DNA of 64,000 nucleotides from positions 3,720,001 through 3,784,000 of the forward strand of contig NZ_AP024525.1 of assembly GCF_020886775.1 (NCBI RefSeq), read 5' to 3'. The number at the start of each line of letters is the position of its first letter. Position 1 is the stretch's first letter. The position numbers and the translations under genes were made by a program. A model generated the notes under the pieces. The model had not been told where the DNA came from, did not search any database, and saw nothing but the letters and a program-made list of their open reading frames with translations. This document shows, in pieces, positions 1 to 64,000 of this stretch. The DNA comes from Sinomonas cyclohexanicum (GTDB lineage: Bacteria > Actinomycetota > Actinomycetes > Actinomycetales > Micrococcaceae).

Positions 1-538
1 GGAAGACGAGGTTGGCCAGCAGCAGGCCCACGGGGAAGCCGGCCTGGACGATGCCGGTCACGGCGCCCTTGCGCCGCCACGGGGCGTGCTCGTAGCTCAT
101 GAGGATCGCGCCGCCCCACTCCGCCCCGAACGCGAGGCCCTGGATGATGCGCACGGCGACGAGCAGCACCGGGGCGAGGACGCCCACGGCCGCGTAGGTC
201 GGGAGGAGGCCGATCGCGAACGTCGCGAGGCCCATGATGATGAGCGAGGCGACGAGCACGGGCTTGCGGCCGAGCCGGTCGCCCAGGTGGCCGCCCACGA
301 TCCCGCCGAGGGGGCGGGCCGCGAAGCCGACGCCCAGCGTGGCGAACGAGGCGAGCGTGCCGGTGACCGGGTCCGCGCCGGGGAAGAAGGCGTGGTTGAA
401 GTAGAGGGCGGCGGCGGTGCCGAAGCCGATGAAGTCGTAGGTCTCGATGACGGCGCCCACGGCGGAGCCGACGGCGACGCGCTTGGCGTCCTTCGTGCCG
501 TGGACTGGGCCGCGCATGGCCAGAGCCTCGTTGCTCAT
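1..538 (-). CDS. MHS-family MFS transporter (5' part; gene runs off the window)
   Basis: This is a proton-coupled importer of the metabolite:H+ symporter (MHS) branch of the major facilitator superfamily, the group that includes ShiA, KgtP and ProP. The first 179 codons are present, from an ATG at 538. The residues RPLGGIVGGHLGDRLGRK carry the GxxxDRxGR loop between helices 2 and 3 that is typical of the family, and RIIQGLAFGAEWGG matches the helix-4 signature. The reading frame is open to the window edge, so the C-terminal half is missing. It is divergent from the isomerase-dehydrogenase-kinase operon that starts at 721 and shares its operator region, so I infer that it imports the substrate of that pathway. 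The exact substrate cannot be read from the sequence. Confidence 0.85.
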   Translation of the reverse strand, partial: MSNEALAMRGPVHGTKDAKRVAVGSAVGAVIETYDFIGFGTAAALYFNHAFFPGADPVTGTLASFATLGVGFAARPLGGIVGGHLGDRLGRKPVLVASLIIMGLATFAIGLLPTYAAVGVLAPVLLVAVRIIQGLAFGAEWGGAILMSYEHAPWRRKGAVTGIVQAGFPVGLLLANLVF

Positions 539-577
539 TGCGTTCCTTCCGAGTGTGAACTGCACTGTGCCGCCGTC

Positions 578-660
578 TGTTGACAGTCGACATGATATGC
601 CAGTGTGCGCCACGTCACCATTCAGTGTCAACAGTCGACTTTGTAGGTTGACTGTCGACA
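578..660. promoter_or_regulatory. Divergent control region with three related operator-like sites
   Basis: Three similar 14-15 bp sites lie between the divergent transporter and isomerase genes: TGTTGACAGTCGACA at 578-592, TGTCAACAGTCGACT at 626-640 and GTTGACTGTCGACA at 647-660. Each is an imperfect inverted repeat around GTCGAC or GTTGAC, as expected for a GntR- or LacI-type dimer. The last two are nearly adjacent and lie about 60-95 bp before the isomerase ATG; the first lies 40 bp before the transporter ATG. This fits substrate-induced repression of both arms. The regulator gene is not in the window; it may lie beyond the left edge. Confidence 0.6.
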
Positions 661-720
661 GTTATCGGACGTACCGTGGTTGACATCACACCGCCAGACC
701 CCCTCCCGTAAGGACCACCG

Positions 721-1578
721 ATGTTCCACGACCGACTCGGCTGCTCGTCGATCAGCTTCCGGCACCTGCCCCTGGCCGACGCCCTGGCCACGATGGCCGG
801 ACTCGGCTTCGAGGAGATCGACCTGGGCGCCCTGCCCGGCGTGTGCGACCACGTGCCATTCGCGCTCACCGACGCGGACATCCGGGACGTAGAGGGCCGC
901 GTGGTGGGATCGGGCCTGCGCGTCCGCTCGGTCAACGGGGACATCGGGGACCTCAACGCCCCTCTCGGCGGGGCGCACGACGGCGCCCGCGCGGCGGAGC
1001 GGGCGGCCCACCTCGACCGCCTGCTCACCCTCACGCAGAGGGTCGGCGCGGAGGCCCTCGTGCTCCCGTGCGGGGCGCTGAGCCGGGAGCCGATCCGGTC
1101 CCTGGACGAGGACCTCGACATCGTCGCCGCCCAGCTCGCCGCCGCCGGCGAGCGCGCGGCCGCGTTCGGCGTCGAACTCTGGACCGAGTCCCTGCACTAC
1201 TACCGCCTGTGCGGGACCCTCGACCGTGCCCTCGCCCTCGCCGACCGGCTCCGCGCCGCCCGGGTGCGGCACGTCGTGGACCTCTCCCACGTCGTCGCCT
1301 CGGGCAGCCAGCCGCAGGCGGCGATCGAAGCGCTCTCCGCGCTCCCCGGCCCCCAGGGGAACGCCATCGCCCACGTCCACCTGCGCGACGCCGCGCCCGG
1401 GAACATCAACCTGAGCATCGGCAACGGGTCCGTGGACTTCGCCGGGGCCCTCGCCGCCCTGCGCGGGGCCGGCTTCGACGGGCACTTCTCGCTCGAGCTC
1501 GAAGCCCACGACCTCACCCACGACGAGCGACCCGCGGCAGCCGCCAAGGCCGCGAGCTTCATCACCGACCTCATCTGA
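721..1578 (+). CDS. TIM-barrel sugar-phosphate isomerase/epimerase
   Basis: This 285-residue protein belongs to the xylose-isomerase-like TIM-barrel / AP-endonuclease-2 superfamily. Members are metal-dependent isomerases or epimerases of sugars and sugar phosphates. Visible features are the N-terminal strand GCSSISF, the metal-site Glu in ELWTESLHYY, an Asp/His pair in RHVVDLSHV, the strand IAHVHLRDA and a C-terminal SLELEAHD with the last ligand Glu. It heads a four-gene operon with an SDR dehydrogenase, a DhaK-DhaL kinase and an RpiB-like isomerase. In Mycobacterium smegmatis the same four enzyme families degrade erythritol and threitol, and the TIM-barrel enzyme there (LerI) isomerises or epimerises erythrulose phosphate. 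By analogy this is a LerI-type enzyme, but the substrate is inferred from context. Confidence 0.75.
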   Translation: MFHDRLGCSSISFRHLPLADALATMAGLGFEEIDLGALPGVCDHVPFALTDADIRDVEGRVVGSGLRVRSVNGDIGDLNAPLGGAHDGARAAERAAHLDRLLTLTQRVGAEALVLPCGALSREPIRSLDEDLDIVAAQLAAAGERAAAFGVELWTESLHYYRLCGTLDRALALADRLRAARVRHVVDLSHVVASGSQPQAAIEALSALPGPQGNAIAHVHLRDAAPGNINLSIGNGSVDFAGALAALRGAGFDGHFSLELEAHDLTHDERPAAAAKAASFITDLI

Positions 1579-1612
1579 CCCCCAGGACCTGACTTTCAGG
1601 ACCTGGCACCCA
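1576..1612. repeat. 14-bp-period intergenic repeat array
   Basis: The TGA stop of the isomerase gene is the first TGAC of a short array whose units are spaced by 14 bp: CCCCAGGACCTGAC followed by TTTCAGGACCTGGC, then a partial unit. It is the same family as the arrays at 13352, 18581, 18904, 24052, 25633, 29388, 35207, 35393, 35668 and 48318. Confidence 0.6.
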
Positions 1613-1644
1613 AACCCACGTCCACCCAACCCTTAGGAATCACC

Positions 1645-2418
1645 ATGACCAGCATCCAGCGCACCGCCGTCCTCACCGGGGCAACGTCCGAGAAGGGCAT
1701 CGGCCTCGCCACCGCCCGCCGCTACGCCCGCGAGGGCTGGGGCGTCGTCATCCTGGACCTCGACGGCGAGAAGTCCGCCAAGACCGCGCAGGACATCGCG
1801 AACGAGTTCAACGTCCCGGCGTTCGGCTACCAGGTGGACGTGGCCGACGAGGCCTCGGTCGCCGCGGCCCAGGCCGCCGTCGCCGCCGAGGTCGCCGCGG
1901 GCCGCCTCCCCGTGGTGGGCGCCCTCGCGAACATCGCCGGCATCACCTCCCCCGTGCCGTTCCTCGAAACGGACCTCGCCCTCTGGAACAAGGTCATGGC
2001 CGTCAACGCCACCGGCACCTACCTCGTCACCAAGGCGTTCCTGCCGGCCATGATCGAGGCGGGCTGGGGCCGGATCGTCAACATGTCCTCCGTGTCTGCC
2101 CAGCGCGGCGGCGGCGTGTTCGGCAAGGTCCCCTACTCGGCCGCCAAGGCCGCGATCCTCGGCTTCACCAAGGCCCTCGCCCGCGAGGTCGCCCCGACAG
2201 GGGTCACGGTCAACGCCATCACGCCCGGCGCCGTGGACACCAACATCCGCGTGGGCAGCACCGACGAGCAGGAGGCCGCCATCAACGCTGGCATCCCCAT
2301 GGGCCGCAACGCCACCACGGAGGAGGTGGCGGCACTGTTCACCTTCCTGTCCTCCGAGGACGCCGCCTACCTCACCGGCACCACGATGGACATCAACGGC
2401 GGCAGCCACATCCACTGA
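1645..2418 (+). CDS. Short-chain dehydrogenase/reductase (polyol dehydrogenase-like)
   Basis: This is a 257-residue classical SDR. The cofactor loop is TGATSEKGIGLA near residue 10 (TGxxxxxGIG), the structural NIAG motif follows, the catalytic Ser lies in MSSVSAQ, and Tyr and Lys lie in YSAAKAA. An Asp after the second strand (ILDLDGE) suggests a preference for NAD+. The C-terminus LTGTTMDINGG is typical of the family. It lies in the same operon as the isomerase and kinase. It would oxidise the incoming polyol to a ketose; the M. smegmatis D-threitol dehydrogenase belongs to the same family. A sugar-acid or other polyol substrate is possible. Confidence 0.85.
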   Translation: MTSIQRTAVLTGATSEKGIGLATARRYAREGWGVVILDLDGEKSAKTAQDIANEFNVPAFGYQVDVADEASVAAAQAAVAAEVAAGRLPVVGALANIAGITSPVPFLETDLALWNKVMAVNATGTYLVTKAFLPAMIEAGWGRIVNMSSVSAQRGGGVFGKVPYSAAKAAILGFTKALAREVAPTGVTVNAITPGAVDTNIRVGSTDEQEAAINAGIPMGRNATTEEVAALFTFLSSEDAAYLTGTTMDINGGSHIH

Positions 2419-2453
2419 CCGGTTCCGGCCCACCCTGCCCCCAAGGAGCTCCC

Positions 2454-4217
2454 ATGACGCGCATCTCCAACGATCCCGCGGACTTCGCCGACGAGGCCCT
2501 CGCCGGGTTCTGCGACGTCCACGCGGACCTCGTCCGCCAGGTCCCGGGCGGCGCCGTCCGGCGTCGCCGACCGGCACGGCCGAAGGTCGCCGTCCTCGCC
2601 GGCGGCGGCTCGGGCCACTACCCCGCCTTCGCCGGGCTCATCGGCTCGGGCCTCGCCGACGGGGCCGTGGTGGGCAACATCTTCACCTCGCCCTCGGCCC
2701 AGCAGGCCTGCACCGTGGCCCGCGCGGCGGAGTCCGGCGCCGGAGTCGTGTTCACGTACGGCAACTACGCCGGAGACGTGATGAACTTCGGCCTCGCCTC
2801 CGAGCGGCTCGCGGCCGAGGGGATCCGGGCCGAGAACGTCCTGGTCACGGACGACGTCGCGAGCGCGCCCGCAGCCGAGGCCGAGCGCCGGCGAGGGATC
2901 GCGGGCGACTTCGTGGTCTTCAAGGCCATGGGCGCCGCCGCAGAGGCCCGGCTGGACCTGGACGAGGTCGTGCGGATCGGGCGGAAGGCGAACGACCGCA
3001 CGCGTACGCTCGGCACGGCGTTCTCGGGCTGCACGTTCCCGGGTGCGGACGCGCCCCTGTTCGCGCTGCCCGAGGGGCACATGGGCCTCGGCCTCGGGAT
3101 CCACGGCGAGCCGGGCCTGCGGGACGTCCCGCTGCCCACCGCCGCCGAGCTCGGCCGCACCCTCGTGGAAGGGGTCCTCGCGGAGGCGCCCGCAGATGCA
3201 CGCTCTGACGGCAGCGCGCCCCGCATCGCCGTGATCCTCAACGGGCTCGGCTCCACAAAGCACGAGGAGCTGTTCGTGCTGTGGGCCACGGTCGCGCCCC
3301 TGCTGCGCGAGGCGGGGTACGAGATCGTCGCGCCCGAGGTCGGCGAGCTCGTGACGAGCCTGGACATGGCCGGCGTCTCGCTGACGGTGGCCTGGCTCGA
3401 CGAGGAGCTCGAGGAACTCTGGCTCGCCCCCGCCGAGACGCCGGCGTTCCGGCGCGGTGCCGTCGCCGCGGCCCCCGCTGCTGCGGAGACGCACGACGGC
3501 GGCGGGCCTGCTCGGGTGCCGACCGTGCAGGCTGCGGCCCCGTCGTCCGAGGCCTCCCGCGGGTACGCAGCGGCGTGCGTCGAGGCGCTCGGAGCGGCGT
3601 CGGCGCGGCTCGAGGAGCTCGAGGCGGAGCTCGGCGCGATGGACGCGGTGGCCGGCGACGGCGACCACGGGCGCGGCATGGTGCGAGGGGCCGGCGCGGC
3701 CCTCGGCGCGGCGCGCGAGGCCCTCGACGCGGGGCGCGGCGCCGGGTCCGTCCTGGCCGCCGCCGGCGACGCGTGGGCCGACAGGGCCGGCGGGACCTCC
3801 GGGGTCCTGTGGGGCGCCGGGCTGCGGGCGTGGGGCGAGTCGATCGGGGACCTCGATGTGCCCGACGCCGCCGGCATCGCCGCAGGGGTCTCGGCGTTTG
3901 CCGCGCGGATCGCGGCCCTCGGCGGGGCACAGCCCGGCGACAAGACGCTCGTCGACGCCCTGGTGCCGTTCGAGACCGAGCTGCGGGGCGCCGTCGTGCG
4001 CGGTGAGTCGCTGGGGCGGGCGTGGGAGCGCGCGTGCGGAGCGGCCGAGGCCGCTGCCGCCGCCACCGCCGGGCTGCGCCCGCTCAAGGGCCGTGCGCGG
4101 CCCCTCGCGGAGAAGAGCCTGGGCACGCCGGACCCGGGGGCGACCTCCCTCGCAGCGGTGTTCGCAGCGCTCGGGCCCGTCATTGTTGCTGCTGTCCAGG
4201 AAGAGGTGTCCGCATGA
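2454..4217 (+). CDS. Dihydroxyacetone/erythrulose kinase, DhaK-DhaL fusion
   Basis: This 587-residue ATP-dependent kinase joins a DhaK domain (about residues 1-335) to a DhaL domain (about 370-580). In DhaK, GGGSGHYPAF binds substrate, and the His in GIHGEPG is the residue that forms a hemiaminal with the ketone in this family. The DhaL domain shows the Mg-ATP-binding pattern AVAGDGDHGRGM and the glycine-rich AGGTSGVLWG. Homologues phosphorylate dihydroxyacetone, or D- and L-erythrulose in the actinobacterial threitol/erythritol pathways (DerK and LerK). The RpiB-like gene follows with an ATGA overlap, which implies translational coupling. Given the partners, a ketotetrose is the more likely substrate. 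Confidence 0.88.
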   Translation: MTRISNDPADFADEALAGFCDVHADLVRQVPGGAVRRRRPARPKVAVLAGGGSGHYPAFAGLIGSGLADGAVVGNIFTSPSAQQACTVARAAESGAGVVFTYGNYAGDVMNFGLASERLAAEGIRAENVLVTDDVASAPAAEAERRRGIAGDFVVFKAMGAAAEARLDLDEVVRIGRKANDRTRTLGTAFSGCTFPGADAPLFALPEGHMGLGLGIHGEPGLRDVPLPTAAELGRTLVEGVLAEAPADARSDGSAPRIAVILNGLGSTKHEELFVLWATVAPLLREAGYEIVAPEVGELVTSLDMAGVSLTVAWLDEELEELWLAPAETPAFRRGAVAAAPAAAETHDGGGPARVPTVQAAAPSSEASRGYAAACVEALGAASARLEELEAELGAMDAVAGDGDHGRGMVRGAGAALGAAREALDAGRGAGSVLAAAGDAWADRAGGTSGVLWGAGLRAWGESIGDLDVPDAAGIAAGVSAFAARIAALGGAQPGDKTLVDALVPFETELRGAVVRGESLGRAWERACGAAEAAAAATAGLRPLKGRARPLAEKSLGTPDPGATSLAAVFAALGPVIVAAVQEEVSA

Positions 4218-4708
4218 GCGGCCAGAACACGGAATCCGCCCCGCGCGGGCTGCGGATCGTCATCGGTTCGGACGAGGCGGGGGTGGACTACAAGGACGCC
4301 CTGCTCGCCGACCTCGAGGCGGACGGACGGGTGGCCGAGGTCATCGACATCGGCGTGCACCGAGAGGACGAGGACTTCACCCGCCCGTACCCGTACGTCG
4401 GCCTCGCGGCCGGGCAGATGATCAGCGAGGGCCGCGCCGACCGGGCGCTCCTGTTCTGCGGGACCGGCCTCGGAGTCGCGATCGCCGCCAACAAGGTCGC
4501 CGGGATCCGGGCGGCGACGGCCCATGACTCGTTCTCGGTGGAGCGCTCGGTCCTCTCGAACAACTGCCAAGTCCTCACGATGGGCCAGCGGGTGGTGGGG
4601 CTCGAGCTCGCCCGGCGCCTCGCGCGGGAGTGGCTCGGGTACACGTTCGATGCCTCTTCAGCCTCCGCGGCCAAGGTCCAGGTGCTCAGCGACTACGAGG
4701 GGTGCTGA
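4214..4708 (+). CDS. RpiB/LacA/LacB-family sugar-phosphate isomerase (DerI-like)
   Basis: This 164-residue protein of the RpiB family interconverts aldose and ketose phosphates. The phosphate-binding loop and active-site region read LLFCGTGLGVAIAANKV, and the later segment SNNCQVLTMGQRVVG is also conserved. The start is the ATG at 4214, which overlaps the kinase stop (ATGA). A ribose-phosphate role is possible, but the operon partners match the M. smegmatis pathway in which DerI turns D-erythrulose-4-phosphate into erythrose-4-phosphate, feeding the pentose phosphate pathway. The assignment to four-carbon substrates is inference. Confidence 0.8.
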   Translation: MSGQNTESAPRGLRIVIGSDEAGVDYKDALLADLEADGRVAEVIDIGVHREDEDFTRPYPYVGLAAGQMISEGRADRALLFCGTGLGVAIAANKVAGIRAATAHDSFSVERSVLSNNCQVLTMGQRVVGLELARRLAREWLGYTFDASSASAAKVQVLSDYEGC

Positions 4709-4730
4709 GGCTGTACACGCGGATACAGGA

Positions 4731-4764
4731 GTGGGTGGAGGGCCGGATGCGGCCTTCCACCCAC
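4731..4764 (+). terminator. Intrinsic-type hairpin after the polyol operon
   Basis: Two 14-nt arms (GTGGGTGGAGGGCC and GGCCTTCCACCCAC) pair with a single G-U and enclose a 6-nt loop, 22 nt after the RpiB-like stop codon. There is no clear U-tract, which is common for actinobacterial terminators. Confidence 0.75.
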
Positions 4765-4875
4765 TGCGGGTTACCAGCCCGTCCTGCACGGGTTACCAGC
4801 CCGTAGGAGCTCTTTGGGAGAGGAACTCAGCCGGTTGTTACCCCTCGGTACCGCGACGAAACTTCTCCGCGCCGT

Positions 4876-5046
4876 AGGATCCACCAGTGCGTCGGCCAGC
4901 ACGTCGCGCGGGCGGAGGCAGCCGCCGTCATGGGCGCGCTGGCTGCACGGGTCTCCGCGATCGAGCTCGCGGGCACGCCGGAGCGGCACCTGAACAACAC
5001 CCTCCGGTCGTGGAAGGGCCTGCCCCTGCGGGTCCGGCTCGGGTAG
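4876..5046 (+). pseudogene. C-terminal remnant of a cytochrome P450
   Basis: An open frame without a start codon encodes the last 56 or so residues of a P450. It begins at the heme-binding loop (IHQCVGQHVARAE, with the axial Cys and the C-terminal part of the FxxGxxxCxG signature) and ends in the family's C-terminus (TPERHLNNTLRSWKGLPLRV) with TAG at 5044. The upstream 350 residues, including the ExxR motif, are absent; before about 4876 the frame no longer resembles a P450. It lies between the terminator at 4764 and the convergent ku gene, so it is a deletion remnant and not expressible as an enzyme. Confidence 0.8.
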
Positions 5047-5050
5047 CGCG

Positions 5051-5950
5051 CTAACCCGTCTTGCGGGTACGCCGCTTGGGAGGCGCCTTCTCCTCGGCAG
5101 GCGAGGCGCCGCCGTCGTCCGCGGGCTTCTTCTCCTCGGTTCCCCCCGCCGCCCTGCTCGCCTTGCGGCGGTTCTCGACGCTGCGGCGCAGGGCCTCCAT
5201 GAGGTCCAGGACCTCGGCACCCTCGCCCTCCTCGGCCGGGACGCCGAAGGTCTCCTCCGTGTTCACGGCGTCGCCCTGGGCGAGCTTGGCCTCGACGAGC
5301 TGGCGCAGCTGCTCCTGGTACTCGTCCGTGAACTGCTCCGGCTCGAAGTCCGAGGACAGGCTCTCCACGAGCGAGGAGGACATCTTGAGCTCCTTGTCCG
5401 AGATCTTCACCTCGGTGTCCTCGATGATCGGGAAGTCGGCCTCCCGCACCTCGTCCGGCCACAGGAGCGCCTGCAGGACCATGACGTCGCCGCGCACCCG
5501 GAGCGCACCGAGCCGGGACTTCTGCCGCAGCGCGAACTTCACGACGGCGGTCAGCTCCGTCCGCTCGAGCGTCTCCCGGAGCAGCTGGTACGGCTTGACC
5601 CCGACCTTCTCCGGCTCGAGGTAGTAGCTCTTCTCGAAGAACATCGGGTCGATCTGGGCGTCCGGGACGAACTCGACGACCTCGATCTCACGGCTGCGCT
5701 CCACGGGCAAGGACTTGAGGTCCTCGTCCGTGAGGACCACCGTCTGGCCGCCCTCCTCGTACGCCTTGTCGATGTCCGCGTACTCGACGACCTCGCCGCA
5801 GACCTCGCAGCGGCGCTGGTAGCGGATGCGGCCCCGGTCCCTGTCATGGACCTGGTGGAGCTTGAGGTCGTGGTCCTCGGTGGCGCTGTAGACCTTCACG
5901 GGCACACTGACCAGGCCGAAGCTGATGGCGCCCTTCCAGATAGAACGCAT
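5051..5950 (-). CDS. ku: Ku protein, NHEJ DNA-end-binding
   Basis: This 299-residue bacterial Ku homodimer subunit threads onto double-strand ends and recruits LigD. It begins with MRSIWKGAISFGLVSVPVKVY, the family N-terminus, which fixes the ATG at 5950; the frame is open further upstream, but that part does not match. The beta-barrel region (residues about 10-250) is intact. A lysine/arginine-rich tail (EEKAPPKRRTRKTG) extends past residue 280, as in other actinobacterial Ku proteins where the tail promotes DNA binding. LigD lies 4.7 kb away on the other strand, separated by five genes, so the NHEJ pair is close but not one operon. Confidence 0.95.
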   Translation of the reverse strand: MRSIWKGAISFGLVSVPVKVYSATEDHDLKLHQVHDRDRGRIRYQRRCEVCGEVVEYADIDKAYEEGGQTVVLTDEDLKSLPVERSREIEVVEFVPDAQIDPMFFEKSYYLEPEKVGVKPYQLLRETLERTELTAVVKFALRQKSRLGALRVRGDVMVLQALLWPDEVREADFPIIEDTEVKISDKELKMSSSLVESLSSDFEPEQFTDEYQEQLRQLVEAKLAQGDAVNTEETFGVPAEEGEGAEVLDLMEALRRSVENRRKASRAAGGTEEKKPADDGGASPAEEKAPPKRRTRKTG

Positions 5951-6059
5951 GTGCCTAAGTGAACCGCACATTCCGTCTCGGGGATAGGTCTGTGTGCCAT
6001 TCGCCCCTACTGGCACGTCCGCCCGGGCCCGAGGCTGGAGATCGAGGAAAGGACCGGCC

Positions 6060-6602
6060 ATGAGAGTACTCGTTGCCTATGCCAGCCGCCACGGCGCCAC
6101 CGCGGGGATCGCGGCGCGGATCGCGGAGCGCCTCAGCGACTCGGGGCACGCGGTGGACCTCGTCCCGGCGGATGAGGTCGAGAGCGTGGGCGGGTACGAC
6201 GCCGTGGTGCTCGGCGCCGCGGCGTACATCGCCCACTGGATGAAGGACGCCACCGCCTTCGCCAGGCACCACCGCACGGAGCTCGCGGAACGGCCGACCT
6301 GGCTGTTCAGCAGCGGCCCGCTTGGCACCGAGAGGGTCGACGCCGAGGGCCGCGACGTCCTCGAGGCCGCGCGGCCCAAGGAGTTCGACAACCTCGAGGC
6401 CCGCCTCCACCCGCGCGCCGTGAAGGTCTTCTTCGGCGCGTGGGACCCGTCCAACCCGCCTGTGGGGTTTGCGGAGCGGGCCATGGCGCGCCTGCCCAAG
6501 GCCGCGGCGGCCCTTCCGGCGGGGGACTTCCGCAACTGGGACGCCGTCGATTCATGGGCCGACACGATCGCGACGGAGCTCTTCCAGGCCCCCACGGACT
6601 GA
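6060..6602 (+). CDS. Flavodoxin-domain protein (HemG-like)
   Basis: This 180-residue single-domain flavodoxin starts with VLVAYASRHGATAGIA, the FMN phosphate-binding loop (S/T-x-x-G-x-T/A). It resembles menaquinone-dependent protoporphyrinogen oxidase HemG and related actinobacterial flavodoxins. The later segments VLGAAAYIAHW and FSSGPLG are the other FMN-contacting loops. The start is the ATG at 6060. No heme genes lie nearby, so a role in heme synthesis is not supported by context; a general quinone- or flavin-dependent redox role is equally possible. It is divergent from ku. Confidence 0.8.
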   Translation: MRVLVAYASRHGATAGIAARIAERLSDSGHAVDLVPADEVESVGGYDAVVLGAAAYIAHWMKDATAFARHHRTELAERPTWLFSSGPLGTERVDAEGRDVLEAARPKEFDNLEARLHPRAVKVFFGAWDPSNPPVGFAERAMARLPKAAAALPAGDFRNWDAVDSWADTIATELFQAPTD

Positions 6603-6624
6603 CTCTCCGCGCGCCGCTCGCGCG

Positions 6625-9351
6625 CTAGCTCCTGGCCACGAGGGTGTCCCGCGCCCGGGCATAGGCCTCGGTCAGCCAGTAGAACCCGTGGTCCGCCACA
6701 CACGCGAGGTAGACGCCCGGCGAGATCTCTTCGGCGTACCGGTCGAGGCCGAGTTCTTCGTCCTCCTCCCCATAGGAGTTGAGCGGGAAGCCGAGGTAGT
6801 CGGTCCGCCGCCAGAGGCTCAACCACGCGCGCCGCCCGGTCGCGTTGGGCTGGTCGCCGAGCAGGCCGAGGAGGCTTCGCGCTGGGACGAGACGCTGGCC
6901 CGCGGCCGAGTCTGCGAGGACCTGCCTCCCCCAAGGGTCGGCCGCGAAAAGCGCCGGCATGCGGAGCGCGCGGACCCCGAGCACGTGTGGCCCCAGCAGT
7001 TCAGGGAACCCGCGGCCGAAGTAGGACCGCAGCTGGACCCCGTAGGTGAGCAGTTGGATCCTCCGCTCCACGTCCCCGTCGTAGCCGCGGCTGTGGAGAT
7101 CGAACAGCGAGGACACCGCAAGGACCGCGCCAAGGCTGTGCGCCGAGAGGATGACCCGGTGCTCCCGCCCGCGGCTGAGCCATTCGATGACCCGGTCTCC
7201 GATCTCGGGGACGGTCCGCTCGCTGTAGCACGCGGGTCCGAAGGGATGAGCGGCACGGGGCATCCAGCACATGAGGTCCCACAGCACGGGTATGGGCCGG
7301 CCGGAGGAGGTGGTCGCGCCCCGAATGGCCTCCGCGAGGACGCCGACTATCCCCACGAAGACGCCCGCCCCCGAGATGCTATCGGCGAGGAATTCGGCCG
7401 TGTGGCCCAGCCACGCCTGACCATTTCCTCCGCTGGCGTTGCGGGTCGCCGCCGCGAGCAGGGCAAGCGTGATCGCTGCCCACGTCGCGATCGCCGCGAT
7501 GCCGAGGATCGGCTCACTCCTGTGGGCGATTGCCATCTTCCGGCGCGCCCTCAGAATGTCGGCCTCCATCCATGCCTCTCTCGGGATCACGGCGGGGAAG
7601 GGGATGCTGCCGGAGCCGGAAAGGCTCGTCGCCAGAATGCCCAGGAGCAGAAGGGTCGCGCCGATCACGAACGCGAACTGGACGCCGCCCACCGCGCCGA
7701 AGGCCGGAGGAGGAGTGGGCGGTCCGAGGAGGGATCCGCCACGGCAGATCTGCGCGGCCGCGATCGGCAGCGCCGTCGCGAGGAACGCGCCCCCGAACAA
7801 GGAGAGGAACAGCCACACGCCGGGGCCCGCCCCGGCCCAGCTCTGCTGCCCGTAATCGCCGCTCCGCCTGGCCGGCACGATGATCGCGAGCGCTACAACG
7901 GCACCGATCGGGAACAGCAGCGCCACGTATTCCCCGGCCCCCTGGCCAACCGCGGCCCAGTAGAGCAGCCCCAGTGTCGAGGTCAGGATGAGCGGGAAGG
8001 TGACCCATGCTGGGACCCACGACCTCGTCAGACAGGCGACGAGTGCCAGGATCGTCATGAGTCCGAGCACCACCAGGGCGGTCGTTGACGTTCCCGCGAA
8101 GGATGTCCGCTGCGTCCCGCCGTCGCCCTGCGTGGCGACGAAGACCAATGCGAGCCCGAATCCGGCCGCGCACACCCCCAGATAGACCACCGCCGCCGGC
8201 CGCTGCCAGGCCCGAAGACCCTGATGGATGCCTTCGGGACTGTCACGGTCCGCCCCGGGCGCCGCGGGCCGCGGGAAGCGCAGCTCCGCGGACCACACGA
8301 CCACGAGCACGGTGCCGAGCAGGAGCAGGAGCGCTCCCGCCACGAGCACGACCGCGAACTGGAGCCCCGACTCTGGCAGCTTGCCGATCACACTGGAATA
8401 GCACGGCGCGCTGAACCAGCCCGACGTCGTCCTGCACTCCTGCGGCACGCTGTCCGCGAGCGCATCGCTGCACAGAAGCACCACCAGGAGCGCCAGGCTC
8501 GCGCCCACGTGCACCAGCCCGGTCGCCGAGGTCACGAAGGTGCGGTCCCAGAAGCGGGGTGCGGCCAGGACGGGCAGGTCATCACGAGCAGCGGGCGACG
8601 GCGCTCCCTCACCTGCCGCCGCGACGTCGGCCGCCTTGTGCAGCACCACCTTGCGGTACTTGGAGTTGCCGCGCACGGAAATGAGGAGCAGGGCGATGAC
8701 TGCCAGCAGCGGAATGGTGCTCATGGCGGCGAGCCGCTGGCCTCGGTTCCATTCAGCGAGGAAGGCCAAGGGGCCGGGAGCGCTGATCAGGCCGCCGATG
8801 CCGGGGCAGACCTTGCCGCCAGTCGAGACCGCCGGGAAGCACTGCACCGCGAACAGGTCCATGGAGGCGGTCGCGAACGAGGTCGTGTAGAGCAGCGTCA
8901 TGAGCAGGGCGAACAGTCGGACGCTTCCGGCTCCCGGGCCCGCCCTGAGCTGGCCGTCCTGGCCGTCCTCCCCCGCCACGTCGACCGGCTCGCCACCGGC
9001 CGCCCCCCGGCGATGCCGCACGGGCCTCGACCAGTACGCGGCATTGATCAGCCCGAAGGGAACAAGCAGGAGCCAACCGACATTGACGACCGCGCGCCCC
9101 AGCTTCCCCAAGAAGCCGGAATTGACGGTCGTCTGATCGAGATTCCCCCAGCTGTACGCCTCAACGGCAATTCGACGGTCTCCGCCATTCCGCGGACTGC
9201 GCTCGTAGAAGCCAGCGAGGCTGTCGCACTGCGCGATCCCGTTGATCTCAACGGGTTTCACGGCATCGGGCGCGCAGTGGAGCATGACGCTCGGTGGCGT
9301 ATTCAGCACACCGTGGATTCTCAGTTCGAGGATCGTGGGTTCTTCGGACAT
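6625..9351 (-). CDS. Polytopic membrane protein with a split alpha/beta-hydrolase domain
   Basis: This 908-residue protein is of unknown function. The N-terminus has a strand plus HG motif (LELRIHGVLNTPP), as in the oxyanion-hole strand of lipases. A long region (about residues 90-680) then holds roughly ten hydrophobic segments, for example around VGWLLLVPFGLINAAYW and LLLLGTVLVVVW. A nucleophile elbow, VILSAHSLGAVLA, follows with Ser at about 739, and a late His lies in CVADHGFYWL. The simplest reading is an alpha/beta hydrolase with a membrane domain inserted between the HG motif and the nucleophile. The ATG at 9351 is preferred over a GTG at 9360 because AGGAG lies 8 nt upstream of the ATG and almost touches the GTG. 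The substrate is unknown; a lipid is a reasonable guess. Confidence 0.65.
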   Translation of the reverse strand: MSEEPTILELRIHGVLNTPPSVMLHCAPDAVKPVEINGIAQCDSLAGFYERSPRNGGDRRIAVEAYSWGNLDQTTVNSGFLGKLGRAVVNVGWLLLVPFGLINAAYWSRPVRHRRGAAGGEPVDVAGEDGQDGQLRAGPGAGSVRLFALLMTLLYTTSFATASMDLFAVQCFPAVSTGGKVCPGIGGLISAPGPLAFLAEWNRGQRLAAMSTIPLLAVIALLLISVRGNSKYRKVVLHKAADVAAAGEGAPSPAARDDLPVLAAPRFWDRTFVTSATGLVHVGASLALLVVLLCSDALADSVPQECRTTSGWFSAPCYSSVIGKLPESGLQFAVVLVAGALLLLLGTVLVVVWSAELRFPRPAAPGADRDSPEGIHQGLRAWQRPAAVVYLGVCAAGFGLALVFVATQGDGGTQRTSFAGTSTTALVVLGLMTILALVACLTRSWVPAWVTFPLILTSTLGLLYWAAVGQGAGEYVALLFPIGAVVALAIIVPARRSGDYGQQSWAGAGPGVWLFLSLFGGAFLATALPIAAAQICRGGSLLGPPTPPPAFGAVGGVQFAFVIGATLLLLGILATSLSGSGSIPFPAVIPREAWMEADILRARRKMAIAHRSEPILGIAAIATWAAITLALLAAATRNASGGNGQAWLGHTAEFLADSISGAGVFVGIVGVLAEAIRGATTSSGRPIPVLWDLMCWMPRAAHPFGPACYSERTVPEIGDRVIEWLSRGREHRVILSAHSLGAVLAVSSLFDLHSRGYDGDVERRIQLLTYGVQLRSYFGRGFPELLGPHVLGVRALRMPALFAADPWGRQVLADSAAGQRLVPARSLLGLLGDQPNATGRRAWLSLWRRTDYLGFPLNSYGEEDEELGLDRYAEEISPGVYLACVADHGFYWLTEAYARARDTLVARS

Positions 9352-9452
9352 GGGGCGCACTCCTCAACCCCAGCCTGGCTACACAGAAATTCTACCGAGG
9401 CCGTCATTAGCATGTCTACGCAGTAAAGTCTGCATCATTCAAGAATTCTGTA

Positions 9453-10244
9453 TCACAGATCCTCACCCTGCCCGGGCTTGGACAGGGTGAGGACTTCGGC
9501 CCCGTCCTCGGTGATGGCGATGGTGTGTTCGGTGTGCGCCGTGCGGCAGCCCGTGGCGCTTCGGAGCGTCCATCCGTCGGCGTCGGTGACCAGCTGGGCG
9601 GTGTCCTCCATGACCCAGGGCTCGAGCGCGAGGAGCATCCCGGGGCGCAGCGTGTATCCGCGGCCGGGCGTGCCGGTGTTGGGGACGTGCGGGTCCTGGT
9701 GCATCGTCGACCCGATGCCGTGCCCACCGAACTGGGTGTTGACGGGGTACCCCGCCTCGGTGAGGACCGCGCCGATCGCGTGGGAGATGTCGCCGATGCG
9801 GGCGCCGGGCCGAGCGGCGGCGATCCCGGCGGCCAGAGCGCGTTCGGTGGCACTGATCATGGCGACGCTCTCCGCGGGCTCCGCCCCGCCCACGATGAAG
9901 CTGATGGCGGCGTCCGCGGCGATCCCGCCTTGGGAGATGGCCAGGTCGAGCGTGAGCAGGTCTCCGTCGGCCAGAGTGTAGTCGTGGGGCATTCCGTGGA
10001 GTACGGCGTCGTTAACGGCGGTGCAGATGTAGTGGCCGAACGGGCCGCGGCCGAAGGACGGCTCGTAGTCGACGTAGCAGGACTGCGCCCCCGCCTCAGC
10101 GATCATGCCCTTGGTCCAGCGATCGATGTCCAGGAGGTTGGTGCCCGGCACGGTGCGGCCCTTGAGTGCTTGGAGGATGCGGGCCACCAGGGCACCGGTC
10201 ACTCGCGCCCGACCGAGCTCGGCGGGGCTCAGGATCTCGATCAT
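9453..10244 (-). CDS. map: Type I methionine aminopeptidase
   Basis: This 263-residue enzyme removes N-terminal Met from nascent proteins. The five metal ligands of the pita-bread fold are recognisable: Asp in LTLDLA, Asp in AADAAIS, His in GGHGIG, Glu in LALEPWV and Glu in AHTEHTI. The ATG at 10244 is preceded by AGAGGTG, so upstream in-frame residues are not counted. A 10-bp perfect inverted repeat (CCTCACCCTG at 9461-9470 and its complement at 9483-9492) lies in the last codons and may fold in the mRNA 3' end. It is divergent from a small HTH gene, an arrangement that suggests local control. It is likely an additional copy, because the housekeeping map usually sits in the ribosomal-protein region. 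Confidence 0.92.
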   Translation of the reverse strand: MIEILSPAELGRARVTGALVARILQALKGRTVPGTNLLDIDRWTKGMIAEAGAQSCYVDYEPSFGRGPFGHYICTAVNDAVLHGMPHDYTLADGDLLTLDLAISQGGIAADAAISFIVGGAEPAESVAMISATERALAAGIAAARPGARIGDISHAIGAVLTEAGYPVNTQFGGHGIGSTMHQDPHVPNTGTPGRGYTLRPGMLLALEPWVMEDTAQLVTDADGWTLRSATGCRTAHTEHTIAITEDGAEVLTLSKPGQGEDL

Positions 10245-10272
10245 TCGGCACCTCTTACGCAGATCCAATAAC

Positions 10273-10294
10273 TATCCCGGCCATATTATCCCGG
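10273..10294. promoter_or_regulatory. Paired TATCCCGG repeats between map and the HTH gene
   Basis: Two direct copies of TATCCCGG (10273-10280 and 10287-10294) are spaced by 14 bp in the 66-bp gap between the divergent genes. They overlap the region where both promoters must lie. They are candidate binding sites for the adjacent HTH protein; this is inference from position only. Confidence 0.35.
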
Positions 10295-10310
10295 TACTAG
10301 AATCGGTGGC

Positions 10311-10613
10311 ATGGTCAGGTTGCCCCTCACTCCGGCAGACGTCGAGCGCGGACAGCGCCTCGGCGCCCTCCTGCGCAGCGCCCGGGGGGAGCGCTCGATG
10401 CTCGAGACCGCTCTGGACGCGCGCGTCTCGCCGGAGACCCTCCGGAAGATCGAGACGGGCCGCGTGGCCACCCCTGCGTTCCAGACCATCGCCGCGATCG
10501 CCGAGGTCCTCGGCCTGTCCCTCGATGAGGTGTGGACCGAGATGAGCCGGCCCGAACAGGCCGCCGAGCCGGCAGCGCCCGGGCCCGCCGCGCGCGGGCG
10601 TCTGGCCTCGTAG
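10311..10613 (+). CDS. XRE-family helix-turn-helix regulator
   Basis: This is a 100-residue protein with a Cro/CI-type HTH over residues about 14-75 (LGALLRSARGERSMLETAL, then SPETLRKIETGRVATPAF), followed by a short Ala/Pro tail. There is no Shine-Dalgarno sequence, and the ATG follows TACTAGAAT, so translation may be leaderless. It is divergent from the methionine aminopeptidase gene, and the repeats in the shared 66-bp gap suggest that it controls itself and map. I cannot assign an inducer. Confidence 0.8.
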   Translation: MVRLPLTPADVERGQRLGALLRSARGERSMLETALDARVSPETLRKIETGRVATPAFQTIAAIAEVLGLSLDEVWTEMSRPEQAAEPAAPGPAARGRLAS

Positions 10614-10654
10614 CCCCCTCGACGCCGCGCGCGGGTCCGTGCGAGGGTAGCCGC

Positions 10655-13354
10655 ATGGCAGCTCAGCGCGAGACCGTCGAGATCGAGGGCCGCAGGATCA
10701 GCCTGTCCAACCTCGACAAGGTCATGTACCCGGAGTCAGGGACCACCAAGGGCGAGGTCATCGAGTACTACCGGAGCGTCGCCGGCGTGATGGTCCCCGC
10801 GGTCCGCGACCGTCCGACGACCCGCAAGCGCTGGGTCCACGGCGTCGGCACCGCGGAGGAGCCCGGGGAGGTCTTCTTCCAGAAGAACCTGGACGCGAGG
10901 TCGACCCCCGAGTGGGTCCAGCGCGTCACGCTCCACCACCGCCACTCCACCAATACGTACCCGCTGGTCAACGACACGCCGACCTTGGTCTGGCTCGCCC
11001 AGATCGCGGCCCTCGAGATCCACGTGCCCCAGTGGCGGGCCGTCGAGACCGACACCATGATCAACCCGGACCGGCTCGTGATCGACCTCGATCCCGGGCC
11101 CGGCGCAGGGCTGCCGGAGTGCGTCGAGGTCGCACAGCTCGTGAAGTCGATCTTCGACGACATGGGCCTCGTCTCCGTGCCGGTCACGTCCGGCTCGAAG
11201 GGCATCCACCTCTACGCCAAGCTCGACGGCTCCCAGGAGTGGGAGGCCGTCTCGGCGGTGGCACGCGAGCTCGCGAAGTCCCTCGAGGCGGACCACCCGG
11301 ACCTCGTCGTCGCCGACCAGAAGAAGACCCTCCGCGAGGGCCGCGTCCTCGTGGACTGGAGCCAGAACAGCGGGCAGAAGACCACCATCGCCCCCTACTC
11401 ACTGCGTGGACGCGTGCATCCGATGGTCGCGGCGCCCCGGACGTGGGAGGAAATCGCCTCGCCCGCTCTGGCACACGTGCGCTACAACGAGATGGCCGCC
11501 CGCCTCGAGAAGTTCGGGGATCTCTTCGCGCCCCTGCACCCACCGCCCCTCAACCCACCCACCCTCCCCCACGCGCACGACGCCGGCCGGTCGTCTCGCC
11601 CGCGCTCCCGCGCCTCCGCAGGGGCCCGCCCGAGCACTCGCGGTGGCTCCCGGGCGTCCGCCGAGGATGACGACGGCGGGGGCCACGCGCCGTCGTCCGC
11701 CGCTGCAGCGGTACCCGCGGGAGGCACAGCGCAGGGCGACCGCCTCACCGTGTACCGGGCCAAGCGCGACCCGACGAAGACCCCCGAGCCCGTGCCGCCG
11801 AACGCGCCGACCCCGGGTGCGGGCACGGCGTTCGTGATCCACGAGCACCACGCGCGGCGGCTGCACTGGGACCTGCGGCTCGAGCACGAGGGCGTGCTGG
11901 CGTCCTTCGCGATCCCCAAGGGCATCCCCGGCACGAGCGGGCGGAACAACCTCGCCGTGCACACCGAGGACCACCCGCTCGAATACCTCACGTTCTCAGG
12001 GTCCATCCCGGCCGGCGAGTACGGCGCGGGCGAGATGTCCGTGTGGGACACCGGCACGTACGAGGCGGAGAAGTGGCGCGAGGACGAGATCGTCGTGGTG
12101 CTGCACGGGCGGCCCGGCGGCGGGCTCGAGTCCATCGCGACGGGACTGGCGGGGGCGGGCGAGGAGGTGCGGCTCGCGCTCATCCGGACGGATTCCGGCG
12201 GCGGGAAAGGTACCGGCGGGGGCGGGAAGGAGAACTGGCTCGCCCACCTCATGAAGGACCAGACAAAGGGGCACTGGAGCCGGGGGGCGAAAGGGTCAGG
12301 CGCCCACGACGCCGAGATCGGGGCCCCTGACGCCGAGATCGGGTCCCCTGACGCCGAGATCGGGGCCCCTGACGCCGAGATCGGGGCCACCCGCGCCGGC
12401 CCGGCGCCGGAGCCCATGCTCGCCCAGCAGGGAACACCCGGGCTCGTGCGCGGGGACGAGTGGGGGCTCGAGATGAAGTGGGACGGCATCCGCGCGATCG
12501 TGGATGCCCGGGCCGAGCCGCTGCGCCTCATGAGCCGCAAGGGGATCGACCAGGCGGCCACGTACCCGGAGCTCGCCGGCCTCATGGAGCTGGGCCCGGC
12601 GGTGCTCGACGGAGAGATCGTCGCCTTCGATTCCCGCGGCCGCCCCGACTTCGGGCTGCTCCAGCAGCGCATGAATCTGGGCCGGCCCGCCGACGTCGAG
12701 CGAGCCCGCCGCGACGTGCCCGTGCAGATCGTGCTGTTCGACCTCCTCGAGTACGAGGGCCGCGACCTCACGCGCCTGCCGTTCCGCGATCGCCGCGCCG
12801 CGCTCGAGCTGCTCGCCGAGGGAGGGCTCCCGGCCAACGCCCAGCTCTCCCCCATGTTCCACGACGACCCCGAGCACGTCCTCGCCGCCTCCGCCGAGCA
12901 CGGACTCGAGGGGATCGTGGCCAAGCGCCTCGGGGCCCGCTACGAGCCGGGCCGCCGCTCGGGCGCGTGGGTGAAGATCAAGAATGAGCGGGTGCAGGAG
13001 GTGGTGGTGGCCGGCTGGCGGGAGGGCAACGGGAGTCGGTCGGCGACCCTCGGCTCCCTGCTCGTGGGGATCCCGGACGACGCCGGCCGGCTCGCCTACG
13101 CGGGGCGCGTCGGCTCGGGCTTCACGGAGGCCACGCTCGCCGAGATCGCGGGCCGGCTGCGCGGACTCGAGCGTAAGACCTCGCCCATGGACGGCGTCCC
13201 GGCCGCGGACGCGCGGGATGCGCACTGGGTGACGCCGAAGTTCGTCGCCGAGGTCCGCTATGGCGAGTTCACGGCGGATGGCCGGCTCCGGCACCCGGTC
13301 TGGCGCGGCTGGCGCCCGGACAAGGACCCGCAGGACGTGGCCCTCGGGCCCTGA
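10655..13354 (+). CDS. ligD: Multifunctional NHEJ DNA ligase D (Pol-PE-Lig)
   Basis: This 899-residue enzyme repairs Ku-bound double-strand breaks. The polymerase/primase domain (about 1-300) contains LVIDLDPGPG, with the two catalytic Asp residues, and TSGSKGIHLYA. The 3'-phosphoesterase domain (about 390-540) contains FVIHEHHARRLHWDLRLE, which holds its metal-binding His residues. The ATP-dependent ligase domain (about 585-895) has the nucleotidyl-accepting Lys608 in LEMKWDGIRA. The domain order is the one found in mycobacteria. The ATG at 10655 begins the conserved N-terminus; the frame is open upstream. The linker before the ligase domain carries four tandem DAEIGAP-type repeats encoded by a 21-bp minisatellite (12308-12391), listed separately. 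Confidence 0.95.
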   Translation: MAAQRETVEIEGRRISLSNLDKVMYPESGTTKGEVIEYYRSVAGVMVPAVRDRPTTRKRWVHGVGTAEEPGEVFFQKNLDARSTPEWVQRVTLHHRHSTNTYPLVNDTPTLVWLAQIAALEIHVPQWRAVETDTMINPDRLVIDLDPGPGAGLPECVEVAQLVKSIFDDMGLVSVPVTSGSKGIHLYAKLDGSQEWEAVSAVARELAKSLEADHPDLVVADQKKTLREGRVLVDWSQNSGQKTTIAPYSLRGRVHPMVAAPRTWEEIASPALAHVRYNEMAARLEKFGDLFAPLHPPPLNPPTLPHAHDAGRSSRPRSRASAGARPSTRGGSRASAEDDDGGGHAPSSAAAAVPAGGTAQGDRLTVYRAKRDPTKTPEPVPPNAPTPGAGTAFVIHEHHARRLHWDLRLEHEGVLASFAIPKGIPGTSGRNNLAVHTEDHPLEYLTFSGSIPAGEYGAGEMSVWDTGTYEAEKWREDEIVVVLHGRPGGGLESIATGLAGAGEEVRLALIRTDSGGGKGTGGGGKENWLAHLMKDQTKGHWSRGAKGSGAHDAEIGAPDAEIGSPDAEIGAPDAEIGATRAGPAPEPMLAQQGTPGLVRGDEWGLEMKWDGIRAIVDARAEPLRLMSRKGIDQAATYPELAGLMELGPAVLDGEIVAFDSRGRPDFGLLQQRMNLGRPADVERARRDVPVQIVLFDLLEYEGRDLTRLPFRDRRAALELLAEGGLPANAQLSPMFHDDPEHVLAASAEHGLEGIVAKRLGARYEPGRRSGAWVKIKNERVQEVVVAGWREGNGSRSATLGSLLVGIPDDAGRLAYAGRVGSGFTEATLAEIAGRLRGLERKTSPMDGVPAADARDAHWVTPKFVAEVRYGEFTADGRLRHPVWRGWRPDKDPQDVALGP
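12308..12391 (+). repeat. 21-bp minisatellite, four in-frame copies in ligD
   Basis: Units start at 12308, 12329, 12350 and 12371 and read GACGCCGAGATCGGG plus six more bases, giving DAEIGAP / DAEIGSP / DAEIGAP / DAEIGAT at residues about 552-579, between the phosphoesterase and ligase domains. The same 15-base core is found twice outside genes at 51176-51215, and a close variant (six copies) lies in lutC at 51763-51888. Confidence 0.9.
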
Positions 13355-13394
13355 CCCGGCCCCAGAACGTGGCCTCCAGAAGCTGACTTCCAAA
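13352..13394. repeat. 14-bp-period repeat array after ligD
   Basis: The ligD TGA stop opens the array, which continues with CCCCAGAACGTGGC, CTCCAGAAGCTGAC and a partial TTCCAAAA unit. It ends directly at the operator of the next gene. Confidence 0.6.
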
Positions 13395-13395
13395 A

Positions 13396-13408
13396 ATTGT
13401 TGAACAAT
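13396..13408. promoter_or_regulatory. Operator ATTGTTGAACAAT upstream of pxpA
   Basis: This is a perfect 13-bp odd palindrome (6-bp arms around a central G), 53 bp before the pxpA start. Two further copies of the same word precede the DUF969 gene at 18967 and 18991. This ties the two transcription units to one regulator, most simply the GntR protein encoded at 17895. Confidence 0.75.
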
Positions 13409-13460
13409 CCGCCTCCGATGGTGCATGCTTGAACCACAACCTCTGAGACGGAGATCACTC

Positions 13461-14216
13461 ATGGCAAGCATCGACCTCAACAGCGACGTCGGCGAGTCGT
13501 TCGGCAACTGGAGCTTCGGCGATGACGCCGCGATCTTCGCCAGCGTCTCGAGCGCCAACGTCGCGTGCGGCTTCCACGCCGGCGACCCTCGGCAGATCCG
13601 CCACACGTGCCTCGCGGCGGCGGAGGCCGGCGTCGTGGTCGGGGCACATCCCGGCTACCGCGATCTCGCCGGATTCGGCCGCCGCTTCATGGACGTCCCC
13701 GCCAACGAGCTCACCGACGAAGTCATCTACCAGATCGGCGCACTCCAGGGCCTGGCCCGCGCCTCCGGCACCGACGTCCGCTACGTGAAGCCGCACGGCG
13801 CCCTGTACAACACGATCGTGCACCACGAGGGACAGGCGAGGGCCGTGGCCCGCGCCGTGGCCGAGGTCGCCCCGAACCTGCCGCTTCTCGTCCTGCCGAA
13901 CTCCGAGATCCAGCGCGCCGCAGAGGCCGCGGGCCTGCGAACCGTCTTCGAGGCGTTCGCCGACCGCGCGTACACCCCCGAGGGCACGCTCGTCTCGCGC
14001 CGCGAGACCGGCTCGGTCCTGCATAACCTCGACGAGATCGTCCAGCACGTCCTGCGGATCCTCGACGGCGAGGTCAAGGCGATCGACGGCACGCGCGTCA
14101 CCATCGAGGCGCACAGCATCTGCGTCCACGGCGACACCCCGGGCGCCGTGGAGATGGCCGCGAAGATCCGCGAGGCCGTCACGGCCGCCGGCGTCGAGAT
14201 CGCGAGCTTCGCGTGA
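13461..14216 (+). CDS. pxpA: 5-oxoprolinase subunit PxpA (LamB/YcsF family)
   Basis: This 251-residue subunit of the prokaryotic ATP-dependent 5-oxoprolinase PxpABC opens pyroglutamate to glutamate in the cytosol. The N-terminal signature [11 protein letters not shown] is followed by [31 protein letters not shown] and [10 protein letters not shown], all hallmarks of the family. The ATG at 13461 starts right before the conserved block. The next gene overlaps by four bases (GTGA). It is first in the operon pxpA-pxpBC-accCB, downstream of an ATTGTTGAACAAT operator. An alternative name in older annotation is lactam utilization protein LamB. Confidence 0.95.
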
Positions 14217-16120
14217 AGCGCCGGTCACTCGCGACGCGCGTGGTCGGGGAGCGCGGGGCCACGGGGCGCGTGGCCACTGGCCCCGCAACGACAGCCCCCG
14301 TCGCCACTGACACCGTGGCCGCTGGCCCCGTGCGACCCGAGCACGCGCATCCGATAGTGGGCCTGCGCCCGGCCGGGGACCGCGCCGTCCTCATCGAGCT
14401 GCGCTCGCTGGGCGCGGTCCTGACGCTCGCGTCCCGGCTCGCCGCTGCCGAGCACGCCGGGGACATCGACGTCGTCGACATCGTCGCGGCCGCGACCACC
14501 GTGCTCATCGTCGCCCCGACTGTGCAGGAGGTGGCCCGCGCCGCCGCCTACGTGCGCGCCCTGCGCCCCGAGCAGCTCGACCCCGCGGAGCGCACCCCCG
14601 GCCGACTCGTGCGCATCGAGACCGTCTACGACGGCGCCGACCTCGACGAGGCGGCCCACCTCGCAGGCCTCTCGCCCGAGGCCCTGGTCGCCGCGCACAG
14701 CGACGCGGTGTGGGACGCGGCGTTCGGCGGCTTCGCGCCCGGGTTCACCTACCTGACGCACGACGCCGCCCCGCCGGTCCCGCGGCGCACCTCGCCCCGC
14801 ACCGTGGTCCCCGCCGGATCCGTGGCCCTCGCGGGCGCCTATTCGGCGGTCTATCCCGGCGAGTCGCCCGGCGGGTGGCAGCTGATCGGCCGCACCGACG
14901 CACCCATGTGGGACCTTGGCCGTGATGAGCCCGCGCTCGTCCAGCCCGGCGACAGGGTCCAGTTCGTCCCGGTCCGTGCGGCCACGACGATGGCCGCTGC
15001 ACGCGCCGCGAAATGGGGACTTGAGCAGGGTGGGGACGCCTTCCACCCTGCGGAACCCACCATTTCCGGGGGCGGCGATGCAAGGCCCGAGGCGAGCGTG
15101 CCCGGCGAGGCGGGGCTCGTCGTCGTGCGTCCAGGCCTGCAGACCACGGTCCAGGACCTGGGCCGGCCCGGCCGCGCCGCCCTCGGCGTGAGCCCGGCGG
15201 GCGCGCTGGACCGCGGGGCCCTGCGGCGGGCCAACCGGATGGTGGGCAACGAGACGGGCGCGGCCGGGCTCGAGTCGCTGTTCGGCGGGCTCGAGCTGCG
15301 CGCCGTCGACGATCAGGTCCTCGCGGTCACCGGGGCCGAGGTCCCGCTGCGGATCACCGGGGCACCGGCGCCTCACACTGACCCCTCAACGCGGGGACAT
15401 GACCCCTCAACGCAGGGAAGTGACCCCTCACCGCGGCCCGCGCGCGTGCGGGAGGCGCCCCTCAACGCGCCGTTCGCGCTGCTTGCGGGCGAGACGCTCA
15501 CCGTGGGCGCGCCCGCGCGCGGCCTCCGGACCTACGTCGCGGCGCGCGGCGGGTTCGAGGTGCCGCACCTTCTCGGCAGCGCGTCCGCCGACTCGCTCTC
15601 CGGCATCGGCCCCGCGCCGCTGTCCGCCGGAGACGGTCTCGCGGTGAGACCGCCGCGCGGCGCGCACGTCGTCGGCCTCCCCGAGATCCCGCCGCCCCTG
15701 CCGGACCCAGCGAAGCCCGTCGAGCTGCGCGTGGTCCCCGGGCCGCGGCAGGACTGGTTCACGGACGCCTCGCTCGCCTCGTTCGCCGAGCAGGAGTGGA
15801 CCGTCACGGCGCAGTCCAACCGCGTGGGCGTGCGGCTCGACGGGGCCCCGCTCCAGCGCTCCCGCGAGGGCGAGCTCGTGAGCGAGGGCACCGCACGCGG
15901 CGCCATCCAGGTGCCCGCGAGCGGCCTGCCCGTCCTGTTCCTCGCCGACGCCCCGGTGACCGGCGGGTACCCGGTGATCGGCGTCGTCGTGAGCGCCGAC
16001 CTCGACCTCGCGGCCCAGCTCCCCCCGGGCGCCAAGGTGCGCTTCATCCCGCAGACCACCGACGGCCACGCCGCTGACGGACAGTCCCTCCAGAACCCCG
16101 AAGGAACCCCCCATGCGTAA
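14213..16120 (+). CDS. pxpBC: 5-oxoprolinase subunits PxpB and PxpC fused (KipI-KipA)
   Basis: This 635-residue protein joins a PxpB/KipI domain (about residues 45-260) and a PxpC/KipA domain (about 298-620). PxpB features are [11 protein letters not shown] and [16 protein letters not shown]; PxpC features are [13 protein letters not shown] and [10 protein letters not shown]. The protein acts with PxpA in ATP-driven ring opening of 5-oxoproline. The first 40 residues are an Ala/Thr/Val/Gly-rich extension without a match, and the GTG start overlaps the pxpA stop. Two repeats sit in the coding sequence: a degenerate copy of a palindromic intergenic element exactly in the inter-domain linker (15007-15069), and a 21-bp tandem repeat in PxpC (15379-15437). 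Neither breaks the frame. Confidence 0.9.
15007..15069. repeat. Palindromic element inside the PxpB-PxpC linker
   Basis: Arms at 15007-15033 and 15043-15069 are imperfect inverted repeats. The left arm begins CGCGAAATGGGGACTTGAGC, nearly the same as the intergenic palindromes at 60035-60096 and 61124-61186 (CGCGAAATGTTGRCYTGAGC). It is translated in frame as residues about 265-286 at the boundary between the two domains. It is more degenerate than the intergenic copies. Confidence 0.65.
15379..15437 (+). repeat. 21-bp tandem repeat inside the PxpC domain
   Basis: TGACCCCTCAACGC-type units begin at 15379, 15400 and 15421 (exact 21-bp spacing) and read as TDPSTRG / HDPSTQG / SDPSPRP, residues about 389-410, in a region that should be a surface loop of the PxpC domain. 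Confidence 0.8.
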
Positions 16121-17873
16121 AGTCCTCATCGCCAACCGCGGCGAGATCGCCGTCCGGGTAGCCCGCGCATGCGACGACGCGGGAATCCAGAGCGTCGCCG
16201 TGTACGCGGACCAGGACGCCGACGCCCCGCACGCCGCGGCCTGCACCGAGGCGTACGCCCTCGGCGGCACGTCCCCGGCGGAGACGTACCTGGACATCGA
16301 GAAGATCCTCGACGTGGCCGAGCGGTCCGGCGCGGACGCCGTGCACCCCGGCTACGGGTTCCTCTCCGAGAACGCGCGCTTCGCCCAGGCCGTCCTGGAC
16401 TCGGGCCTGACGTGGATCGGCCCGTCGCCGCAGACCATCCGCCTCCTCGGGGACAAGGTGAGCGCCCGCAAGGTTGCCGTCCGCGCCGGGGCGCCGCTCG
16501 CGCCGGGCACCGATGCGCCGGTCGAGTCCGCCGCGGAGGTCCGGGCCTTCGCCGAGCGGCACGGCCTGCCGGTGGCCATCAAGGCCGCCCATGGCGGCGG
16601 TGGGCGCGGGCTCAAGGTGGCCCGGAGCATGGAGGGCATCGACGAGTCCTACGAATCTGCGGTGCGGGAGTCGCAGGCGGCGTTCGGGCGCGGGGAGTGC
16701 TTCGTGGAGAAGTTCCTCGACCGCCCGCGCCACGTCGAGGCCCAGGTCCTCGCGGACACGCACGGCAACGTGATCGTGGTCGGCACCCGCGACTGCTCCC
16801 TCCAGCGCCGCTACCAGAAGCTCGTCGAGGAGGCCCCCGCACCGTTCCTCACCGACGAGCAGCGCACCCAGATCCACGAGTCCTCGAAGGCCATCTGCCG
16901 CGAGGCCGGGTACGTCGGCGCGGGCACGGTCGAGTACCTCCTCGGCGCGGACGGGACCGTGAGCTTCCTCGAGGTCAACACGCGCCTCCAGGTGGAGCAC
17001 CCCATCACTGAGGAGACCTCAGGCATCGACCTCGTCGCGGCCCAGCTGCACATCGCGGACGGCGGCGTGCTCCCCGTCCTCGAGGACCCCGAGCCCCGCG
17101 GACACTCGATCGAGTTCCGCATCAACGCCGAGGACCCGGGCCGCGGCTTCCTGCCCTCCCCCGGCACGGTCGAGCGGTTCGCGACGCCCACCGGCCCGGG
17201 CATCCGCGTGGACTCGGGCGTCCGCGACGGCTTCACGGTCCCCGGCCAGTTCGACTCGCTCCTGGCCAAGCTCGTGGTCACCGGCGCCGACCGCCAGCAG
17301 GCCCTCCGCCGTGCGCGCCGCGCCCTGCGCGAGTTCGACATCCGGGGCCTGGCCACGGTCCTTCCCTTCGACTGCGCGGTCGTGGAGTCCCCGGCCTTCA
17401 CGGCCGAGGACCATTTGGGCGTGTACACGACGTGGATCGAGTCCGAGTTCGCCGACGAGCTCGCCTCGAGCCCCGAGTTCACCGCCCCCTCGACGCACGA
17501 CGCCGCGCGGCGCACCTTCGCGATCGACCTCGACGGCAAGCGGGTCACCCTCGGGCTGCCCGCCTCGCTGCTCGCCGGCCTCGCGTCCGGGGCCGGGTCC
17601 GGTCATGTGGGCCCCGCGCAGGACGGCGCGGCCTCCCCCGGCGTCGAGGTCACCGCCGCGGACCTCACCGCCGGCATGGGCGGCACCGTGGTCAAGTGGC
17701 TCGTGGAGCCGGGAACAGCAGTCGAGGTGGGGGACGGCGTCGTCGTGCTCGAGGCCATGAAGATGGAGACGATCGTGCAGGCGCACCGCTCCGGGACCGT
17801 CGGCGAGCATGGCGCGGCGGCGGGGAGCGCCGTCGTGCCCGGCACCGTGCTGACGACGATCCATGTGAGCTGA
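16113..17873 (+). CDS. accC: Biotin carboxylase fused to biotin carboxyl carrier protein
   Basis: This 586-residue protein contains a biotin carboxylase (about 1-450) and a C-terminal biotinyl domain (about 515-586). Visible motifs are [15 protein letters not shown] at the N-terminus, the ATP-grasp glycine loop HGGGGRGLK near 165, [14 protein letters not shown], and the biotin attachment site LEAMKMET with Lys550. It carries CO2 on biotin using ATP. AccB/AccC homologues commonly accompany pxpABC in bacteria, where their role is not settled. No carboxyltransferase subunit lies nearby, so I infer that it works with the Pxp proteins or with a distant partner. It overlaps the pxpBC stop. Confidence 0.9.
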
Positions 17874-17894
17874 GGGCCTAGATAGGCTGGAACC

Positions 17895-18580
17895 ATGACA
17901 ACTGAGGGGGTCCTGGCCGGCCTTCGCACCGCGGCCGGGAATTCGAAGCACGCGGAGACCGGGCAGTGGGTCGCGGCGCAGCTGCGGCAGGCGATCGCGG
18001 ACGGGCGCCTCGCACCCGGGGCGAAGCTGGGCGAGGAGGAACTCCGGGAGGCGCTCGGCGTCTCCCGGAACACCCTGCGCGAGGCGTTCGCGACGCTGAG
18101 CACCGAGCGCGTGGTGACCCGGATCCCCAACCGTGGGGTGTTCGTCTCGCACCCGACCGCCGAGGACATCCGCGAGATCTACCGCCTCCGGCGCCTCGTG
18201 GAGCCCGCCGCGCTCCTGTGGGCCCCCAGCACCCCCTCAAGACTCTCGCTGACATCGTGCGCGCGGCCCGCGCGGCCGCCGCGGCCGGCGACGTTCCCGC
18301 GATGGCCGGGGCCAACCAGGACTTCCACCGGGCGCTCGTGGCGTCTGCCGGCAGCGAGCGGCTCGACGCGCTCATGGAGCAGGTGCTCGCCGAGATGCGC
18401 CTCGTGTTCGCCACGATGGGCGCGGACCCGAGGTTCCACGCCCCCTACGTCGAGGAGAACGCACGGATCCTGGAGCTGCTCGGGGCCGGGGAGAACGCGA
18501 AGGCCGCCGACGCGATGGCCGGGTACCTCGACCGCGCTGAGCAGCAACTCCTCGAGGCACTCGCCGCCCCCGCCGTCTAG
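17895..18580 (+). pseudogene. GntR/FadR-family regulator with a one-base frameshift
   Basis: The winged-helix N-terminus is in one frame (residues 20-95: QWVAAQLRQAIADGRL, then LREALGVSRNTLREAF), and the FCD ligand-binding domain continues in another frame (LKTLADIVRAARAAAAAG onward, to TAG at 18580). Adding one C to the run of five Cs at 18232-18236 restores an uninterrupted protein of about 228 residues. As read, the first frame runs on to 18929 with unrelated sequence. The operators ATTGTTNAACAAW before pxpA and the DUF969 gene make this the probable regulator of 5-oxoproline use. Whether the shift is real, phase-variable or a sequencing error cannot be decided here. Confidence 0.85.
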
Positions 18581-18620
18581 GAGCCACCCCCCGGGGGTCA
18601 GCTCCCGAAGGTGCGTGACC
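18581..18620. repeat. 14-bp-period repeat array (forward orientation)
   Basis: Units GCCACCCCCCGGGG and GTCAGCTCCCGAAG, then a partial GTGCGTGACC, begin right after the GntR stop codon. With the hairpin at 18738, the composite repeat at 18820 and a second array at 18904, it fills the 509-bp gap before the DUF969 gene; I see no gene in that gap. Confidence 0.55.
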
Positions 18621-18737
18621 ATCTCCTGCCCTCAGCCGCATTTCCGTGGGAGATATACGCAGGAGATGCGGGCGGCGGCAGGAGATGCGGGTCCGGGCAG
18701 GAGCTGTGCACGTCGGAAGGCTCGCCTCCGCGGCACC

Positions 18738-18769
18738 GCGCACGACGGCGACCACTCGCCGTCGTGCGC
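18738..18769. repeat. CGCACGACGGCG hairpin element
   Basis: A perfect 14-bp stem (GCGCACGACGGCGA and its complement) encloses a 4-nt loop, CCAC. Near-identical elements lie at 29472-29501, 35489-35519, 48474-48507 and, with a long insert between the arms, 59177-59240. It may act as a terminator or as a protein-binding site; function unknown. Confidence 0.8.
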
Positions 18770-18819
18770 CGGGTCGCCTCTCCGTGGCCCACCCCCGCCG
18801 CGCATGTCGGAAGCGCACC

Positions 18820-18902
18820 AACTTCAAGATTCAAGTCAGGGCGTGTCGGCTGATTTCGCGGCGTGTCGAGCCGCGCGGCCTCCGAAAGCTGGGGAAGTTG
18901 CC
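18820..18902. repeat. Composite intergenic repeat, copy 1
   Basis: This stretch contains two GGCGTGTCG words about 20 bp apart and ends in CCGAAAGCTGGGGAAGTT. The same order (CAAGTCA-GGCGTGTCG-GCGTGTC-AAAGCYGGGG) recurs at 35297-35380 and 35567-35660. The outer ends are inverted repeats (clearest in the copy at 35567). Confidence 0.6.
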
Positions 18903-18903
18903 A

Positions 18904-18954
18904 CGCGGGACCTGACCTCCATGAGGTGACTCCCAGGAGGCGACTCCCAGATGG
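18904..18954. repeat. 14-bp-period repeat array (reverse orientation)
   Basis: GGGACCTGAC, CTCCATGAGGTGAC, TCCCAGGAGGCGAC and a partial TCCCAGATGG follow with exact 14-bp spacing, ending 12 bp before the first operator of the DUF969 operon. Confidence 0.65.
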
Positions 18955-18966
18955 ACGCGCCTCCTG

Positions 18967-19003
18967 ATTGTTCAACAAATACCTTGCATGATTGTTGAAC
19001 AAA
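18967..19003. promoter_or_regulatory. Two ATTGTTNAACAAA operators before the DUF969 operon
   Basis: ATTGTTCAACAAA (18967-18979) and ATTGTTGAACAAA (18991-19003) are spaced by 24 bp centre to centre, on one helix face. Each differs by one end base from the pxpA operator at 13396. They lie 87-123 bp before the DUF969 start codon, so the same GntR regulator probably controls both units. Confidence 0.75.
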
Positions 19004-19089
19004 CCGATATGCTCTAGGTCACAGCGCCACGTGGCGCGCCCATCACCACCTTTCGCAGGACCCGTGCACTCCCATCGGAACGGATCATC

Positions 19090-19941
19090 ATGCTTGTACT
19101 CATCGGGGTACTCCTGGTCATCGTTGGCTTCGCCATCCGACTGAACCCCCTCGTCGTCGTCACCGTCTCCGGCATCGTCACCGCGCTGCTCGGCGGGCTG
19201 AACCCCCTGCAGATCCTCGACGCGTTCGGCTCCGGCTTCGCCAGCAGCCGCTCGGTGACCATCTTCGCGGCAGTGCTGCCCGTGATCGGCATCATCGAGT
19301 ACTTCGGCCTCCAGGAGCAGGCCAAGAACCTCATCGGCAAGCTGGCGAAGCTCACCGCCGGCCGCGTGCTGCTCGCATACCTCGCGATCCGCCAGATCAC
19401 GGCGGCCGTGGGCCTCACGAGCATCGGCGGCCACGCGCAGACCGTGCGCCCACTCGTCTTCCCGATGGCCGAGGGCGCGGCGATCCGCCGCTACGGCCAC
19501 GTGCCCGAGAAGGTCAAGGAGAAGATCAAGGGCCACTCCGCCGGCGCGGACAACGTGGGCGTGTTCTTCGGCGAGGACGTGTTCGTGGCCGTCGGCTCGA
19601 TCCTCCTCATCACAACATTCGTGGACACGACGTACCACCTCCACCTCGAGCCGCTCGAGCTCGCAGTCTGGGCGATCCCGACGGCGATCGCCGCCTTCCT
19701 CATCCACGGCTTCCGGCTCCTGCGCCTCGACAGGCAGCTCGACCGCGAATACGCGAACACGCCCGAGCCTGACGCGGACACCATGGCGAACGCGGACGAC
19801 GTCGACCCCAACCTCGAGGTGTCCGCGAAGCCCTCCGCGGCAGCCAGGGCCGAGGCGGCCCGCGAGGACGCCGCCGCCCCGGACGTGGACCCCTCGTCCC
19901 TCGGGACTTCCCTCAACGCCGACCTGGGAGACTCCAAGTGA
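19090..19941 (+). CDS. DUF969 membrane protein, putative 5-oxoproline transporter component
   Basis: This is a 283-residue integral membrane protein with about six hydrophobic segments, starting at the ATG itself (VLIGVLLVIVGFAIRLNPL), then a charged Ala/Asp-rich cytosolic tail after residue 225. DUF969 proteins are nearly always encoded next to DUF979 proteins and often with pyroglutamate peptidase or Pxp genes. Here the pair shares a four-base overlap (the DUF979 start lies inside the end of this gene) and has the same operator as pxpA. I infer that the pair imports 5-oxoproline or a related compound; no biochemical proof is known to me. Confidence 0.85.
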   Translation: MLVLIGVLLVIVGFAIRLNPLVVVTVSGIVTALLGGLNPLQILDAFGSGFASSRSVTIFAAVLPVIGIIEYFGLQEQAKNLIGKLAKLTAGRVLLAYLAIRQITAAVGLTSIGGHAQTVRPLVFPMAEGAAIRRYGHVPEKVKEKIKGHSAGADNVGVFFGEDVFVAVGSILLITTFVDTTYHLHLEPLELAVWAIPTAIAAFLIHGFRLLRLDRQLDREYANTPEPDADTMANADDVDPNLEVSAKPSAAARAEAAREDAAAPDVDPSSLGTSLNADLGDSK

Positions 19942-20909
19942 TCAACGTCGAAGCCGTCTACTGGCTCATCGGGGCCCTGTTCATCGCCTGGGCGTCCCTC
20001 ATCGCGCGGGACGAGAACCACCCACACCGCTGGGGCGCCTCCTCCTTCTGGGGCCTGCTCGGCCTGTGCTTCTTCTACGGCACCTGGGTCCAGGCCGGCA
20101 CCGCGCCCGCGTGGGTCCTCGGAGTCGCGGTGCTGGTCCTCGTGGCCATCGCTGCCACCGGCCGGCTCAAGCACGGCACCGCGAAGACGTCCACCCCCGC
20201 CGAGCGCGAGGCGTTCGCCGGCACGTTCGGCAACAGGCTCTTCATCCCCGCGCTGGCCATCCCCGTGGTCACCGTCGTCCTCGTGTTGGCGGCCCCGGTC
20301 CTGACCATCGGCAAGACCCCGATCCTCGACCCCAAGAACACGACCCTCGTGGCACTCGCGATCGGCGCGGTCGTGGCGGCGGTGCTCGCCGTCGTGCTTC
20401 TGAAGCCGAAGAACAAGCTGACCCCGATCATCGAGAGCCGCCGCCTCCTCGAGTCGATCGGCTGGGCCGCGCTGCTGCCGCAGATGCTCTCGACGCTCGG
20501 CATCCTGTTCACGAAGGCCGGTGTCGGCACGGCGGTCGGCACGCTCGCCGAGACCGTGATGCCGAAGGGCTCGCTCCTCGCGGGTGTGATCGTGTACTGC
20601 GTGGGCATGTTCCTGTTCACGATCCTCATGGGCAACGGCTTCGCGGCGTTCCCGATCATGACCGCCGCCATCGGCTGGCCGGTCCTGGTCCAGGAGTTCC
20701 ATGGCACGCCCGCGATCGTGTTTGCGATCGGTATGCTCGCCGGCTTCTGCGGCACCCTGTGCACCCCGATGGCGGCGAACTTCAACCTTGTCCCGTCCGC
20801 GCTCCTCGAGATGAGGAACAAGTACGGTGTCATCACCGCCCAGGTCGGGACCGCGGTCCCGCTGCTCGTGGTCAACACCGCGCTCATGTACTTCCTCGCG
20901 TTCCACTAG
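19938..20909 (+). CDS. DUF979 membrane protein, partner of DUF969
   Basis: This is a 323-residue protein with about nine hydrophobic segments, including the C-terminal VPLLVVNTALMYFLAF. Conserved polar-in-membrane stretches such as GNGFAAFPIMTAAIGWP and GTLCTPMAANFNLVPSALLE resemble the re-entrant hairpins of ion-coupled carboxylate transporters (IT superfamily). The latter comparison is inference. Translation starts at an ATG or GTG overlapping the upstream stop (positions 19938-19941). It would form a heteromeric permease with the DUF969 protein. Confidence 0.85.
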   Translation: MINVEAVYWLIGALFIAWASLIARDENHPHRWGASSFWGLLGLCFFYGTWVQAGTAPAWVLGVAVLVLVAIAATGRLKHGTAKTSTPAEREAFAGTFGNRLFIPALAIPVVTVVLVLAAPVLTIGKTPILDPKNTTLVALAIGAVVAAVLAVVLLKPKNKLTPIIESRRLLESIGWAALLPQMLSTLGILFTKAGVGTAVGTLAETVMPKGSLLAGVIVYCVGMFLFTILMGNGFAAFPIMTAAIGWPVLVQEFHGTPAIVFAIGMLAGFCGTLCTPMAANFNLVPSALLEMRNKYGVITAQVGTAVPLLVVNTALMYFLAFH

Positions 20910-20921
20910 GAGTAGGACACC

Positions 20922-22037
20922 ATGACCCCGAACGAGCTGTTCCCTGCCGCGGCGAGCCGCTGTGCCGCCGTCGTCCTCGACAACCTCGCCCGCCCCTACC
21001 CCTACGCCGCGCACCACGTGCGCCGGTCCGCGGAGGATACGGCCATGCCGCACGAGCTGCACCCCGCGTTCGGCACGTCCTTCGACTGGCATTCGTGCGT
21101 GCACATGCACTGGCTCGGCGTGAGCGTGCTGGACTCGGGCCGGCTCGACGCCGCCACCGCGGCCCAGCTGCGCGAGGCCCTCGGCGCGAACCTCACGGCC
21201 GAGAAGCTCGCCGTCGAGGCCGCCTACCTCGCGGCGAACCCGTCGTGGGAGCGGCCGTACGGGTGGGCCTGGCTGGTCCGGCTCGCGGCGGCGTGCTCCT
21301 CCTCGCGCGACTCCGGCCTGCGCGCCTGGGGCGCGACCCTCGCCGGGTGCGTGGACACGGTCGCGGGCCTCGTGACGGCGTGGCTGGACAAGGCCGAGTA
21401 CCCGGTCCGCCACGGCCTGCACACCAACTCGGCGTTCGGGCTCGCGTGGATGGTGGACGCGTTCCGCGTGCTGCGCGAGGACGACGCCGCCGCCGCGTGC
21501 GAGGCCGCGGCCCGCCGCTGGTTCGCGGACGACGCCGGCTGGGCGACCGAATGGGAGCTCTCCGGGCAGGACTTCCTCTCGGCGGGCCTGTCCGAGGCCG
21601 ACCTCATGGCCCGGGTCCTCCCCCGGGTCGAGTTCGCCGTCTGGCTGGACCGCTTCCTGCCGCGCCTCGATGCCGGCTCGCGGATGCTCGCCCCGGTGGG
21701 GGTCACCGACGAGACCGACGGCTACATGGTCCACCTCCACGGCCTCAACCTGACGCGCTCAGGCCAGCTCGCGCGCGTCGTCGCGGCGCTGCGGTTGGCG
21801 GCGGGCTCGGACGCGGCGGGGACGGCCTCGGCGGGGACGGCCTCGGCGGGGACGGACGACGGCGCCGGCTCGGCGCCCGCTCCCGGCTCGCCCGAGCCGG
21901 TCCTCGCCGCAGCGGTCAGGCCGCTGTTCGAGGCCGGGCTGAAGGGCCTCGACAGCGGGGACTTCATGTCAACGCACTGGCTCGCGAGCTTCGCATGGGA
22001 CGCGGCCGGTTCGATCGCCGCGCTCGGGGCCGCCTAG
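20922..22037 (+). CDS. DUF2891 protein, possible enzyme of the 5-oxoproline regulon
   Basis: This 371-residue soluble protein belongs to DUF2891. The family signature is HPAFGTSFDWHSCVHMHW near residue 45, with several His and Trp residues that could form a metal or substrate site; an alpha/alpha-toroid-like fold is suggested by repeated Trp/His-containing helices (WERPYGWAWL, then HGLHTNSAFGL). It is last in the DUF969-DUF979-DUF2891 operon. No activity is established. Because it is co-regulated with PxpABC and the permease pair, it may act on a pyroglutamate-containing compound. Residues around 290-315 are an Ala/Gly/Ser/Thr repeat (TASAG units, 15-bp DNA repeat). Confidence 0.8.
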   Translation: MTPNELFPAAASRCAAVVLDNLARPYPYAAHHVRRSAEDTAMPHELHPAFGTSFDWHSCVHMHWLGVSVLDSGRLDAATAAQLREALGANLTAEKLAVEAAYLAANPSWERPYGWAWLVRLAAACSSSRDSGLRAWGATLAGCVDTVAGLVTAWLDKAEYPVRHGLHTNSAFGLAWMVDAFRVLREDDAAAACEAAARRWFADDAGWATEWELSGQDFLSAGLSEADLMARVLPRVEFAVWLDRFLPRLDAGSRMLAPVGVTDETDGYMVHLHGLNLTRSGQLARVVAALRLAAGSDAAGTASAGTASAGTDDGAGSAPAPGSPEPVLAAAVRPLFEAGLKGLDSGDFMSTHWLASFAWDAAGSIAALGAA

Positions 22038-22059
22038 CCCTGGACCGCGTGTCCCTGGA

Positions 22060-22105
22060 GCAGAGGTGAACCCCCAGACCGGCTGGTCTGGGGGTTCACC
22101 TCTGC
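22060..22105. terminator. Bidirectional terminator, perfect 21-bp stem
   Basis: Arms 22060-22080 and 22085-22105 are perfectly complementary with a 4-nt loop GGCT. It lies between two convergent genes (stops at 22037 and 22128) and contains runs of C and G (GAACCCCCAGACC). The position and symmetry make it a shared terminator. Confidence 0.85.
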
Positions 22106-22127
22106 ACTGCCGTCCGCCCGAGAGCCT

Positions 22128-22574
22128 TCAGGCCGCGAGCCGATGGTCCCGGTGCTCGGCCTTCGTCTCGGCGAGTTCCTCCTTGGGCTTCATCAGCGCC
22201 ATCACGACGACGAGAAGCCCAGAGAGCGCCACCAATTCGGATACCAGCGGAGCCGCGATCACCGCGGCACCCCAGTGCTCGAACACGTCCCAGACCATCA
22301 TGGCGCCGAAGAACGCACCCGCAACCACGTTGGTCCAGCGGGCCACCGCGTCTGTGAGGACGAATGTCAGGAACGCCAAGGCCAAGGGAACGAGCACGAA
22401 GGCGGGCATCATCAGTGTCATCGGGCTGTCGACCGCCATCTCTGCGATCCGCCCGGTCCTCAGCTGATCGATCGATCCCGGCTCCATGAGCACCAGGAGG
22501 AACAGAAGGACCATGCCGACTGCGTAGAACACCCACAGCATGGCGATCCGGAGCTTCCACATCAACGACCGCAT
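22128..22574 (-). CDS. Small four-helix membrane protein, unknown function
   Basis: This 148-residue protein has four hydrophobic segments (AMLWVFYAVGMVLLFLLVLM; MTLMMPAFVLVPLALAFLTF; VVAGAFFGAMMVWDVF; ALSGLLVVVMALM) and a charged C-terminus. The ATG at 22574 is chosen because GGAGG ends 8 nt before it; a GTG at 22583 overlaps that Shine-Dalgarno sequence. An inverted repeat lies about 65 bp upstream. I do not recognise the family. Confidence 0.7.
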   Translation of the reverse strand: MRSLMWKLRIAMLWVFYAVGMVLLFLLVLMEPGSIDQLRTGRIAEMAVDSPMTLMMPAFVLVPLALAFLTFVLTDAVARWTNVVAGAFFGAMMVWDVFEHWGAAVIAAPLVSELVALSGLLVVVMALMKPKEELAETKAEHRDHRLAA

Positions 22575-22639
22575 CGTCGCCACCTCCTTCAGTGGAAGGC
22601 CGCCCGCCCGGGCGGGCTCCCACTGTCAGGATGCTCTTT

Positions 22640-22656
22640 TTCTACATAGAGTAGAA
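22640..22656. promoter_or_regulatory. Inverted repeat TTCTAC-N5-GTAGAA
   Basis: This 17-bp palindrome lies in the AT-rich gap between the small membrane protein and the divergent MFS gene, and overlaps TAGAGT, a possible -10 box. It resembles an operator for a small dimeric repressor. No regulator gene is adjacent. Confidence 0.4.
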
Positions 22657-22755
22657 GTGTCTAAGGTCCCTGCTCGGATCCCGTGGATCCGGCTCAAGGA
22701 GCTGAGGGCCGTTCGTCCCGAGCGAATCCCCGGGGAACAGTCCTAGCATGCGAGG

Positions 22756-24054
22756 GTGGGCAGGTCCCAGACGAACGGCGGGCGCGGCCCTCGCGCCAGC
22801 ACCCCAGCGGCGGCCGGCGAGGCGACGCGGCGGCACCCGCGCGACATGGTGAGGGTACTCGGCGTGCGGAACTTCGCCTTCTTCTGGACGGGCCAGCTCG
22901 TGTCGGGGACCGGGACGTGGATGCAGACCGTCGCCATGGCCTGGCTCGTGCTCCAGATCAGCCACTCCCCCGGGATCCTGGGAACCGTGACGATGCTGCA
23001 GTTCCTGCCGATGATGCTGTTCACGCTGCCGGCGGGCGTCGTGGCCGATCGGGTCCCGAAGCGCAGGCTCCTGATCGCCGCGCAGAGCCTCGCGGCACTC
23101 CAGGCACTGGTGCTCGGCGTCCTCACCCTGCTCGGGACCCCGCAGATCTGGGAACTTGCCGTCCTGGCCTTCGTTCTGGGGCTCTCCAACGCGTTCAACA
23201 ACCCCGCGCAGCAGGCGTTCCTCCCCGAACTCGTGGGGCACGATCTCCTGCCCGACGCTGTGGTGCTGAACAGCCTCCAGTTCAACGGAACCCGCATGAT
23301 CGGGTTCGCCCTGGGCGGCCTCGCGCTCGCGCAGTTCTCGGCGGCGGCCGTGTTCTTCGCCAATGCGGCGAGCTTTGCCGCGTCGCTGGCAGCGCTTCTG
23401 CTCATGCGCCGCGCGGACCTCAACCGGCCCGTCGGGCAGCGCCCCGGGCAGCACGCCCTCGGGGAGGGTCTGGCCTACGCTTACCGCACGCCCGCGGTGG
23501 TGTTCGTCCTCGCCTCCCTGGCGGTCGTCGGGACCTTCGGCTTCCACTGGCCGGTGGCGGCGCCCCTCATGGCCCAGGACCTTCTCCACGTGGGGGCGAT
23601 CGGCTTCGGCGCTCTCATGGGGGCGTTCGGCGCGGGCTCGCTCATCGCGGGGGCGGGGCTCATGGCCACCGGACCCGGCGGACGACGCCGCATGGTTGCC
23701 GCCGCGGGAATCCTCGCCGTCGTCCTGATCGCCTTGGGCATCTCACGGTCGTATCCCGCAAGCCTCGCTCTCATGACGGTCGCGGGCATCGCCGGCACGG
23801 TGTACACGACCACGGCGAACAGCTCGCTGCAGGCGGTGGTGCCCGATCGGCTGCGCGGGCGCGTCATGAGCCTCTTCGTGCTGCTCATGGCCGGCACGAC
23901 CCCGGTGGGTGCCACTCTGCTGGGCTGGGGTGCCGACGCCTTCGGGATCTCGGCCACCACGATCGCCTTCGGCGCCGTCACGGCTGCCGGGCTTGCCGTC
24001 CTCGTGCTCCACCACCGGGCGGCGTCCCGGGGCACTCAACCGCCGGCCCCCTGA
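22756..24054 (+). CDS. MFS exporter (EntS/MFS_3-like)
   Basis: This 432-residue, 12-helix protein belongs to the MFS_3 group that includes enterobactin exporter EntS and many drug or metabolite exporters. FAFFWTGQLVSGTGTWMQTVAMAWLV spans the first helix region, GVVADRVPKRR is the helix 2-3 loop motif, and LNSLQFNGTRMIGFALGG the second-domain start. The GTG at 22756 starts a 30-residue polar leader before helix 1; no ribosome binding site precedes it, so the true start may be the GTG/ATG nearer the first helix. The substrate cannot be told. A transposon copy is inserted about 70 bp after its stop. Confidence 0.85.
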   Translation: MGRSQTNGGRGPRASTPAAAGEATRRHPRDMVRVLGVRNFAFFWTGQLVSGTGTWMQTVAMAWLVLQISHSPGILGTVTMLQFLPMMLFTLPAGVVADRVPKRRLLIAAQSLAALQALVLGVLTLLGTPQIWELAVLAFVLGLSNAFNNPAQQAFLPELVGHDLLPDAVVLNSLQFNGTRMIGFALGGLALAQFSAAAVFFANAASFAASLAALLLMRRADLNRPVGQRPGQHALGEGLAYAYRTPAVVFVLASLAVVGTFGFHWPVAAPLMAQDLLHVGAIGFGALMGAFGAGSLIAGAGLMATGPGGRRRMVAAAGILAVVLIALGISRSYPASLALMTVAGIAGTVYTTTANSSLQAVVPDRLRGRVMSLFVLLMAGTTPVGATLLGWGADAFGISATTIAFGAVTAAGLAVLVLHHRAASRGTQPPAP

Positions 24055-24106
24055 CCTCCCCCGGGATTCTGAGAGTCACCTCCCGGAGGGCACCTCCCGA
24101 GGGTCG
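24052..24106. repeat. 14-bp-period repeat array at the left side of IS110 copy 1
   Basis: The TGA of the exporter starts the array; GTCACCTCCCGGAG and GGCACCTCCCGAGG follow with 14-bp spacing and run up to a GC-rich 20-bp stretch before the insertion sequence. Confidence 0.55.
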
Positions 24107-24126
24107 GCGCCGCGCCGCGTTCTGGC

Positions 24127-24363
24127 GCGAAGGTTCGTGCGTGGCCGGTGGTTGCGCCGTGTGTGTGCGGGATGGATGCTGGGGGTGTCCGTCGCGGTCG
24201 ACCCCGAACCTTCTGTGGTGCCGGTGAGCCTGTCCTCCAGCATGGTGGCGGAGGGCCTCCGCGGGAACCGTGGATTGGTGCCTTTGAGCCCGAGCGTCAG
24301 ACTTCCGAATCTCTCCTGCCCTCCCCGCGGCGGACGCCATTCCGATCGGAAAGGAGCCAGGCG
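24127..24363 (+). ncRNA. Candidate bridge RNA region of the IS110 element
   Basis: In IS110-family elements a structured RNA from the non-coding end specifies target and donor DNA (known for IS621). This 237-bp region precedes the transposase ATG, has no open frame that looks coding, and is conserved in the second copy up to the IS256 insertion. It contains ACCTTCTG at 24208-24215, the reverse complement of CAGAAGGT in the right flank of both copies; that is what a right target guide would look like. The match is only 8 nt in a GC-rich repeat-rich genome, so this is a lead, not proof. Confidence 0.45.
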
Positions 24364-25602
24364 ATGGAACTCCTCCATCCCAGGTGCGCGGGAATCGACA
24401 TCTCCAAGCGGGACGCGAAGGTCTGCGTCCGCATCGCCGGGACGGGCCGCGCCAAGGCCGTCGAGACGGTCACGACATGGTCCTCCATGACCGGTCAGAT
24501 CCTGGCCCTGCGCGAACACCTCGCCCAGCAGCAGGTCACGTGCGTGGTCATGGAGGCCACCAGCGACTACTGGAAGCCGTTCTACTACCTCCTCGAGGAC
24601 CTGCCCGGGGTCGAGGTCATGCTGGTCAACGCCCGGCAGGTGAAGAACGTCCCGGGAAGGAAGACCGACGTGGCCGACGCGACCTGGCTGGCCCAGCTCG
24701 GCGCGCACGGGCTCGTGCGGGCCTCGCTCGTCCCCCCGGCCCCGATCCGCCAGCTGCGCGACCTGACCCGGACCCGCACCGCGATCACCCGCGACCGGGC
24801 CCGGGAGGCCCAGCGACTGGAGAAGCTCCTGGAGGACGCCGGGATCAAGCTCTCCTCCGTCGCCACGGACATCCTCGGGGTCTCCGGGCGGGCCATGCTC
24901 GAGGCCCTGATCACCGGCAACACCGACCCCGGGGCCATGGCGGAGCTGGCCAGGACCAGCCTCAGGCCCAAGATCCCAGCCCTGACCGAGGCCCTGACCG
25001 GCCGGTTCACCGCCCACCACGCCTTCCTGGCCCGGATCCACCTGGACCTGATCGACCAGCACACCGCCGCGATCGAGACCCTCACCGCCCAGATCGAGGC
25101 ACTCATGGAGCCCTTTCGCGGCTTCCACGACCTGATCACCACCATCCCGGGGATCAGCACCACGATCGCCGACGTCATCGTCGCCGAGACCGGCGCGGAC
25201 ATGTCCCGCTTCCCCACCGCCGAGCACCTGGCCTCCTGGGCCGGCACCGCCCCGGGGAACAACGAATCCGCCGGCAGGGTCAAGTCCTCCCGCACCCGCC
25301 CCGGCAACCCCTACCTCCTGGGAGCCCTGGGCATCTTCGCCATGGTCTGCGCGAACCACCCCGGCACCTACCTCCACGCCAAATACCGCCGCATCGCCGC
25401 CCGCCGCGGCCCGATGAGGGCCATCGTCGCACTCGAGCACACGCTCCTGGTCACAATCTGGCACATGGGCACCACCGGCACCCTCTACCAGGACCCCGGC
25501 CCCGACTACTACACCCGCAACCACCCCGACCGCGCCAAGAACCGCGCCATCCACCAGCTACAGGCCCTCGGATACAACGTCACCCTCGACCACGCCTCAT
25601 AA
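24364..25602 (+). CDS. IS110-family transposase, copy 1
   Basis: This 412-residue DEDD transposase carries the N-terminal RuvC-like domain starting AGIDISKRDAKVCVR (first Asp), then VVMEATSDYWKPFYYLL (Glu) and PGRKTDVADATWLAQL (the Asp pair), and a C-terminal Transposase_20 domain with TTIPGISTTIADVIVAE and the Ser-containing region SWAGTAPGNNESAGRV. The ATG at 24364 follows GGAAAGGAGCCAGGCG. The protein is the same length as the one at 39098, with no visible amino-acid difference. Confidence 0.95.
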   Translation: MELLHPRCAGIDISKRDAKVCVRIAGTGRAKAVETVTTWSSMTGQILALREHLAQQQVTCVVMEATSDYWKPFYYLLEDLPGVEVMLVNARQVKNVPGRKTDVADATWLAQLGAHGLVRASLVPPAPIRQLRDLTRTRTAITRDRAREAQRLEKLLEDAGIKLSSVATDILGVSGRAMLEALITGNTDPGAMAELARTSLRPKIPALTEALTGRFTAHHAFLARIHLDLIDQHTAAIETLTAQIEALMEPFRGFHDLITTIPGISTTIADVIVAETGADMSRFPTAEHLASWAGTAPGNNESAGRVKSSRTRPGNPYLLGALGIFAMVCANHPGTYLHAKYRRIAARRGPMRAIVALEHTLLVTIWHMGTTGTLYQDPGPDYYTRNHPDRAKNRAIHQLQALGYNVTLDHAS

Positions 25603-25632
25603 CCCAACGAGCACACCCCACCGGAACCTTCG

Positions 25633-25671
25633 CGTCAGAAGGTGACCCCCGGAAGGTGACTCCCAGACGGG
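25633..25671. repeat. 14-bp-period repeat array at the right side of IS110 copy 1
   Basis: GTCAGAAGGTGAC, CCCCGGAAGGTGAC and TCCCAGACGGG follow the insertion sequence directly. This array is the apparent target of the element. Confidence 0.65.
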
Positions 25672-25684
25672 CTGGGGGCTGCGG

Positions 25685-27547
25685 CTATGGCGAGGTCTTG
25701 AGGACCATCGCCGAGCCACCGCCTCGTCTCACGGGCTCGGCGGCGGCGAGCATCTGGCCGTTGGGCAGGAACTCGATGGCGGTCTCGGCGCCGATCTCGG
25801 CCGCCGAGGTGAACGCGTCGCCGGAGGGCTTCAGCACGTAGCCGTAGGGCGAAAGGCCCGTGCCGTACTTGTCGATGAACCCGGGCTCGGCCGTCACGTA
25901 CGCCTTTCCGGAGGAGTCCGCGAAGTTGCGGTCGGAGGCCCGCGGGGCCGCAAGGGCTTCCGGTGTGGTCATCCCCAGATCGACGCGGTTGACGATCGTC
26001 TGCAGCACGGTAGTGATGATCGTCGACCCGCCCGGCGAGCCGAGGGCGAGCCACGGCTTGCCCTCCTTGAGGATGATGGTCGGCGACATCGAGGACCGCG
26101 GCCGCTTGCCCGGCTCGATACGGTTCGGGTCGCTCGCGCTCCACACCGCGGAGAAGTCCGTGAGCTCGTTGTTCAGCAGGAATCCGCGTCCCGGGACCAC
26201 CATGCCGGAGCCGCCGGTCTGCTCGATCGTGAGCGTGTACTCGACCACGTTGCCCCACTTGTCCGCAACGCTGAGGTTGGTCGTCGAGATGTTCTCGGTG
26301 TCCTTCTTCTCCGCGAGCGGGGCAGCGGATGCCGGGCACACGCCGTCGTAATTCGTGACGTCACCGGCGGGGTACGGGGTCGCAGCCGCGTGCAGCGGGT
26401 CGATCAGGCACGCGCGCTCCTTGCCGAAGACCGGGTCGAGGAGGGCGTTCTGGGGCACGTTGACGAAGTCCGGGTCCCCCACATACTTCCCCCGGTCCGC
26501 GAACGCGAGCGCGCTGGCCGAGAGGTAGTGGTGGAGTGCGTCCGGCACCGTCATCGAGGACAGGTTGAACGGCTCGAGGATGTTCAGCGCCTCGCCGATG
26601 GTCGTCCCGCCGGAGCTCGACGGCGCCTTGCCGTACACGTCGTAGCCGCGGTAGTTCACGTGCGTCGGAGCCTGGTCGAGCGCGGTGTAGGCGGCGAGGT
26701 CCGCCGTTGTCATGCTCCCTGCGGGCACGGGCAGCGTGGTGGTCGCCGTCTTGGGCGGGTTCTGCACGGTCGCGGCGATCTCCGAGGCGAGCTGGCCGGA
26801 GTAGAAGCCCGCCGGGCCCTCCTTGGAGAGCATCCGGTAGGTCGCTGCGAGGTCGTGGTTCTGGAAGATGCTCCCGACCTTGGGAGCGTCGCCGCCGGGG
26901 AGGAAGAGGTTGCTGGTGGCGGGGAACGCCTCGAAGCGCGCCTTGTTGTCGAGGGTCTGCTGCCGGAACGTCTCGTCCACCACGAACCCGCGGTCCGCGA
27001 CCTTCGTCGCGGGCCTGAGCGCCTCGCCCAGGCTGAGCGTGCCCCAGCGGTCCAGGGCCCGCTGCCACGTGGCGAGCGTCCCCGGGACGCCGACGGACAC
27101 GCCGGAGGTGACGAGCTCGGGAGTGAAGTTGTAGGGCTTGCCCGTGGCGGGATCGATGAATGCGTCGTGCTTGATGCCCGCCGGCGCGGTCTCACGGCCG
27201 TCGATCGTGGAGACCTTGCCGCTCTTCGCGTCGTAGTACACGAAGTACCCGCCGCCGCCCACCCCGGCGCTGTACGGCTCGGTGACGCCGAGGGTCGCGG
27301 CGGCGGCCACCGCGGCGTCGACGGCGTTGCCGCCCTTGCGGAGCACCTCGAGCGCGGCGGCCGAGGCCTCCGGGTCCACGGTGCTCACGGCGCCGCCGTA
27401 CCCCGTCGCGGTCGGGGTCTTGTCGACAGCGCGGGGATCGGCGGACACGGGGCCGGCCGCCACCGCTCCCCCGGCGAAGGCCAAGGCCAGGGCCGCCCCC
27501 GCGGCAACCACCCGGCGTCGTGCGTCTAGCCATTGCGAGTGAAACAT
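25685..27547 (-). CDS. ggt: Secreted gamma-glutamyltransferase
   Basis: This 620-residue Ntn-hydrolase precursor transfers or hydrolyses gamma-glutamyl groups outside the cell. A signal peptide is visible (RRR then VVAAGAALALAFAGGAVAA, cleavage near residue 36). The large subunit runs to the autocatalytic Thr422 in ISTTNLSVADKWGN, where the small subunit begins; GKRPRSSMSPTIIL and LGSPGGSTIITTV are the conserved small-subunit substrate loops. The usual TTH is TTN here. It lies 3.6 kb from the 5-oxoproline regulon; gamma-glutamyl compounds are one biological source of 5-oxoproline, so a functional link is possible but unproven. It is divergent from glutathione peroxidase. Confidence 0.93.
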   Translation of the reverse strand: MFHSQWLDARRRVVAAGAALALAFAGGAVAAGPVSADPRAVDKTPTATGYGGAVSTVDPEASAAALEVLRKGGNAVDAAVAAAATLGVTEPYSAGVGGGGYFVYYDAKSGKVSTIDGRETAPAGIKHDAFIDPATGKPYNFTPELVTSGVSVGVPGTLATWQRALDRWGTLSLGEALRPATKVADRGFVVDETFRQQTLDNKARFEAFPATSNLFLPGGDAPKVGSIFQNHDLAATYRMLSKEGPAGFYSGQLASEIAATVQNPPKTATTTLPVPAGSMTTADLAAYTALDQAPTHVNYRGYDVYGKAPSSSGGTTIGEALNILEPFNLSSMTVPDALHHYLSASALAFADRGKYVGDPDFVNVPQNALLDPVFGKERACLIDPLHAAATPYPAGDVTNYDGVCPASAAPLAEKKDTENISTTNLSVADKWGNVVEYTLTIEQTGGSGMVVPGRGFLLNNELTDFSAVWSASDPNRIEPGKRPRSSMSPTIILKEGKPWLALGSPGGSTIITTVLQTIVNRVDLGMTTPEALAAPRASDRNFADSSGKAYVTAEPGFIDKYGTGLSPYGYVLKPSGDAFTSAAEIGAETAIEFLPNGQMLAAAEPVRRGGGSAMVLKTSP

Positions 27548-27667
27548 AGAACCTCCCGAGACTCACAGGTGCGGCCCACGCTAGAGTCACCCTCCGACAA
27601 TCGAACAGGCCGGGCTGAACCTCCGTGCGCCATTCTTCGTTGTCTCTCTAGGGAGAGGGTGGAATCC

Positions 27668-28156
27668 ATGGATCTCGACGAAATTTCTGTCACAACCCTT
27701 GACGAACGTGTCACCACGTTCGGAGAGTGGGCGGGGAAGGTCCGCCTCGTGGTCAATGTGGCAAGCAGGTGCGGCCTCGCGCCGCAGTACAAGGCGCTCG
27801 AGGAACTCCAGGAGACGTACGGCCCGCGCGGCTTCACCGTCCTGGCCTTCCCGAGCAACCAGTTCCTCCAGGAGTACCGGGACGCGGACCGCATCGCCGA
27901 ATACTGCTCAACGACCTGGGGCATCACGTTCCCCGTGATGGCCAAGGTATGGGTCAACGGCCGCGGCGCGCACCCGCTCTACCGCGAGCTGACCAAGACC
28001 GCGGACGCCTCGGGCAAGGCCGGCCGCATCCAGTGGAACTTCGAGAAGTTCCTCGTCATGCCAGACAGCGCCGTGCACCGCTTCCGCCCCCATACCCTCC
28101 CGGACGACCCCGCGATCGTGGCGCTCATCGAGAGCGCGCTGACCGGGGTGCGCTGA
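27668..28156 (+). CDS. Glutathione peroxidase-family protein
   Basis: This 162-residue thioredoxin-fold peroxidase has the peroxidatic Cys35 in NVASRCGLAPQYKAL, the FPSNQF motif near residue 60 and WNFEKFLV near 118. Bacterial members mostly use thioredoxin rather than glutathione, so the natural reductant is uncertain; actinobacteria generally make mycothiol. The ATG at 27668 is used, although the frame is open upstream. It is divergent from ggt. Confidence 0.9.
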   Translation: MDLDEISVTTLDERVTTFGEWAGKVRLVVNVASRCGLAPQYKALEELQETYGPRGFTVLAFPSNQFLQEYRDADRIAEYCSTTWGITFPVMAKVWVNGRGAHPLYRELTKTADASGKAGRIQWNFEKFLVMPDSAVHRFRPHTLPDDPAIVALIESALTGVR

Positions 28157-28261
28157 GATCTCGTTCACGGGGACACGCACGTGTACCGGCGCGAGGACGG
28201 GAGATGGCGGATCGTGCACCGCCACGCCGACCGGCCGCCCGCCCCCGACGCCGCCCCCTAG
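28157..28261 (+). pseudogene. C-terminal remnant of an NTF2/SnoaL-like protein
   Basis: Directly after the peroxidase stop, an open frame without a start reads THVYRREDGRWRIVHRHADR, then a Pro/Ala tail and TAG at 28259. This is the final strand and tail of SnoaL-like/DUF4440 proteins. The preceding 100 residues of that fold are absent, so it is a deletion remnant. Confidence 0.65.
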
Positions 28262-28296
28262 CCCGTTCGCCCCTGCGCCCCCACGACTGCGCGCGA

Positions 28297-29364
28297 CTAT
28301 ACGACGTCGATGAGCACCTTGCCCACGGTGCCGGCCTCGACAGCGTCGTGCGCCGCCGCCGTTCTGGCGAGCGGGAAGCGCGTGAGCGGCAGGCCGTGCT
28401 CCTCGCCCACCCGCAGCGCGCCGTCGGCGAGGGCCGCGCCGACGGCGGCGACGGCGTCGTGCTTCTCGGCGTCCGTGACGGTGTAGGTGAGGAGGAACTG
28501 GAGCCGGATGTTGAGGCCCATGGCGGCGCGAACGGGGAACGCGATGGTCTCGTCGCCGGTGCCGGCGTAGATCGAGATGGTCCCGCCGCGCGCCACGGCC
28601 TTGAGGTCCGTGCCGATGTTCGCCGCGGCGTTGACGTCCACGATCACGTCCGCGCCGCGCGGGGCAACCCGCCGCACCTCGGCGGCGACGTCCTGCTCCC
28701 GGTAGTTGACAACGACGCCGGCACCCGCCGCGCGCGCGAGCGCAGCCTTCGCGCTGCTGCTCACCGTCGCGACGACTTGGGCGCCGGCCCAGCGGGCCAG
28801 CTGGATCGCGGCGTGGCCCACGGCGCCGGCGCCGCCCGTGACCAGGACCGTCTTGCCGGCGAGCGCGCCGGGGGCGAGGCGGGCCGGGCCGTGGTCGCTC
28901 GCGGTGAGGGCGCGGTGGGCCGTGAGGGCGGGGATGCCGAGCGACGCGCCGGTCTCGAACGACTCGCCGTCCGGGAGCGGCTGGGCCTTCTCTGCGGGGA
29001 TGATGACGTATTCCTGGGCCGTCCCCTCGGTGCCGCCGAACGCGACGTCCCAGAGCCAGACCTGCTGCCCCGGTTCGAGGCCCGCCACCCCCGGCCCGAC
29101 GGCGTCGACCGTTCCGGCCCCGTCCTGCCCGGGCACGTGCCAGCCCTCGAGCGCGCCAGGGTACGTGCCGCCGGCCCGGGCCTTCCAGTCCGTGGGGTTG
29201 ACGCCGGCCACCGCGATGCGCACCCGGACCTGACCCTCGCCGGGCTCGGCGAGCTCGCGATCCTTCAGCGTCAGGACCGAGGACGGGCCCGTCTCGTGGT
29301 ATTGGATCGCGCGGTAGGTGGAGGGGGCGCTGGGGGCGGCAGAGGTGCTGGAGGTGTCAGCCAT
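28297..29364 (-). CDS. Zinc-independent quinone oxidoreductase (MDR family)
   Basis: This 355-residue medium-chain reductase has the N-terminal GroES-like domain (RIAVAGVNPTDWKARAG, then PGQDGAGTVDAVGPGV) and a nucleotide-binding domain with VLVTGGAGAVGHAAIQLARWAG (AxxGxxG type). Zinc-binding Cys residues of alcohol dehydrogenases are absent, so it is a QOR/crotonyl-CoA-reductase-like NADPH:quinone reductase. The ATG at 29364 has GGAGGA 7 nt upstream. The physiological substrate is unknown. Confidence 0.88.
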   Translation of the reverse strand: MADTSSTSAAPSAPSTYRAIQYHETGPSSVLTLKDRELAEPGEGQVRVRIAVAGVNPTDWKARAGGTYPGALEGWHVPGQDGAGTVDAVGPGVAGLEPGQQVWLWDVAFGGTEGTAQEYVIIPAEKAQPLPDGESFETGASLGIPALTAHRALTASDHGPARLAPGALAGKTVLVTGGAGAVGHAAIQLARWAGAQVVATVSSSAKAALARAAGAGVVVNYREQDVAAEVRRVAPRGADVIVDVNAAANIGTDLKAVARGGTISIYAGTGDETIAFPVRAAMGLNIRLQFLLTYTVTDAEKHDAVAAVGAALADGALRVGEEHGLPLTRFPLARTAAAHDAVEAGTVGKVLIDVV

Positions 29365-29387
29365 GCACCCATCCTCCCCCACGCCTG

Positions 29388-29579
29388 GAGGTCACGTCGT
29401 GAAGGGCACCCCCTGGGGCCAGCTTCTGAGAGTCACACCCCGGAAGTCAGGTCCCGCTGGTGGCGGGCTCTCGCACGACGCCAGCCACTCGCCGTCGTGC
29501 GCTTCTCACCCGCGTGCCCCACACGACCCACGGGACACGACCCCCGGGATGTGCCCTCCAGAAGGTGACTCCCAGACGG
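29388..29579. repeat. Intergenic repeat cluster: two 14-bp-period arrays around a CGCACGACG hairpin
   Basis: 29388-29450 holds forward units (GTCACGTCGTGAAG, GGCACCCCCTGGGG, CCAGCTTCTGAGAG, TCACACCCCGGAAG). 29472-29501 is a hairpin with arms CGCACGACG and CGTCGTGCG. 29515-29579 holds reverse units (CCACGGGACACGAC, CCCCGGGATGTGCC, CTCCAGAAGGTGAC, TCCCAGACGG). The whole 234-bp gap between the convergent-side ends of the quinone reductase and murA-like genes is made of repeats; no gene is seen. Confidence 0.7.
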
Positions 29580-29598
29580 ACGGGCGCCGAGTCGGGAG

Positions 29599-31140
29599 TC
29601 AGTCCTGGAAGTACTCGATCTTCGCGCCGATCGAGTTGAGCCGCTCGGCAAGGTCCTGGTATCCGCGCTCGATCACGTAGATGTTGCGCAGCTCGCTCGT
29701 GCCGCGCGCTGCGAGCATGGCCAGCAGGATGCATGCCGCGGGGCGAAGAGCCGGCGGGCACCCCACCTCGGCCGCGCGCCACTTGGTGGGCCCGTTGACG
29801 TAGATGCGGTGCGGATCGAGGAGCTGCACGTTCGCGCCGAGCCTGTTGAGCTCCGTGAGGTAGATGGCGCGGTTCTCGTAGACCCAGTCATGGATCATCG
29901 TCTGCCCGGTGGCGTTCGCGGCGATGACCGCGAAGAACGGCAGGTTGTCGATGTTCAGGCCAGGGAAGGGCATGGGGTGGATCTTGTCCGCCGGGGCGTG
30001 CAGCTCGGACGGGACCACGGTCACGTCCACGAGACGGGTCTGGCCATTGCGGGCGGTGTACTCGCTGGAGACCTCGAGCTGCTGCCCCATCGTGGCGAGT
30101 GTCGCGAGCTCAATCTCCATGAACTCGATCGGCACGCGGCGCACCGTGATCTGCGAGTTCGTGACGATCCCGGCGGTGATGAGGCTCATCGCCTCGATCG
30201 GGTCCTCGCTGGGCCAGTAGTCGATGTCGACGTCGATGCGCGCCTTGCCGCGGATGCGCAGCGTGGTGGTCCCGACCCCGTCGATCTGCACCCCGAGGCC
30301 CTCGAGGTAGAAGCACAGGTCCTGGACCATGTAGTTCGGGGACGCGTTGCGGATCACGGTGACGCCCTCGCGGTGGGCTGCAGCCATGATCGCGTTCTCG
30401 GTGACCGTGTCGCCGCGCTCGGTCAGGACGAAGGAGCGGTCCGCGACGTCGGCCTCGGGGGCGCGGACGGTGTAGAAGCCGGCGGTGGCCTCCACCTCGA
30501 GGCCGAACTGCCGAAGGGCCTGCATGTGCGGATCGACGGTGCGGGTGCCGAGATCGCAGCCGCCGGCGTACGGGAGGCGGTACTCGTCGCGCTCGTCGAG
30601 GAGCGGGCCGAGGAGCATGATGACGCTGCGGGTGCGGCGGGCGGCCTCGACGTCCATCGAGTCCAGGTCCAGGGCGGCGGGGCGGCGGATCTGCAGATCG
30701 CGGGGCTGCTCGCCGTGCTCGGCCGGGAGCCACGTGCACTCGACGCCGATCGAGGTCAGGACCTCGACGATCCGGTTGACCTCCTCGATGCGCGCGAGCC
30801 GCCGCAGCGTGGTGGTGCCGCGGTTGAGCAGGGACGCGCACAGGAGCGCGACGCCGGCGTTCTTGGACGTGTTGACGTCCACGGACCCCGAGAGCCGGTG
30901 CCCGCCCTCGACCCGCAGATGGGTCATCTTGGGGGCGCCGATGTTGACGATCCGCTGGCCGAGGATGTCCTCGATCCGCTGGATCATCTTGAGGCTGAGG
31001 TTCTGCTTGCCCTGTTCCATGCGCGCGACGGCGCTCTGGCTGGTTCCCAGCTCGGAGGCGAGCTGGCCCTGGGTCCAGCCCCGATGGGAGCGGACCTCGC
31101 GCAGGAGGACGCCGACGGTTTCAGCAGTCTGTTGTGCCAT
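29599..31140 (-). CDS. MurA-like enolpyruvyl transferase with an N-terminal XRE helix-turn-helix
   Basis: This 513-residue protein fuses an XRE-type HTH (residues about 10-60: LREVRSHRGWTQGQLASELG, then TSQSAVARMEQGKQNLSL) to an EPSP-synthase-fold domain (72-510) of the UDP-GlcNAc 1-carboxyvinyltransferase type. MurA active-site features remain: Lys93-Asn94 in TSKNAGVALL and Cys195 in YAGGCDLGTRTVDPH, the residue attacked by fosfomycin. It may catalyse the first committed step of peptidoglycan synthesis, or serve as a ligand-sensing regulator. The ATG at 31140 lacks a Shine-Dalgarno sequence and is probably near the transcription start. Similar fusions occur in other Actinobacteria. Confidence 0.85.
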   Translation of the reverse strand: MAQQTAETVGVLLREVRSHRGWTQGQLASELGTSQSAVARMEQGKQNLSLKMIQRIEDILGQRIVNIGAPKMTHLRVEGGHRLSGSVDVNTSKNAGVALLCASLLNRGTTTLRRLARIEEVNRIVEVLTSIGVECTWLPAEHGEQPRDLQIRRPAALDLDSMDVEAARRTRSVIMLLGPLLDERDEYRLPYAGGCDLGTRTVDPHMQALRQFGLEVEATAGFYTVRAPEADVADRSFVLTERGDTVTENAIMAAAHREGVTVIRNASPNYMVQDLCFYLEGLGVQIDGVGTTTLRIRGKARIDVDIDYWPSEDPIEAMSLITAGIVTNSQITVRRVPIEFMEIELATLATMGQQLEVSSEYTARNGQTRLVDVTVVPSELHAPADKIHPMPFPGLNIDNLPFFAVIAANATGQTMIHDWVYENRAIYLTELNRLGANVQLLDPHRIYVNGPTKWRAAEVGCPPALRPAACILLAMLAARGTSELRNIYVIERGYQDLAERLNSIGAKIEYFQD

Positions 31141-31251
31141 AGGCACGAAAATATCACAGATGCTATAAGCGACTCGAATTCAAGCGCTTACATACCCGTC
31201 GCCGCCGGACCGACCGGCCGGTAACCCAAGACTCATGAGATAACCCTGTGG

Positions 31252-31635
31252 CTACTGGGACATGACGGACAGAACGTTCCCGGCAGGATCCTTGAACCAA
31301 GCAATGCCCATCCCGCTCTCCGGGTCCCGCAGCACGCCGTTCTCGTCGACCGGCATCTCGGGTGTGGCGGGATACTTCTCGAGACTGACCCCGAGCTCTG
31401 CAAGCTGCGCGATCCCGGCGTCGAGGTCATCCACCTGGAAGTTGAGCACGGTGAACGTCGCGGGCTCGTGGTTCGGCTTCGGGTACGCGTAGACCCTCTG
31501 GCCGCCGGGCAGGGTGATGTTCAGCCCGCCCATCTGGTCCGCGACCTGGAAGCCCAGGGTGCCGCCGTAGAAGGCGCGGGCCTTCTCCACGTCGTCGACG
31601 CTGAAGCTGGAGAACGAGGCGGTCGGCTGGAACAT
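31252..31635 (-). CDS. VOC-superfamily protein (glyoxalase/bleomycin-resistance fold)
   Basis: This 127-residue protein has the two beta-alpha-beta-beta-beta modules of the vicinal oxygen chelate fold: SFSVDDVEKARAFYGGTLGF at the start, FQVDDLDAGIAQLAELGV in the middle, and WFKDPAGNVLSVM at the end. The ATG at 31635 has AAGGAG 6 nt before it. It could be a dioxygenase, a lyase or a binding protein; no partner gene suggests which. Confidence 0.85.
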   Translation of the reverse strand: MFQPTASFSSFSVDDVEKARAFYGGTLGFQVADQMGGLNITLPGGQRVYAYPKPNHEPATFTVLNFQVDDLDAGIAQLAELGVSLEKYPATPEMPVDENGVLRDPESGMGIAWFKDPAGNVLSVMSQ

Positions 31636-31734
31636 GATGTCTCCTTGGGTGGCGGGGCTCCTCCCACACCACACGATCCCACGCCCGCGCGCCCCGGCAC
31701 CAGCCCCGGCACAAGGCGAGAGCCCCGCACCGCG

Positions 31735-32577
31735 CTAGCCCCAGACGACGTTCCAGGTCCCGGCCACGACGGCAGCGCCCACCGCGAGCGCCGCAACGCC
31801 CGCCCCGACCACGACAACCCAGGCATCGAGGCGCGAGAAGCTCGATTCGCGGGCCCACGTCCGCGGGGCCGGGCGCCCGTCCACCATGCCGCCGAACCCG
31901 CGGGCCTCCATCGCCACGGCGAGGCGGGTGGCCCGGCGGATCGCCTGCACCAGCAGCGCGAACGCCTGCCCGAGGAACGCGCGGAACCGGTCCACGGGGC
32001 TATGCCCGCTCCCCACCCCCCGGGCCCGCCGCGCGAGCCCGAGAGTGCGCCACTCCTCGACGAGCAGCCCCACGAGCCTCATGCCCGCGAGCGCGCCGAG
32101 CACGAACCGGCTCGGCAGCCGCAGCTTCTGCGCGAGCCCGTCGGCGAGGTCGGTGGGATCAGTGGAGAAGAGGAGGAACACGCCCGGCAGGGCGATCGCG
32201 AGACCGCGCAGCCCAATCGCGACCCCGGCGAGAACAGAGTGCTCCGTGAACGTCACCGGCCCGATCTGCAGCCAGACAGGACCCGTCTTGGCGCCCAGGA
32301 GCGCGGTCGAGTAGGCCGCGAGGGCAGCGGCCGCGATGAGGGGCCACGTGCGCCTCACGAGCGTGCTCGGCCGGACGCCGAGCAGCGGCACGAGCGCAAG
32401 CTCGCACACAAGCGCCACGGAAGCGGACACCCAGTCCACGCTGAACAGGAGCGCGATCGTGATGCACAGACCTGCGGCGAGCTTCGCCACGGGGTTGGCG
32501 CGCGCGAGCGGCGAGTTCGCGACGTCGGGCGTCAGGATGCCTGCGGCGCCCGCGCTGCCTGCAGTTCCGGTGCTCAC
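31735..32577 (-). CDS. ECF transporter T component (EcfT)
   Basis: This 280-residue membrane protein couples the ATPases to the substrate-binding S component. Hydrophobic segments flank the cytosolic coupling helices, whose signatures are visible in RATRLAVAMEARGFGG (the ARG motif) near residue 230. The GTG at 32577 overlaps the stop of the ATPase gene (GTGA), so the operon is ykoE-like, ATPase, ecfT. It works with the two upstream genes in uptake of a thiamine-type compound. Confidence 0.9.
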   Translation of the reverse strand: MSTGTAGSAGAAGILTPDVANSPLARANPVAKLAAGLCITIALLFSVDWVSASVALVCELALVPLLGVRPSTLVRRTWPLIAAAALAAYSTALLGAKTGPVWLQIGPVTFTEHSVLAGVAIGLRGLAIALPGVFLLFSTDPTDLADGLAQKLRLPSRFVLGALAGMRLVGLLVEEWRTLGLARRARGVGSGHSPVDRFRAFLGQAFALLVQAIRRATRLAVAMEARGFGGMVDGRPAPRTWARESSFSRLDAWVVVVGAGVAALAVGAAVVAGTWNVVWG

Positions 32578-34124
32578 GCGGCGGCCCCCACGAGCGCGGC
32601 GCGGCCGGAGTCCACTCGGTAGACGGAATCGGCAAGGGCCGTGGTGAAGTCCTCGTCGTGGGTCACTGCGAGCAGAGACGTGCCTGAGTCGAGGAGCTCG
32701 GCGAGGAGCTTGACGAGCTCCGCCCACGTCAGGGCGTCCTGGCCGAACGTGGGCTCGTCGAGCATGAGGATGCTCGGACCCGTGGCCAGCATCGTCGCGA
32801 CCGAGAGCCGGCGCTTCTCCCCGCCAGAGAGCGTGAACGGGTTGGCGCCGGCGAGCCGGGACAGCCGCAGCCGCTCGAGCAGGGGGTCGACGGCGGCACG
32901 CACCTCCGTCTCCCCCATCCGGGCGACGCGGCGGGGGCCGAACTCGAGCTCGTCGATCACGCGCGGGGTGAGGAACTGGTGCTCGGGCTCCTGGAACACG
33001 CTGCCGATCCGCGTCACGAGCTCGCTCGAGCGCCACCGGTGCGGGCTCGGCCCGGCCCCGCGCGCGAGCGGCGCAAGCGCCTCGAGCCGACCTCCCACCT
33101 TCGGCAGCAGGCCCGCGAGGGTGAGCGCGAGCGTGGACTTCCCGGCGCCGTTCGGTCCGGTGACGCTCACGGCGCGGCCCGCGCCGAGGGCCAGATCGAT
33201 GCCGGCCACCACCGGCGGCTGCTTCCTGGAGCGGCCGACGGCGAGCGCTCCGGCGGCGAGGAGCTCCCCGGCGGCGCCCCCGGCACGGGACGCCCGAGGC
33301 CCCGGACGCAGCGGACGCGCGGGCGCCTCCCCGGTGAGCGGGTGCCAGCCCGGGACCCAGACGCCTGAGGCGGCCAGCCGGCGTCGTGCGTCGGGGTCGG
33401 CGAGGACAGCGCCGGGTGCGCCGTCGGCCGCGACTCCCCCGGCCGCGTCGAGCACCACGACCCGGTCCACGAGCTCGGCCCAGACCGAGACGCGGTGCTC
33501 GACGACCACGAGGGTCGCGCCGGTGCGGTCGAGGCTGCGGCGCACGGCCTCGCGGACCTCCGTGACGCCGGCCGGGTCGAGGTTGGCGGTGGGCTCGTCG
33601 AGGAGCACGAGGCCGGGCTCCATCGCGAGGATCCCCGCGAGCGCGAGGCGCTGCTTCTGGCCGCCGGAGAGGGCAGAGGTGGGGTGGTCGAGGGGGACTG
33701 CGAGGCCCACGTCGTCGAGGGCGCGGTGCACGCGCGGCCAGATGTCATCGCGGGGGACGGCGAGGTTCTCGCAGCCGAAGGCGACCTCGTCGCCCACGCG
33801 GGCCATCGCGATCTGCCCGTCCGGGTCCTGCAGGACGAGCCCGGCGCGGCCGCGCGCCTGGGGTGCGGGGACGCCGTCGACCGTGAGGGCGCCGCGCTCC
33901 TCGCCCTCCTCCGCCGCGCCGAGGACCCCGGCGAGGGCGTGGAGGAGCGTTGACTTGCCCGCGCCGGACGCGCCGAGCAGCAGGACGCGCTCGCCCGGGG
34001 CGATGTCCAGGTCCACGCCGCAGACGGCGAACGCCTTCCGGCCCGCGTGGCGCCAGCCCCAGCCGCGGGCGCTGACGGCCGCGGGCCGGCCCGCTCCTGC
34101 GGGGCCCCTGCTCCCCGGCCGCAT
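32574..34124 (-). CDS. ECF transporter ATPase, two ABC domains in one chain
   Basis: This 516-residue protein contains two complete ABC domains: the first with Walker A GASGAGKST near 55 and signature LSGGQKQRLALAG, the second with GPNGAGKST near 320 and LSGGEKRRLSVAT. Both have Walker B motifs (LVLLDEPTANLD; ILMLDEPTFGQD). In most ECF systems EcfA and EcfA' are separate; here they are fused in the order typical of YkoD-like proteins. It drives uptake with the S and T components encoded on either side. Confidence 0.93.
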   Translation of the reverse strand: MRPGSRGPAGAGRPAAVSARGWGWRHAGRKAFAVCGVDLDIAPGERVLLLGASGAGKSTLLHALAGVLGAAEEGEERGALTVDGVPAPQARGRAGLVLQDPDGQIAMARVGDEVAFGCENLAVPRDDIWPRVHRALDDVGLAVPLDHPTSALSGGQKQRLALAGILAMEPGLVLLDEPTANLDPAGVTEVREAVRRSLDRTGATLVVVEHRVSVWAELVDRVVVLDAAGGVAADGAPGAVLADPDARRRLAASGVWVPGWHPLTGEAPARPLRPGPRASRAGGAAGELLAAGALAVGRSRKQPPVVAGIDLALGAGRAVSVTGPNGAGKSTLALTLAGLLPKVGGRLEALAPLARGAGPSPHRWRSSELVTRIGSVFQEPEHQFLTPRVIDELEFGPRRVARMGETEVRAAVDPLLERLRLSRLAGANPFTLSGGEKRRLSVATMLATGPSILMLDEPTFGQDALTWAELVKLLAELLDSGTSLLAVTHDEDFTTALADSVYRVDSGRAALVGAAA

Positions 34125-34125
34125 C

Positions 34126-34734
34126 TCAGACGTCCGCGGCGCGGCCGGCCGCGAAGGCCGAGAGGGCGCCCGTCTTCGCCAGCCCCTTGACGGCGAGCCA
34201 GCTCAGCAGGCCCGCAATGACCGTGCCCGAGATGACCGCGAGGACCACGTACACGGCCTGCCATCCGGCCTCCCACTCGGGGAAGTAGATGATGACCTCG
34301 GAGACGCCCAGCGCGAGGCCCGAGAGCGCCCCGGCCAGGAGCGCGACGCCCAGGTTCCAGCGACGGTAGCGGAACGCGGCGAATGCGAGCTCCGCGCCGG
34401 CGCCCTGCACGAGGCCCGAGAGCAGCACGGCGAGGCCGAACTGTGAGCCCAGCAGAGCCTCGACCACGGCGGCGAGGATCTCGCAGAACAGCGCGGCGCC
34501 CGGCTTGCGGATGATCAGTCCTCCGAGGACCCCGGCGATGACCCAGCCGCCCGCGTACAGGCCGCCGAGCGGGGCAAACGCGGCTGTGGCCGCCTGCACC
34601 CCGACGTAGCCCTGGTCCCAGAGCCAGAAGATGACGCCGCACGCCACGGAGACGACTGCGGCGACGACGATGTCGACCACCCGCCAGCTGTACTTGGCCG
34701 GCGCGGTGGACCCAGAAGTGGTGGTTCCAGACAT
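34126..34734 (-). CDS. ykoE: ECF transporter S component, YkoE family
   Basis: This 202-residue membrane protein of the YkoE family is the substrate-specificity component for a thiamine-related compound (hydroxymethylpyrimidine or thiamine in known members). About six hydrophobic helices are visible, for example VVAAVVSVACGVIFWLW and AVISGTVIAGLLSWLAV. The ATG at 34734 has AGGAGG 8 nt upstream. A TPP riboswitch and an anti-Shine-Dalgarno hairpin lie in the leader. It is first in a three-gene operon with a fused ATPase and EcfT. Confidence 0.92.
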   Translation of the reverse strand: MSGTTTSGSTAPAKYSWRVVDIVVAAVVSVACGVIFWLWDQGYVGVQAATAAFAPLGGLYAGGWVIAGVLGGLIIRKPGAALFCEILAAVVEALLGSQFGLAVLLSGLVQGAGAELAFAAFRYRRWNLGVALLAGALSGLALGVSEVIIYFPEWEAGWQAVYVVLAVISGTVIAGLLSWLAVKGLAKTGALSAFAAGRAADV

Positions 34735-34742
34735 TGGTGTGT

Positions 34743-34760
34743 CCTCCTGTGTTCAGGAGG
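34743..34760 (-). promoter_or_regulatory. Anti-Shine-Dalgarno hairpin in the ykoE leader
   Basis: In the transcript, CCUCCU (34755-34760) can pair perfectly with AGGAGG (34743-34748), the ribosome binding site of ykoE, across a 6-nt loop. This supports translational rather than transcriptional control by the upstream TPP riboswitch. Confidence 0.75.
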
Positions 34761-34789
34761 GGAGGGCAGCCGCGACTGCCTTGAGAACT

Positions 34790-34905
34790 CGACTCCCTTC
34801 GCCGGTACTAGCCGGAGCAGGTTCGAGGGTCTGCGGTAGCCCGCACTCTCAGCGCCCTATGCTCCGCAGCCGCCTGATGGCGGTGTGGGGCGACGCTCCC
34901 CTGTC
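34790..34905 (-). promoter_or_regulatory. TPP riboswitch (THI element)
   Basis: Reading the minus strand, the leader contains the conserved THI-box words GGGGAGC, GCTGAGAGTGCGGG, ACCCTCGAACCTGCTCCGG and CTAGTACCGGCGAAGGGA in the right order, with a variable stem between the first two. It senses thiamine pyrophosphate and represses the ECF transporter when TPP is abundant. The expression platform is the hairpin at 34743-34760. Confidence 0.95.
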
Positions 34906-34948
34906 GTTTGGTCCCATCAGTCTAGCGCGGCACGTTAGGCTGGCCACC

Positions 34949-35209
34949 ATGAGCATCCTCATCAAGCTCCTCGGCACGGCAATCAGCATCGGTGCGGGCA
35001 TCGTCGCCACCAAGCTCGTGGACTTCGCCTGGGAGAAGAGCACCGGGAACAAGCCCCCGAAGGACGCGACGAATCTCGAGGAGAGCCTGCGGGACACGCT
35101 CGTGTTCGCCCTCGTCTCGGCGGGCGTCGGTGCCGTGATCCAGACCTTCACCCAGCGCTACACGCAGCGGGCCATCGCGAACTTCAAGAAGACGCCTGAG
35201 CTCACCTGA
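34949..35209 (+). CDS. Small DUF4235 membrane-associated protein
   Basis: This 86-residue protein matches DUF4235: an N-terminal hydrophobic helix (ILIKLLGTAISIGAGIVATK), a short polar middle (WEKSTGNKPPKD), and a second helix (TLVFALVSAGVGAVIQTF) followed by a basic tail. The ATG at 34949 lacks a Shine-Dalgarno sequence and lies close behind TAGGCT, so it may be leaderless. Function is unknown; the family is common in Actinobacteria. Confidence 0.8.
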   Translation: MSILIKLLGTAISIGAGIVATKLVDFAWEKSTGNKPPKDATNLEESLRDTLVFALVSAGVGAVIQTFTQRYTQRAIANFKKTPELT

Positions 35210-35277
35210 CCCCCGCCCCCGGGTCTGGGGGTCGCCTTCCGGGGGTCACCGTCTGGGGTCCCCTTCCGGGGGTCAGT
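35207..35277. repeat. 14-bp-period repeat array (forward orientation)
   Basis: GTCGCCTTCCGGGG, GTCACCGTCTGGGG, GTCCCCTTCCGGGG and GTCAGTT follow one another without gaps; this is the most regular array in the window. The TGA of the DUF4235 gene opens it. It begins a 784-bp gene-free stretch made of repeats and the left end of an insertion sequence. Confidence 0.8.
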
Positions 35278-35296
35278 TGATGTGGGTGCTGCGCTT

Positions 35297-35380
35297 GTCC
35301 CCAGCTTTAGTCTTCAACTCACGGCGTGTCGCACGATCGTGTCCGCGTGTCCCGCCCGCGCCCACTCCAAAGCCGGGGAG
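35297..35380. repeat. Composite intergenic repeat, copy 2
   Basis: It begins TGTCCCCAGCTTTAG and ends CCAAAGCCGGGGAG, which are inverted relative to each other, and contains CACGGCGTGTCG and a second CGCGTGTC. It corresponds to the copies at 18820 and 35567, with a divergent middle. Confidence 0.6.
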
Positions 35381-35392
35381 CTCCCCAACGAC

Positions 35393-35445
35393 GGGAGTTG
35401 ACCGTCAGGACGTGACTCCCAGAAGGTGCCTCCCAGAATTCGGGC
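35393..35445. repeat. 14-bp-period repeat array (reverse orientation)
   Basis: GGGAGTTGAC, CGTCAGGACGTGAC, TCCCAGAAGGTGCC and TCCCAGAATTCGGG follow with 14-bp spacing. Confidence 0.7.
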
Positions 35446-35488
35446 ACGAGGCACGCCCAGGTGACGTCCGCGCACGCGGGTGACATCC

Positions 35489-35519
35489 GCGCACGACGCC
35501 GCCACTCGCCGTCGTGCGC
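35489..35519. repeat. CGCACGACG hairpin element
   Basis: Arms GCGCACGACG and CGTCGTGCGC enclose CCGCCACTCGC. It is preceded by two imperfect copies of GTCCGCGCACG. It corresponds to the hairpin at 18738 and likewise precedes a composite repeat by about 50 bp. Confidence 0.75.
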
Positions 35520-35566
35520 CAAGCGCGCCTCCCGCGTCGCCCACACATCCGTTGCCCACGTGGGAA

Positions 35567-35660
35567 ATTCCCCAGCTTTAGGCATCAAGTCACGGCGTGT
35601 CGGCAGGTTCCTCGGCGTGTCGTCACGGGCGTCATCCGAAAGCCGGGGAATACGGCACCC
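35567..35660. repeat. Composite intergenic repeat, copy 3
   Basis: This is the clearest copy: TTCCCCAGCTTTAG at the left and CCGAAAGCCGGGGAA at the right are inverted ends, with two GGCGTGTCG words between. The order hairpin, about 50 bp, composite repeat, 14-bp array is the same as at 18738-18954. Confidence 0.65.
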
Positions 35661-35667
35661 CTGACCC

Positions 35668-35704
35668 GCGGGAGGTGCCCCGCAGGACCTGACCCCCAGC
35701 ATGG
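35668..35704. repeat. 14-bp-period repeat array left of IS110 copy 2
   Basis: CGCGGGAGGTGCC, CCGCAGGACCTGAC and CCCCAGCATGGGGG follow with 14-bp spacing, then 28 bp of GC-rich sequence precede the insertion sequence. Confidence 0.55.
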
Positions 35705-36825
35705 GGGCGCCGCCTGCGGGGCGCACCGTGGTGCGCGAAGGTTCGTGCGTGGCCGGTGGTTGCGCCGTGTGTGTGCGGGATGGATGCTGGGGGTGTCCGT
35801 CGCGGTCGACCCCGAACCTTCTGTGGTGCCGGTGAGCCTGTCCTCCAGCATGGTGGCGGAGGGCCTCCGCGGGAACCGTGGATTGGTGCCTTTGAGCCCG
35901 AGCGTCAGACTTCCGAATCTCTCCTGCCCTCCCCGCGAGGGTGTCAGATGGTTTGTGTGAGGGCGGTGTCCCTGACAGAAAGCCGAGACACTGATGAGCA
36001 TGGTCAGCAAGGAAGAGCGGCAGGAGCGCCGCAGGGCCCAGCGTGAGGGCGTGGAAGCGCTCGAGGCGTCGGGGGCGCTGGATGAGCTGTACTCGATGAT
36101 CGATGCCGGGCAGGTCCAGCTCGAGGGCAGGGACGGGCTGATCCAGCAGCTGATCAAGGCCGGCCTCGAGCGCGGGATGCAGGCCGAGCTGTCGGACCAC
36201 CTCGGGTACGAGAAGGGCGACCCGGACGCGGCGCTGTTCCCGAACTCGCGCAACGGCTCGTTCCCGAAGACTGTCGGCACGATCGCCGGGGACGTGGAGC
36301 TCGCGGTCCCGCGGGACCGGGACGGGACCTTCACACCGATGCTCGTGCCCAAGGGCGCCCGGCGCCTGTCCGGGCTCGATGACATGATCATCTCCCTGTA
36401 CGCGGGCGGGATGACGGTGCGCGACATCGAGCATCACCTCGTCTCCACGGTCGGCACCGAGGTCAGCCGCGAGACGATCTCCAAGGTCACCGACGAGGTC
36501 CTGGACGAGGTCCTGGCCTGGCAGCGCCGGCCGCTGGAGTCCTTCTACCCGGTCATCTACCTGGACGCGATCGTGGTCAAGGTCCGCGACGGGGCGCACG
36601 TGCGCAACAAGGCCGCGCACATCGCGGTCGGGGTGGACATGGACGGGATCAAGCACGTGCTCGGGATCTGGGTCCAGGCCGCCGAGGGCGCGAAGTTCTG
36701 GGCCGGGGTATGCGCCGAGCTGGCCAACCGCGGCGTCCGGGACGTACTCATCGTCTGCTGCGACGGGCTCACCGGCTTCCCCGAGGCGATCGAGGCAACC
36801 TGGCCCGAGTCGCTGGTGCAGACCT

Positions 36826-37073
36826 CATCTGTCCACAATGGCGGTGGCCGAACCGTTCGGCCAGCCACCTGCGCCGTGGCGGTCAGAACCCTTGCAGACG
36901 CGTCGCCCTCGAGGCCCACATGCAGACCCGTTCGGCCGCCGCGGGGCAGAATCGTGAATCAGCCAGCGGGAGATGCGACGCCGGTGCGGCGATCGCCGAG
37001 ATGAGGTCCTGACGCGAGGCTGCCGCGCATCCCCGGCACAGGTGGGTTCAGTCCGAGAGGAAGGACCTGCGGT
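36826..37073 (+). ncRNA. Candidate bridge RNA region of the nested element
   Basis: This non-coding 5' region has a strong hairpin at about 36844-36870 (GTGGCCGAA and TTCGGCCAGCCAC). It contains TGCAGACC at 36921-36928 and TGCAGAC at 36893-36899, identical to the left half of the rebuilt target. A left target guide is expected to have the same sequence as the top strand. Eight-base matches can arise by chance, so confidence is low. Confidence 0.35.
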
Positions 37074-38386
37074 ATGACAAGTACTGAACTGGCTACCGCT
37101 GCCGGGACCCCCGAGGTGTTCGCCGGCGTGGACTGGGGCGGTGCGTTCCACCAGCTCTGCCTCGTCGACTCGACCGGGGCCACGCTGCTGCAGAAGCGCT
37201 TCCCGCACACCGTCGAAGGCCTTGCCGGGCTGTGCGCCGCCCTTGCCGCGGTCGCTGGCGTGGTCCGGGTCGCCATCGAACGCGCCGAAGGGCTCCTGGT
37301 CGAGCGGCTGCTCGAGCTGGCCGTGGAGGTCTACTGCATCTCCCCGAAGGTCTCCGCCCGGTCCCGGGAGCGCTACCGGATGGCCGCGAAGAAGTCCGAC
37401 GCGTTCGACGCCTTCGTCCTGGCCGACAGCCTCCGCCACGAACACACCCATTGGCGCCCGATCCGACCCGCGTCCCAGACCCTGATGCGCCTGCGCGCCG
37501 TGATCCGCGACCGCGAGCGGCTCGTGTGGCGCCAGCGCGACCTGGAGAACCAGCTCCGGGCGGTGATGGAGTCCTACAACCCTGCGGTCCTGCACCTGTT
37601 CTCCAGCCTCGACCGGGACATCTCCCTGCAGTTCATCAGGCGCTACCCACAGCCCGCCCAGGCCGCCCGCGTCGGGGTCAAGCGCATGGACGCCTTCATC
37701 ACCGCCCACGGCTACTCCGGGCGCACCAGCGCCGAGACCCTCGTGGAACGCCTCCGCCCCACCTGCTCGCCGCGGGCGAGGGCACCAGCGCCGGCCGGGC
37801 GTTCACCGCAGTGCGGATGGCCGAGGAGCTCTCCCTGCTCAACGGGCACCTGCGCGAATACGACACCGAGATCCGGGCACTGCTCGCCGCCCACCCCGAC
37901 ACCCGGATCTTCACCGCCTTCCCCGGCGTCGGCCCCGTCACCGCCGCGACCCTCCTGGCAGGGATGGGCGAGGACCGCGACCGGTACCCCTCCGCGGCGT
38001 CGCTGCTGGCCGAGACCGGGCTCGCTCCCGTCACCCGCGCCTCCGGGCGCACCCGCCAGGTCCGCTTCCGCTACGCGGCGAACAAGCGCATGCGCCACGC
38101 GATCGACTGGTGGGCCTTCGTCGCCGTCCGCGAGGACCCCCACTTCACCGGCGAGCACTACCGAAGGGCCCGGGCCGCAGGCCAAGGCCACCACCGCGCA
38201 CTGCGCGGCGTCGCAGCCCGCTGGGTCCGCATCCTCTGGCGCTGCTGGCACGACCGCACCGAATACGACCCGGCCCTGCACCCCCTACGCCGGCAGGCCC
38301 TCGAAGCCGCCGACCACGCCCAGGACACCGGCCCCATCCCCCAGCGCACCGCAGAGGAACACCTGGCACTGCCCGCCGCGAGCTGA
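37074..38386 (+). pseudogene. IS110-family transposase with a frameshift
   Basis: The N-terminal RuvC-like domain is in the frame starting at 37074 (FAGVDWGGAFHQLCLVDS, then VAIERAEG and KKSDAFDAFVLADSLR), and the C-terminal Transposase_20 domain (IFTAFPGVGPVTAATLLAGM) continues in another frame to 38386. One base is missing near 37752-37762, in a stretch containing CGCCCC. The restored protein would have about 437 residues. Either the element is dead or there is a sequencing error at the C run. Confidence 0.85.
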
Positions 38387-39097
38387 GCCCACGCACACCC
38401 CCAGCGGACGGGAAGCCCCCGCCCGCCGATCAGCCCTGCCCCCCGCGACCCCCATCCGGACCCCAGGGGTTGACAGCGGGAGTCTGCGTGGTGCACCTGA
38501 TCCGGGCCTCGATGCGGTTCGTGGCCTACGGCCAGCGCAAGGCCGTCGCCGCGGCCCTCAAGACGGTCTATCAGGCCCCGAACGAGGCCGCCGCGAAGGC
38601 GGCCCTTGAGGAGTTCGCGGCCTCCGAGCTGGGGAAGAAGAACCCCAACACGGTCCGGGCGTTCCAGGACGCCTGGGAGCGGTTCATCCCGTTCCTGGCG
38701 TTCCCGCCGATGCTGCGCCGGGTCATCTACACCACCAACGCGATCGAGTCGCTGAACTACCAGCTGCGCAAGGTCATCAAGAACCGCGGCCACTTCCCCT
38801 CCGACGACGCGGTCGTGAAGCTGCTCTGGCTCGCGATCTGCAACATCGAGGACAAGCGCGCCCGCCAACGGGCCAAGGAGCGCGGACTGCCCGCACACCG
38901 GCGCAAGGCCGACGGGCGCCTCGTCCAAGGCCAGGTCACCACGAACTGGAAGCAGGCCCTGGCCCAGCTCGCCCTGGCCTACCCCGAACGCATCAACCCC
39001 TACCTCTGAACCAAACCGGAGACCGACCACTCACACAAACAACTTGACACGCTCCTCCCCGCGGCGGACGCCATTCCGATCGGAAAGGAGCCAGGCG

Positions 39098-40336
39098 ATG
39101 GAACTCCTCCATCCCCGGTGCGCGGGAATCGACATCTCCAAGCGGGACGCGAAGGTCTGCGTCCGCATCGCCGGGACGGGCCGCGCCAAGGCCGTCGAGA
39201 CGGTCACGACATGGTCCTCCATGACCGGTCAGATCCTGGCCCTGCGCGAACACCTCGCCCAGCAGCAGGTCACGTGCGTGGTCATGGAGGCCACCAGCGA
39301 CTACTGGAAGCCGTTCTACTACCTCCTCGAGGACCTGCCCGGGGTCGAGGTCATGCTGGTCAACGCCCGGCAGGTGAAGAACGTCCCGGGAAGGAAGACC
39401 GACGTGGCCGACGCGACCTGGCTGGCCCAGCTCGGCGCGCACGGGCTCGTGCGGGCCTCGCTCGTCCCCCCGGCCCCGATCCGCCAGCTGCGCGACCTGA
39501 CCCGGACCCGCACCGCGATCACCCGCGACCGGGCCCGGGAGGCCCAGCGACTGGAGAAGCTCCTGGAGGACGCCGGGATCAAGCTCTCCTCCGTCGCCAC
39601 GGACATCCTCGGGGTCTCCGGGCGGGCCATGCTCGAGGCCCTGATCACCGGCAACACCGACCCCGGGGCCATGGCGGAGCTGGCCAGGACCAGCCTCAGG
39701 CCCAAGATCCCAGCCCTGACCGAGGCCCTGACCGGCCGGTTCACCGCCCACCACGCCTTCCTGGCCCGGATCCACCTGGACCTGATCGACCAGCACACCG
39801 CCGCGATCGAGACCCTCACCGCACAGATCGAGGCGCTCATGGAGCCCTTTCGCGGCTTCCACGACCTGATCACCACCATCCCGGGGATCAGCACCACGAT
39901 CGCCGACGTCATCGTCGCCGAGACCGGCGCGGACATGTCCCGCTTCCCCACCGCCGAGCACCTGGCCTCCTGGGCCGGCACCGCCCCGGGGAACAACGAA
40001 TCCGCCGGCAGGGTCAAGTCCTCCCGCACCCGCCCCGGCAACCCCTACCTCCTGGGAGCCCTGGGCATCTTCGCCATGGTCTGCGCGAACCACCCCGGCA
40101 CCTACCTCCACGCCAAATACCGCCGCATCGCCGCCCGCCGCGGCCCGATGAGGGCCATCGTCGCACTCGAGCACACGCTCCTGGTCACAATCTGGCACAT
40201 GGGCACCACCGGCACCCTCTACCAGGACCCCGGCCCCGACTACTACACCCGCAACCACCCCGACCGCGCCAAGAACCGCGCCATCCACCAGCTACAGGCC
40301 CTCGGATACAACGTCACCCTCGACCACGCCTCATAA
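39098..40336 (+). CDS. IS110-family transposase, copy 2
   Basis: This 412-residue open frame corresponds to the transposase at 24364, with the same DEDD residues and C-terminal domain. Only synonymous differences from copy 1 are visible. It is intact, but its 5' non-coding region is cut by the IS256 element 36 bp upstream of the ATG, so it may be transcribed from the IS256 right end, or not at all. It could act in trans with the RNA of copy 1. Confidence 0.95.
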   Translation: MELLHPRCAGIDISKRDAKVCVRIAGTGRAKAVETVTTWSSMTGQILALREHLAQQQVTCVVMEATSDYWKPFYYLLEDLPGVEVMLVNARQVKNVPGRKTDVADATWLAQLGAHGLVRASLVPPAPIRQLRDLTRTRTAITRDRAREAQRLEKLLEDAGIKLSSVATDILGVSGRAMLEALITGNTDPGAMAELARTSLRPKIPALTEALTGRFTAHHAFLARIHLDLIDQHTAAIETLTAQIEALMEPFRGFHDLITTIPGISTTIADVIVAETGADMSRFPTAEHLASWAGTAPGNNESAGRVKSSRTRPGNPYLLGALGIFAMVCANHPGTYLHAKYRRIAARRGPMRAIVALEHTLLVTIWHMGTTGTLYQDPGPDYYTRNHPDRAKNRAIHQLQALGYNVTLDHAS

Positions 40337-40396
40337 CCCAACGAGCACACCCCACCGGAACCTTCGCGTCAGAAGGTGACCCTCAGGGCCCAGGGG

Positions 40397-40777
40397 TCAG
40401 CCGTCGGCTTCGTGCTCGCGCTCGACCCGGGCCACGACCTCCTCGAGCTCGTCCACGGAGAGGTGCGAGCGGTCGTAGTGCTTGGTGCGGTAGCCGGCCC
40501 GGCCCACCATGTGCGCGGAGACGGGCGCCGTGAGCAGCTGGAAGATCCACGCGACCACGAGCAGTGGCACGAGCGTCCAGGACCGCCACTGCAACGCGAC
40601 GGCGGTGAGCAGCAGCAGCGAGCCGAGGACCTGGAGCTTCGTCGCGGCGTGCATGCGCGTGATCAGGTCGGGGTAGCGCAGGAGCCCGATCGCAGCTGCG
40701 AGGGACATGAGCGAGCCGAGGACCATGAGCACGCCCGCGGTCCAGGTGAGGACGGCATCGAGGGTGTCGGGGCTCAC
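40397..40777 (-). CDS. mrpG: Mrp Na+/H+ antiporter subunit G
   Basis: This 126-residue subunit has three hydrophobic helices (LTWTAGVLMVLGSLMSLAAA; LQVLGSLLLLTAVALQW; LVPLLVVAWIFQLLTAPVSA) and the RYPDLITRMHAATK motif of the MnhG/PhaG family. The GTG at 40777 overlaps the mrpF stop (GTGA). It is the last gene of the mrpA-C-D-E-F-G operon. IS110 copy 2 ends 31 bp after its stop codon, so the operon is intact but its downstream region has been replaced. Confidence 0.93.
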   Translation of the reverse strand: MSPDTLDAVLTWTAGVLMVLGSLMSLAAAIGLLRYPDLITRMHAATKLQVLGSLLLLTAVALQWRSWTLVPLLVVAWIFQLLTAPVSAHMVGRAGYRTKHYDRSHLSVDELEEVVARVEREHEADG

Positions 40778-41052
40778 GGGCGCCTCCTCTCCTGCACGAA
40801 CCTGGCCACGGTGACGGACCCGATGAAGCCGATGAGCGTGATCGCCACGATCAGGGCCATGTGGTTCGTGTGCCGGTTCGCGGCCATGTCGATGGCCAGG
40901 GCCGCCGCCACGACCGCGAGCAGCACGTCCGCGGCGAGGACGCGGTCCAGGAGGGCAGGGCCTTTGATCATCCGGATGATCGCGCCGAAGGCTGCGAGCG
41001 AGAGCACCACGCAGCAGATCCCCAGCACCCACGGCATCACGAGCGCGCTCAC
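40774..41052 (-). CDS. mrpF: Mrp Na+/H+ antiporter subunit F
   Basis: This 92-residue, three-helix subunit carries the MrpF signature RMIKGPALLDRVLAADVL. The GTG at 41052 overlaps the mrpE stop. It is part of the hetero-oligomeric cation/proton antiporter complex. Confidence 0.93.
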   Translation of the reverse strand: MSALVMPWVLGICCVVLSLAAFGAIIRMIKGPALLDRVLAADVLLAVVAAALAIDMAANRHTNHMALIVAITLIGFIGSVTVARFVQERRRP

Positions 41053-41636
41053 CGGATCCCCCCTTCCCCGGGCTCGGCGGACATCATCCGGTCGAGATGC
41101 TGCTCCTCGGTCACGAGCGCCAGCTCCTCCTTGGTGCCCATGATGCGGATGAGCTCCGCCTCGACGCCGAGGACCTCGCGCCGCACCCGGTCGGCGCCGG
41201 CGGCGTCCTCGATGTCGATGTAGTGGACGTAGAGGGTCGCGTTGGCACGGTCCACGTCCACGACGAGCGAGCCCGGCACGAGCGAGATGACGTGGCCCGT
41301 GGCCGTGACCATGAGGTCGGCGTGGCTGCGCAGCGGCACCGCGACCACGGCGCTGCGCACCCGTGGCCCCTTGGCGATGGCAAGCCACGCCAGCTGGACG
41401 CTCGCCACGATCACGTGCCACACGAACACGAACGCATACCGCACGGCGTGCAGCACGTTGAACCGGCCGCTCAGCTCGACCGGCGGCAGGTAGAACACAC
41501 GCGTCACCACGAGCGCGACGAGCGCACCGAACACGAGGTTCCCGGGCGAGAAGTCCTGCCACAGCGCCGCCCACACGAGGACGAGCCACCCCAGCAGCGG
41601 CAGCTCGATCCGCAGCGACGTCCTGGGCCGCCTCAC
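41049..41636 (-). CDS. mrpE: Mrp Na+/H+ antiporter subunit E
   Basis: This 195-residue subunit of the MnhE/PhaE family has N-terminal helices (LPLLGWLVLVWAALW; NLVFGALVALVVTRVFYLP) and the family's soluble part with TATGHVISLVPGSLVVDVD. The C-terminal 60 residues are longer than in many MrpE proteins and are charged. The GTG at 41636 overlaps the mrpD stop. Confidence 0.92.
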   Translation of the reverse strand: MRRPRTSLRIELPLLGWLVLVWAALWQDFSPGNLVFGALVALVVTRVFYLPPVELSGRFNVLHAVRYAFVFVWHVIVASVQLAWLAIAKGPRVRSAVVAVPLRSHADLMVTATGHVISLVPGSLVVDVDRANATLYVHYIDIEDAAGADRVRREVLGVEAELIRIMGTKEELALVTEEQHLDRMMSAEPGEGGIR

Positions 41637-43216
41637 CGGGTGCCTGCCTCGACGGGAGGGGTGAACTGCGCCTGCGCGGCGGCCGCCGCCTCGGGGCCGA
41701 GCACCGCGGAGATGTATGCGGTGCGGCCCACCATCTCCCGCGCCGCCTCCTCGCTGACCCGGAACAACGGCCCGGCGAACACGGTGAGGGCCAGACCCAC
41801 GACGACGAGCCCCGCCGTCGCGCCGACCATCGACTTGGGCAGCGCGTGGGCAGCGGCGGGCTTGAGCAGGGCCGGGGCGGGGGCCTCGGCGTCCTCCGCT
41901 CGGCGCCAGAACGCGCGGCTCCAGACCCGGGCCATCGCGAGCAGCGTCAGCAGGCTGACGACGACGCCGGCGCCCACGAGCACGAGCGCGAGCGGCGTGC
42001 CCAGCTGCACGCCTGCCTGCAGCAGCCCGAGCTTGCCGAGGAACCCGGACAGCGGCGGGATGCCGGAGAGATTCATGGCAGGCAGGAAGTACAGCAGCGC
42101 GAGCAGGGGCGAGAGCTTAGCGAGGCCGCCGAGCCGGTCGAACGACGATGACCCTCCGCGCCGCTCCACGAGGCCGGCGACGAGGAAGAGCGAGGTCTGG
42201 ACGGTGATGTGGTGCACCACGTAGTACACGGCCGCCGCGAGCCCGAGGACGGAGCTCATCGCCGCTCCGAAGACCATGTACCCGATGTGGCTCACGAGCG
42301 TGAACGAGAGGAGCCTCTTGATGTCCGTCTGCGCGAGCGCGCCGAGGATCCCCACCACCATCGTGGCCAGGGCCACCACCATGAGCGGGGTGTTGAGCGT
42401 GTCCCCGGGGAACAGGAGCGTCTCCGTGCGGATGATCGCGTACACGCCGACCTTGGTCAGCAGGCCCGCGAACACCGCCGTGACCGGCGCAGGCGCCGTG
42501 GGGTACGAGTCGGGGAGCCAGAAGGACAGCGGGAACACGGCGGCCTTGATGCCGAAGCCCACGAGCAGCATCCCGTGCAGGAGTGTCTGCATGCCCGGGT
42601 CGAGCTGGCCGAGCTTCACGGCGAGGTCCGCCATGTTCACGGTGCCCGCGGCCGCGTAGACCATCGCGATGGCGACGAGGAACAGCATGGACGAGACCAC
42701 GCTCACCACCACGTACGTCACGCCGGCCCGGATGCGCGGCCCGGTGCCGCCGAGGGTCATGAGGACGTAGCTCGCGGTCAGGAGGATCTCGAACCCGACG
42801 TACAGGTTGAACAGGTCCCCGGCGAGGAACGCGTTGGAGACTCCGGCCACGAGGATCATGTAGCTCGGGTGGAACACGGAGACGGGTCCGTCCTTGTCGC
42901 CGTCGGCCATGCCCTGCCCGGTCGCGTAGACGAGCACGGCGAGGCTCACGGTCGTGGAGATGACGAGCATGAGCGAGGAGAACTGGTCCACCACCATCGT
43001 GATGCCGAACGGGGGCGCCCACCCGCCGATGGTCACGGCGGTGGTCCCGCCGTCCCACACGGACGCCAGGAGCAGGCACTCGAGCCCGAGTGTGAGCGTC
43101 AGGACGGAGATGGTCACGGTGCGCTGCGCCCGCTCCTGCCGCAGGAGCAGGAACGCGAGCGCGGCGCCGAAGATGGGAAGGACGACGGCGAGCGGGGCCA
43201 ATGCGGTGACGTTCAC
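41633..43216 (-). CDS. mrpD: Mrp Na+/H+ antiporter subunit D
   Basis: This 527-residue proton-channel subunit is homologous to NuoM/N of complex I. The key Glu/Lys-containing membrane stretches are visible (LYVGFEILLTASYVLMTLGG; GFGIKAAVFPLSFWLPDSYPTAPAPV, with its lysine), and about 14 helices are predicted. The GTG at 43216 overlaps the mrpC stop. The C-terminal tail is rich in Ala and Gln. Confidence 0.95.
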   Translation of the reverse strand: MNVTALAPLAVVLPIFGAALAFLLLRQERAQRTVTISVLTLTLGLECLLLASVWDGGTTAVTIGGWAPPFGITMVVDQFSSLMLVISTTVSLAVLVYATGQGMADGDKDGPVSVFHPSYMILVAGVSNAFLAGDLFNLYVGFEILLTASYVLMTLGGTGPRIRAGVTYVVVSVVSSMLFLVAIAMVYAAAGTVNMADLAVKLGQLDPGMQTLLHGMLLVGFGIKAAVFPLSFWLPDSYPTAPAPVTAVFAGLLTKVGVYAIIRTETLLFPGDTLNTPLMVVALATMVVGILGALAQTDIKRLLSFTLVSHIGYMVFGAAMSSVLGLAAAVYYVVHHITVQTSLFLVAGLVERRGGSSSFDRLGGLAKLSPLLALLYFLPAMNLSGIPPLSGFLGKLGLLQAGVQLGTPLALVLVGAGVVVSLLTLLAMARVWSRAFWRRAEDAEAPAPALLKPAAAHALPKSMVGATAGLVVVGLALTVFAGPLFRVSEEAAREMVGRTAYISAVLGPEAAAAAQAQFTPPVEAGTR

Positions 43217-43719
43217 TCTCGCGCGGCCTCCTTCCGCTGGTCGGCATGGGCTCTCGGGTCTTTGGTGGCCAGGGCGGCCTGGTCGGCGGCCGCGGCGGCC
43301 TCAGGACTGGGGAACTCGGACAGATCGTCCGGGACGTCGGCGTCGTCCTCCGCGTCCCAGCTGGGCTGGGCGGCGACGCGGCGGTCCTCGATGTCGTCGG
43401 CCACCACGTCCGCCCGACCGAGCTGCCACGTCCGGTAGATGAGCGCGAGCATGAACGCGGTCACGGCGAAGGAGATGACGATGGAGGTCAGGATGAGCGC
43501 CTGCGGGAGGGGGTCGTTGTACGCGGCCGGTTCGGTGCCCTTGGAGATGAGCGGGGCGAGGCCGGCGGCGCCGCCGGTGGCCAGGAGGAGGACGTTGGCG
43601 CCGTTGGTCAGGAGCATGAGCCCGAGGAGGACCCGGGTGAGGGACCGCTCCAGCAGGAGGTAGATGCCGGTCGCGAACAGGAGTCCCGCGATGATGGTCA
43701 GGGTCACGTTCACGGTCAT
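43213..43719 (-). CDS. mrpC: Mrp Na+/H+ antiporter subunit C
   Basis: This 168-residue NuoK-like subunit has three helices with the family signature LGLMLLTNGANVLLLATGG. It is longer than the usual 110-120 residues because of a polar, acidic C-terminal tail of about 55 residues (for example WDAEDDADVPDDLSEF). The ATG at 43719 overlaps the mrpA stop. Confidence 0.94.
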   Translation of the reverse strand: MTVNVTLTIIAGLLFATGIYLLLERSLTRVLLGLMLLTNGANVLLLATGGAAGLAPLISKGTEPAAYNDPLPQALILTSIVISFAVTAFMLALIYRTWQLGRADVVADDIEDRRVAAQPSWDAEDDADVPDDLSEFPSPEAAAAADQAALATKDPRAHADQRKEAARE

Positions 43720-46700
43720 GCCGAGGCCTCCTCGTGGTCGCCGCGGGGCCGCCGGGCTGCCCCCGCCGCCACCCTCTCGCCCGTCTCGAGGTGTTCGTCG
43801 ATCCGTGACCCGAGGCTCCGCAGCACGTCCACGACGAGCCCGACCACCACGAGGTACACCCCGATGTCGAAGATCGTGGACGTCACGAACTTCACGTCAC
43901 CGAACACGGGCAGCCAGAGCTCGATGATCGCGCTCTGGAACACCTGACCGCCGAGGGCCAGAGGCACGGCTCCGGAGAGCGCCGCGGTGCCGAGGCCCAC
44001 ACCCAGGAGCACACCGGGGCTCAGCGAGGCGGCCTCGCGCAGTTCGAACCGGCCACCGGCCAGATACCTCACGGTGAGCGCGAGGCCCGCGAGGAGCCCG
44101 CCCGCGAACCCTCCGCCGGGGAGGTTGTGGCCCGCCAGGAGCACGTAGACGGAGAACACCACCATGGAGTGGAAGATGAGGCGCGTGATGACCTCGAAGA
44201 TGATGGAGCGCCGCTCCGGAGCGAGGGTCCGACCGGCCACGAGCCAGGGGTCCCGCGCGATGGTCGCGAAGGTGCGGGCGACAGAGAGCTCCGCCGCGCC
44301 TCGCGAGGCCTTGACCCCGCGCATCCGCCCGATGCTGCCGGTCGGGACGTCCGCGGCCTGCCCGAGGGTGCGGCCGCTGTGGCGGATGAAGATCAGGCTC
44401 GCGACGCCGGTCGCGGCGAGCGCGAGCACGGAGATCTCGCCGAAGGTGTCCCAGGCCCTGATGTCCACGAGGGTGACGTTGACGATGTTGAGCCCGCCGC
44501 CGCCCGTGTAGGCAAGCTCAGGGAACTGCAGGGAGACGGGGGCGGCGATGCGCGCGTCCATGGCGGCGAGCCCGGCGAGGACCATGACCGTGCCGAACAC
44601 CACGGCGATGACGATGCGGACGGCCCGGTACTTCCCGCCCGTCCGGTCACGCAGCTGGGGCGGGAGGCTCCGCATGCCCAGGACGAACGCGACGAGGACG
44701 ATCGTCTCGACCAGCATCTGCGTCACCGCGAGGTCCGGCGCGCCCTGGAGGGCAAAGATGAGGGAGATCCCGTACCCGGTGATGGAGACCATGAGCACGG
44801 CGAGGAACCGCTTGTTGGCCCGCACCGCGGCGATCGCCCCAATCGCGATCGCGACGCTGATGACCGGGACGAGGGGCGAGCCCGGGTCGACGAACGTGAG
44901 CCTTTCGGGGCCGGGCAGCATCACGCGGCCGGCCAGGAGCGCCGAGAGCGGCACGAGCGCGGCCACGGCCAGGATCACGGCGAGGTAGAAGAAGAGCGAG
45001 CCGCGCTGGGTGCGGCCGGTGACCCAGATGGCCACGTCATCCACGGCGCCGACGATCGCCCGGTACCCGCGTTCTGCGTCGAACGGCGAGGCGAGCCGGG
45101 CCTGGAGGCGCGTCACCCAGACGCGGGCCCAGAAGAGCAGTGCGCCCACGGCCCAGCCCGCGGCGGAGAGCACGAGCGCGAGCCCGACGCCGTGCCACGC
45201 CGCCAGGTGCGGCACGGCACTCAGCTGCGCGGCGCCGTCGTGCGTCGCGGCCGCGGCGCCCGCTGCGACCTCCGTGGCGTACGGGCCGACCCATGAGTCC
45301 ACGGGCGCCGGCCACACGCCGTACGCGAGGCCCAGGACGGCGAGGATGGCCGGGGAGGCGACGAAGAGCGGGGTGATGGGCGTGAACGGCGTGTCCGCGA
45401 CGCCGCGCTTGCGGGCGAACGCGCCCCACACGAACCGCACGCTGTACGCGACGGTGAGCGCGGATCCCACCGCGAAGCCGGCGAGCATGAGGGCGATCAG
45501 GCCGGGGGGCAGCGGGGCGTGGGCGAACGCGTCGAAGACCGACTCCTTGGCCACGAATCCACCGAACAGCGGGAGTCCGGCCATCGAGGCGGCGGCCAGG
45601 GCCGCCGTCACCGCGAGGGCGCGGGACTGGCGGTAGACGCCGGAGAGCCTGCGGAGGTCACGGGTGCCCGTCTGGTGGTCGATGATGCCGACCACCAGGA
45701 ACAGGGCGGCCTTGAAGAGGGCGTGCGCCACCACCATGGCCAGGCCGGCGAGCGCCGCGGCCGGGGTCCCCAGGCCCACGATCGCGATCATGAACCCGAG
45801 CTGGCTCACCGTACCGAACGCGAGGATGAGCTTGATGTCGATCTGCCGCAGCGACCGATACCCGCCCAGCAGCATCGTGGCGAGGCCGAGCCCGAGGACC
45901 ACGGGCTGCCAGTAGTCGGTTTCGGCGAAGCCCGGAGCGAGGCGGGCCACGAGGTAGACGCCCGCCTTGACCATGGCGGCGGCGTGCAGGTACGCCGAGA
46001 CGGGGGTCGGGGCTGCCATCGCGGCCGGGAGCCAGAAGTGGAACGGGACGAGGGCGGACTTGCTCAGCGCGCCCACGAGGACCAGGACCGCTCCCGCCGC
46101 GACGACGCCGGCCGTCGCAGGGTCCGCGACGAGCGCCGGCGCGCGCTCGAGGACCCCCGAGACCCGGTACGTCCCCGCCGCCTCGCCGAGGAGGATGAGG
46201 CCCACGAGCATCGCGAGGCCACCGGCGGTCGTGACGATGAGCGCCTGCAGGGCCGAGCGCCGGGCCGAGAGCCGCACGTTCGCATACCCGATGAGCAGGT
46301 AGGACAGGACGGTGGTCAGTTCCCAGAAGATGAACAGGACGATGAGGTCGTCCGCGGTGACGAGGCCGAACATCGCGCCCGCGAACGCGAGCATCTGGCC
46401 CCCGAAGCCGCCCAGGCCCTCGTCATCGCCCTTGAAGTAGCGCGCGCAGTACAGCAGGACTAGCGCGCCCACCCCCAGCACGAGCAGGCAGAGCACCCAC
46501 GCGAGCGGGTCCAGGCGGAACGCGATCTGTACACCGAGCGTGGGGATGAAGTCCCATGCTTCCACGATGCCGCGCGCGGCCTGTGGCGGCCCGTTCGCAG
46601 CGGCGGCGGTCGCGGCCGAGGCGACCGGGCCGGCGTCGTACGCCGCGTTGTGCTGGAAGGCGAGCCACACGAGGGAGCCGGCCGGGACAGCCGCGAGCAG

Positions 46701-46784
46701 GAAGAACGCCGATCGTCCCATCCAGCGGAAGATCCAGGGCGCGCCGGCCGCCACTACGAAGTGCAGGGCGAGGACTGGCAGCAC
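43716..46784 (-). CDS. mrpA: Mrp Na+/H+ antiporter subunit A fused to B
   Basis: This 1022-residue protein contains an MrpA part (NuoL-like, about residues 1-770) and a C-terminal MrpB domain (about 850-1000, with LIFHSMVVFSVYVLLAGHNLPG and GGGFAGGL). Proton-pathway features include FIFWELTTVLSYLLIGY and KSALVPFHFWLPAAM, with its lysine. It is the first gene of the operon; the complex exports Na+ (or K+) in exchange for H+ and supports pH and salt homeostasis. The GTG at 46784 is the family start. The divergent gap to the UMF1 gene contains the palindrome at 46801. Confidence 0.95.
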   Translation of the reverse strand: MLPVLALHFVVAAGAPWIFRWMGRSAFFLLAAVPAGSLVWLAFQHNAAYDAGPVASAATAAAANGPPQAARGIVEAWDFIPTLGVQIAFRLDPLAWVLCLLVLGVGALVLLYCARYFKGDDEGLGGFGGQMLAFAGAMFGLVTADDLIVLFIFWELTTVLSYLLIGYANVRLSARRSALQALIVTTAGGLAMLVGLILLGEAAGTYRVSGVLERAPALVADPATAGVVAAGAVLVLVGALSKSALVPFHFWLPAAMAAPTPVSAYLHAAAMVKAGVYLVARLAPGFAETDYWQPVVLGLGLATMLLGGYRSLRQIDIKLILAFGTVSQLGFMIAIVGLGTPAAALAGLAMVVAHALFKAALFLVVGIIDHQTGTRDLRRLSGVYRQSRALAVTAALAAASMAGLPLFGGFVAKESVFDAFAHAPLPPGLIALMLAGFAVGSALTVAYSVRFVWGAFARKRGVADTPFTPITPLFVASPAILAVLGLAYGVWPAPVDSWVGPYATEVAAGAAAATHDGAAQLSAVPHLAAWHGVGLALVLSAAGWAVGALLFWARVWVTRLQARLASPFDAERGYRAIVGAVDDVAIWVTGRTQRGSLFFYLAVILAVAALVPLSALLAGRVMLPGPERLTFVDPGSPLVPVISVAIAIGAIAAVRANKRFLAVLMVSITGYGISLIFALQGAPDLAVTQMLVETIVLVAFVLGMRSLPPQLRDRTGGKYRAVRIVIAVVFGTVMVLAGLAAMDARIAAPVSLQFPELAYTGGGGLNIVNVTLVDIRAWDTFGEISVLALAATGVASLIFIRHSGRTLGQAADVPTGSIGRMRGVKASRGAAELSVARTFATIARDPWLVAGRTLAPERRSIIFEVITRLIFHSMVVFSVYVLLAGHNLPGGGFAGGLLAGLALTVRYLAGGRFELREAASLSPGVLLGVGLGTAALSGAVPLALGGQVFQSAIIELWLPVFGDVKFVTSTIFDIGVYLVVVGLVVDVLRSLGSRIDEHLETGERVAAGAARRPRGDHEEASA

Positions 46785-46800
46785 AGGGGACTCCGCTCGG

Positions 46801-46812
46801 TTGAAAGTTCAA
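46801..46812. promoter_or_regulatory. Short palindrome TTGAAAGTTCAA before the mrp operon
   Basis: This 12-bp inverted repeat lies 17-28 bp upstream of the mrpA start, in the 142-bp divergent gap. It could be an operator, or part of a -35 region on either strand. Weak evidence. Confidence 0.3.
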
Positions 46813-46926
46813 TTGTGATGGCGTTGGGTGTGGCGGCATATCGGTTGGGTTCGGTCCCGGCAGTCTATCAATCCGCGGTCGCCGGACGGCGCCCAGCGCG
46901 CGCCCGCAGCGGATAGAGTTCGTTGC

Positions 46927-48306
46927 ATGCAGGCGTCCGGCGTCTCCGAACTAGAACGGCACAGCTCCCCTGTTCGGCGCGGGCAGGTGCTCGCGTGGGC
47001 CTCGTGGGACTGGGGGTCCGCGGCCTTCAACGCGGTGATGACCACGTTCGTCTTCACCGTCTACCTCACGTCCAAGGCGTTCGGCGGGGAGGACCACGCC
47101 TCCGCCGTGCTCGGGGCGTGCCTCGGGGCCGCCGGGCTCGGGATCGCACTGCTCGCGCCCGTGTCCGGCCAGCGCTCCGACGCCGGCGGACGGCGCAAGC
47201 TCTGGCTCGGGATCCACACCGGCGTCGTCGCGCTCCTCACGGGACTGTGCTTCTTCGCGTACCCGCGACCCGAGTTCCTCCTCTACGGCGCCTCCCTCAT
47301 CGCCGCCGGGCACGTGTTCAGCGAGCTCGCTGGGGTGAACTACAACGCGATGCTCGAGCAGATCGCGACGCCCCGCACGATCGGGCGGATCTCGGGGCTG
47401 GGCTGGTCCGCCGGGTACTTCGGCGGGATCGTGGCGCTGCTGCTCGTGCTCGCCCTGTTCGTGCAGCCCGCGTTCCACTGGTTCGGCTCCTCGACCGAGG
47501 AGTCCCTGAACATCCGGCTCGTGGCCGTCTTCTCGATGCTGTGGATCGTCGCGTTCTCGCTGCCGGTCATGTTCGCCGTGCCCGAGGTGCCGCGCCGCCG
47601 CACCGCACGCATCGGGATCATCGCCTCCTACGGGCTCCTGTTCCGCCGCATCCGCGCGATCTGGAAGACGAGCCCGCACACCATCTACTTCCTGCTCGCG
47701 TCCGCGATCTTCCGCGACGGACTCGCCGCCGTGTTTACGTTCGGCGGTGTCATCGCCGCCGGGACGTTCGGCTTCACGCTCTCCCAGGTCATCTTCTTCG
47801 CGATCTTCGGCAACATCGTCGCCGCACTCGGGGCGATCGCCGGCGGGTTCCTCGACGACAGGGTGGGGCCCAAGCGGGTGATCATGGGCTCGCTCGTCGG
47901 GCTGCTGGTCGCGGGGACCTCGATCCTGGTCCTCGGCAACGAGGCGCACCAGCTGGGCGGGTTCACGTGGAGCGGCACGCTCACGTTCTGGGTGTTCGGA
48001 CTGTTCCTGTGCCTCTTCGTAGGGCCGGCGCAGTCCGCGGCCCGCGCGTACCTCGCCCGCCTCGCTCCCGACGGCGAGGCCGGTGAGCTGTTCGGCCTCT
48101 ACGCCACGACCGGGCGGGCGGTGAGCTTCCTTGCCCCGAGCCTGTTCAGCCTGTGCATCACCCTCGCGACGCCCCTTGTTGCGGCAGGGCAGGCGCAGCG
48201 CTGGGGAATCCTGGGGATCATGGTGGTGCTGCTCGCCGGCCTGCTTGTCCTGCTGCCCGTCAGGCCCCCGGCCCGCGTCAAGACCGCCGTGGTCCCGCAG
48301 GCCTGA
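46927..48306 (+). CDS. UMF1/Atg22-like MFS protein
   Basis: This 459-residue, 12-helix transporter matches the UMF1 group (related to yeast vacuolar amino-acid effluxer Atg22). The start region WASWDWGSAAFNAVMTTFVF is the family signature, and IGRISGLGWSAGYFGGIVAL is also typical. The ATG at 46927 has no Shine-Dalgarno sequence and follows GGATAGAGTTC, so it may be leaderless. The substrate in bacteria is unknown. Confidence 0.88.
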   Translation: MQASGVSELERHSSPVRRGQVLAWASWDWGSAAFNAVMTTFVFTVYLTSKAFGGEDHASAVLGACLGAAGLGIALLAPVSGQRSDAGGRRKLWLGIHTGVVALLTGLCFFAYPRPEFLLYGASLIAAGHVFSELAGVNYNAMLEQIATPRTIGRISGLGWSAGYFGGIVALLLVLALFVQPAFHWFGSSTEESLNIRLVAVFSMLWIVAFSLPVMFAVPEVPRRRTARIGIIASYGLLFRRIRAIWKTSPHTIYFLLASAIFRDGLAAVFTFGGVIAAGTFGFTLSQVIFFAIFGNIVAALGAIAGGFLDDRVGPKRVIMGSLVGLLVAGTSILVLGNEAHQLGGFTWSGTLTFWVFGLFLCLFVGPAQSAARAYLARLAPDGEAGELFGLYATTGRAVSFLAPSLFSLCITLATPLVAAGQAQRWGILGIMVVLLAGLLVLLPVRPPARVKTAVVPQA

Positions 48307-48317
48307 GCCACACACCC

Positions 48318-48466
48318 CAGTCTGGGAGTCAGCTCCTCAGGGTCAGCTTCTGGAGGGCACCTCCCGGAAGTCACCTCCAGTGGGTCACGACTGCGATACC
48401 CACGGGAGCTGACCTTCAGGATCTGACGTCCAGAAGGTGCCCTCCAGGAGGTGACTCCTAGACGCA
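48318..48466. repeat. Large 14-bp-period repeat cluster in both orientations
   Basis: Forward units come first (GTCAGCTCCTCAGG, GTCAGCTTCTGGAG, GGCACCTCCCGGAA, GTCACCTCCAGTGG, GTCAC), then about 20 bp, then reverse units (ACGGGAGCTGAC, CTTCAGGATCTGAC, GTCCAGAAGGTGCC, CTCCAGGAGGTGAC, TCCTAGACG). The two halves could fold into one long imperfect stem. With the next hairpin and three copies of CGCAGAAC spaced by 13-16 bp (48516-48562) it fills the gap after the UMF1 gene. Confidence 0.85.
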
Positions 48467-48468
48467 GG

Positions 48469-48514
48469 TGGGCGGCGCACGACGGCGGCCACTCGCCGTC
48501 GTGCGCCGGCCCAC
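48469..48514. repeat. CGCACGACGGCG hairpin, extended stem
   Basis: GGCGCACGACGGCG at 48474 pairs with its complement ending at 48507 across GCCACT; flanking GTGGG and CCCAC extend the stem. It is the longest short-loop member of the family seen at 18738, 29472, 35489 and 59177. Confidence 0.8.
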
Positions 48515-48576
48515 CGCAGAACGCACACCGCAGAACGCGCACCGCAGAACGCGCACCGCAGAACTAGAGTTGACCC

Positions 48577-49059
48577 ATGAACGTTGACGAGACGGACCTG
48601 CCCGGGTTCGGCGTCCGCAAGGACTTCATGACCCAGTCGGGCCGCAGGCTCGGGGTCGTCACGCACCGTGACGGCGAGACCGAGCTCATCATCTCCGCGT
48701 GGGACGATCCGGACACGTGCCAGGCGAGCATCCCGCTCTCCCGCGAGGAGGCCACCACGTTGGGGAACCTCCTCGGGGGCCGCGCGATCGTCATGCAGCT
48801 CACCGAGGAGCACCGCGACGTCCCCGGGATCTCGACGCGCCAGTTCGTCGTCGCCGCGGACTCCCCATACCGCGACCAGCCCATGGGGAAGGCGCAGATC
48901 CGCACCCGCACGAGCGTGTCGATCGTGGCGATCATGCGAGAGGGCGAGGTCCTCGCCTCGCCGGCCCCCGACGTCGTGCTCCGCTCCGGAGACCTCATCG
49001 TCGCGGTCGGCACCCAGGAAGGCCTCGACCAGGCCGCGCAGATCCTCCGCAACGGCTGA
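48577..49059 (+). CDS. khtT: KhtT-like regulatory subunit (TrkA_C domain)
   Basis: This 160-residue soluble protein has an N-terminal domain (VRKDFMTQSGRRLGVVTHRDG) and a C-terminal TrkA_C domain ending in VLRSGDLIVAVGTQEGLDQAA. It gates the potassium/proton antiporter encoded 6 bp downstream; in Bacillus subtilis KhtT responds to cyclic di-AMP and pH. The pairing and order khtT-khtU support the assignment. Confidence 0.9.
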   Translation: MNVDETDLPGFGVRKDFMTQSGRRLGVVTHRDGETELIISAWDDPDTCQASIPLSREEATTLGNLLGGRAIVMQLTEEHRDVPGISTRQFVVAADSPYRDQPMGKAQIRTRTSVSIVAIMREGEVLASPAPDVVLRSGDLIVAVGTQEGLDQAAQILRNG

Positions 49060-49065
49060 GCCGCG

Positions 49066-50271
49066 ATGGACCCACTCGCACTCGCCCTGATCGAACTGGG
49101 GGCGGTCCTCTTCGCCCTCGGCCTCCTCGCGCGCCTGGCAGGGCGGATCGGCATGTCACCGATCCCGCTCTACCTCATCGGCGGACTCGTCTTCGGCGCG
49201 GGGGGCTTCATCGATCTGGGCGGCGTGCGGGACTTCTCCCACCTCGCGGGGGAGATCGGGGTCATCCTCCTCCTCCTCATGCTCGGGCTGGAATACACGG
49301 CGCAGGAGCTGTTCACCGGCCTCAAGAAGTCCTGGCAGGCCGGCGTCATGGACCTTGTGCTGAACTTCGTCCCGGGCGCGGTCGTCACTCTCCTCCTCGG
49401 GTGGGACGGCGTTGCGGCGCTGGTCATGGGAGGCGTGACGTATATATCGTCGTCGGGAATCGTCGCCAAGGTCATCACCGATCTGGGCCGGCTCGGCAAC
49501 CGCGAGACCCCCACCATCCTCGCGATCCTCGTGTTCGAGGACCTCGCGATGGCGATCTATCTCCCGATCCTCACGGCCACCCTCGCCGGAGTGAGCTTCC
49601 TGGGCGGGCTCCAGACTGTCGGGATCTCGCTCGTGGTGGTGACGGTGGTCCTCATGGTGGCGCTCAAGCACGGGCACCACGTCTCGAAGGCCGTGCACAG
49701 CGAGAACTCGGAGGTGTTCCTCCTGAACGTGCTGGGACTCGCGCTGCTCGTCGCGGGCCTCGCCTCGGCGATGCAGGTCTCTGCGGCCGTGGGCGCGTTC
49801 ATGCTCGGCATTGCGATCTCCGGAACCACCGCGCACCTCGCCTCGCGCCTCCTCGAGCCGCTGCGCGACCTGTTCGCGGCGCTCTTCTTCGTCGCGTTCG
49901 GCCTCAACACGGACCCCGCCACGATCCCGCCCGTACTCGGCTGGGCCCTCGCCCTGGCGGTCATCACGGCCGCCACGAAGGTCGCGACGGGCTGGTGGGC
50001 CGCGGCCAGAGCCGGCGTCGCGGTGCCCGGCCGGGCCCGAGCGGGCGCGTCGCTGATCGCCCGCGGCGAATTCTCGATCGTGATCGCGGGACTCGCAGTC
50101 ACCTCGGGCGCCGTCAACGGAGAACTCGCCGCGCTCGCCACCGCCTACGTGCTCCTCATGGCGATCATGGGGCCGCTCGCGGCACGCTTCGTCGAGCCGG
50201 TGGTCAAGGCGATCCGGAAGCCGCGCGGCTCGCGCCGGAAGCGGGAGGCCGCCGCCGAGGCGCCGTCCTGA
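49066..50271 (+). CDS. khtU: KhtU-like K+/H+ antiporter (CPA2 family)
   Basis: This 401-residue membrane protein of the monovalent cation:proton antiporter-2 family has about 12 helices. Typical stretches are GVILLLLMLGLEYTAQELF, TYISSSGIVAKVITDLG and ILVFEDLAMAIYLPIL, with the acidic residue pair of the transport site in the last. It exports K+ under control of the KhtT subunit encoded just before it. The tail is basic (RKPRGSRRKREA). Confidence 0.92.
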   Translation: MDPLALALIELGAVLFALGLLARLAGRIGMSPIPLYLIGGLVFGAGGFIDLGGVRDFSHLAGEIGVILLLLMLGLEYTAQELFTGLKKSWQAGVMDLVLNFVPGAVVTLLLGWDGVAALVMGGVTYISSSGIVAKVITDLGRLGNRETPTILAILVFEDLAMAIYLPILTATLAGVSFLGGLQTVGISLVVVTVVLMVALKHGHHVSKAVHSENSEVFLLNVLGLALLVAGLASAMQVSAAVGAFMLGIAISGTTAHLASRLLEPLRDLFAALFFVAFGLNTDPATIPPVLGWALALAVITAATKVATGWWAAARAGVAVPGRARAGASLIARGEFSIVIAGLAVTSGAVNGELAALATAYVLLMAIMGPLAARFVEPVVKAIRKPRGSRRKREAAAEAPS

Positions 50272-50347
50272 AGCGTGCCGGCCACGCGGCGTCGAGCTTA
50301 AACGGCGCCGCAACGCGGGCGAAACAGCGGCCCGCTTGGATGGACGC

Positions 50348-51178
50348 ATGAGCATCTTCACCCACACTCCCCCGCCATCCGAGCTGGCCTGCGATGTGTG
50401 CGGCCGCTACCCCGAACCGCCCAAGCTCAGGCTCACGCTCGCCAACGTCGCCGCGATGCTCCCGATCGAGCTCGCGGTGCACGCCCTCGTGGTGGGCACG
50501 GGCTGGCCACTCGTGCTGAAGGTCCTGCTGCTCGCGGTCACCGCCACCGCGCTCGTGATCTGGGTCGCGGAGCCGGGCGCGCGCCGGCTGTTCCGGTCCT
50601 GGCTGCACGCTCCGGCCCTGCGGAGGCGCCGCCAGCTCGACGTGGCGCCCTCTCTGTGGCGGGCTCGGGCCACGCTCACGGATACGCCCGGCGCGCTCGA
50701 GCACCTCACCCACGCGCTCGCGCGGCTCGACGTGAACATCCTCGCCATCCAAGCCCAGCCGGTGCGCAGCGGCGTGGTGGACGAGCTCGTCCTCTCGGCC
50801 CCGGGCGGGCTCACCGAGGCGGACCTGCTCGACGCGATTGCCGACGGCGGCGGGGCCGGCCCCCGCGTCTGGCCCACCACGCCGCTTGCCCTCGCCGACG
50901 CACCGACCCGGGCACTCTCCCTCGCGGCGAGGGTCGCGGAGACCCCCGCCGAGCTGCCCTACGCGGCCGCGGAGCTGCTCGCGGCGCAGCGGGTCCCTGC
51001 GGACCGGGTGGTGCCCGACGCGTGGCACGCGGAGCGGACCGTGCTCAAGGTGCCGACCCCGTGGGATGCGCCGCTCGTGCTCATCCGTCCCGGGGTGCCG
51101 TTCACGCCCGCCGAGGAGGCGCGCGCGGCGAGGCTCGCGGAGCTGGCCGAGGTCGTCGAGCGGCAGCGCAACCCCTGA
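50348..51178 (+). CDS. ACT-domain protein with two membrane helices
   Basis: This 276-residue protein starts with a short Cys-containing segment (LACDVCGRYPEPP), then two hydrophobic helices (ANVAAMLPIELAVHALVVG; PLVLKVLLLAVTATALVIWV), then an ACT ligand-binding domain (about residues 95-160: LWRARATLTDTPGALEHL). The C-terminal 110 residues have no match that I know. ACT domains bind amino acids or other small molecules. The ATG at 50348 is used; a TTG at 50336 is in frame. It follows khtTU and may be a membrane-anchored sensor. Its TGA stop is the first three bases of the intergenic repeat at 51176. Confidence 0.7.
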   Translation: MSIFTHTPPPSELACDVCGRYPEPPKLRLTLANVAAMLPIELAVHALVVGTGWPLVLKVLLLAVTATALVIWVAEPGARRLFRSWLHAPALRRRRQLDVAPSLWRARATLTDTPGALEHLTHALARLDVNILAIQAQPVRSGVVDELVLSAPGGLTEADLLDAIADGGGAGPRVWPTTPLALADAPTRALSLAARVAETPAELPYAAAELLAAQRVPADRVVPDAWHAERTVLKVPTPWDAPLVLIRPGVPFTPAEEARAARLAELAEVVERQRNP

Positions 51179-51215
51179 CGCCGAGATCGGGTCGTGTGAC
51201 GCCGAGATCGGGTCA
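51176..51215. repeat. Two intergenic copies of the ligD-type 21-bp repeat, carrying both stop codons
   Basis: TGACGCCGAGATCGGGTC begins at 51176 and again at 51197 (21-bp spacing). The first TGA is the stop of the ACT-domain gene. TCA at 51213-51215, the end of the second copy, is the complement of the lutC stop TGA. The unit TGAC-GCCGAGATCGG-GTCA thus gives a stop on each strand. Confidence 0.9.
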
Positions 51216-51944
51216 GCGGACGATCAGCACATCCAGCGTCCGCGGCCCGTGGACGCCCTCGACGCGCTCCAGCTCGATATCGCTCGTCGCGCTCGGACCC
51301 GAGATCAGGGTGAGCGGCCGGGTGATGTCGAGCCGTGCGAAGCCCTCCGGCACGATCCCCACGATCGTCTCGACAGGCACCACGCACACATGATGATCCG
51401 GCACGAGCGAGATCGCGCGCCGCCCCTGGTCCGCGGAGCCGTCCAGCACGATCGTCCCTGTCTCCGCGATGCTCACCGCGGAACTGGTCACCACGGCCTC
51501 GATCGCGTCCAGGCGCACGACGTCGAGCGGCGCCTCGCGCGAATCGGTCGCCTGGCGCTCGGCGAGGCTCGGGTGGAGCCAGCCAGACGGGAGGCCGGCG
51601 GGGACCACGAACGTCTTGCCCTCGAGCCGGGTGCGGATGGCTTCCGCGAGGGCGTCCGGGTCCACGACCTCGACACGGGCCTTGTAGTCCTCGAGGCGGT
51701 CCACGAGTTGGTCAACGAGCTCGCTCTGGGTGAGTCCTGACGTCGTGCGGTAGGAGGGCGAGGCCCCCACCTCGGCGGTCAGGGCCCCCACCTCGGCGGT
51801 CACGGCCCCCACCTCGGCGGTCACGGCCCCCACCTCGGCGGTCAGGGCCCCCACCTCGGCGGTCAGGGCCCCCACCTCGGCGGTGGGAGGGGTGGAGCCC
51901 AGGGCTGCGTGGATCCTTGCCAGGATGTCTTCGCGGGCGCTCAC
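51213..51944 (-). CDS. lutC: LutC, lactate utilisation protein C (LUD domain)
   Basis: This 243-residue LUD-domain protein is the third component of the LutABC L-lactate oxidation complex. Family motifs are SAVSIAETGTIVLDGSADQG and RLDITRPLTLISGPSATSDIE. The GTG at 51944 overlaps the lutB stop. Residues about 20-60 are six copies of a TAEVGAL-type 7-mer encoded by a 21-bp minisatellite (51763-51888), which makes the N-terminal linker about 40 residues longer than usual. Confidence 0.92.
   Translation of the reverse strand: MSAREDILARIHAALGSTPPTAEVGALTAEVGALTAEVGAVTAEVGAVTAEVGALTAEVGASPSYRTTSGLTQSELVDQLVDRLEDYKARVEVVDPDALAEAIRTRLEGKTFVVPAGLPSGWLHPSLAERQATDSREAPLDVVRLDAIEAVVTSSAVSIAETGTIVLDGSADQGRRAISLVPDHHVCVVPVETIVGIVPEGFARLDITRPLTLISGPSATSDIELERVEGVHGPRTLDVLIVR
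51763..51888 (-). repeat. 21-bp minisatellite, six in-frame copies in lutC
   Basis: Six units of exactly 21 bp (plus-strand core CCCCCACCTCGGCGGTC) start at 51763, 51784, 51805, 51826, 51847 and 51868. On the coding strand they read GACCGCCGAGGTGGGGGCC plus two bases, giving TAEVGAL/TAEVGAV. The unit is close to the ligD repeat GACGCCGAGATCGGGGCC, which gives DAEIGAP. Some neighbouring units are identical, which indicates recent expansion. Confidence 0.92.
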
Positions 51945-53473
51945 TGCTGCTCCTCGTCTGTGTGCTGCTCGGCCTTCTCGCGCTTGGCCCACTGTGCCCG
52001 GAACGACTCCGCGGGCGGGGCCGGGATGTCCCGGCTCTGGGTCCAGCCGGCGCCGATCCCCGGCAGCTTCGAGATGACCCCGTCGCGCCCGGCCGCGGCC
52101 TTCCCGAGCGGGAGCCCGCGTTCGAGCAGGCCCATGCGCGCGCCGTCGGACATCGCCCAGGACGCTCCCGCCATGGCGAGGTCGAACTGCGACGGCAGCC
52201 GCCGTGCACCGGGCCGCGAGCGGCGCGCCTCGACGTCCTCGCCGCGCAGGTGCACGAGGATCTCCGGGATGTTGATCTTCACCGGACACGCGTCGAAGCA
52301 CGCGCCGCACAGCGAGGACGCGTACGGGAGCGACTTGTTCTCCTCGGCCTCGATTCCTGTGAGCAGCGGCGAGAGGATCGCCCCGATCGGGCCCGGATAC
52401 GTGGATCCGTAGGCGTGCCCGCCGGCCCGCTCGTACACGGGGCACACGTTCATGCACGCCGAGCAGCGGATGCAATGCAGCGCCGAGCGCCCGTGCCGGT
52501 CCGCGAGGGCCCTGGTCCGCCCGTTGTCGAGGAGGATGACGTGCACGTCCGAGGGCCCGTCGCCCGGTGTCGCACCGGTCCACAGGGACGTGTAGGGGTT
52601 CATGCGCTCGCCCGTCGAGGACCGCGGGAGCAGCTGCATGAACACGCCCAGGTCCTCGGCCCGCGGCAGGACCTTCTCGATGCCCATGACGGTGATGAGG
52701 GTTTCGGGCAGCGTCACGCACATGCGCCCGTTGCCCTCGGACTCGACCACTCCGAGGGTCCCGGTCTCGGCGATGCCGAAGTTGGCTCCCGAGATCGCGA
52801 CCTTTGCGGACAGGAACTTGGCTCGCAGGTGCGCGCGGGCGGCCATCGCGAGGCGGCGCGGCTCGTCCGTCAGGTCCGGGTCTACGCCGGGCATCTCGCG
52901 CAGGAAGATGTCGCGGATCTCGGTCCGGTTCTTGTGGATCGCGGGGACGAGGATATGACTCGGCTTGTCGTGCCCGAGCTGGACGATGAGCTCCGCCAAG
53001 TCCGTCTCGTAGGCCGCGATCCCGCGCTCCTCGAGGTACTCGTTGAGCCCGATCTCCTGCGTGGCCATGGATTTGACCTTGACCACCTCGGTGGCCTCGC
53101 TGTTCTCACGCGGACCTGCGGCCCGCACCAGCTCCTCGACGATGCGGTTCGCGTCCGCGGCGTCGCGGGCCCAGTGGACCGTGCCGCCGCGCGCGGTGAA
53201 CTGCTCCTCGAACTGTGCCAGCAGCTCCGGCAGGCGGGCCATGGCCTCGGACTTGATCGCCGACCCCGCGTCACGCAGCGCCTCCCAGTCTGGCAGCTCC
53301 GAGACGACCTTGAGCCGCTTGTCGCGAATCGTGTGGGTCGCATGGCGCAGGTTGGCGCGCATCTGCGTGTTGCCGAGCTCGCGGCGGGCGTAGCTCGGAA
53401 ACGGCTCGGTCTCTGAGATGTTGCCGAAGCCGCGTGGCGGAAGCCCGGGCATACCGAGGCTGATAGCGGTCAT
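51941..53473 (-). CDS. lutB: LutB, iron-sulfur lactate utilisation protein
   Basis: This 510-residue protein joins a LUD domain (about 60-290; TEVVKVKSMATQEIGLNEYLE) to a twin [4Fe-4S] ferredoxin domain with CIRCSACMNVCPVY near residue 335 and CGACFDACPVKINIPE near 390, followed by a C-terminal region. It carries electrons in L-lactate oxidation by LutABC. The ATG at 53473 overlaps the lutA stop (ATGA). Confidence 0.94.
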   Translation of the reverse strand: MTAISLGMPGLPPRGFGNISETEPFPSYARRELGNTQMRANLRHATHTIRDKRLKVVSELPDWEALRDAGSAIKSEAMARLPELLAQFEEQFTARGGTVHWARDAADANRIVEELVRAAGPRENSEATEVVKVKSMATQEIGLNEYLEERGIAAYETDLAELIVQLGHDKPSHILVPAIHKNRTEIRDIFLREMPGVDPDLTDEPRRLAMAARAHLRAKFLSAKVAISGANFGIAETGTLGVVESEGNGRMCVTLPETLITVMGIEKVLPRAEDLGVFMQLLPRSSTGERMNPYTSLWTGATPGDGPSDVHVILLDNGRTRALADRHGRSALHCIRCSACMNVCPVYERAGGHAYGSTYPGPIGAILSPLLTGIEAEENKSLPYASSLCGACFDACPVKINIPEILVHLRGEDVEARRSRPGARRLPSQFDLAMAGASWAMSDGARMGLLERGLPLGKAAAGRDGVISKLPGIGAGWTQSRDIPAPPAESFRAQWAKREKAEQHTDEEQQ

Positions 53474-54399
53474 CGCGCGCCTCCACTCGTGCGCGCCGAG
53501 ACGGACGGGCCGGACGACGGCGCCGCTCCCCCGGGCGCCGATTGCGCGCCTCGCGCGGCCGTGCCGGCCAGGGCGAGCTCGCCGTCCCACCTGAGCGGAT
53601 CATCGCGCGTGGAGGCGAGCACCTCCGCGAGGTGGACGGTGCGCACTGGGCGACCGGCCGGCGTCGTGCGCTTCTCGCGGGAGAGGCCGCCGCCGATGTG
53701 CATGAGGCAGCTCGCATCGCCGCCCGCGCACGCCCCGGCACCGGTGCCGCAGATGTTCGCGACCTTGTCCGCGAGCATCGCGGAGGAGACGTCCGCGTTC
53801 TTGATCGAGAACGTGCCGCCGAAGCCGCAGCACTGGTCGGCCTCGGGAAGGTCGACGACGCTCAGCCCCTCGACCGAGGCAAGCAGCGAGCGCTGCCGGT
53901 CGCCGAGGTGGAGCAGGCGCATGCCGTGGCAGGACGGGTGGTACGTGATGGTGCCCGGGAGGTACGAGCCGAGCTGCCCGGCCGCGTCCGTGACGCCGAG
54001 GACGTCCGTGAGGAGCTGGGCGAGCTCGTACGTGCGGGCGCCGACGGCGTCGGCACGGGCGGCGAGAGTGGGATCCGCGCCCTTCGTCCCATGTTCCATC
54101 GCCCAGTCGGCCACCATTGCGTGCTGGTGCTTCACCGAGGCGACGCACGATCCGGACGGCGCGACGGCAACCTCGTACTCTCCCGCGTCGAAGCCGCCCT
54201 CGAACGCGCGGACGTGGTTCGCGACGACGGGCAGCGCCTCGGGCATGTAGCCCGAGTTGACGTGCATCTGGCCGCAGCAGGCCTGGCCGGACGGGAACAC
54301 GACCTCGTGGCCGAGCCGCTCCAGGATCTCGACCGTGGCCTGCGCGACGCGGGGGTACATCGCGTCGACGATGCAGGTCGCGAAGAGCGCGATTCTCAT
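53470..54399 (-). CDS. lutA: LutA, cysteine-rich lactate utilisation protein
   Basis: This 309-residue protein has two CCG domains, with Cys clusters GQACCGQMH near residue 40 and DQCCGFGGTFS near 190, which bind a non-cubane or [4Fe-4S] cluster in heterodisulfide-reductase-like proteins. It starts with MRIALFATCIVDAMYP, the family N-terminus; the ATG at 54399 has AGAGGA 5 nt upstream. It is first in lutABC, behind a TGGTCTGACCA operator. The C-terminal 60 residues are an Ala/Gly/Pro-rich extension. Confidence 0.94.
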   Translation of the reverse strand: MRIALFATCIVDAMYPRVAQATVEILERLGHEVVFPSGQACCGQMHVNSGYMPEALPVVANHVRAFEGGFDAGEYEVAVAPSGSCVASVKHQHAMVADWAMEHGTKGADPTLAARADAVGARTYELAQLLTDVLGVTDAAGQLGSYLPGTITYHPSCHGMRLLHLGDRQRSLLASVEGLSVVDLPEADQCCGFGGTFSIKNADVSSAMLADKVANICGTGAGACAGGDASCLMHIGGGLSREKRTTPAGRPVRTVHLAEVLASTRDDPLRWDGELALAGTAARGAQSAPGGAAPSSGPSVSARTSGGAR

Positions 54400-54442
54400 G
54401 GTGTCCTCTCTCGGCCCGGACGCGTGCGCCCCGCGGACCATG

Positions 54443-54453
54443 TGGTCTGACCA
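54443..54453. promoter_or_regulatory. Operator TGGTCTGACCA before lutABC
   Basis: This perfect 11-bp odd palindrome lies 44-54 bp before the lutA start and 23 bp after the stop of the oxidase gene. Three more copies of TGGTCNGACCA flank the oxidase and permease promoters at 57339, 57404 and 57418, defining one lactate regulon. Confidence 0.8.
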
Positions 54454-54475
54454 TAACATGGGGATGTGCGGCAGG

Positions 54476-57319
54476 TCACGGCCGCGTCGCCTCGGCGAGC
54501 AGCTCGAGGATGTGCCGGTACGGACGCCCGGTGGCACGCGTGAGTCCGATCTCGCATGTCCGGTTGCTCGAGGCGTACTCGGCGAAGCGTCCACCGCGGG
54601 CGCGCTCCGCCTCCTCGATCCCGGCCGACTCGGGTGCCGTGGCGGAGGCGGTGAGCTCGGGGTGCAGGAGGCCGCGGTCGCCGGCGAAGCCGCAGCAGCC
54701 GGCGTCGACGGGCGTGAAGACCTCGTCCGCGATCCGCCCGGCAATGGCGGCAAGCTGCGCGGTGGTCCCTGCGATCTGGCTCGAGCACGTCGGGTGCAGG
54801 GCCATGGACGGGAAGCGGCGGTGCACCCCGAGCCGGGGCAGGAGGCCCGCGGCGAACTCGATCGCGTCCACGACGCGGAGCCTCTGGGCGCCAGGAGTCG
54901 TCTCCGCCGCCGAGCGGAGCATGACCGCGAGCCCCTCGGCGCACGAGGAAGCGTCGACCACGATCGGGAGCCGCCCGCCGTCGGTCGCCTCGACGAGCAC
55001 GGGGACCACGACCGAGCGCATGTGCTCCCAGCCCGCCGTCATGCCCTTCGACTTCCACGGCGTGCCGCAGCACATCGAGCCGAGGCCCTCGGGCGTGCGG
55101 AGGCGGACGCCGGCGCGGTCGCACACATCGAGGAACGCGCCGGATGCGCCGCCCGGATGCCCGCCGTCCTCCGGCCCGAACATCGTGCCAATGCACGCCG
55201 CGAACAGCACGGCCTCCGCGGCCTCGTCCCGCCGTCGGGGACGCTTCGTGCCGCCGCCCGGGAGGGCGCCGTCGTACGCGGGGAGGCCCTCCCCGAAGAG
55301 CGCCCGCGCGAGGCGCGTCGCGCCCTCGAGGGGCGCGGACGGCAGCGCGGCGGCGACACTCAGCGCCGCCCCGCCGACGCGCGACGCCGCTCCCCACCCG
55401 TGCGCCGCGGCGTTCCAGGCCGCGGACTCGACGCGCCCGGCCCCCTCGGCGCGGAGCCGGCGGACGAGGTCGCCGGTGTTGATGCCGACAGGGCATGCGG
55501 TGCCGCACATGCCGTCGACGGCACACGTGGACACGCCGGAGTAGTCGTAGCCGTCCATGATGGCCTGGGCGAGTTCCTCGTCACCGTCGGCGCGGGCCCG
55601 CTCGGCGTCGCGGCGCAGCGTGATGCGCTGGCGCGGGGTGAGGGTGAGCGAGCGGGACGGGCACACGGGCTCGCAGTAGCCGCACTCGACGCAGCGGTCC
55701 ACCTCGTCCTCGACCGTGGGCGCGACCTTGAGGTCGGCGAGGTAGGAGCGCGGGTCGTCGGAGAGGACGGCGCCGGGGTTGAGGATGCCGTGGGGGTCTG
55801 CGAGGCGCTTGACCTCCTGCATGACCTCGTACAGCTCGTCGCCATACTGGCGGCGCACATAGGGGGCCATGATCCGGCCGGTGCCGTGCTCCGCCTTGAG
55901 CGTCCCGCCCGCGCCGAGGACGAGGTCCACGAGGTCCTCGGTGAAGTCCTCGTACCGGCGCGTGTCCCCGGTGGAGAAGTCCTCGTTGAGCATGAAGTGC
56001 AGGTTGCCGTCCTTGGCGTGGCCGAAGATCACGGGGTCCCGGTAGCCGTGGTCGGCGAGGAGCCCGGCAAGGTCGTGGCACGTGCCCGCGAGTGCCGGGA
56101 CGGGCACGGCGATGTCCTCGAGGAGCTGGCTCGTGCCGGACGGCCGCGCGCTCGCGACTGTCGAGTAGAGGCCCTTGCGGACCTTCCACAGGGCGGCGCG
56201 CTCGCGCGCGTCACGCGTCATGGCGACGGGCCGGGCGAGCCCGAGGCCCGCGAACAGCCGGCCCGCGGACGCCGTCCGGTCCGCGAGCTCCTCGGGGCTC
56301 CCCGCGGTGAACTCGACGAGGAGGGCGGCAGGGTCCGGGAGGTCCAGGGCGCGGATCCCCTCGGGGCAGTCCGGCAGGCGCGCGGAGACGCGAAGCGAGA
56401 CGGCGTCCATGAGCTCCGCCGTGTCGGCGCCCGCGGCGACGAGCTCGGGGATCGCGGCGGCCGCGGCGCTCACGCCCGGGAACACGAGCAGGCCCGCGGC
56501 GACGTGCGGCTTGACCTCGACCGTCGCGAACTCTGCCTCGGCCACGAACGCGAGCGTCCCCTCCGAGCCGACGATGAGGTGCACGAAGATGTCGAGTGGG
56601 TCCTCGAAGTCAAGGAACGCGTTGAGGCCGTAGCCCATGGTGTTCTTCATCGAGAACTGGTGGCGGATCCGCGCCACGGAGTCCGCCGAGTCGAGGACCC
56701 GGCGCCGGAGCCGGGCGAGCCCCTCGTGGAGCGCGGGCTCGCGGGCCGCGAACTCGGACGACGCCGCGGGGTCGCCGGAGTCGATCACCGTCCCCGAGGG
56801 GAGCACGAACCGCAGGGACGTCAGCGTCCGGTACGTGTTCGCCTCGGTGCCGCAGTGCATGCCCGAGGAATTGTTCGCCACGACGCCGCCGATCGTGCAC
56901 GCGATCTCGCTCGCCGGGTCGGGGCCGAGCGCGCGGCGGTGGCGGGCGAGCCGGGCGTTGACGGAGCGGACGGTCGCGCCGGGCTGGACGCGGACGCGGG
57001 CCCCGCCGTCGAGCACGTCGATGCGGCCGAAGTTCCGGCGCGTGTCCGCGAGGACGCCGGCCGTGATGGCCTGCCCGGAGAGGCTCGTGCCGCCCGAGCG
57101 GAACGTCACGGGGGTCTCGTGGCGGGCGCACGCGGCGAGGAGGCGGGCCACGTCGTCGTCCGTCCGCGGGGATGCGACGACGCTCGGAACGAGCAGGTAG
57201 TGCGATGCGTCGTGGGCCTTTGCGTGCAGGTCGAGGGGCCGCGTCGTCACGGAGTCCTGGCCGAGCACCTCGGCGAGCTCGTCCGCGAGGCGCGTGCCCG
57301 GCGTCGTGCGCAGCGTCAT
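54476..57319 (-). CDS. FAD- and Fe-S-dependent oxidoreductase, probable D-lactate dehydrogenase
   Basis: This 947-residue protein joins a GlcD-type FAD domain (about 1-470; PVTFRSGGTSLSGQAI and VVANNSSGMHCGT bind FAD), a twin Fe-S domain (CVECGYCEPVCPSRSL near 540; CAVDGMCGTACPVGINTG near 600) and a C-terminal CCG domain (CCGTPWKSKGM; VDAGCCGFAGDRG). This architecture matches D-lactate or D-2-hydroxyglutarate dehydrogenases such as Dld-II and YdiJ. The context of lutABC and a lactate permease favours D-lactate. The ATG at 57319 has GGAAGGAA 4 nt upstream; it is followed by lutABC on the same strand. Confidence 0.88.
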   Translation of the reverse strand: MTLRTTPGTRLADELAEVLGQDSVTTRPLDLHAKAHDASHYLLVPSVVASPRTDDDVARLLAACARHETPVTFRSGGTSLSGQAITAGVLADTRRNFGRIDVLDGGARVRVQPGATVRSVNARLARHRRALGPDPASEIACTIGGVVANNSSGMHCGTEANTYRTLTSLRFVLPSGTVIDSGDPAASSEFAAREPALHEGLARLRRRVLDSADSVARIRHQFSMKNTMGYGLNAFLDFEDPLDIFVHLIVGSEGTLAFVAEAEFATVEVKPHVAAGLLVFPGVSAAAAAIPELVAAGADTAELMDAVSLRVSARLPDCPEGIRALDLPDPAALLVEFTAGSPEELADRTASAGRLFAGLGLARPVAMTRDARERAALWKVRKGLYSTVASARPSGTSQLLEDIAVPVPALAGTCHDLAGLLADHGYRDPVIFGHAKDGNLHFMLNEDFSTGDTRRYEDFTEDLVDLVLGAGGTLKAEHGTGRIMAPYVRRQYGDELYEVMQEVKRLADPHGILNPGAVLSDDPRSYLADLKVAPTVEDEVDRCVECGYCEPVCPSRSLTLTPRQRITLRRDAERARADGDEELAQAIMDGYDYSGVSTCAVDGMCGTACPVGINTGDLVRRLRAEGAGRVESAAWNAAAHGWGAASRVGGAALSVAAALPSAPLEGATRLARALFGEGLPAYDGALPGGGTKRPRRRDEAAEAVLFAACIGTMFGPEDGGHPGGASGAFLDVCDRAGVRLRTPEGLGSMCCGTPWKSKGMTAGWEHMRSVVVPVLVEATDGGRLPIVVDASSCAEGLAVMLRSAAETTPGAQRLRVVDAIEFAAGLLPRLGVHRRFPSMALHPTCSSQIAGTTAQLAAIAGRIADEVFTPVDAGCCGFAGDRGLLHPELTASATAPESAGIEEAERARGGRFAEYASSNRTCEIGLTRATGRPYRHILELLAEATRP

Positions 57320-57338
57320 GGGGTTCCTTCCGACAGTG

Positions 57339-57428
57339 TGGTCAGACCATAGGAACACACCTGTGCCCCTTGTCACAACCCCGACGGTGTGTGCTAGGTT
57401 ACATGGTCAGACCACAATGGTCGGACCA
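57339..57428. promoter_or_regulatory. Three TGGTCNGACCA operators in the divergent lactate promoter region
   Basis: TGGTCAGACCA at 57339-57349 and 57404-57414, and TGGTCGGACCA at 57418-57428. The first lies just 20 bp before the oxidase start codon; the last two are 14 bp apart and lie 60-84 bp before the permease start. The likely binder is the GntR/FadR-family protein encoded at 59274, since LldR- and FadR-type proteins bind TGGT-N3-ACCA sites. Confidence 0.85.
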
Positions 57429-57487
57429 CGTCGCCAGCCACATCGCGGCGAGGCCGCTCCCCGAAACCCTCTCCAGCAGGAGCCAGC

Positions 57488-59170
57488 ATGACCTTCACTC
57501 CCGTGACCGATCCGGTGGCCGGCAGCGTTGCCGTGTCCGCGCTGATCGGCCTCATCCCGCTCGTGACCTTCTTCGTACTGCTCGCCGTGGTGCGCACCAA
57601 GGCCCACGTGGCTGGGGCGTTCGCCCTGCTCGCGGCACTCGTGGTCGCCGTCGCGGCGTACCACATGCCTCCGGCCCTCGCGGGCCTCGCCGCCTCCCAG
57701 GGCGCCGTGTTCGGTGCGTTCCCGGTGTTCTGGATCGTCCTGACGGCCGTGTGGCTGTACCAGGTCACCGTCCTCTCGGGCAGGTTCGAGGACCTGCGGC
57801 GCATCTTCGACCGGCTGGGCGGCGGCGACCTGCGCATCCAGGCCATCCTCATCGCGTTCTGCTTCGGCGGACTCATGGAGGCTCTGGCCGGCTTCGGCGC
57901 GCCCGTGGCCATCACGGCGACGATGCTCATGGCCATCGGACTGAAGCCGCTCCGCGCCGCCGCGACGGTGCTCGTCGCCAACACCGCGCCCGTCGCGTTC
58001 GGCGCCATCGCCATCCCGATCACCACCGCGGGCGCGCTCACCGGCATCCCGGCCGACCACATCGGCGCGATCGTCGGCCGGCAGACCCCGCTCCTGGCGT
58101 TCGTGGTCCCGCTCATGCTGCTGCTCATCGTGGACGGCTGGCGCGGCCTCCGGGACGCGTGGCTCCCGGCGCTCGTGACCGGCGTGGCGTTCGGCGCAGC
58201 CCAGTTCCTGTGCTCCAACTACTTCTCCTACGAGCTCACGGACGTGGTCGCGTCCCTCGTGGGCCTCGGTGCGGCGATCCTGTTCCTGCGGGTGTGGACG
58301 CCGCGCGGCGCCGAGGGCGCCCGCGAGCGGCTCGGCGCCCCGGCGCCGGCCGCCGTCGGGCCGGGCGCCGCCGCGAAGGAGCTCACGGGCGCCCGCGTGT
58401 GGCTCGCCCTGTTCCCGTACCTGCTCGTCATCGTGGTGTTCGCGGTGTCCAAGCTGTGGCGCCTCGGCGTCGACGTGCCCGCGGCCCTCGCCGCGACGGA
58501 CGTCAAGGTCAACTGGCCCATCCTCCACGACGCCCTCCTCGGCGCCGACGGCAAGCCGCTCTCCTCGACCGTCTACACGTTCCAGTGGCTCTCCGGCCCC
58601 GGCACGCTCCTGCTCCTCTCGGGGCTCATCATCGCCGTGGTGTACGCGACGTTCGACGGCGGCGGGCAGTTCCGCCTCACGGTCGCGGATGCGGTCGCGG
58701 AGCTTTGGCGGACGTTCGTCAAGATGCGCTTCGCGGCCCTCACGATCCTGCTCGTGCTCGCGGTCGCGTACGTCATGAACCTCTCCGGGCAGACCGTCGC
58801 GATCGGCACGTGGCTGGCCGGAACCGGCGCCGCGTTCGCATTCCTCTCCCCCATCCTGGGCTGGATCGGCACCGCCGTGACGGGCTCGGACACGTCCGCC
58901 AACGCCCTCTTCGCCAAGCTCCAGGCCACGGCGGGCCACGCCGCCGGCATCGACCCGTCCCTGTTGGTCGCCGCGAACACCTCCGGCGGCGTGGTGGGCA
59001 AGCTCATCAGCCCGCAGAACCTCGCGATCGCCGCGACGAGCGTGGGCATGGACGGCCAGGAGTCGGTCATCCTGCGCAAGGTCCTGTGGTGGAGCGTCGG
59101 CCTCCTCACGGCCCTGTGCTGCCTCGTGTTCCTGCAGTCCACGCCTGTCCTGGGCTGGATGCTGCCCTAG
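57488..59170 (+). CDS. lctP: L-lactate permease (LctP family)
   Basis: This 560-residue, 12-13-helix transporter of the lactate permease family imports lactate (and often glycolate) with protons. Family signatures are FCFGGLMEALAGFGAPVAITATML near residue 125, ANTAPVAFGAIAIPI, and TGSDTSANALFAKLQ near 465. The ATG at 57488 has AGGAG before it. It is divergent from the FAD/Fe-S oxidase gene and followed by the regulator gene, separated by a hairpin repeat. Confidence 0.95.
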   Translation: MTFTPVTDPVAGSVAVSALIGLIPLVTFFVLLAVVRTKAHVAGAFALLAALVVAVAAYHMPPALAGLAASQGAVFGAFPVFWIVLTAVWLYQVTVLSGRFEDLRRIFDRLGGGDLRIQAILIAFCFGGLMEALAGFGAPVAITATMLMAIGLKPLRAAATVLVANTAPVAFGAIAIPITTAGALTGIPADHIGAIVGRQTPLLAFVVPLMLLLIVDGWRGLRDAWLPALVTGVAFGAAQFLCSNYFSYELTDVVASLVGLGAAILFLRVWTPRGAEGARERLGAPAPAAVGPGAAAKELTGARVWLALFPYLLVIVVFAVSKLWRLGVDVPAALAATDVKVNWPILHDALLGADGKPLSSTVYTFQWLSGPGTLLLLSGLIIAVVYATFDGGGQFRLTVADAVAELWRTFVKMRFAALTILLVLAVAYVMNLSGQTVAIGTWLAGTGAAFAFLSPILGWIGTAVTGSDTSANALFAKLQATAGHAAGIDPSLLVAANTSGGVVGKLISPQNLAIAATSVGMDGQESVILRKVLWWSVGLLTALCCLVFLQSTPVLGWMLP

Positions 59171-59176
59171 CATGCA

Positions 59177-59240
59177 GCGCACGACGGCGGCCCCCGCCCA
59201 GGCGCCCCGCCCGCCCGAGGCGGGGGGCGCCGTCGTGCGC
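59177..59240. repeat. CGCACGACGGCG hairpin with an extra inner stem
   Basis: Arms GCGCACGACGGCG (59177-59189) and its complement (59228-59240) enclose a 38-nt GC-rich loop that itself contains an inverted repeat (CCCCGCC...GGCGGGG). It lies 6 bp after the lactate permease stop, so it may serve as its terminator. It is the fifth such element in the window. Confidence 0.75.
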
Positions 59241-59273
59241 CATGGCCGCGGCGGCATGCGGCAAGATGGGTCC

Positions 59274-59978
59274 ATGCCTGACTCCGCCACCGCCCGCGCG
59301 CACGACGTGGTGCTCCGCCACATCGAGGACAGCCTGCGCTCCGGGGCACTCAAGCTCGGCGACAGGCTTCCCGGCGAGCGCGCCCTCGCCGAGCAGTTCG
59401 GGATCTCACGGGCGTCCGTGCGGGACGCGATCCGCGCGCTCGAGGTCATGGGCGTGGTGCGCGCGGCGACCGGGTCGGGGCCGAACTCGGGGACCATCGT
59501 CGTCTCGGACCCGTCCGCGGCGCTGGGCGTCGCACTGCGGATGCACGTGGCGAGCCACCACCTGCCGGTCAAGGACGTGGTCGAGGCGCGCATCATGATG
59601 GAGACCTGGTCGCTCGAGCACGCGGCCACTGCAGCCTGGACCCCCGAGCAGCTCGACGACGCCCGCCGCCTGCTGACCGCAATGGACGACGACGCGCTGC
59701 CCTCCCAGATCTTCACCCTCCTCGACGCGCAGTTCCACGTGGCCCTCAGCGCCCTCGCGGGCAACATCGTGGTGAGCACCATGATGGAGTCCATGCGGGA
59801 GGCCATCCGCGGGTACATCGACGACGCCGTGGCGCGCCGCGGCGGGTGGGACAAGGCGGTGTCCGTGCTGCGGGGGCACCACCACGGGATCTTCGACGCG
59901 GTCGAGGCCCGCGACGGCGAACTCGCCGCACGGCTCGTGCGCGAGCACATTGAGTGGTTCTACGCGCAGAGCCTCTGA
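59274..59978 (+). CDS. lldR: GntR/FadR-family regulator of lactate use (LldR-like)
   Basis: This 234-residue protein has an N-terminal winged helix (residues 10-75; LPGERALAEQFGISRASVRD) and a C-terminal FCD domain (about 95-220) with the metal/ligand residues Asp and His in LDAQFHVALS and LRGHHHGIFDAVEA. It follows the permease gene and lies next to TGGTC-N-GACCA sites, so it is probably the lactate-responsive repressor of lctP, the oxidase and lutABC. The ATG at 59274 lacks a Shine-Dalgarno sequence; an upstream in-frame ATG would place part of the hairpin in the coding region. Confidence 0.88.
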   Translation: MPDSATARAHDVVLRHIEDSLRSGALKLGDRLPGERALAEQFGISRASVRDAIRALEVMGVVRAATGSGPNSGTIVVSDPSAALGVALRMHVASHHLPVKDVVEARIMMETWSLEHAATAAWTPEQLDDARRLLTAMDDDALPSQIFTLLDAQFHVALSALAGNIVVSTMMESMREAIRGYIDDAVARRGGWDKAVSVLRGHHHGIFDAVEARDGELAARLVREHIEWFYAQSL

Positions 59979-60034
59979 CCGCGGCCCCACCTCGCCTCGC
60001 CACCCCTCGCCCGGCCCTCGCCCCGCCACCCCCC

Positions 60035-60096
60035 GCGAAATGTTGACTTGAGCAGGGTGCAAGGCGCCGACACCCTGCTCATCCCAACATTTGGGC
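60035..60096. repeat. TGAGCAGGGT palindromic element, left copy
   Basis: Arms at 60038-60059 and 60071-60092 match at 19 of 22 positions (AAATGTTGACTTGAGCAGGG on the left). The inner loop contains GGCGCC. It lies 57 bp after the regulator stop and 77 bp before the DUF559-like gene. A second copy at 61124-61186 lies at the other end of that gene. Confidence 0.85.
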
Positions 60097-60172
60097 GCGC
60101 GCCCCGAGATCGGGCCTGTGGATAAGTGCCGATTCCGCCGAATCTGCGCGAATCGTCACGGACGATGGGTCC

Positions 60173-61141
60173 ATGACCAGCCGCAGTCAGCTCCCGCCCG
60201 GGCTCTCGTCACGGTCGTTCTCGATCGGCGAGGCAAGGAGGCACGGCGTCAGCCGTGGCCGCCTCGCAGCCTCGGACCTCGTGACGCCCACTCGCGGCGT
60301 CCGCGTTCCGTGGGGCGTCCAGCTGAGTCCCGCGGAGGTGGTCCGCCCCCTCCTGACGCTCATGCCCGACGCCGTCGCGAGCTTCATCACCGCCGCCAAG
60401 GTGTGGGGCTTCCCCCTTCCCCTCGGGTGGGAGCGGGATCCGACGATCCACGTGACGCGACCCCTCAGCACCCCCGGGAGCACGCGGCCGGGCGTGGTCT
60501 GTCACCGGATGGGCCTCGCGGACCGAGACATGGTGATGCTCGACGGCGTGCTGGTCACCTCGCGCGAGCGCACTTGGCTCGACCTCGCGGGAATCCTCCC
60601 CCTCGAGCATGTCGTGGCAATCGGGGACTACCTCGTATGTGCCCATCCCGAGGACTTTCCCGTGCCGCGGACCGCGCTCGTCGAGATCGACCTCCTCCGC
60701 GGCTACCTCGAGGCGCAGCGGCGCGTCCGCGGCCTGCCGGCCGCGCGCCGAGCGCTCGGGCTCGTGCGGGTCGGGGCGGACTCGGTCCCCGAGACGCTCC
60801 TGCGCCTCGCGGAGGCCGAGGCCGGCCTTCCCGAGCCAACGTTGAACCACGTGATCCGGGACCCCTTCGGGAGGGCGATCGCGTGGCCTGACCAGGCCTA
60901 CGTGGACCTCCGGTTCGCCATCCAGTACGACGGCGAGCACCACCGGGACGCCGAACAGCAGGCCAGCGACAACTGGCGCAACCGTGCCGTGGCCGACCTC
61001 GAGTGGGACCAGCTCATCGTCTCCGCCGCGGACGTCCGGCGGCGCGGGTGGGACGGCGTCGCGGCTGTGGTCGGCGCTCGCCTGCGCCGTCTCGAACAGG
61101 TCCGGTCGGGACGTGCGCCCCTCCGCGAAATGTTGGCCTGA
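60173..61141 (+). CDS. DUF559-like protein (AbiEi-type N-terminus, Vsr-like C-terminus)
   Basis: This 322-residue protein belongs to a family that is frequent and variable in Actinobacteria. The N-terminal half resembles AbiEi-type antitoxin or nuclease-associated domains (FSIGEARRHGVSRGRLAA; ERTWLDLAGILPLEHVV). The C-terminal part resembles the Vsr/DUF559 nuclease fold: RFAIQYDGEHHRDAEQQASD, with acidic and His residues that fit a PD-(D/E)xK-type site, then WRNRAVADLEWDQLIVSA. Function is not established. The last codons (LREMLA and TGA) are encoded by the left arm of the palindromic element at 61124, so the repeat defines its C-terminus. Confidence 0.65.
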   Translation: MTSRSQLPPGLSSRSFSIGEARRHGVSRGRLAASDLVTPTRGVRVPWGVQLSPAEVVRPLLTLMPDAVASFITAAKVWGFPLPLGWERDPTIHVTRPLSTPGSTRPGVVCHRMGLADRDMVMLDGVLVTSRERTWLDLAGILPLEHVVAIGDYLVCAHPEDFPVPRTALVEIDLLRGYLEAQRRVRGLPAARRALGLVRVGADSVPETLLRLAEAEAGLPEPTLNHVIRDPFGRAIAWPDQAYVDLRFAIQYDGEHHRDAEQQASDNWRNRAVADLEWDQLIVSAADVRRRGWDGVAAVVGARLRRLEQVRSGRAPLREMLA

Positions 61142-61186
61142 GCAGGGTCGGAGTGCCGCGAACCCTGCTCAACTCAACATTTCGCG
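61124..61186. repeat. TGAGCAGGGT palindromic element, right copy
   Basis: Arms 61124-61148 (CGCGAAATGTTGGCCTGAGC onward) and 61162-61186 match at 22 of 25 positions. The element overlaps the end of the DUF559-like gene, supplying its TGA, and ends 15 bp before the dcd stop codon, so it may also be a shared terminator. Confidence 0.85.
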
Positions 61187-61200
61187 TGAGGAAGGTGCGG

Positions 61201-61776
61201 TCAGACCCGCGTCCGGTGGAAGTTGAGGTGGCTCCGCGAGGCGGTCGGGCCGCGCTGGTTCTGGTACCGGTTGCCGTACTGACCGGAACCGTAGGGGTGC
61301 TCGGCGGCGGAGGAGAGCCGGAAGAAGCACAGCTGTCCGATCTTCATCCCGGGCCACAGCTTGATCGGCAGGGTCGCGACATTGGAGAGTTCGAGCGTGA
61401 CGTGCCCCGAGAACCCGGGGTCGATGAACCCGGCGGTCGAGTGTGTGAGCAGCCCGAGCCGGCCGAGCGAGGACTTCCCCTCGAGCCGCGCGGCGATGTC
61501 CTCGGGCAGTGTGACGGTCTCGAACGTGGAGCCGAGCACGAACTCACCCGGGTGCAGGATGAACGAATCGTCGGGGTCCACCTCCACCAGGCGCGTGAGC
61601 TCGGGCTGTTCCTCGGCCGGGTCGATGTGGGCGTACTTGTGGTTGTCGAAGAGCCGGAAGTATCGGTCGATCCGCACGTCCACGCTCGAGGGCTGAACCA
61701 TGTCCGGATCGTACGGGCCGAGCTGGATGCGCTCTGCGGCGATTTCGGCACGGATGTCGCGGTCTGAAAGGAGCAC
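61201..61776 (-). CDS. dcd: dCTP deaminase (possibly bifunctional dCTP deaminase/dUTPase)
   Basis: This 191-residue trimeric enzyme deaminates dCTP to dUTP; the actinobacterial form can also hydrolyse dUTP to dUMP. The N-terminus [12 protein letters not shown] fixes the GTG at 61776 as start. The active-site segments are [20 protein letters not shown] and [11 protein letters not shown]. The tail [20 protein letters not shown] closes over the nucleotide. GGAGG lies immediately before the GTG, closer than usual. Confidence 0.95.
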
Positions 61777-61892
61777 GCCTCCAAAAGTACCGCAGGCCGG
61801 CCAGCGCGGCGGGCGCCCGGACCATTGCCGCCCTGCGACGCGTGGGCTTAGGGTGACCCCCGAGACTGGTGTGACGAGGGAGGTTCCCAGGC

Positions 61893-63572
61893 ATGCGCCG
61901 ATTCCTGCTGACCGTCGCCGTGGCGGCCACCGCGGCACTGGCCGCTGCCGCCCCAGCCGCGCCGCCGCCGTCGTCCGCGGTGGGCGCCGCGCACGACGCC
62001 GCCCCCTCGCCGAGCGCCGCCCCGGCACCGCCCGCCGGGACCGCCACCGGCCCGACACTCGACGTGCGCCTCGCCGCCCCGGACGCCCAGCCCGCGGCCG
62101 CCAGGCCGGCACCCGCGCCCACCCGACCCACCCAGCCCCTCCCCGCCCCGCCGGTGAAGTCGGTCGACGCGGCGCGCGGCCCAGACACCATCGACCAGGC
62201 CGCGACCTCGGTGACGCCCCTGGCCGCGCCCATGGGCAACACCGACAACCTGGTCCGCGACGACAACTCCGCCCAGGTCCTCGCCGTCTTCAACGCGATC
62301 AACGCGTACCGCGCCCAGAACGGCCTGAACCCCGTCCGGTACCACACGAGCGTCCAGGATCTCGCGCAGGAGTGGAGCGACAGCATCGCGAGCCGCGAGG
62401 TCATCGAGCACCGGGCGAACTTCTGGACCGACCCGCGCGCCCTCAACCCGGACAACGGCGCCGGCGAGGTCATCGCCGTCCGCTGGGACCGGGACGCGGC
62501 GCAGCTCGTGGAGTGGTGGAAGTCCTCGCCGTCGCACAACGCGATCCTCCTGGACGCGCGCATGAGCGTGGTCGGGATCGGCATCACGTTCACCAACGGC
62601 AACTACCAGACCACGCCGAACCGGTACACGATGTGGGGGGTCGTCGACTTCTTCGGGTACAAGACGCTGCCCTCAGGCACGACGGCGGCGCCCGGCGGCG
62701 CGTCCACGTCGCCGAGCCCGTCCCCCGCCCCGGCCCCGGCTCCCGCGCCCTCGGCCGGCGGCGTCGCGGTCGCCCAGCCGGACACGGCGCTGTGCACGCC
62801 GCCCGGCAAGTTCATGCCGACCACGCAGGACATGTCCGCGGCCTCGATCACGAGCACCGCGGACATCGTGGCCACGGACTCCTCCGGAACCCTGTGGTCC
62901 TACCCCGCGCGGGGCGGGGGGTTCGGGGCCGCGAAGAACATCGGCTCCGGCTACACCGACGCCCTGACGGTCAACACCGTCGACTGGGACCGGGACGGCT
63001 ACGTCGACCTGCTCACCCAGTGGAAGGACGGCCGCCTCACCCTCGCGCGGGGCCTCGCGGCGGGCGGCTTCAGCGCCCCGTTGACCCTCGGGCAGTCCGG
63101 CTGGGAGGGCATGACTCTGAGCATCGGCCTGTGGTGTGCGGCGAACCGCCTGCCGCAGATCCTCGCGGCCGACGGCGCAGGGAACCTCTGGCTGTACCCG
63201 AATCAGGGCCTGGGCGACCTCGTGCAGCGTGGCCGGCTCGCCACCGCGATGCCCGCGGGACAGGAGAGCATGGTCGACTTCAGCGGCGACGGCTTCGAGG
63301 ACCTCGTGGCGCGGCGCTCGGACGGCGCGCTGCTGCTGCACCGCTCACTCGGGCAGCAGGGCCTCGTGGATGAGGCGCGCGCCGTGATCGGGACCGGATG
63401 GGGGTCGATGGGCCCGATCCGCGTGCTGCGCGGGCTCGACGGGCTCGACACCGTGGGCGTCGCCTCGACACGCCCGGATGGGACGCTCCTGTACTGGCCC
63501 GTGGCGAATGGCGCGTTCGGAGCCGCACGGGTGATCGGCGGCGGCTGGGGCGGGTACGTGCTCGCGCAGTAG
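61893..63572 (+). CDS. Secreted CAP-domain protein with an FG-GAP/VCBS-like C-terminus
   Basis: This 559-residue exported protein has a signal peptide ([20 protein letters not shown]), a Pro/Ala-rich stretch to about residue 125, then a CAP/SCP domain (about 130-255) with the His/Glu motif residues in [12 protein letters not shown] and AGEVIAVRW and the final [11 protein letters not shown] second Pro/Ala linker follows, and residues 295-559 contain repeats of the type [19 protein letters not shown] and [19 protein letters not shown], that is, Ca2+-binding FG-GAP/VCBS-like blades. Function of such fusions is unknown; CAP proteins of bacteria are often cell-wall or surface associated. Confidence 0.85.
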
Positions 63573-63580
63573 CCGGCGTC

Positions 63581-63608
63581 GGCCGCCCTCCGGCCCGGAG
63601 CGGCGGCC
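63581..63608. terminator. GC-rich hairpin between convergent genes
   Basis: GGCCGCCCTCCG and CGGAGCGGCGGCC pair with one bulged base around a 3-nt loop. It lies 9 bp after the CAP-protein stop and 21 bp from the stop of the convergent SRPBCC gene, so it is a likely shared terminator. No U-tract. Confidence 0.65.
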
Positions 63609-63628
63609 TCGGCTCCCGCCCTTGCGGG

Positions 63629-64000
63629 CTACCGCTCGAGGACGGTCTTGAGGTTCTCGAGCTGCGCGACCTCATGGTCCATGGTCTTCTGGACCATGCC
63701 GCCCATGAGCTTCATGAGGCCGGTGGGCTCGAACACGAGTCCGAACGAGACCTTCGTCCCGCCGGGCTCCGGGGTGAGGAGGAAGACGCCGTGGGGCCGC
63801 GCCGGCCCGGCGATGACCTGGAACCGGATGACCTCGCCGGGGCGCGCCTCGGTGATCTCGTAGTCGCCGGCGATCTCGCGGCCGCCGGGTCCGGCGATGC
63901 GCTGGGCATAGACGGCGCCCTCCTTGCCCGCGGGCCCGGAGGCCAGGGAGATGGACCGGACGCCCGTGCGCCACGCGGGATTGTTGAGCCCCTCGGCGAG
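63629..64000 (-). CDS. SRPBCC-family protein (3' part; gene runs off the window)
   Basis: The last 123 codons of a START/SRPBCC (polyketide cyclase/dehydrase-like) protein are present. Typical features are GDYEITEARPGEVIRFQVIA and GGTKVSFGLVFEPTG, then the long C-terminal helix GGMVQKTMDHEVAQLENLKT that closes the cavity. The 5' end lies outside the window. Such proteins bind hydrophobic ligands; function unknown. Confidence 0.8.
   Translation of the reverse strand, partial: LAEGLNNPAWRTGVRSISLASGPAGKEGAVYAQRIAGPGGREIAGDYEITEARPGEVIRFQVIAGPARPHGVFLLTPEPGGTKVSFGLVFEPTGLMKLMGGMVQKTMDHEVAQLENLKTVLER

What the first reader, a model, noticed from the sequence alone, without database searches (positions are those of the whole stretch)
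24127..24363. IS110 element seems to be targeted to the 14-bp intergenic repeat by its own non-coding RNA
Both copies of this IS110 element have the same right flank, GTCAGAAGGTGACC, a unit of the 14-bp repeat family, although the copies sit in different places. The 5' non-coding region contains ACCTTCTG (24208-24215; again 35816-35823), the reverse complement of CAGAAGGT in the target. IS110 elements are known to use a bridge RNA whose target loop pairs with the integration site. If right, this is a bridge RNA programmed to read a genome-wide repeat, giving many safe intergenic landing sites.
Basis: partly seen in the sequence, partly recalled or inferred. Interest (0 to 1): 0.85.

Follow-up and report, generated by a model that had tools for sequence, protein, structure and literature searches.

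The report
IS110 element RNA-guided to genomic repeat
This is a jumping gene whose own small RNA appears to steer it into a short repeat found all over the spaces between its host's genes; the principle is known from one E. coli element, but here the RNA's guide segments are in mirrored order and tiny 62-64-letter relatives of the element sit in the same repeat.

Summary
The finding holds, with corrections. The window's 4.4-Mb genome carries six copies of one IS110-family element. All six have AGAAGG on the right, 5 of 6 the longer AGAAGGTGACC; the five with an intact left end have the preceding half of the same 14-bp repeat on the left. Among relatives the left guide tracks the left flank: 59 of 68 matches in a sister-pair test, 1 of 68 when swapped. 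Both guides lie on the unpaired sides of one predicted internal loop. The repeat occurs in congeners that lack the element.
Guide-directed insertion into a genome-wide repeat is known (IS621 into REP). Not seen in the text I read: the RNA is upstream, as in IS110, but guide order and the 11-bp sub-terminal inverted repeat are IS1111-like; and eight 62-64-bp MITE-like derivatives sit in the same repeat, one at a site without insert in six congeners. No RNA or transposition was measured.

The parts
24125..25636 (+). IS110-family element, copy 1 (first 35 bp of the left end missing; right end intact)
24364..25602 (+). 412-aa IS110 transposase (DEDD_Tnp_IS110 + Transposase_20)
24175..24331 (+). 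core of the predicted bridge RNA (the stretch aligned in A1)
24207..24214 (+). right target guide AACCTTCT, 5' side of the target-binding loop; complementary to the top strand of AG-AAGGT
24230..24240 (+). left target guide CTGTCCTCC-AG (24233-24240 predicted unpaired), 3' side of the target-binding loop; same sense as the left flank
24241..24242 (+). handshake-like dinucleotide CA, equal to the first two bases of the element's left end
24292..24300 (+). left donor guide GAGCGTCAG; GCGTC-AG equals the element's right end
24126..24136 (+). left arm of sub-terminal inverted repeat CGCGAAGGTTC
25624..25634 (+). right arm of sub-terminal inverted repeat GAACCTTCGCG
25637..25638 (+). right core dinucleotide AG of copy 1
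25639..25652 (+). right target flank AAGGTGACCCCCGG (14-bp repeat)
35698..35937 (+). left end and bridge-RNA region of copy 2, from the left core AG; interrupted afterwards
35684..35697 (+). left target flank AGGACCTGACCCCC of copy 2 (14-bp repeat)
35815..35822 (+). right target guide, copy 2
35838..35848 (+). left target guide, copy 2
35994..39006 (+). Mutator-family (PF00872) transposase gene interrupting copy 2, in two pieces, itself split by another IS110-type transposase gene (37074-38609); ends of these insertions not determined
39054..40370 (+). remainder of copy 2 (transposase and right end); core AG 40371-40372, right flank from 40373

Best explanation
It is an IS110-family insertion sequence. 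A structured RNA encoded between its left end and its transposase base-pairs with both halves of a 14-bp intergenic repeat (TGACC[C/T]CC-AG-AAGGTGA) and with the element's own right end, directing recombination at the AG core. The left guide has the sequence of the left flank, the right guide is complementary to the right flank, and the two bases after the left guide match the start of the element, so that guide reads the left junction of the product. The element probably entered this species horizontally, carrying or acquiring guides that fit a repeat that exists without it. Shown by sequence: boundaries, flanks, guide-flank covariation, predicted loop placement, sites without the element in congeners. 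Inferred: that the RNA is made, forms a complex with the transposase, and directs insertion by pairing.
For: Six of 6 copies have AGAAGG on the right; 5 of 5 with a left end match the left guide at 9-10 of 11. Across 49 non-redundant elements, the five bases left of the core agree with five consecutive RNA columns at 0.86-1.00, against 0.43-0.61 expected; over seven positions 5.39 matches against 3.30 shuffled (highest of 1000 shuffles 3.69). Sister pairs: 18 disjoint pairs, 34 differing guide positions, 59 of 68 own matches against 1 of 68 swapped. Right guide: 2.21 of 5 Watson-Crick pairs against 1.50 shuffled, reached by 0 of 2000 shuffles, n = 43. Right-end guide: agreement 0.84-0.98 at four positions. 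Consensus fold: 15 of 34 pairs with compensatory change, both target guides in one internal loop. The repeat is present in congeners without the element. The matching flanks of copy 2 lie 122-410 bp apart in the 7 congener loci examined, of 14 found.
Against: The shuffle controls ignore relatedness; only the left guide has a sister-pair test. In the column scan, wrong-strand controls reached z = 5.0 (left flank) and 4.2 (right flank), so the right guide's z of 4.3, 5.4 and 2.8 is hardly above noise column by column. Right-guide pairing is absent in part of the relatives (7 of 43 with 0 of 5 Watson-Crick pairs). The four-pair stem that closes the target loop is weak: one pair is broken or gapped in 15 of 49 sequences, the own one included, and the other three hardly vary. 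The right donor guide was not found, and a predicted handshake in the donor loop was not seen. The single RNA folds no better than shuffles (174 of 200 at least as well). Rfam: no match. No expression or activity data.
Confidence: 0.92

Rival explanations
1. The transposase protein recognises the repeat; the RNA match is incidental.
Against: Between relatives whose RNAs are 62-90% alike outside the guide, flank and RNA change together: 59 of 68 against 1 of 68 swapped. RNA guidance is experimentally established for other IS110/IS1111 elements (PMC11208160, passages and section 12; PMC11187229, abstract, passages, sections 6, 12, 13).
Confidence: 0.03
2. The six copies reflect homologous recombination or duplication of one inserted repeat, not six guided insertions.
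For: Right flanks are identical over 11 bp in 5 of 6 copies.
Against: Outer flanks differ between the six (by eye), left flanks differ within the repeat, the flanks of copy 2 adjoin without it in 7 congener loci examined, and the guide covariation comes from other genera.
Confidence: 0.04
3. The target is the palindromic GCGAAGRTTC-TTC-GAACCTTCGC repeat, as in REP targeting, and the element sits in its loop (my own first reading).
For: Ten such palindromes occur in this genome and the same arms flank the copies.
Against: Relatives in other genera carry the same left-end sequence as part of the element; 8 of the 10 palindromes carry both ends of the element; the TTC centre fits neither junction; congeners have the 14-bp repeat but not this palindrome.
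Confidence: 0.01

Closest known systems
IS621 with its bridge RNA (IS110 group, E. coli)
   Same: DEDD transposase with PF01548 + PF02371, RNA in the left end upstream of the transposase, internal target-binding loop with two guides, core included in the pairings, handshake bases, insertion into a genome-wide extragenic repeat (REP)
   Different: IS621 has the left guide 5' and the right guide 3' (LTG 50-58, RTG 77-80; PMC11208158, passages read); here the order is right then left. Core AG instead of CT on the coding strand. 11-bp sub-terminal inverted repeat instead of 2-3 bp. The target is a linear, often tandem 14-bp repeat, not a palindrome.
IS1111 group (ISEc11, ISPa11, ISKpn4)
   Same: Top-strand match precedes bottom-strand match in the RNA (PMC11187229, abstract and passages read); long sub-terminal inverted repeats; insertion into repeats such as the Coxiella GTAG palindrome (PMC5896051, passages read)
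   Different: Here the RNA is upstream of the transposase, not downstream; the transposase has 412 aa, not 330-350; the left inverted-repeat arm lies 34 bp inside the core
ISEc21 (IS110 family)
   Same: Upstream non-coding region giving the guide RNA
   [quoted passage not shown] here it is 5'. Transposase 358 aa (section 6) against 412 here

Membership tests
IS110 family (broad) | DEDD RuvC-like N-terminal and Transposase_20 C-terminal domains | tested here: met
   NCBIfam NF033542 251.9 bits against cut-off 140
IS110 family (broad) | same core dinucleotide at both ends | tested here: met
   AG at both ends; AA in relatives L111/L112
IS110 family (broad) | bridge/seek RNA whose guides covary with target and donor | tested here: met
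   right target guide weaker, right donor guide not resolved
IS110 family (broad) | circular intermediate whose RE-LE junction makes the promoter | not tested
   needs PCR or RNA-seq
[quoted passage not shown]
   274 bp from left core to the transposase start in the intact copy
IS110 group (IS621/ISEc21 type) | bottom-strand (left) guide 5' of top-strand (right) guide | tested here: not met
   right guide 24207-24214, left guide 24230-24240; columns in the same order in the 49-sequence alignment
IS110 group (IS621/ISEc21 type) | no or very short (2-3 bp) sub-terminal inverted repeats | tested here: not met
   11 bp here; three positions of the arms covary in relatives
IS1111 group | longer non-coding region and RNA downstream of the transposase | tested here: not met
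IS1111 group | top-strand guide precedes bottom-strand guide | tested here: met
IS1111 group | sub-terminal inverted repeats of 7-17 bp close to both ends | tested here: inconclusive
   11 bp; 2 bp inside the right core but 34 bp inside the left core
IS1111 group | transposase of 330-350 aa | tested here: not met
   412 aa
MITE (mini-elements) | short non-autonomous copies with both ends of the parent, at sites without insert in relatives | tested here: met
   8 copies of 62-64 bp; one site checked, no insert in 6 of 6 congeners aligned; movement itself not shown

The most novel reading that the evidence does not exclude
The 62-64-bp mini-elements are RNA-guided MITEs: they carry only the ends of the element, have no RNA or transposase, and are moved in trans by the parent's transposase and bridge RNA into the same 14-bp repeat, which would make them among the smallest RNA-guided mobile elements. 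The parent belongs to an actinobacterial IS110 clade whose bridge RNA is the mirror image of IS621's: upstream RNA, right guide before left, handshake bases after the left guide.
Probability: 0.55. Interest if true: 0.72.

Novelty: new variant of a known kind. Interest (0 to 1): 0.56.

Why it matters
It extends guide-directed insertion into a genome-wide repeat from the palindromic REP of E. coli to a linear 14-bp repeat in what is, by its relatives, an actinobacterium, with a left guide that differs from those of its closest relatives and fits the repeat: a natural example of retargeting. The mirrored guide order with an upstream RNA would show that the location of the RNA and the polarity of its guides are separable, which bears on how IS110 and IS1111 diverged and on the choice of bridge recombinases for engineering. 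If the mini-elements move in trans, a substrate of about 65 bp suffices for RNA-guided transposition in nature.

Tried and rejected
First reading rejected: the target is the palindrome GCGAAGRTTCTTCGAACCTTCGC (note); overturned when relatives showed the 'left flank' to be part of the element. Single-sequence folding was uninformative (z = +1.1). Rfam gave no match. A search for the right donor guide by covariation gave left-end hairpin partners and scattered columns: unresolved. A predicted second handshake (right flank against the bases after the right-end guide) was not supported: identity 0.53 against 0.51 shuffled. A class-wide search for mini-elements used strict GAAGATTC/GAATCTTC arms and found 0 of 394 genomes; it does not match this genome's own arms (G000 also 0), so it says little about the class. 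For copy 1 no site without the element could be shown: its left flank was not found beside the right flank in 5 congener loci, and a sixth (L244) gave no plus-strand match on either side in that script, so it was not tested.

Literature. Terms IS110/MITE/IS1111: 12 papers listed, 4 opened for passages (PMC5896051, PMC9769881, PMC3718332, PMC10969869), 8 not opened. Terms IS110 family + MITE + non-autonomous: 3 listed, PMC11578231 and PMC2680597 not opened. No IS110-derived MITE in what I read. Other searches. Only open PubMed Central papers are held. PMC12500396 was seen in passages only. Guide order for the long-transposase IS110 subgroup is not stated in what I read of PMC11208160 (passages and section 12), PMC11208158 (passages) and PMC11187229 (abstract, passages, sections 6, 12, 13); figures are not held, so PMC11208160 Fig. 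6d / Extended Data Fig. 10c (which includes ISAar29) could already show it.

Rows dropped before counts: of 109 relatives found, the best 80 were returned; 61 of 80 had a left end that I could place and were used, plus the own element; 49 remained after removing RNAs 90% or more alike; 43 of these had a usable right flank. Left ends were placed partly by eye, by the constant 7-nt spacing between core and conserved hairpin, not by the guide.

Full report
Observation. A search of that genome with the element returns six copies: two uninterrupted (window copy 1 and 3164497) and four in two pieces, including window copy 2. Only 3164497 has both ends and an uninterrupted body. The transposase is 412 aa, with DEDD_Tnp_IS110 and Transposase_20 domains, and passes the NCBIfam cut-off for 'IS110 family RNA-guided transposase'.

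Boundaries. At first the element seemed to sit in a palindrome, because the copies begin GCGCGAAGGTTC and end GAACCTTCGCG, and ten free palindromes of that type exist in the genome. The 80 relatives from other genera changed this. Many of those aligned carry the same kind of extra left sequence, CAGCA-n-GCGCC..GGCGC-ACCGTGG-GCGAAGATTC or its counterpart, upstream, and right ends such as ATCTTCGCGTC-AG. So that sequence belongs to the element. The core is AG (TAG on the left and CAG on the right in several relatives; AA in L111/L112). The element therefore runs from the AG at 35698 in copy 2 to the AG at 40371. Copy 1 has lost the first 35 bp of its left end.

Target. The flanks are the two halves of a 14-bp unit, TGACC[C/T]CC-AG-AAGGTGACC. 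After the right core, 6 of 6 copies read AAGG and 5 of 6 AAGGTGACC. On the left, the 5 copies with an intact end match the left guide at 9 or 10 of 11 positions. Tandem two-unit repeats, one mismatch allowed, number 81 in this genome, 161 in G002, 93 in G004 and 56 in G005, between 1 and 12 in four others, and 0 in 7 of the 15 genomes of the genus searched; the reversed pattern gives 0 in all 15. With the element's DNA, the 14 other genomes gave only short matches, the best being 71 bases at 85% in G002. In a sample of 149 genomes of the family, matches at E<=1e-60 were in 9: G000 and 8 genomes of other genera. So the repeat does not depend on the element, and the element probably arrived horizontally.

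Guides. I paired flanks and RNA for 61 of 80 relatives plus the own element and kept 49 after removing RNAs 90% or more alike. The five bases left of the core agree with five consecutive RNA columns (own RNA positions 143-147) at 0.92, 0.96, 0.86, 0.94 and 1.00, against 0.43-0.61 expected; these are the top five signals of that scan and form one diagonal. The last four bases of the right end before the core agree with own RNA positions 204-207 at 0.84-0.98. The first bases of the right flank are complementary to own RNA positions 121, 120 and 119, antiparallel, with z 4.3, 5.4 and 2.8; but wrong-strand control scans reached z 5.0 (left flank) and 4.2 (right flank), so these columns taken one by one are hardly above noise. 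Over five positions together there are 2.21 pairs against 1.50 shuffled, reached by 0 of 2000 shuffles (2.88 against 2.27 with wobble, also 0 of 2000), although 7 of 43 elements have no Watson-Crick pair there. These shuffles ignore relatedness. For the left guide I therefore compared 18 disjoint pairs of similar elements with different guides: at 34 differing positions the guide matches its own flank 59 of 68 times and the partner's flank 1 of 68 times. In that test the own element is paired with L089 (RNA 72% alike outside the guide): guides GTCCTCC and GTAGGTC, flanks GCCCCCC and CCAGGTC.

Structure. RNAalifold on the 49 sequences predicts 34 pairs, 15 with compensatory changes in at least one sequence. 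A small hairpin (columns 46-66) sits on an internal loop whose 5' side (columns 36-45) holds the right guide and whose 3' side (columns 67-76) holds the left guide. The closing stem (columns 32-35/77-80) is the weak point: one pair is broken or gapped in 15 of 49 sequences, the own one included, and the other three hardly vary. The two bases after the left guide's core equal the first two bases of the element's left end (1.00 and 0.92; shuffled 0.92 and 0.39), as the handshake bases described for IS621 would lead one to expect (PMC11208158, passages read). The matching prediction for the donor loop failed (0.53 against 0.51 shuffled), and the right donor guide was not found. The single own RNA does not fold better than shuffles, and Rfam has no match.

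Comparison. IS621 has its left guide 5' and its right guide 3' (PMC11208158), and ISEc21 has the same order, while IS1111 elements have the top-strand match first but the RNA downstream (PMC11187229). Here the RNA is upstream and the top-strand match is first. An 11-bp sub-terminal inverted repeat, with three arm positions that covary in relatives, is also closer to IS1111 (7-17 bp) than to the 2-3 bp of the IS110 group (PMC11208160, section 12), though its left arm lies 34 bp inside the core. PMC11187229 section 6 describes a 395-455-aa subgroup that includes IS110 itself; ISEc21, the IS110-family member tested there, has 358 aa. By length the present element would fall in the 395-455-aa subgroup; I did not test this by phylogeny. 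I did not find the mirrored order in the text I read; figures are not held, so I do not claim that it is unpublished.

Mini-elements. Eight copies of 62-64 bp consist of 46-48 bp of the left end (core included), TTC, and the 13-bp right end, with AG at both junctions. Their left flanks resemble the 14-bp unit and match the left guide at 6-9 of 11; their right flanks match the right guide at 3-7 of 8, with AGAAGG in 4 of 8. So their target match is looser than that of the full copies, and in one (L180) the right side hardly matches. Two further palindromes have right-end arms on both sides (L181, L182). At one site (L187), six congeners aligned at the orthologous intergenic region lack the insert; in G002, G004 and G010 that region is a 14-bp array. 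The palindrome was not found in the 14 other genomes of the genus. Shared TTC centres suggest one origin followed by spread. Mini-IS constructs with a 29-bp left end and a 16-bp right end around a cargo gene move in ISEc21 experiments (PMC11187229 section 12), so trans-mobilisation is plausible but not shown.

Sites of a full copy in relatives. The right flank of copy 2 was found in all 14 other genomes. In the 7 of these loci that I examined, the matching left and right flanks lie 122-410 bp apart with no room for the element; in G002, G003 and G004, 14-bp units or close variants lie beside the right flank. For copy 1 no such test succeeded.

Verdict. The principle is known; the mirrored architecture and the mini-elements are the parts worth following.

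Noticed in passing
L180, L183 (two in tandem), L185, L186, L187, L188, L189: Eight 62-64-bp MITE-like derivatives of the element in 14-bp repeats; the L187 site has no insert in six congeners.
   Followed up: yes
L181 and L182, at the central palindrome: Two symmetrical palindromes with the element's right-end arm on both sides; origin unknown, possibly reused as terminators.
   Followed up: partly
window 35994-39006: Copy 2 is interrupted by a Mutator-family transposase gene, itself interrupted by another IS110-type transposase gene: nested insertions.
   Followed up: partly
window 24125: Copy 1 has lost its left terminus and left target half, so it should be unable to excise although its transposase and RNA guides are intact.
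   Followed up: no
window 29560 and 48432: Best unoccupied sites in the window matching both target guides; both in 14-bp repeats.
   Followed up: no
G002, G004, G005: The 14-bp tandem repeat is abundant in some genomes of the genus and not found in others; its function and origin are unknown.
   Followed up: no
L058 and L068 (G002:C1:955432-955502 and 955908-955945): G002 has a 71-base, 85% match to part of the element's RNA region and a 38-base match to its transposase gene about 400 bp away on the same strand; perhaps a decayed relative of the element.
   Followed up: no
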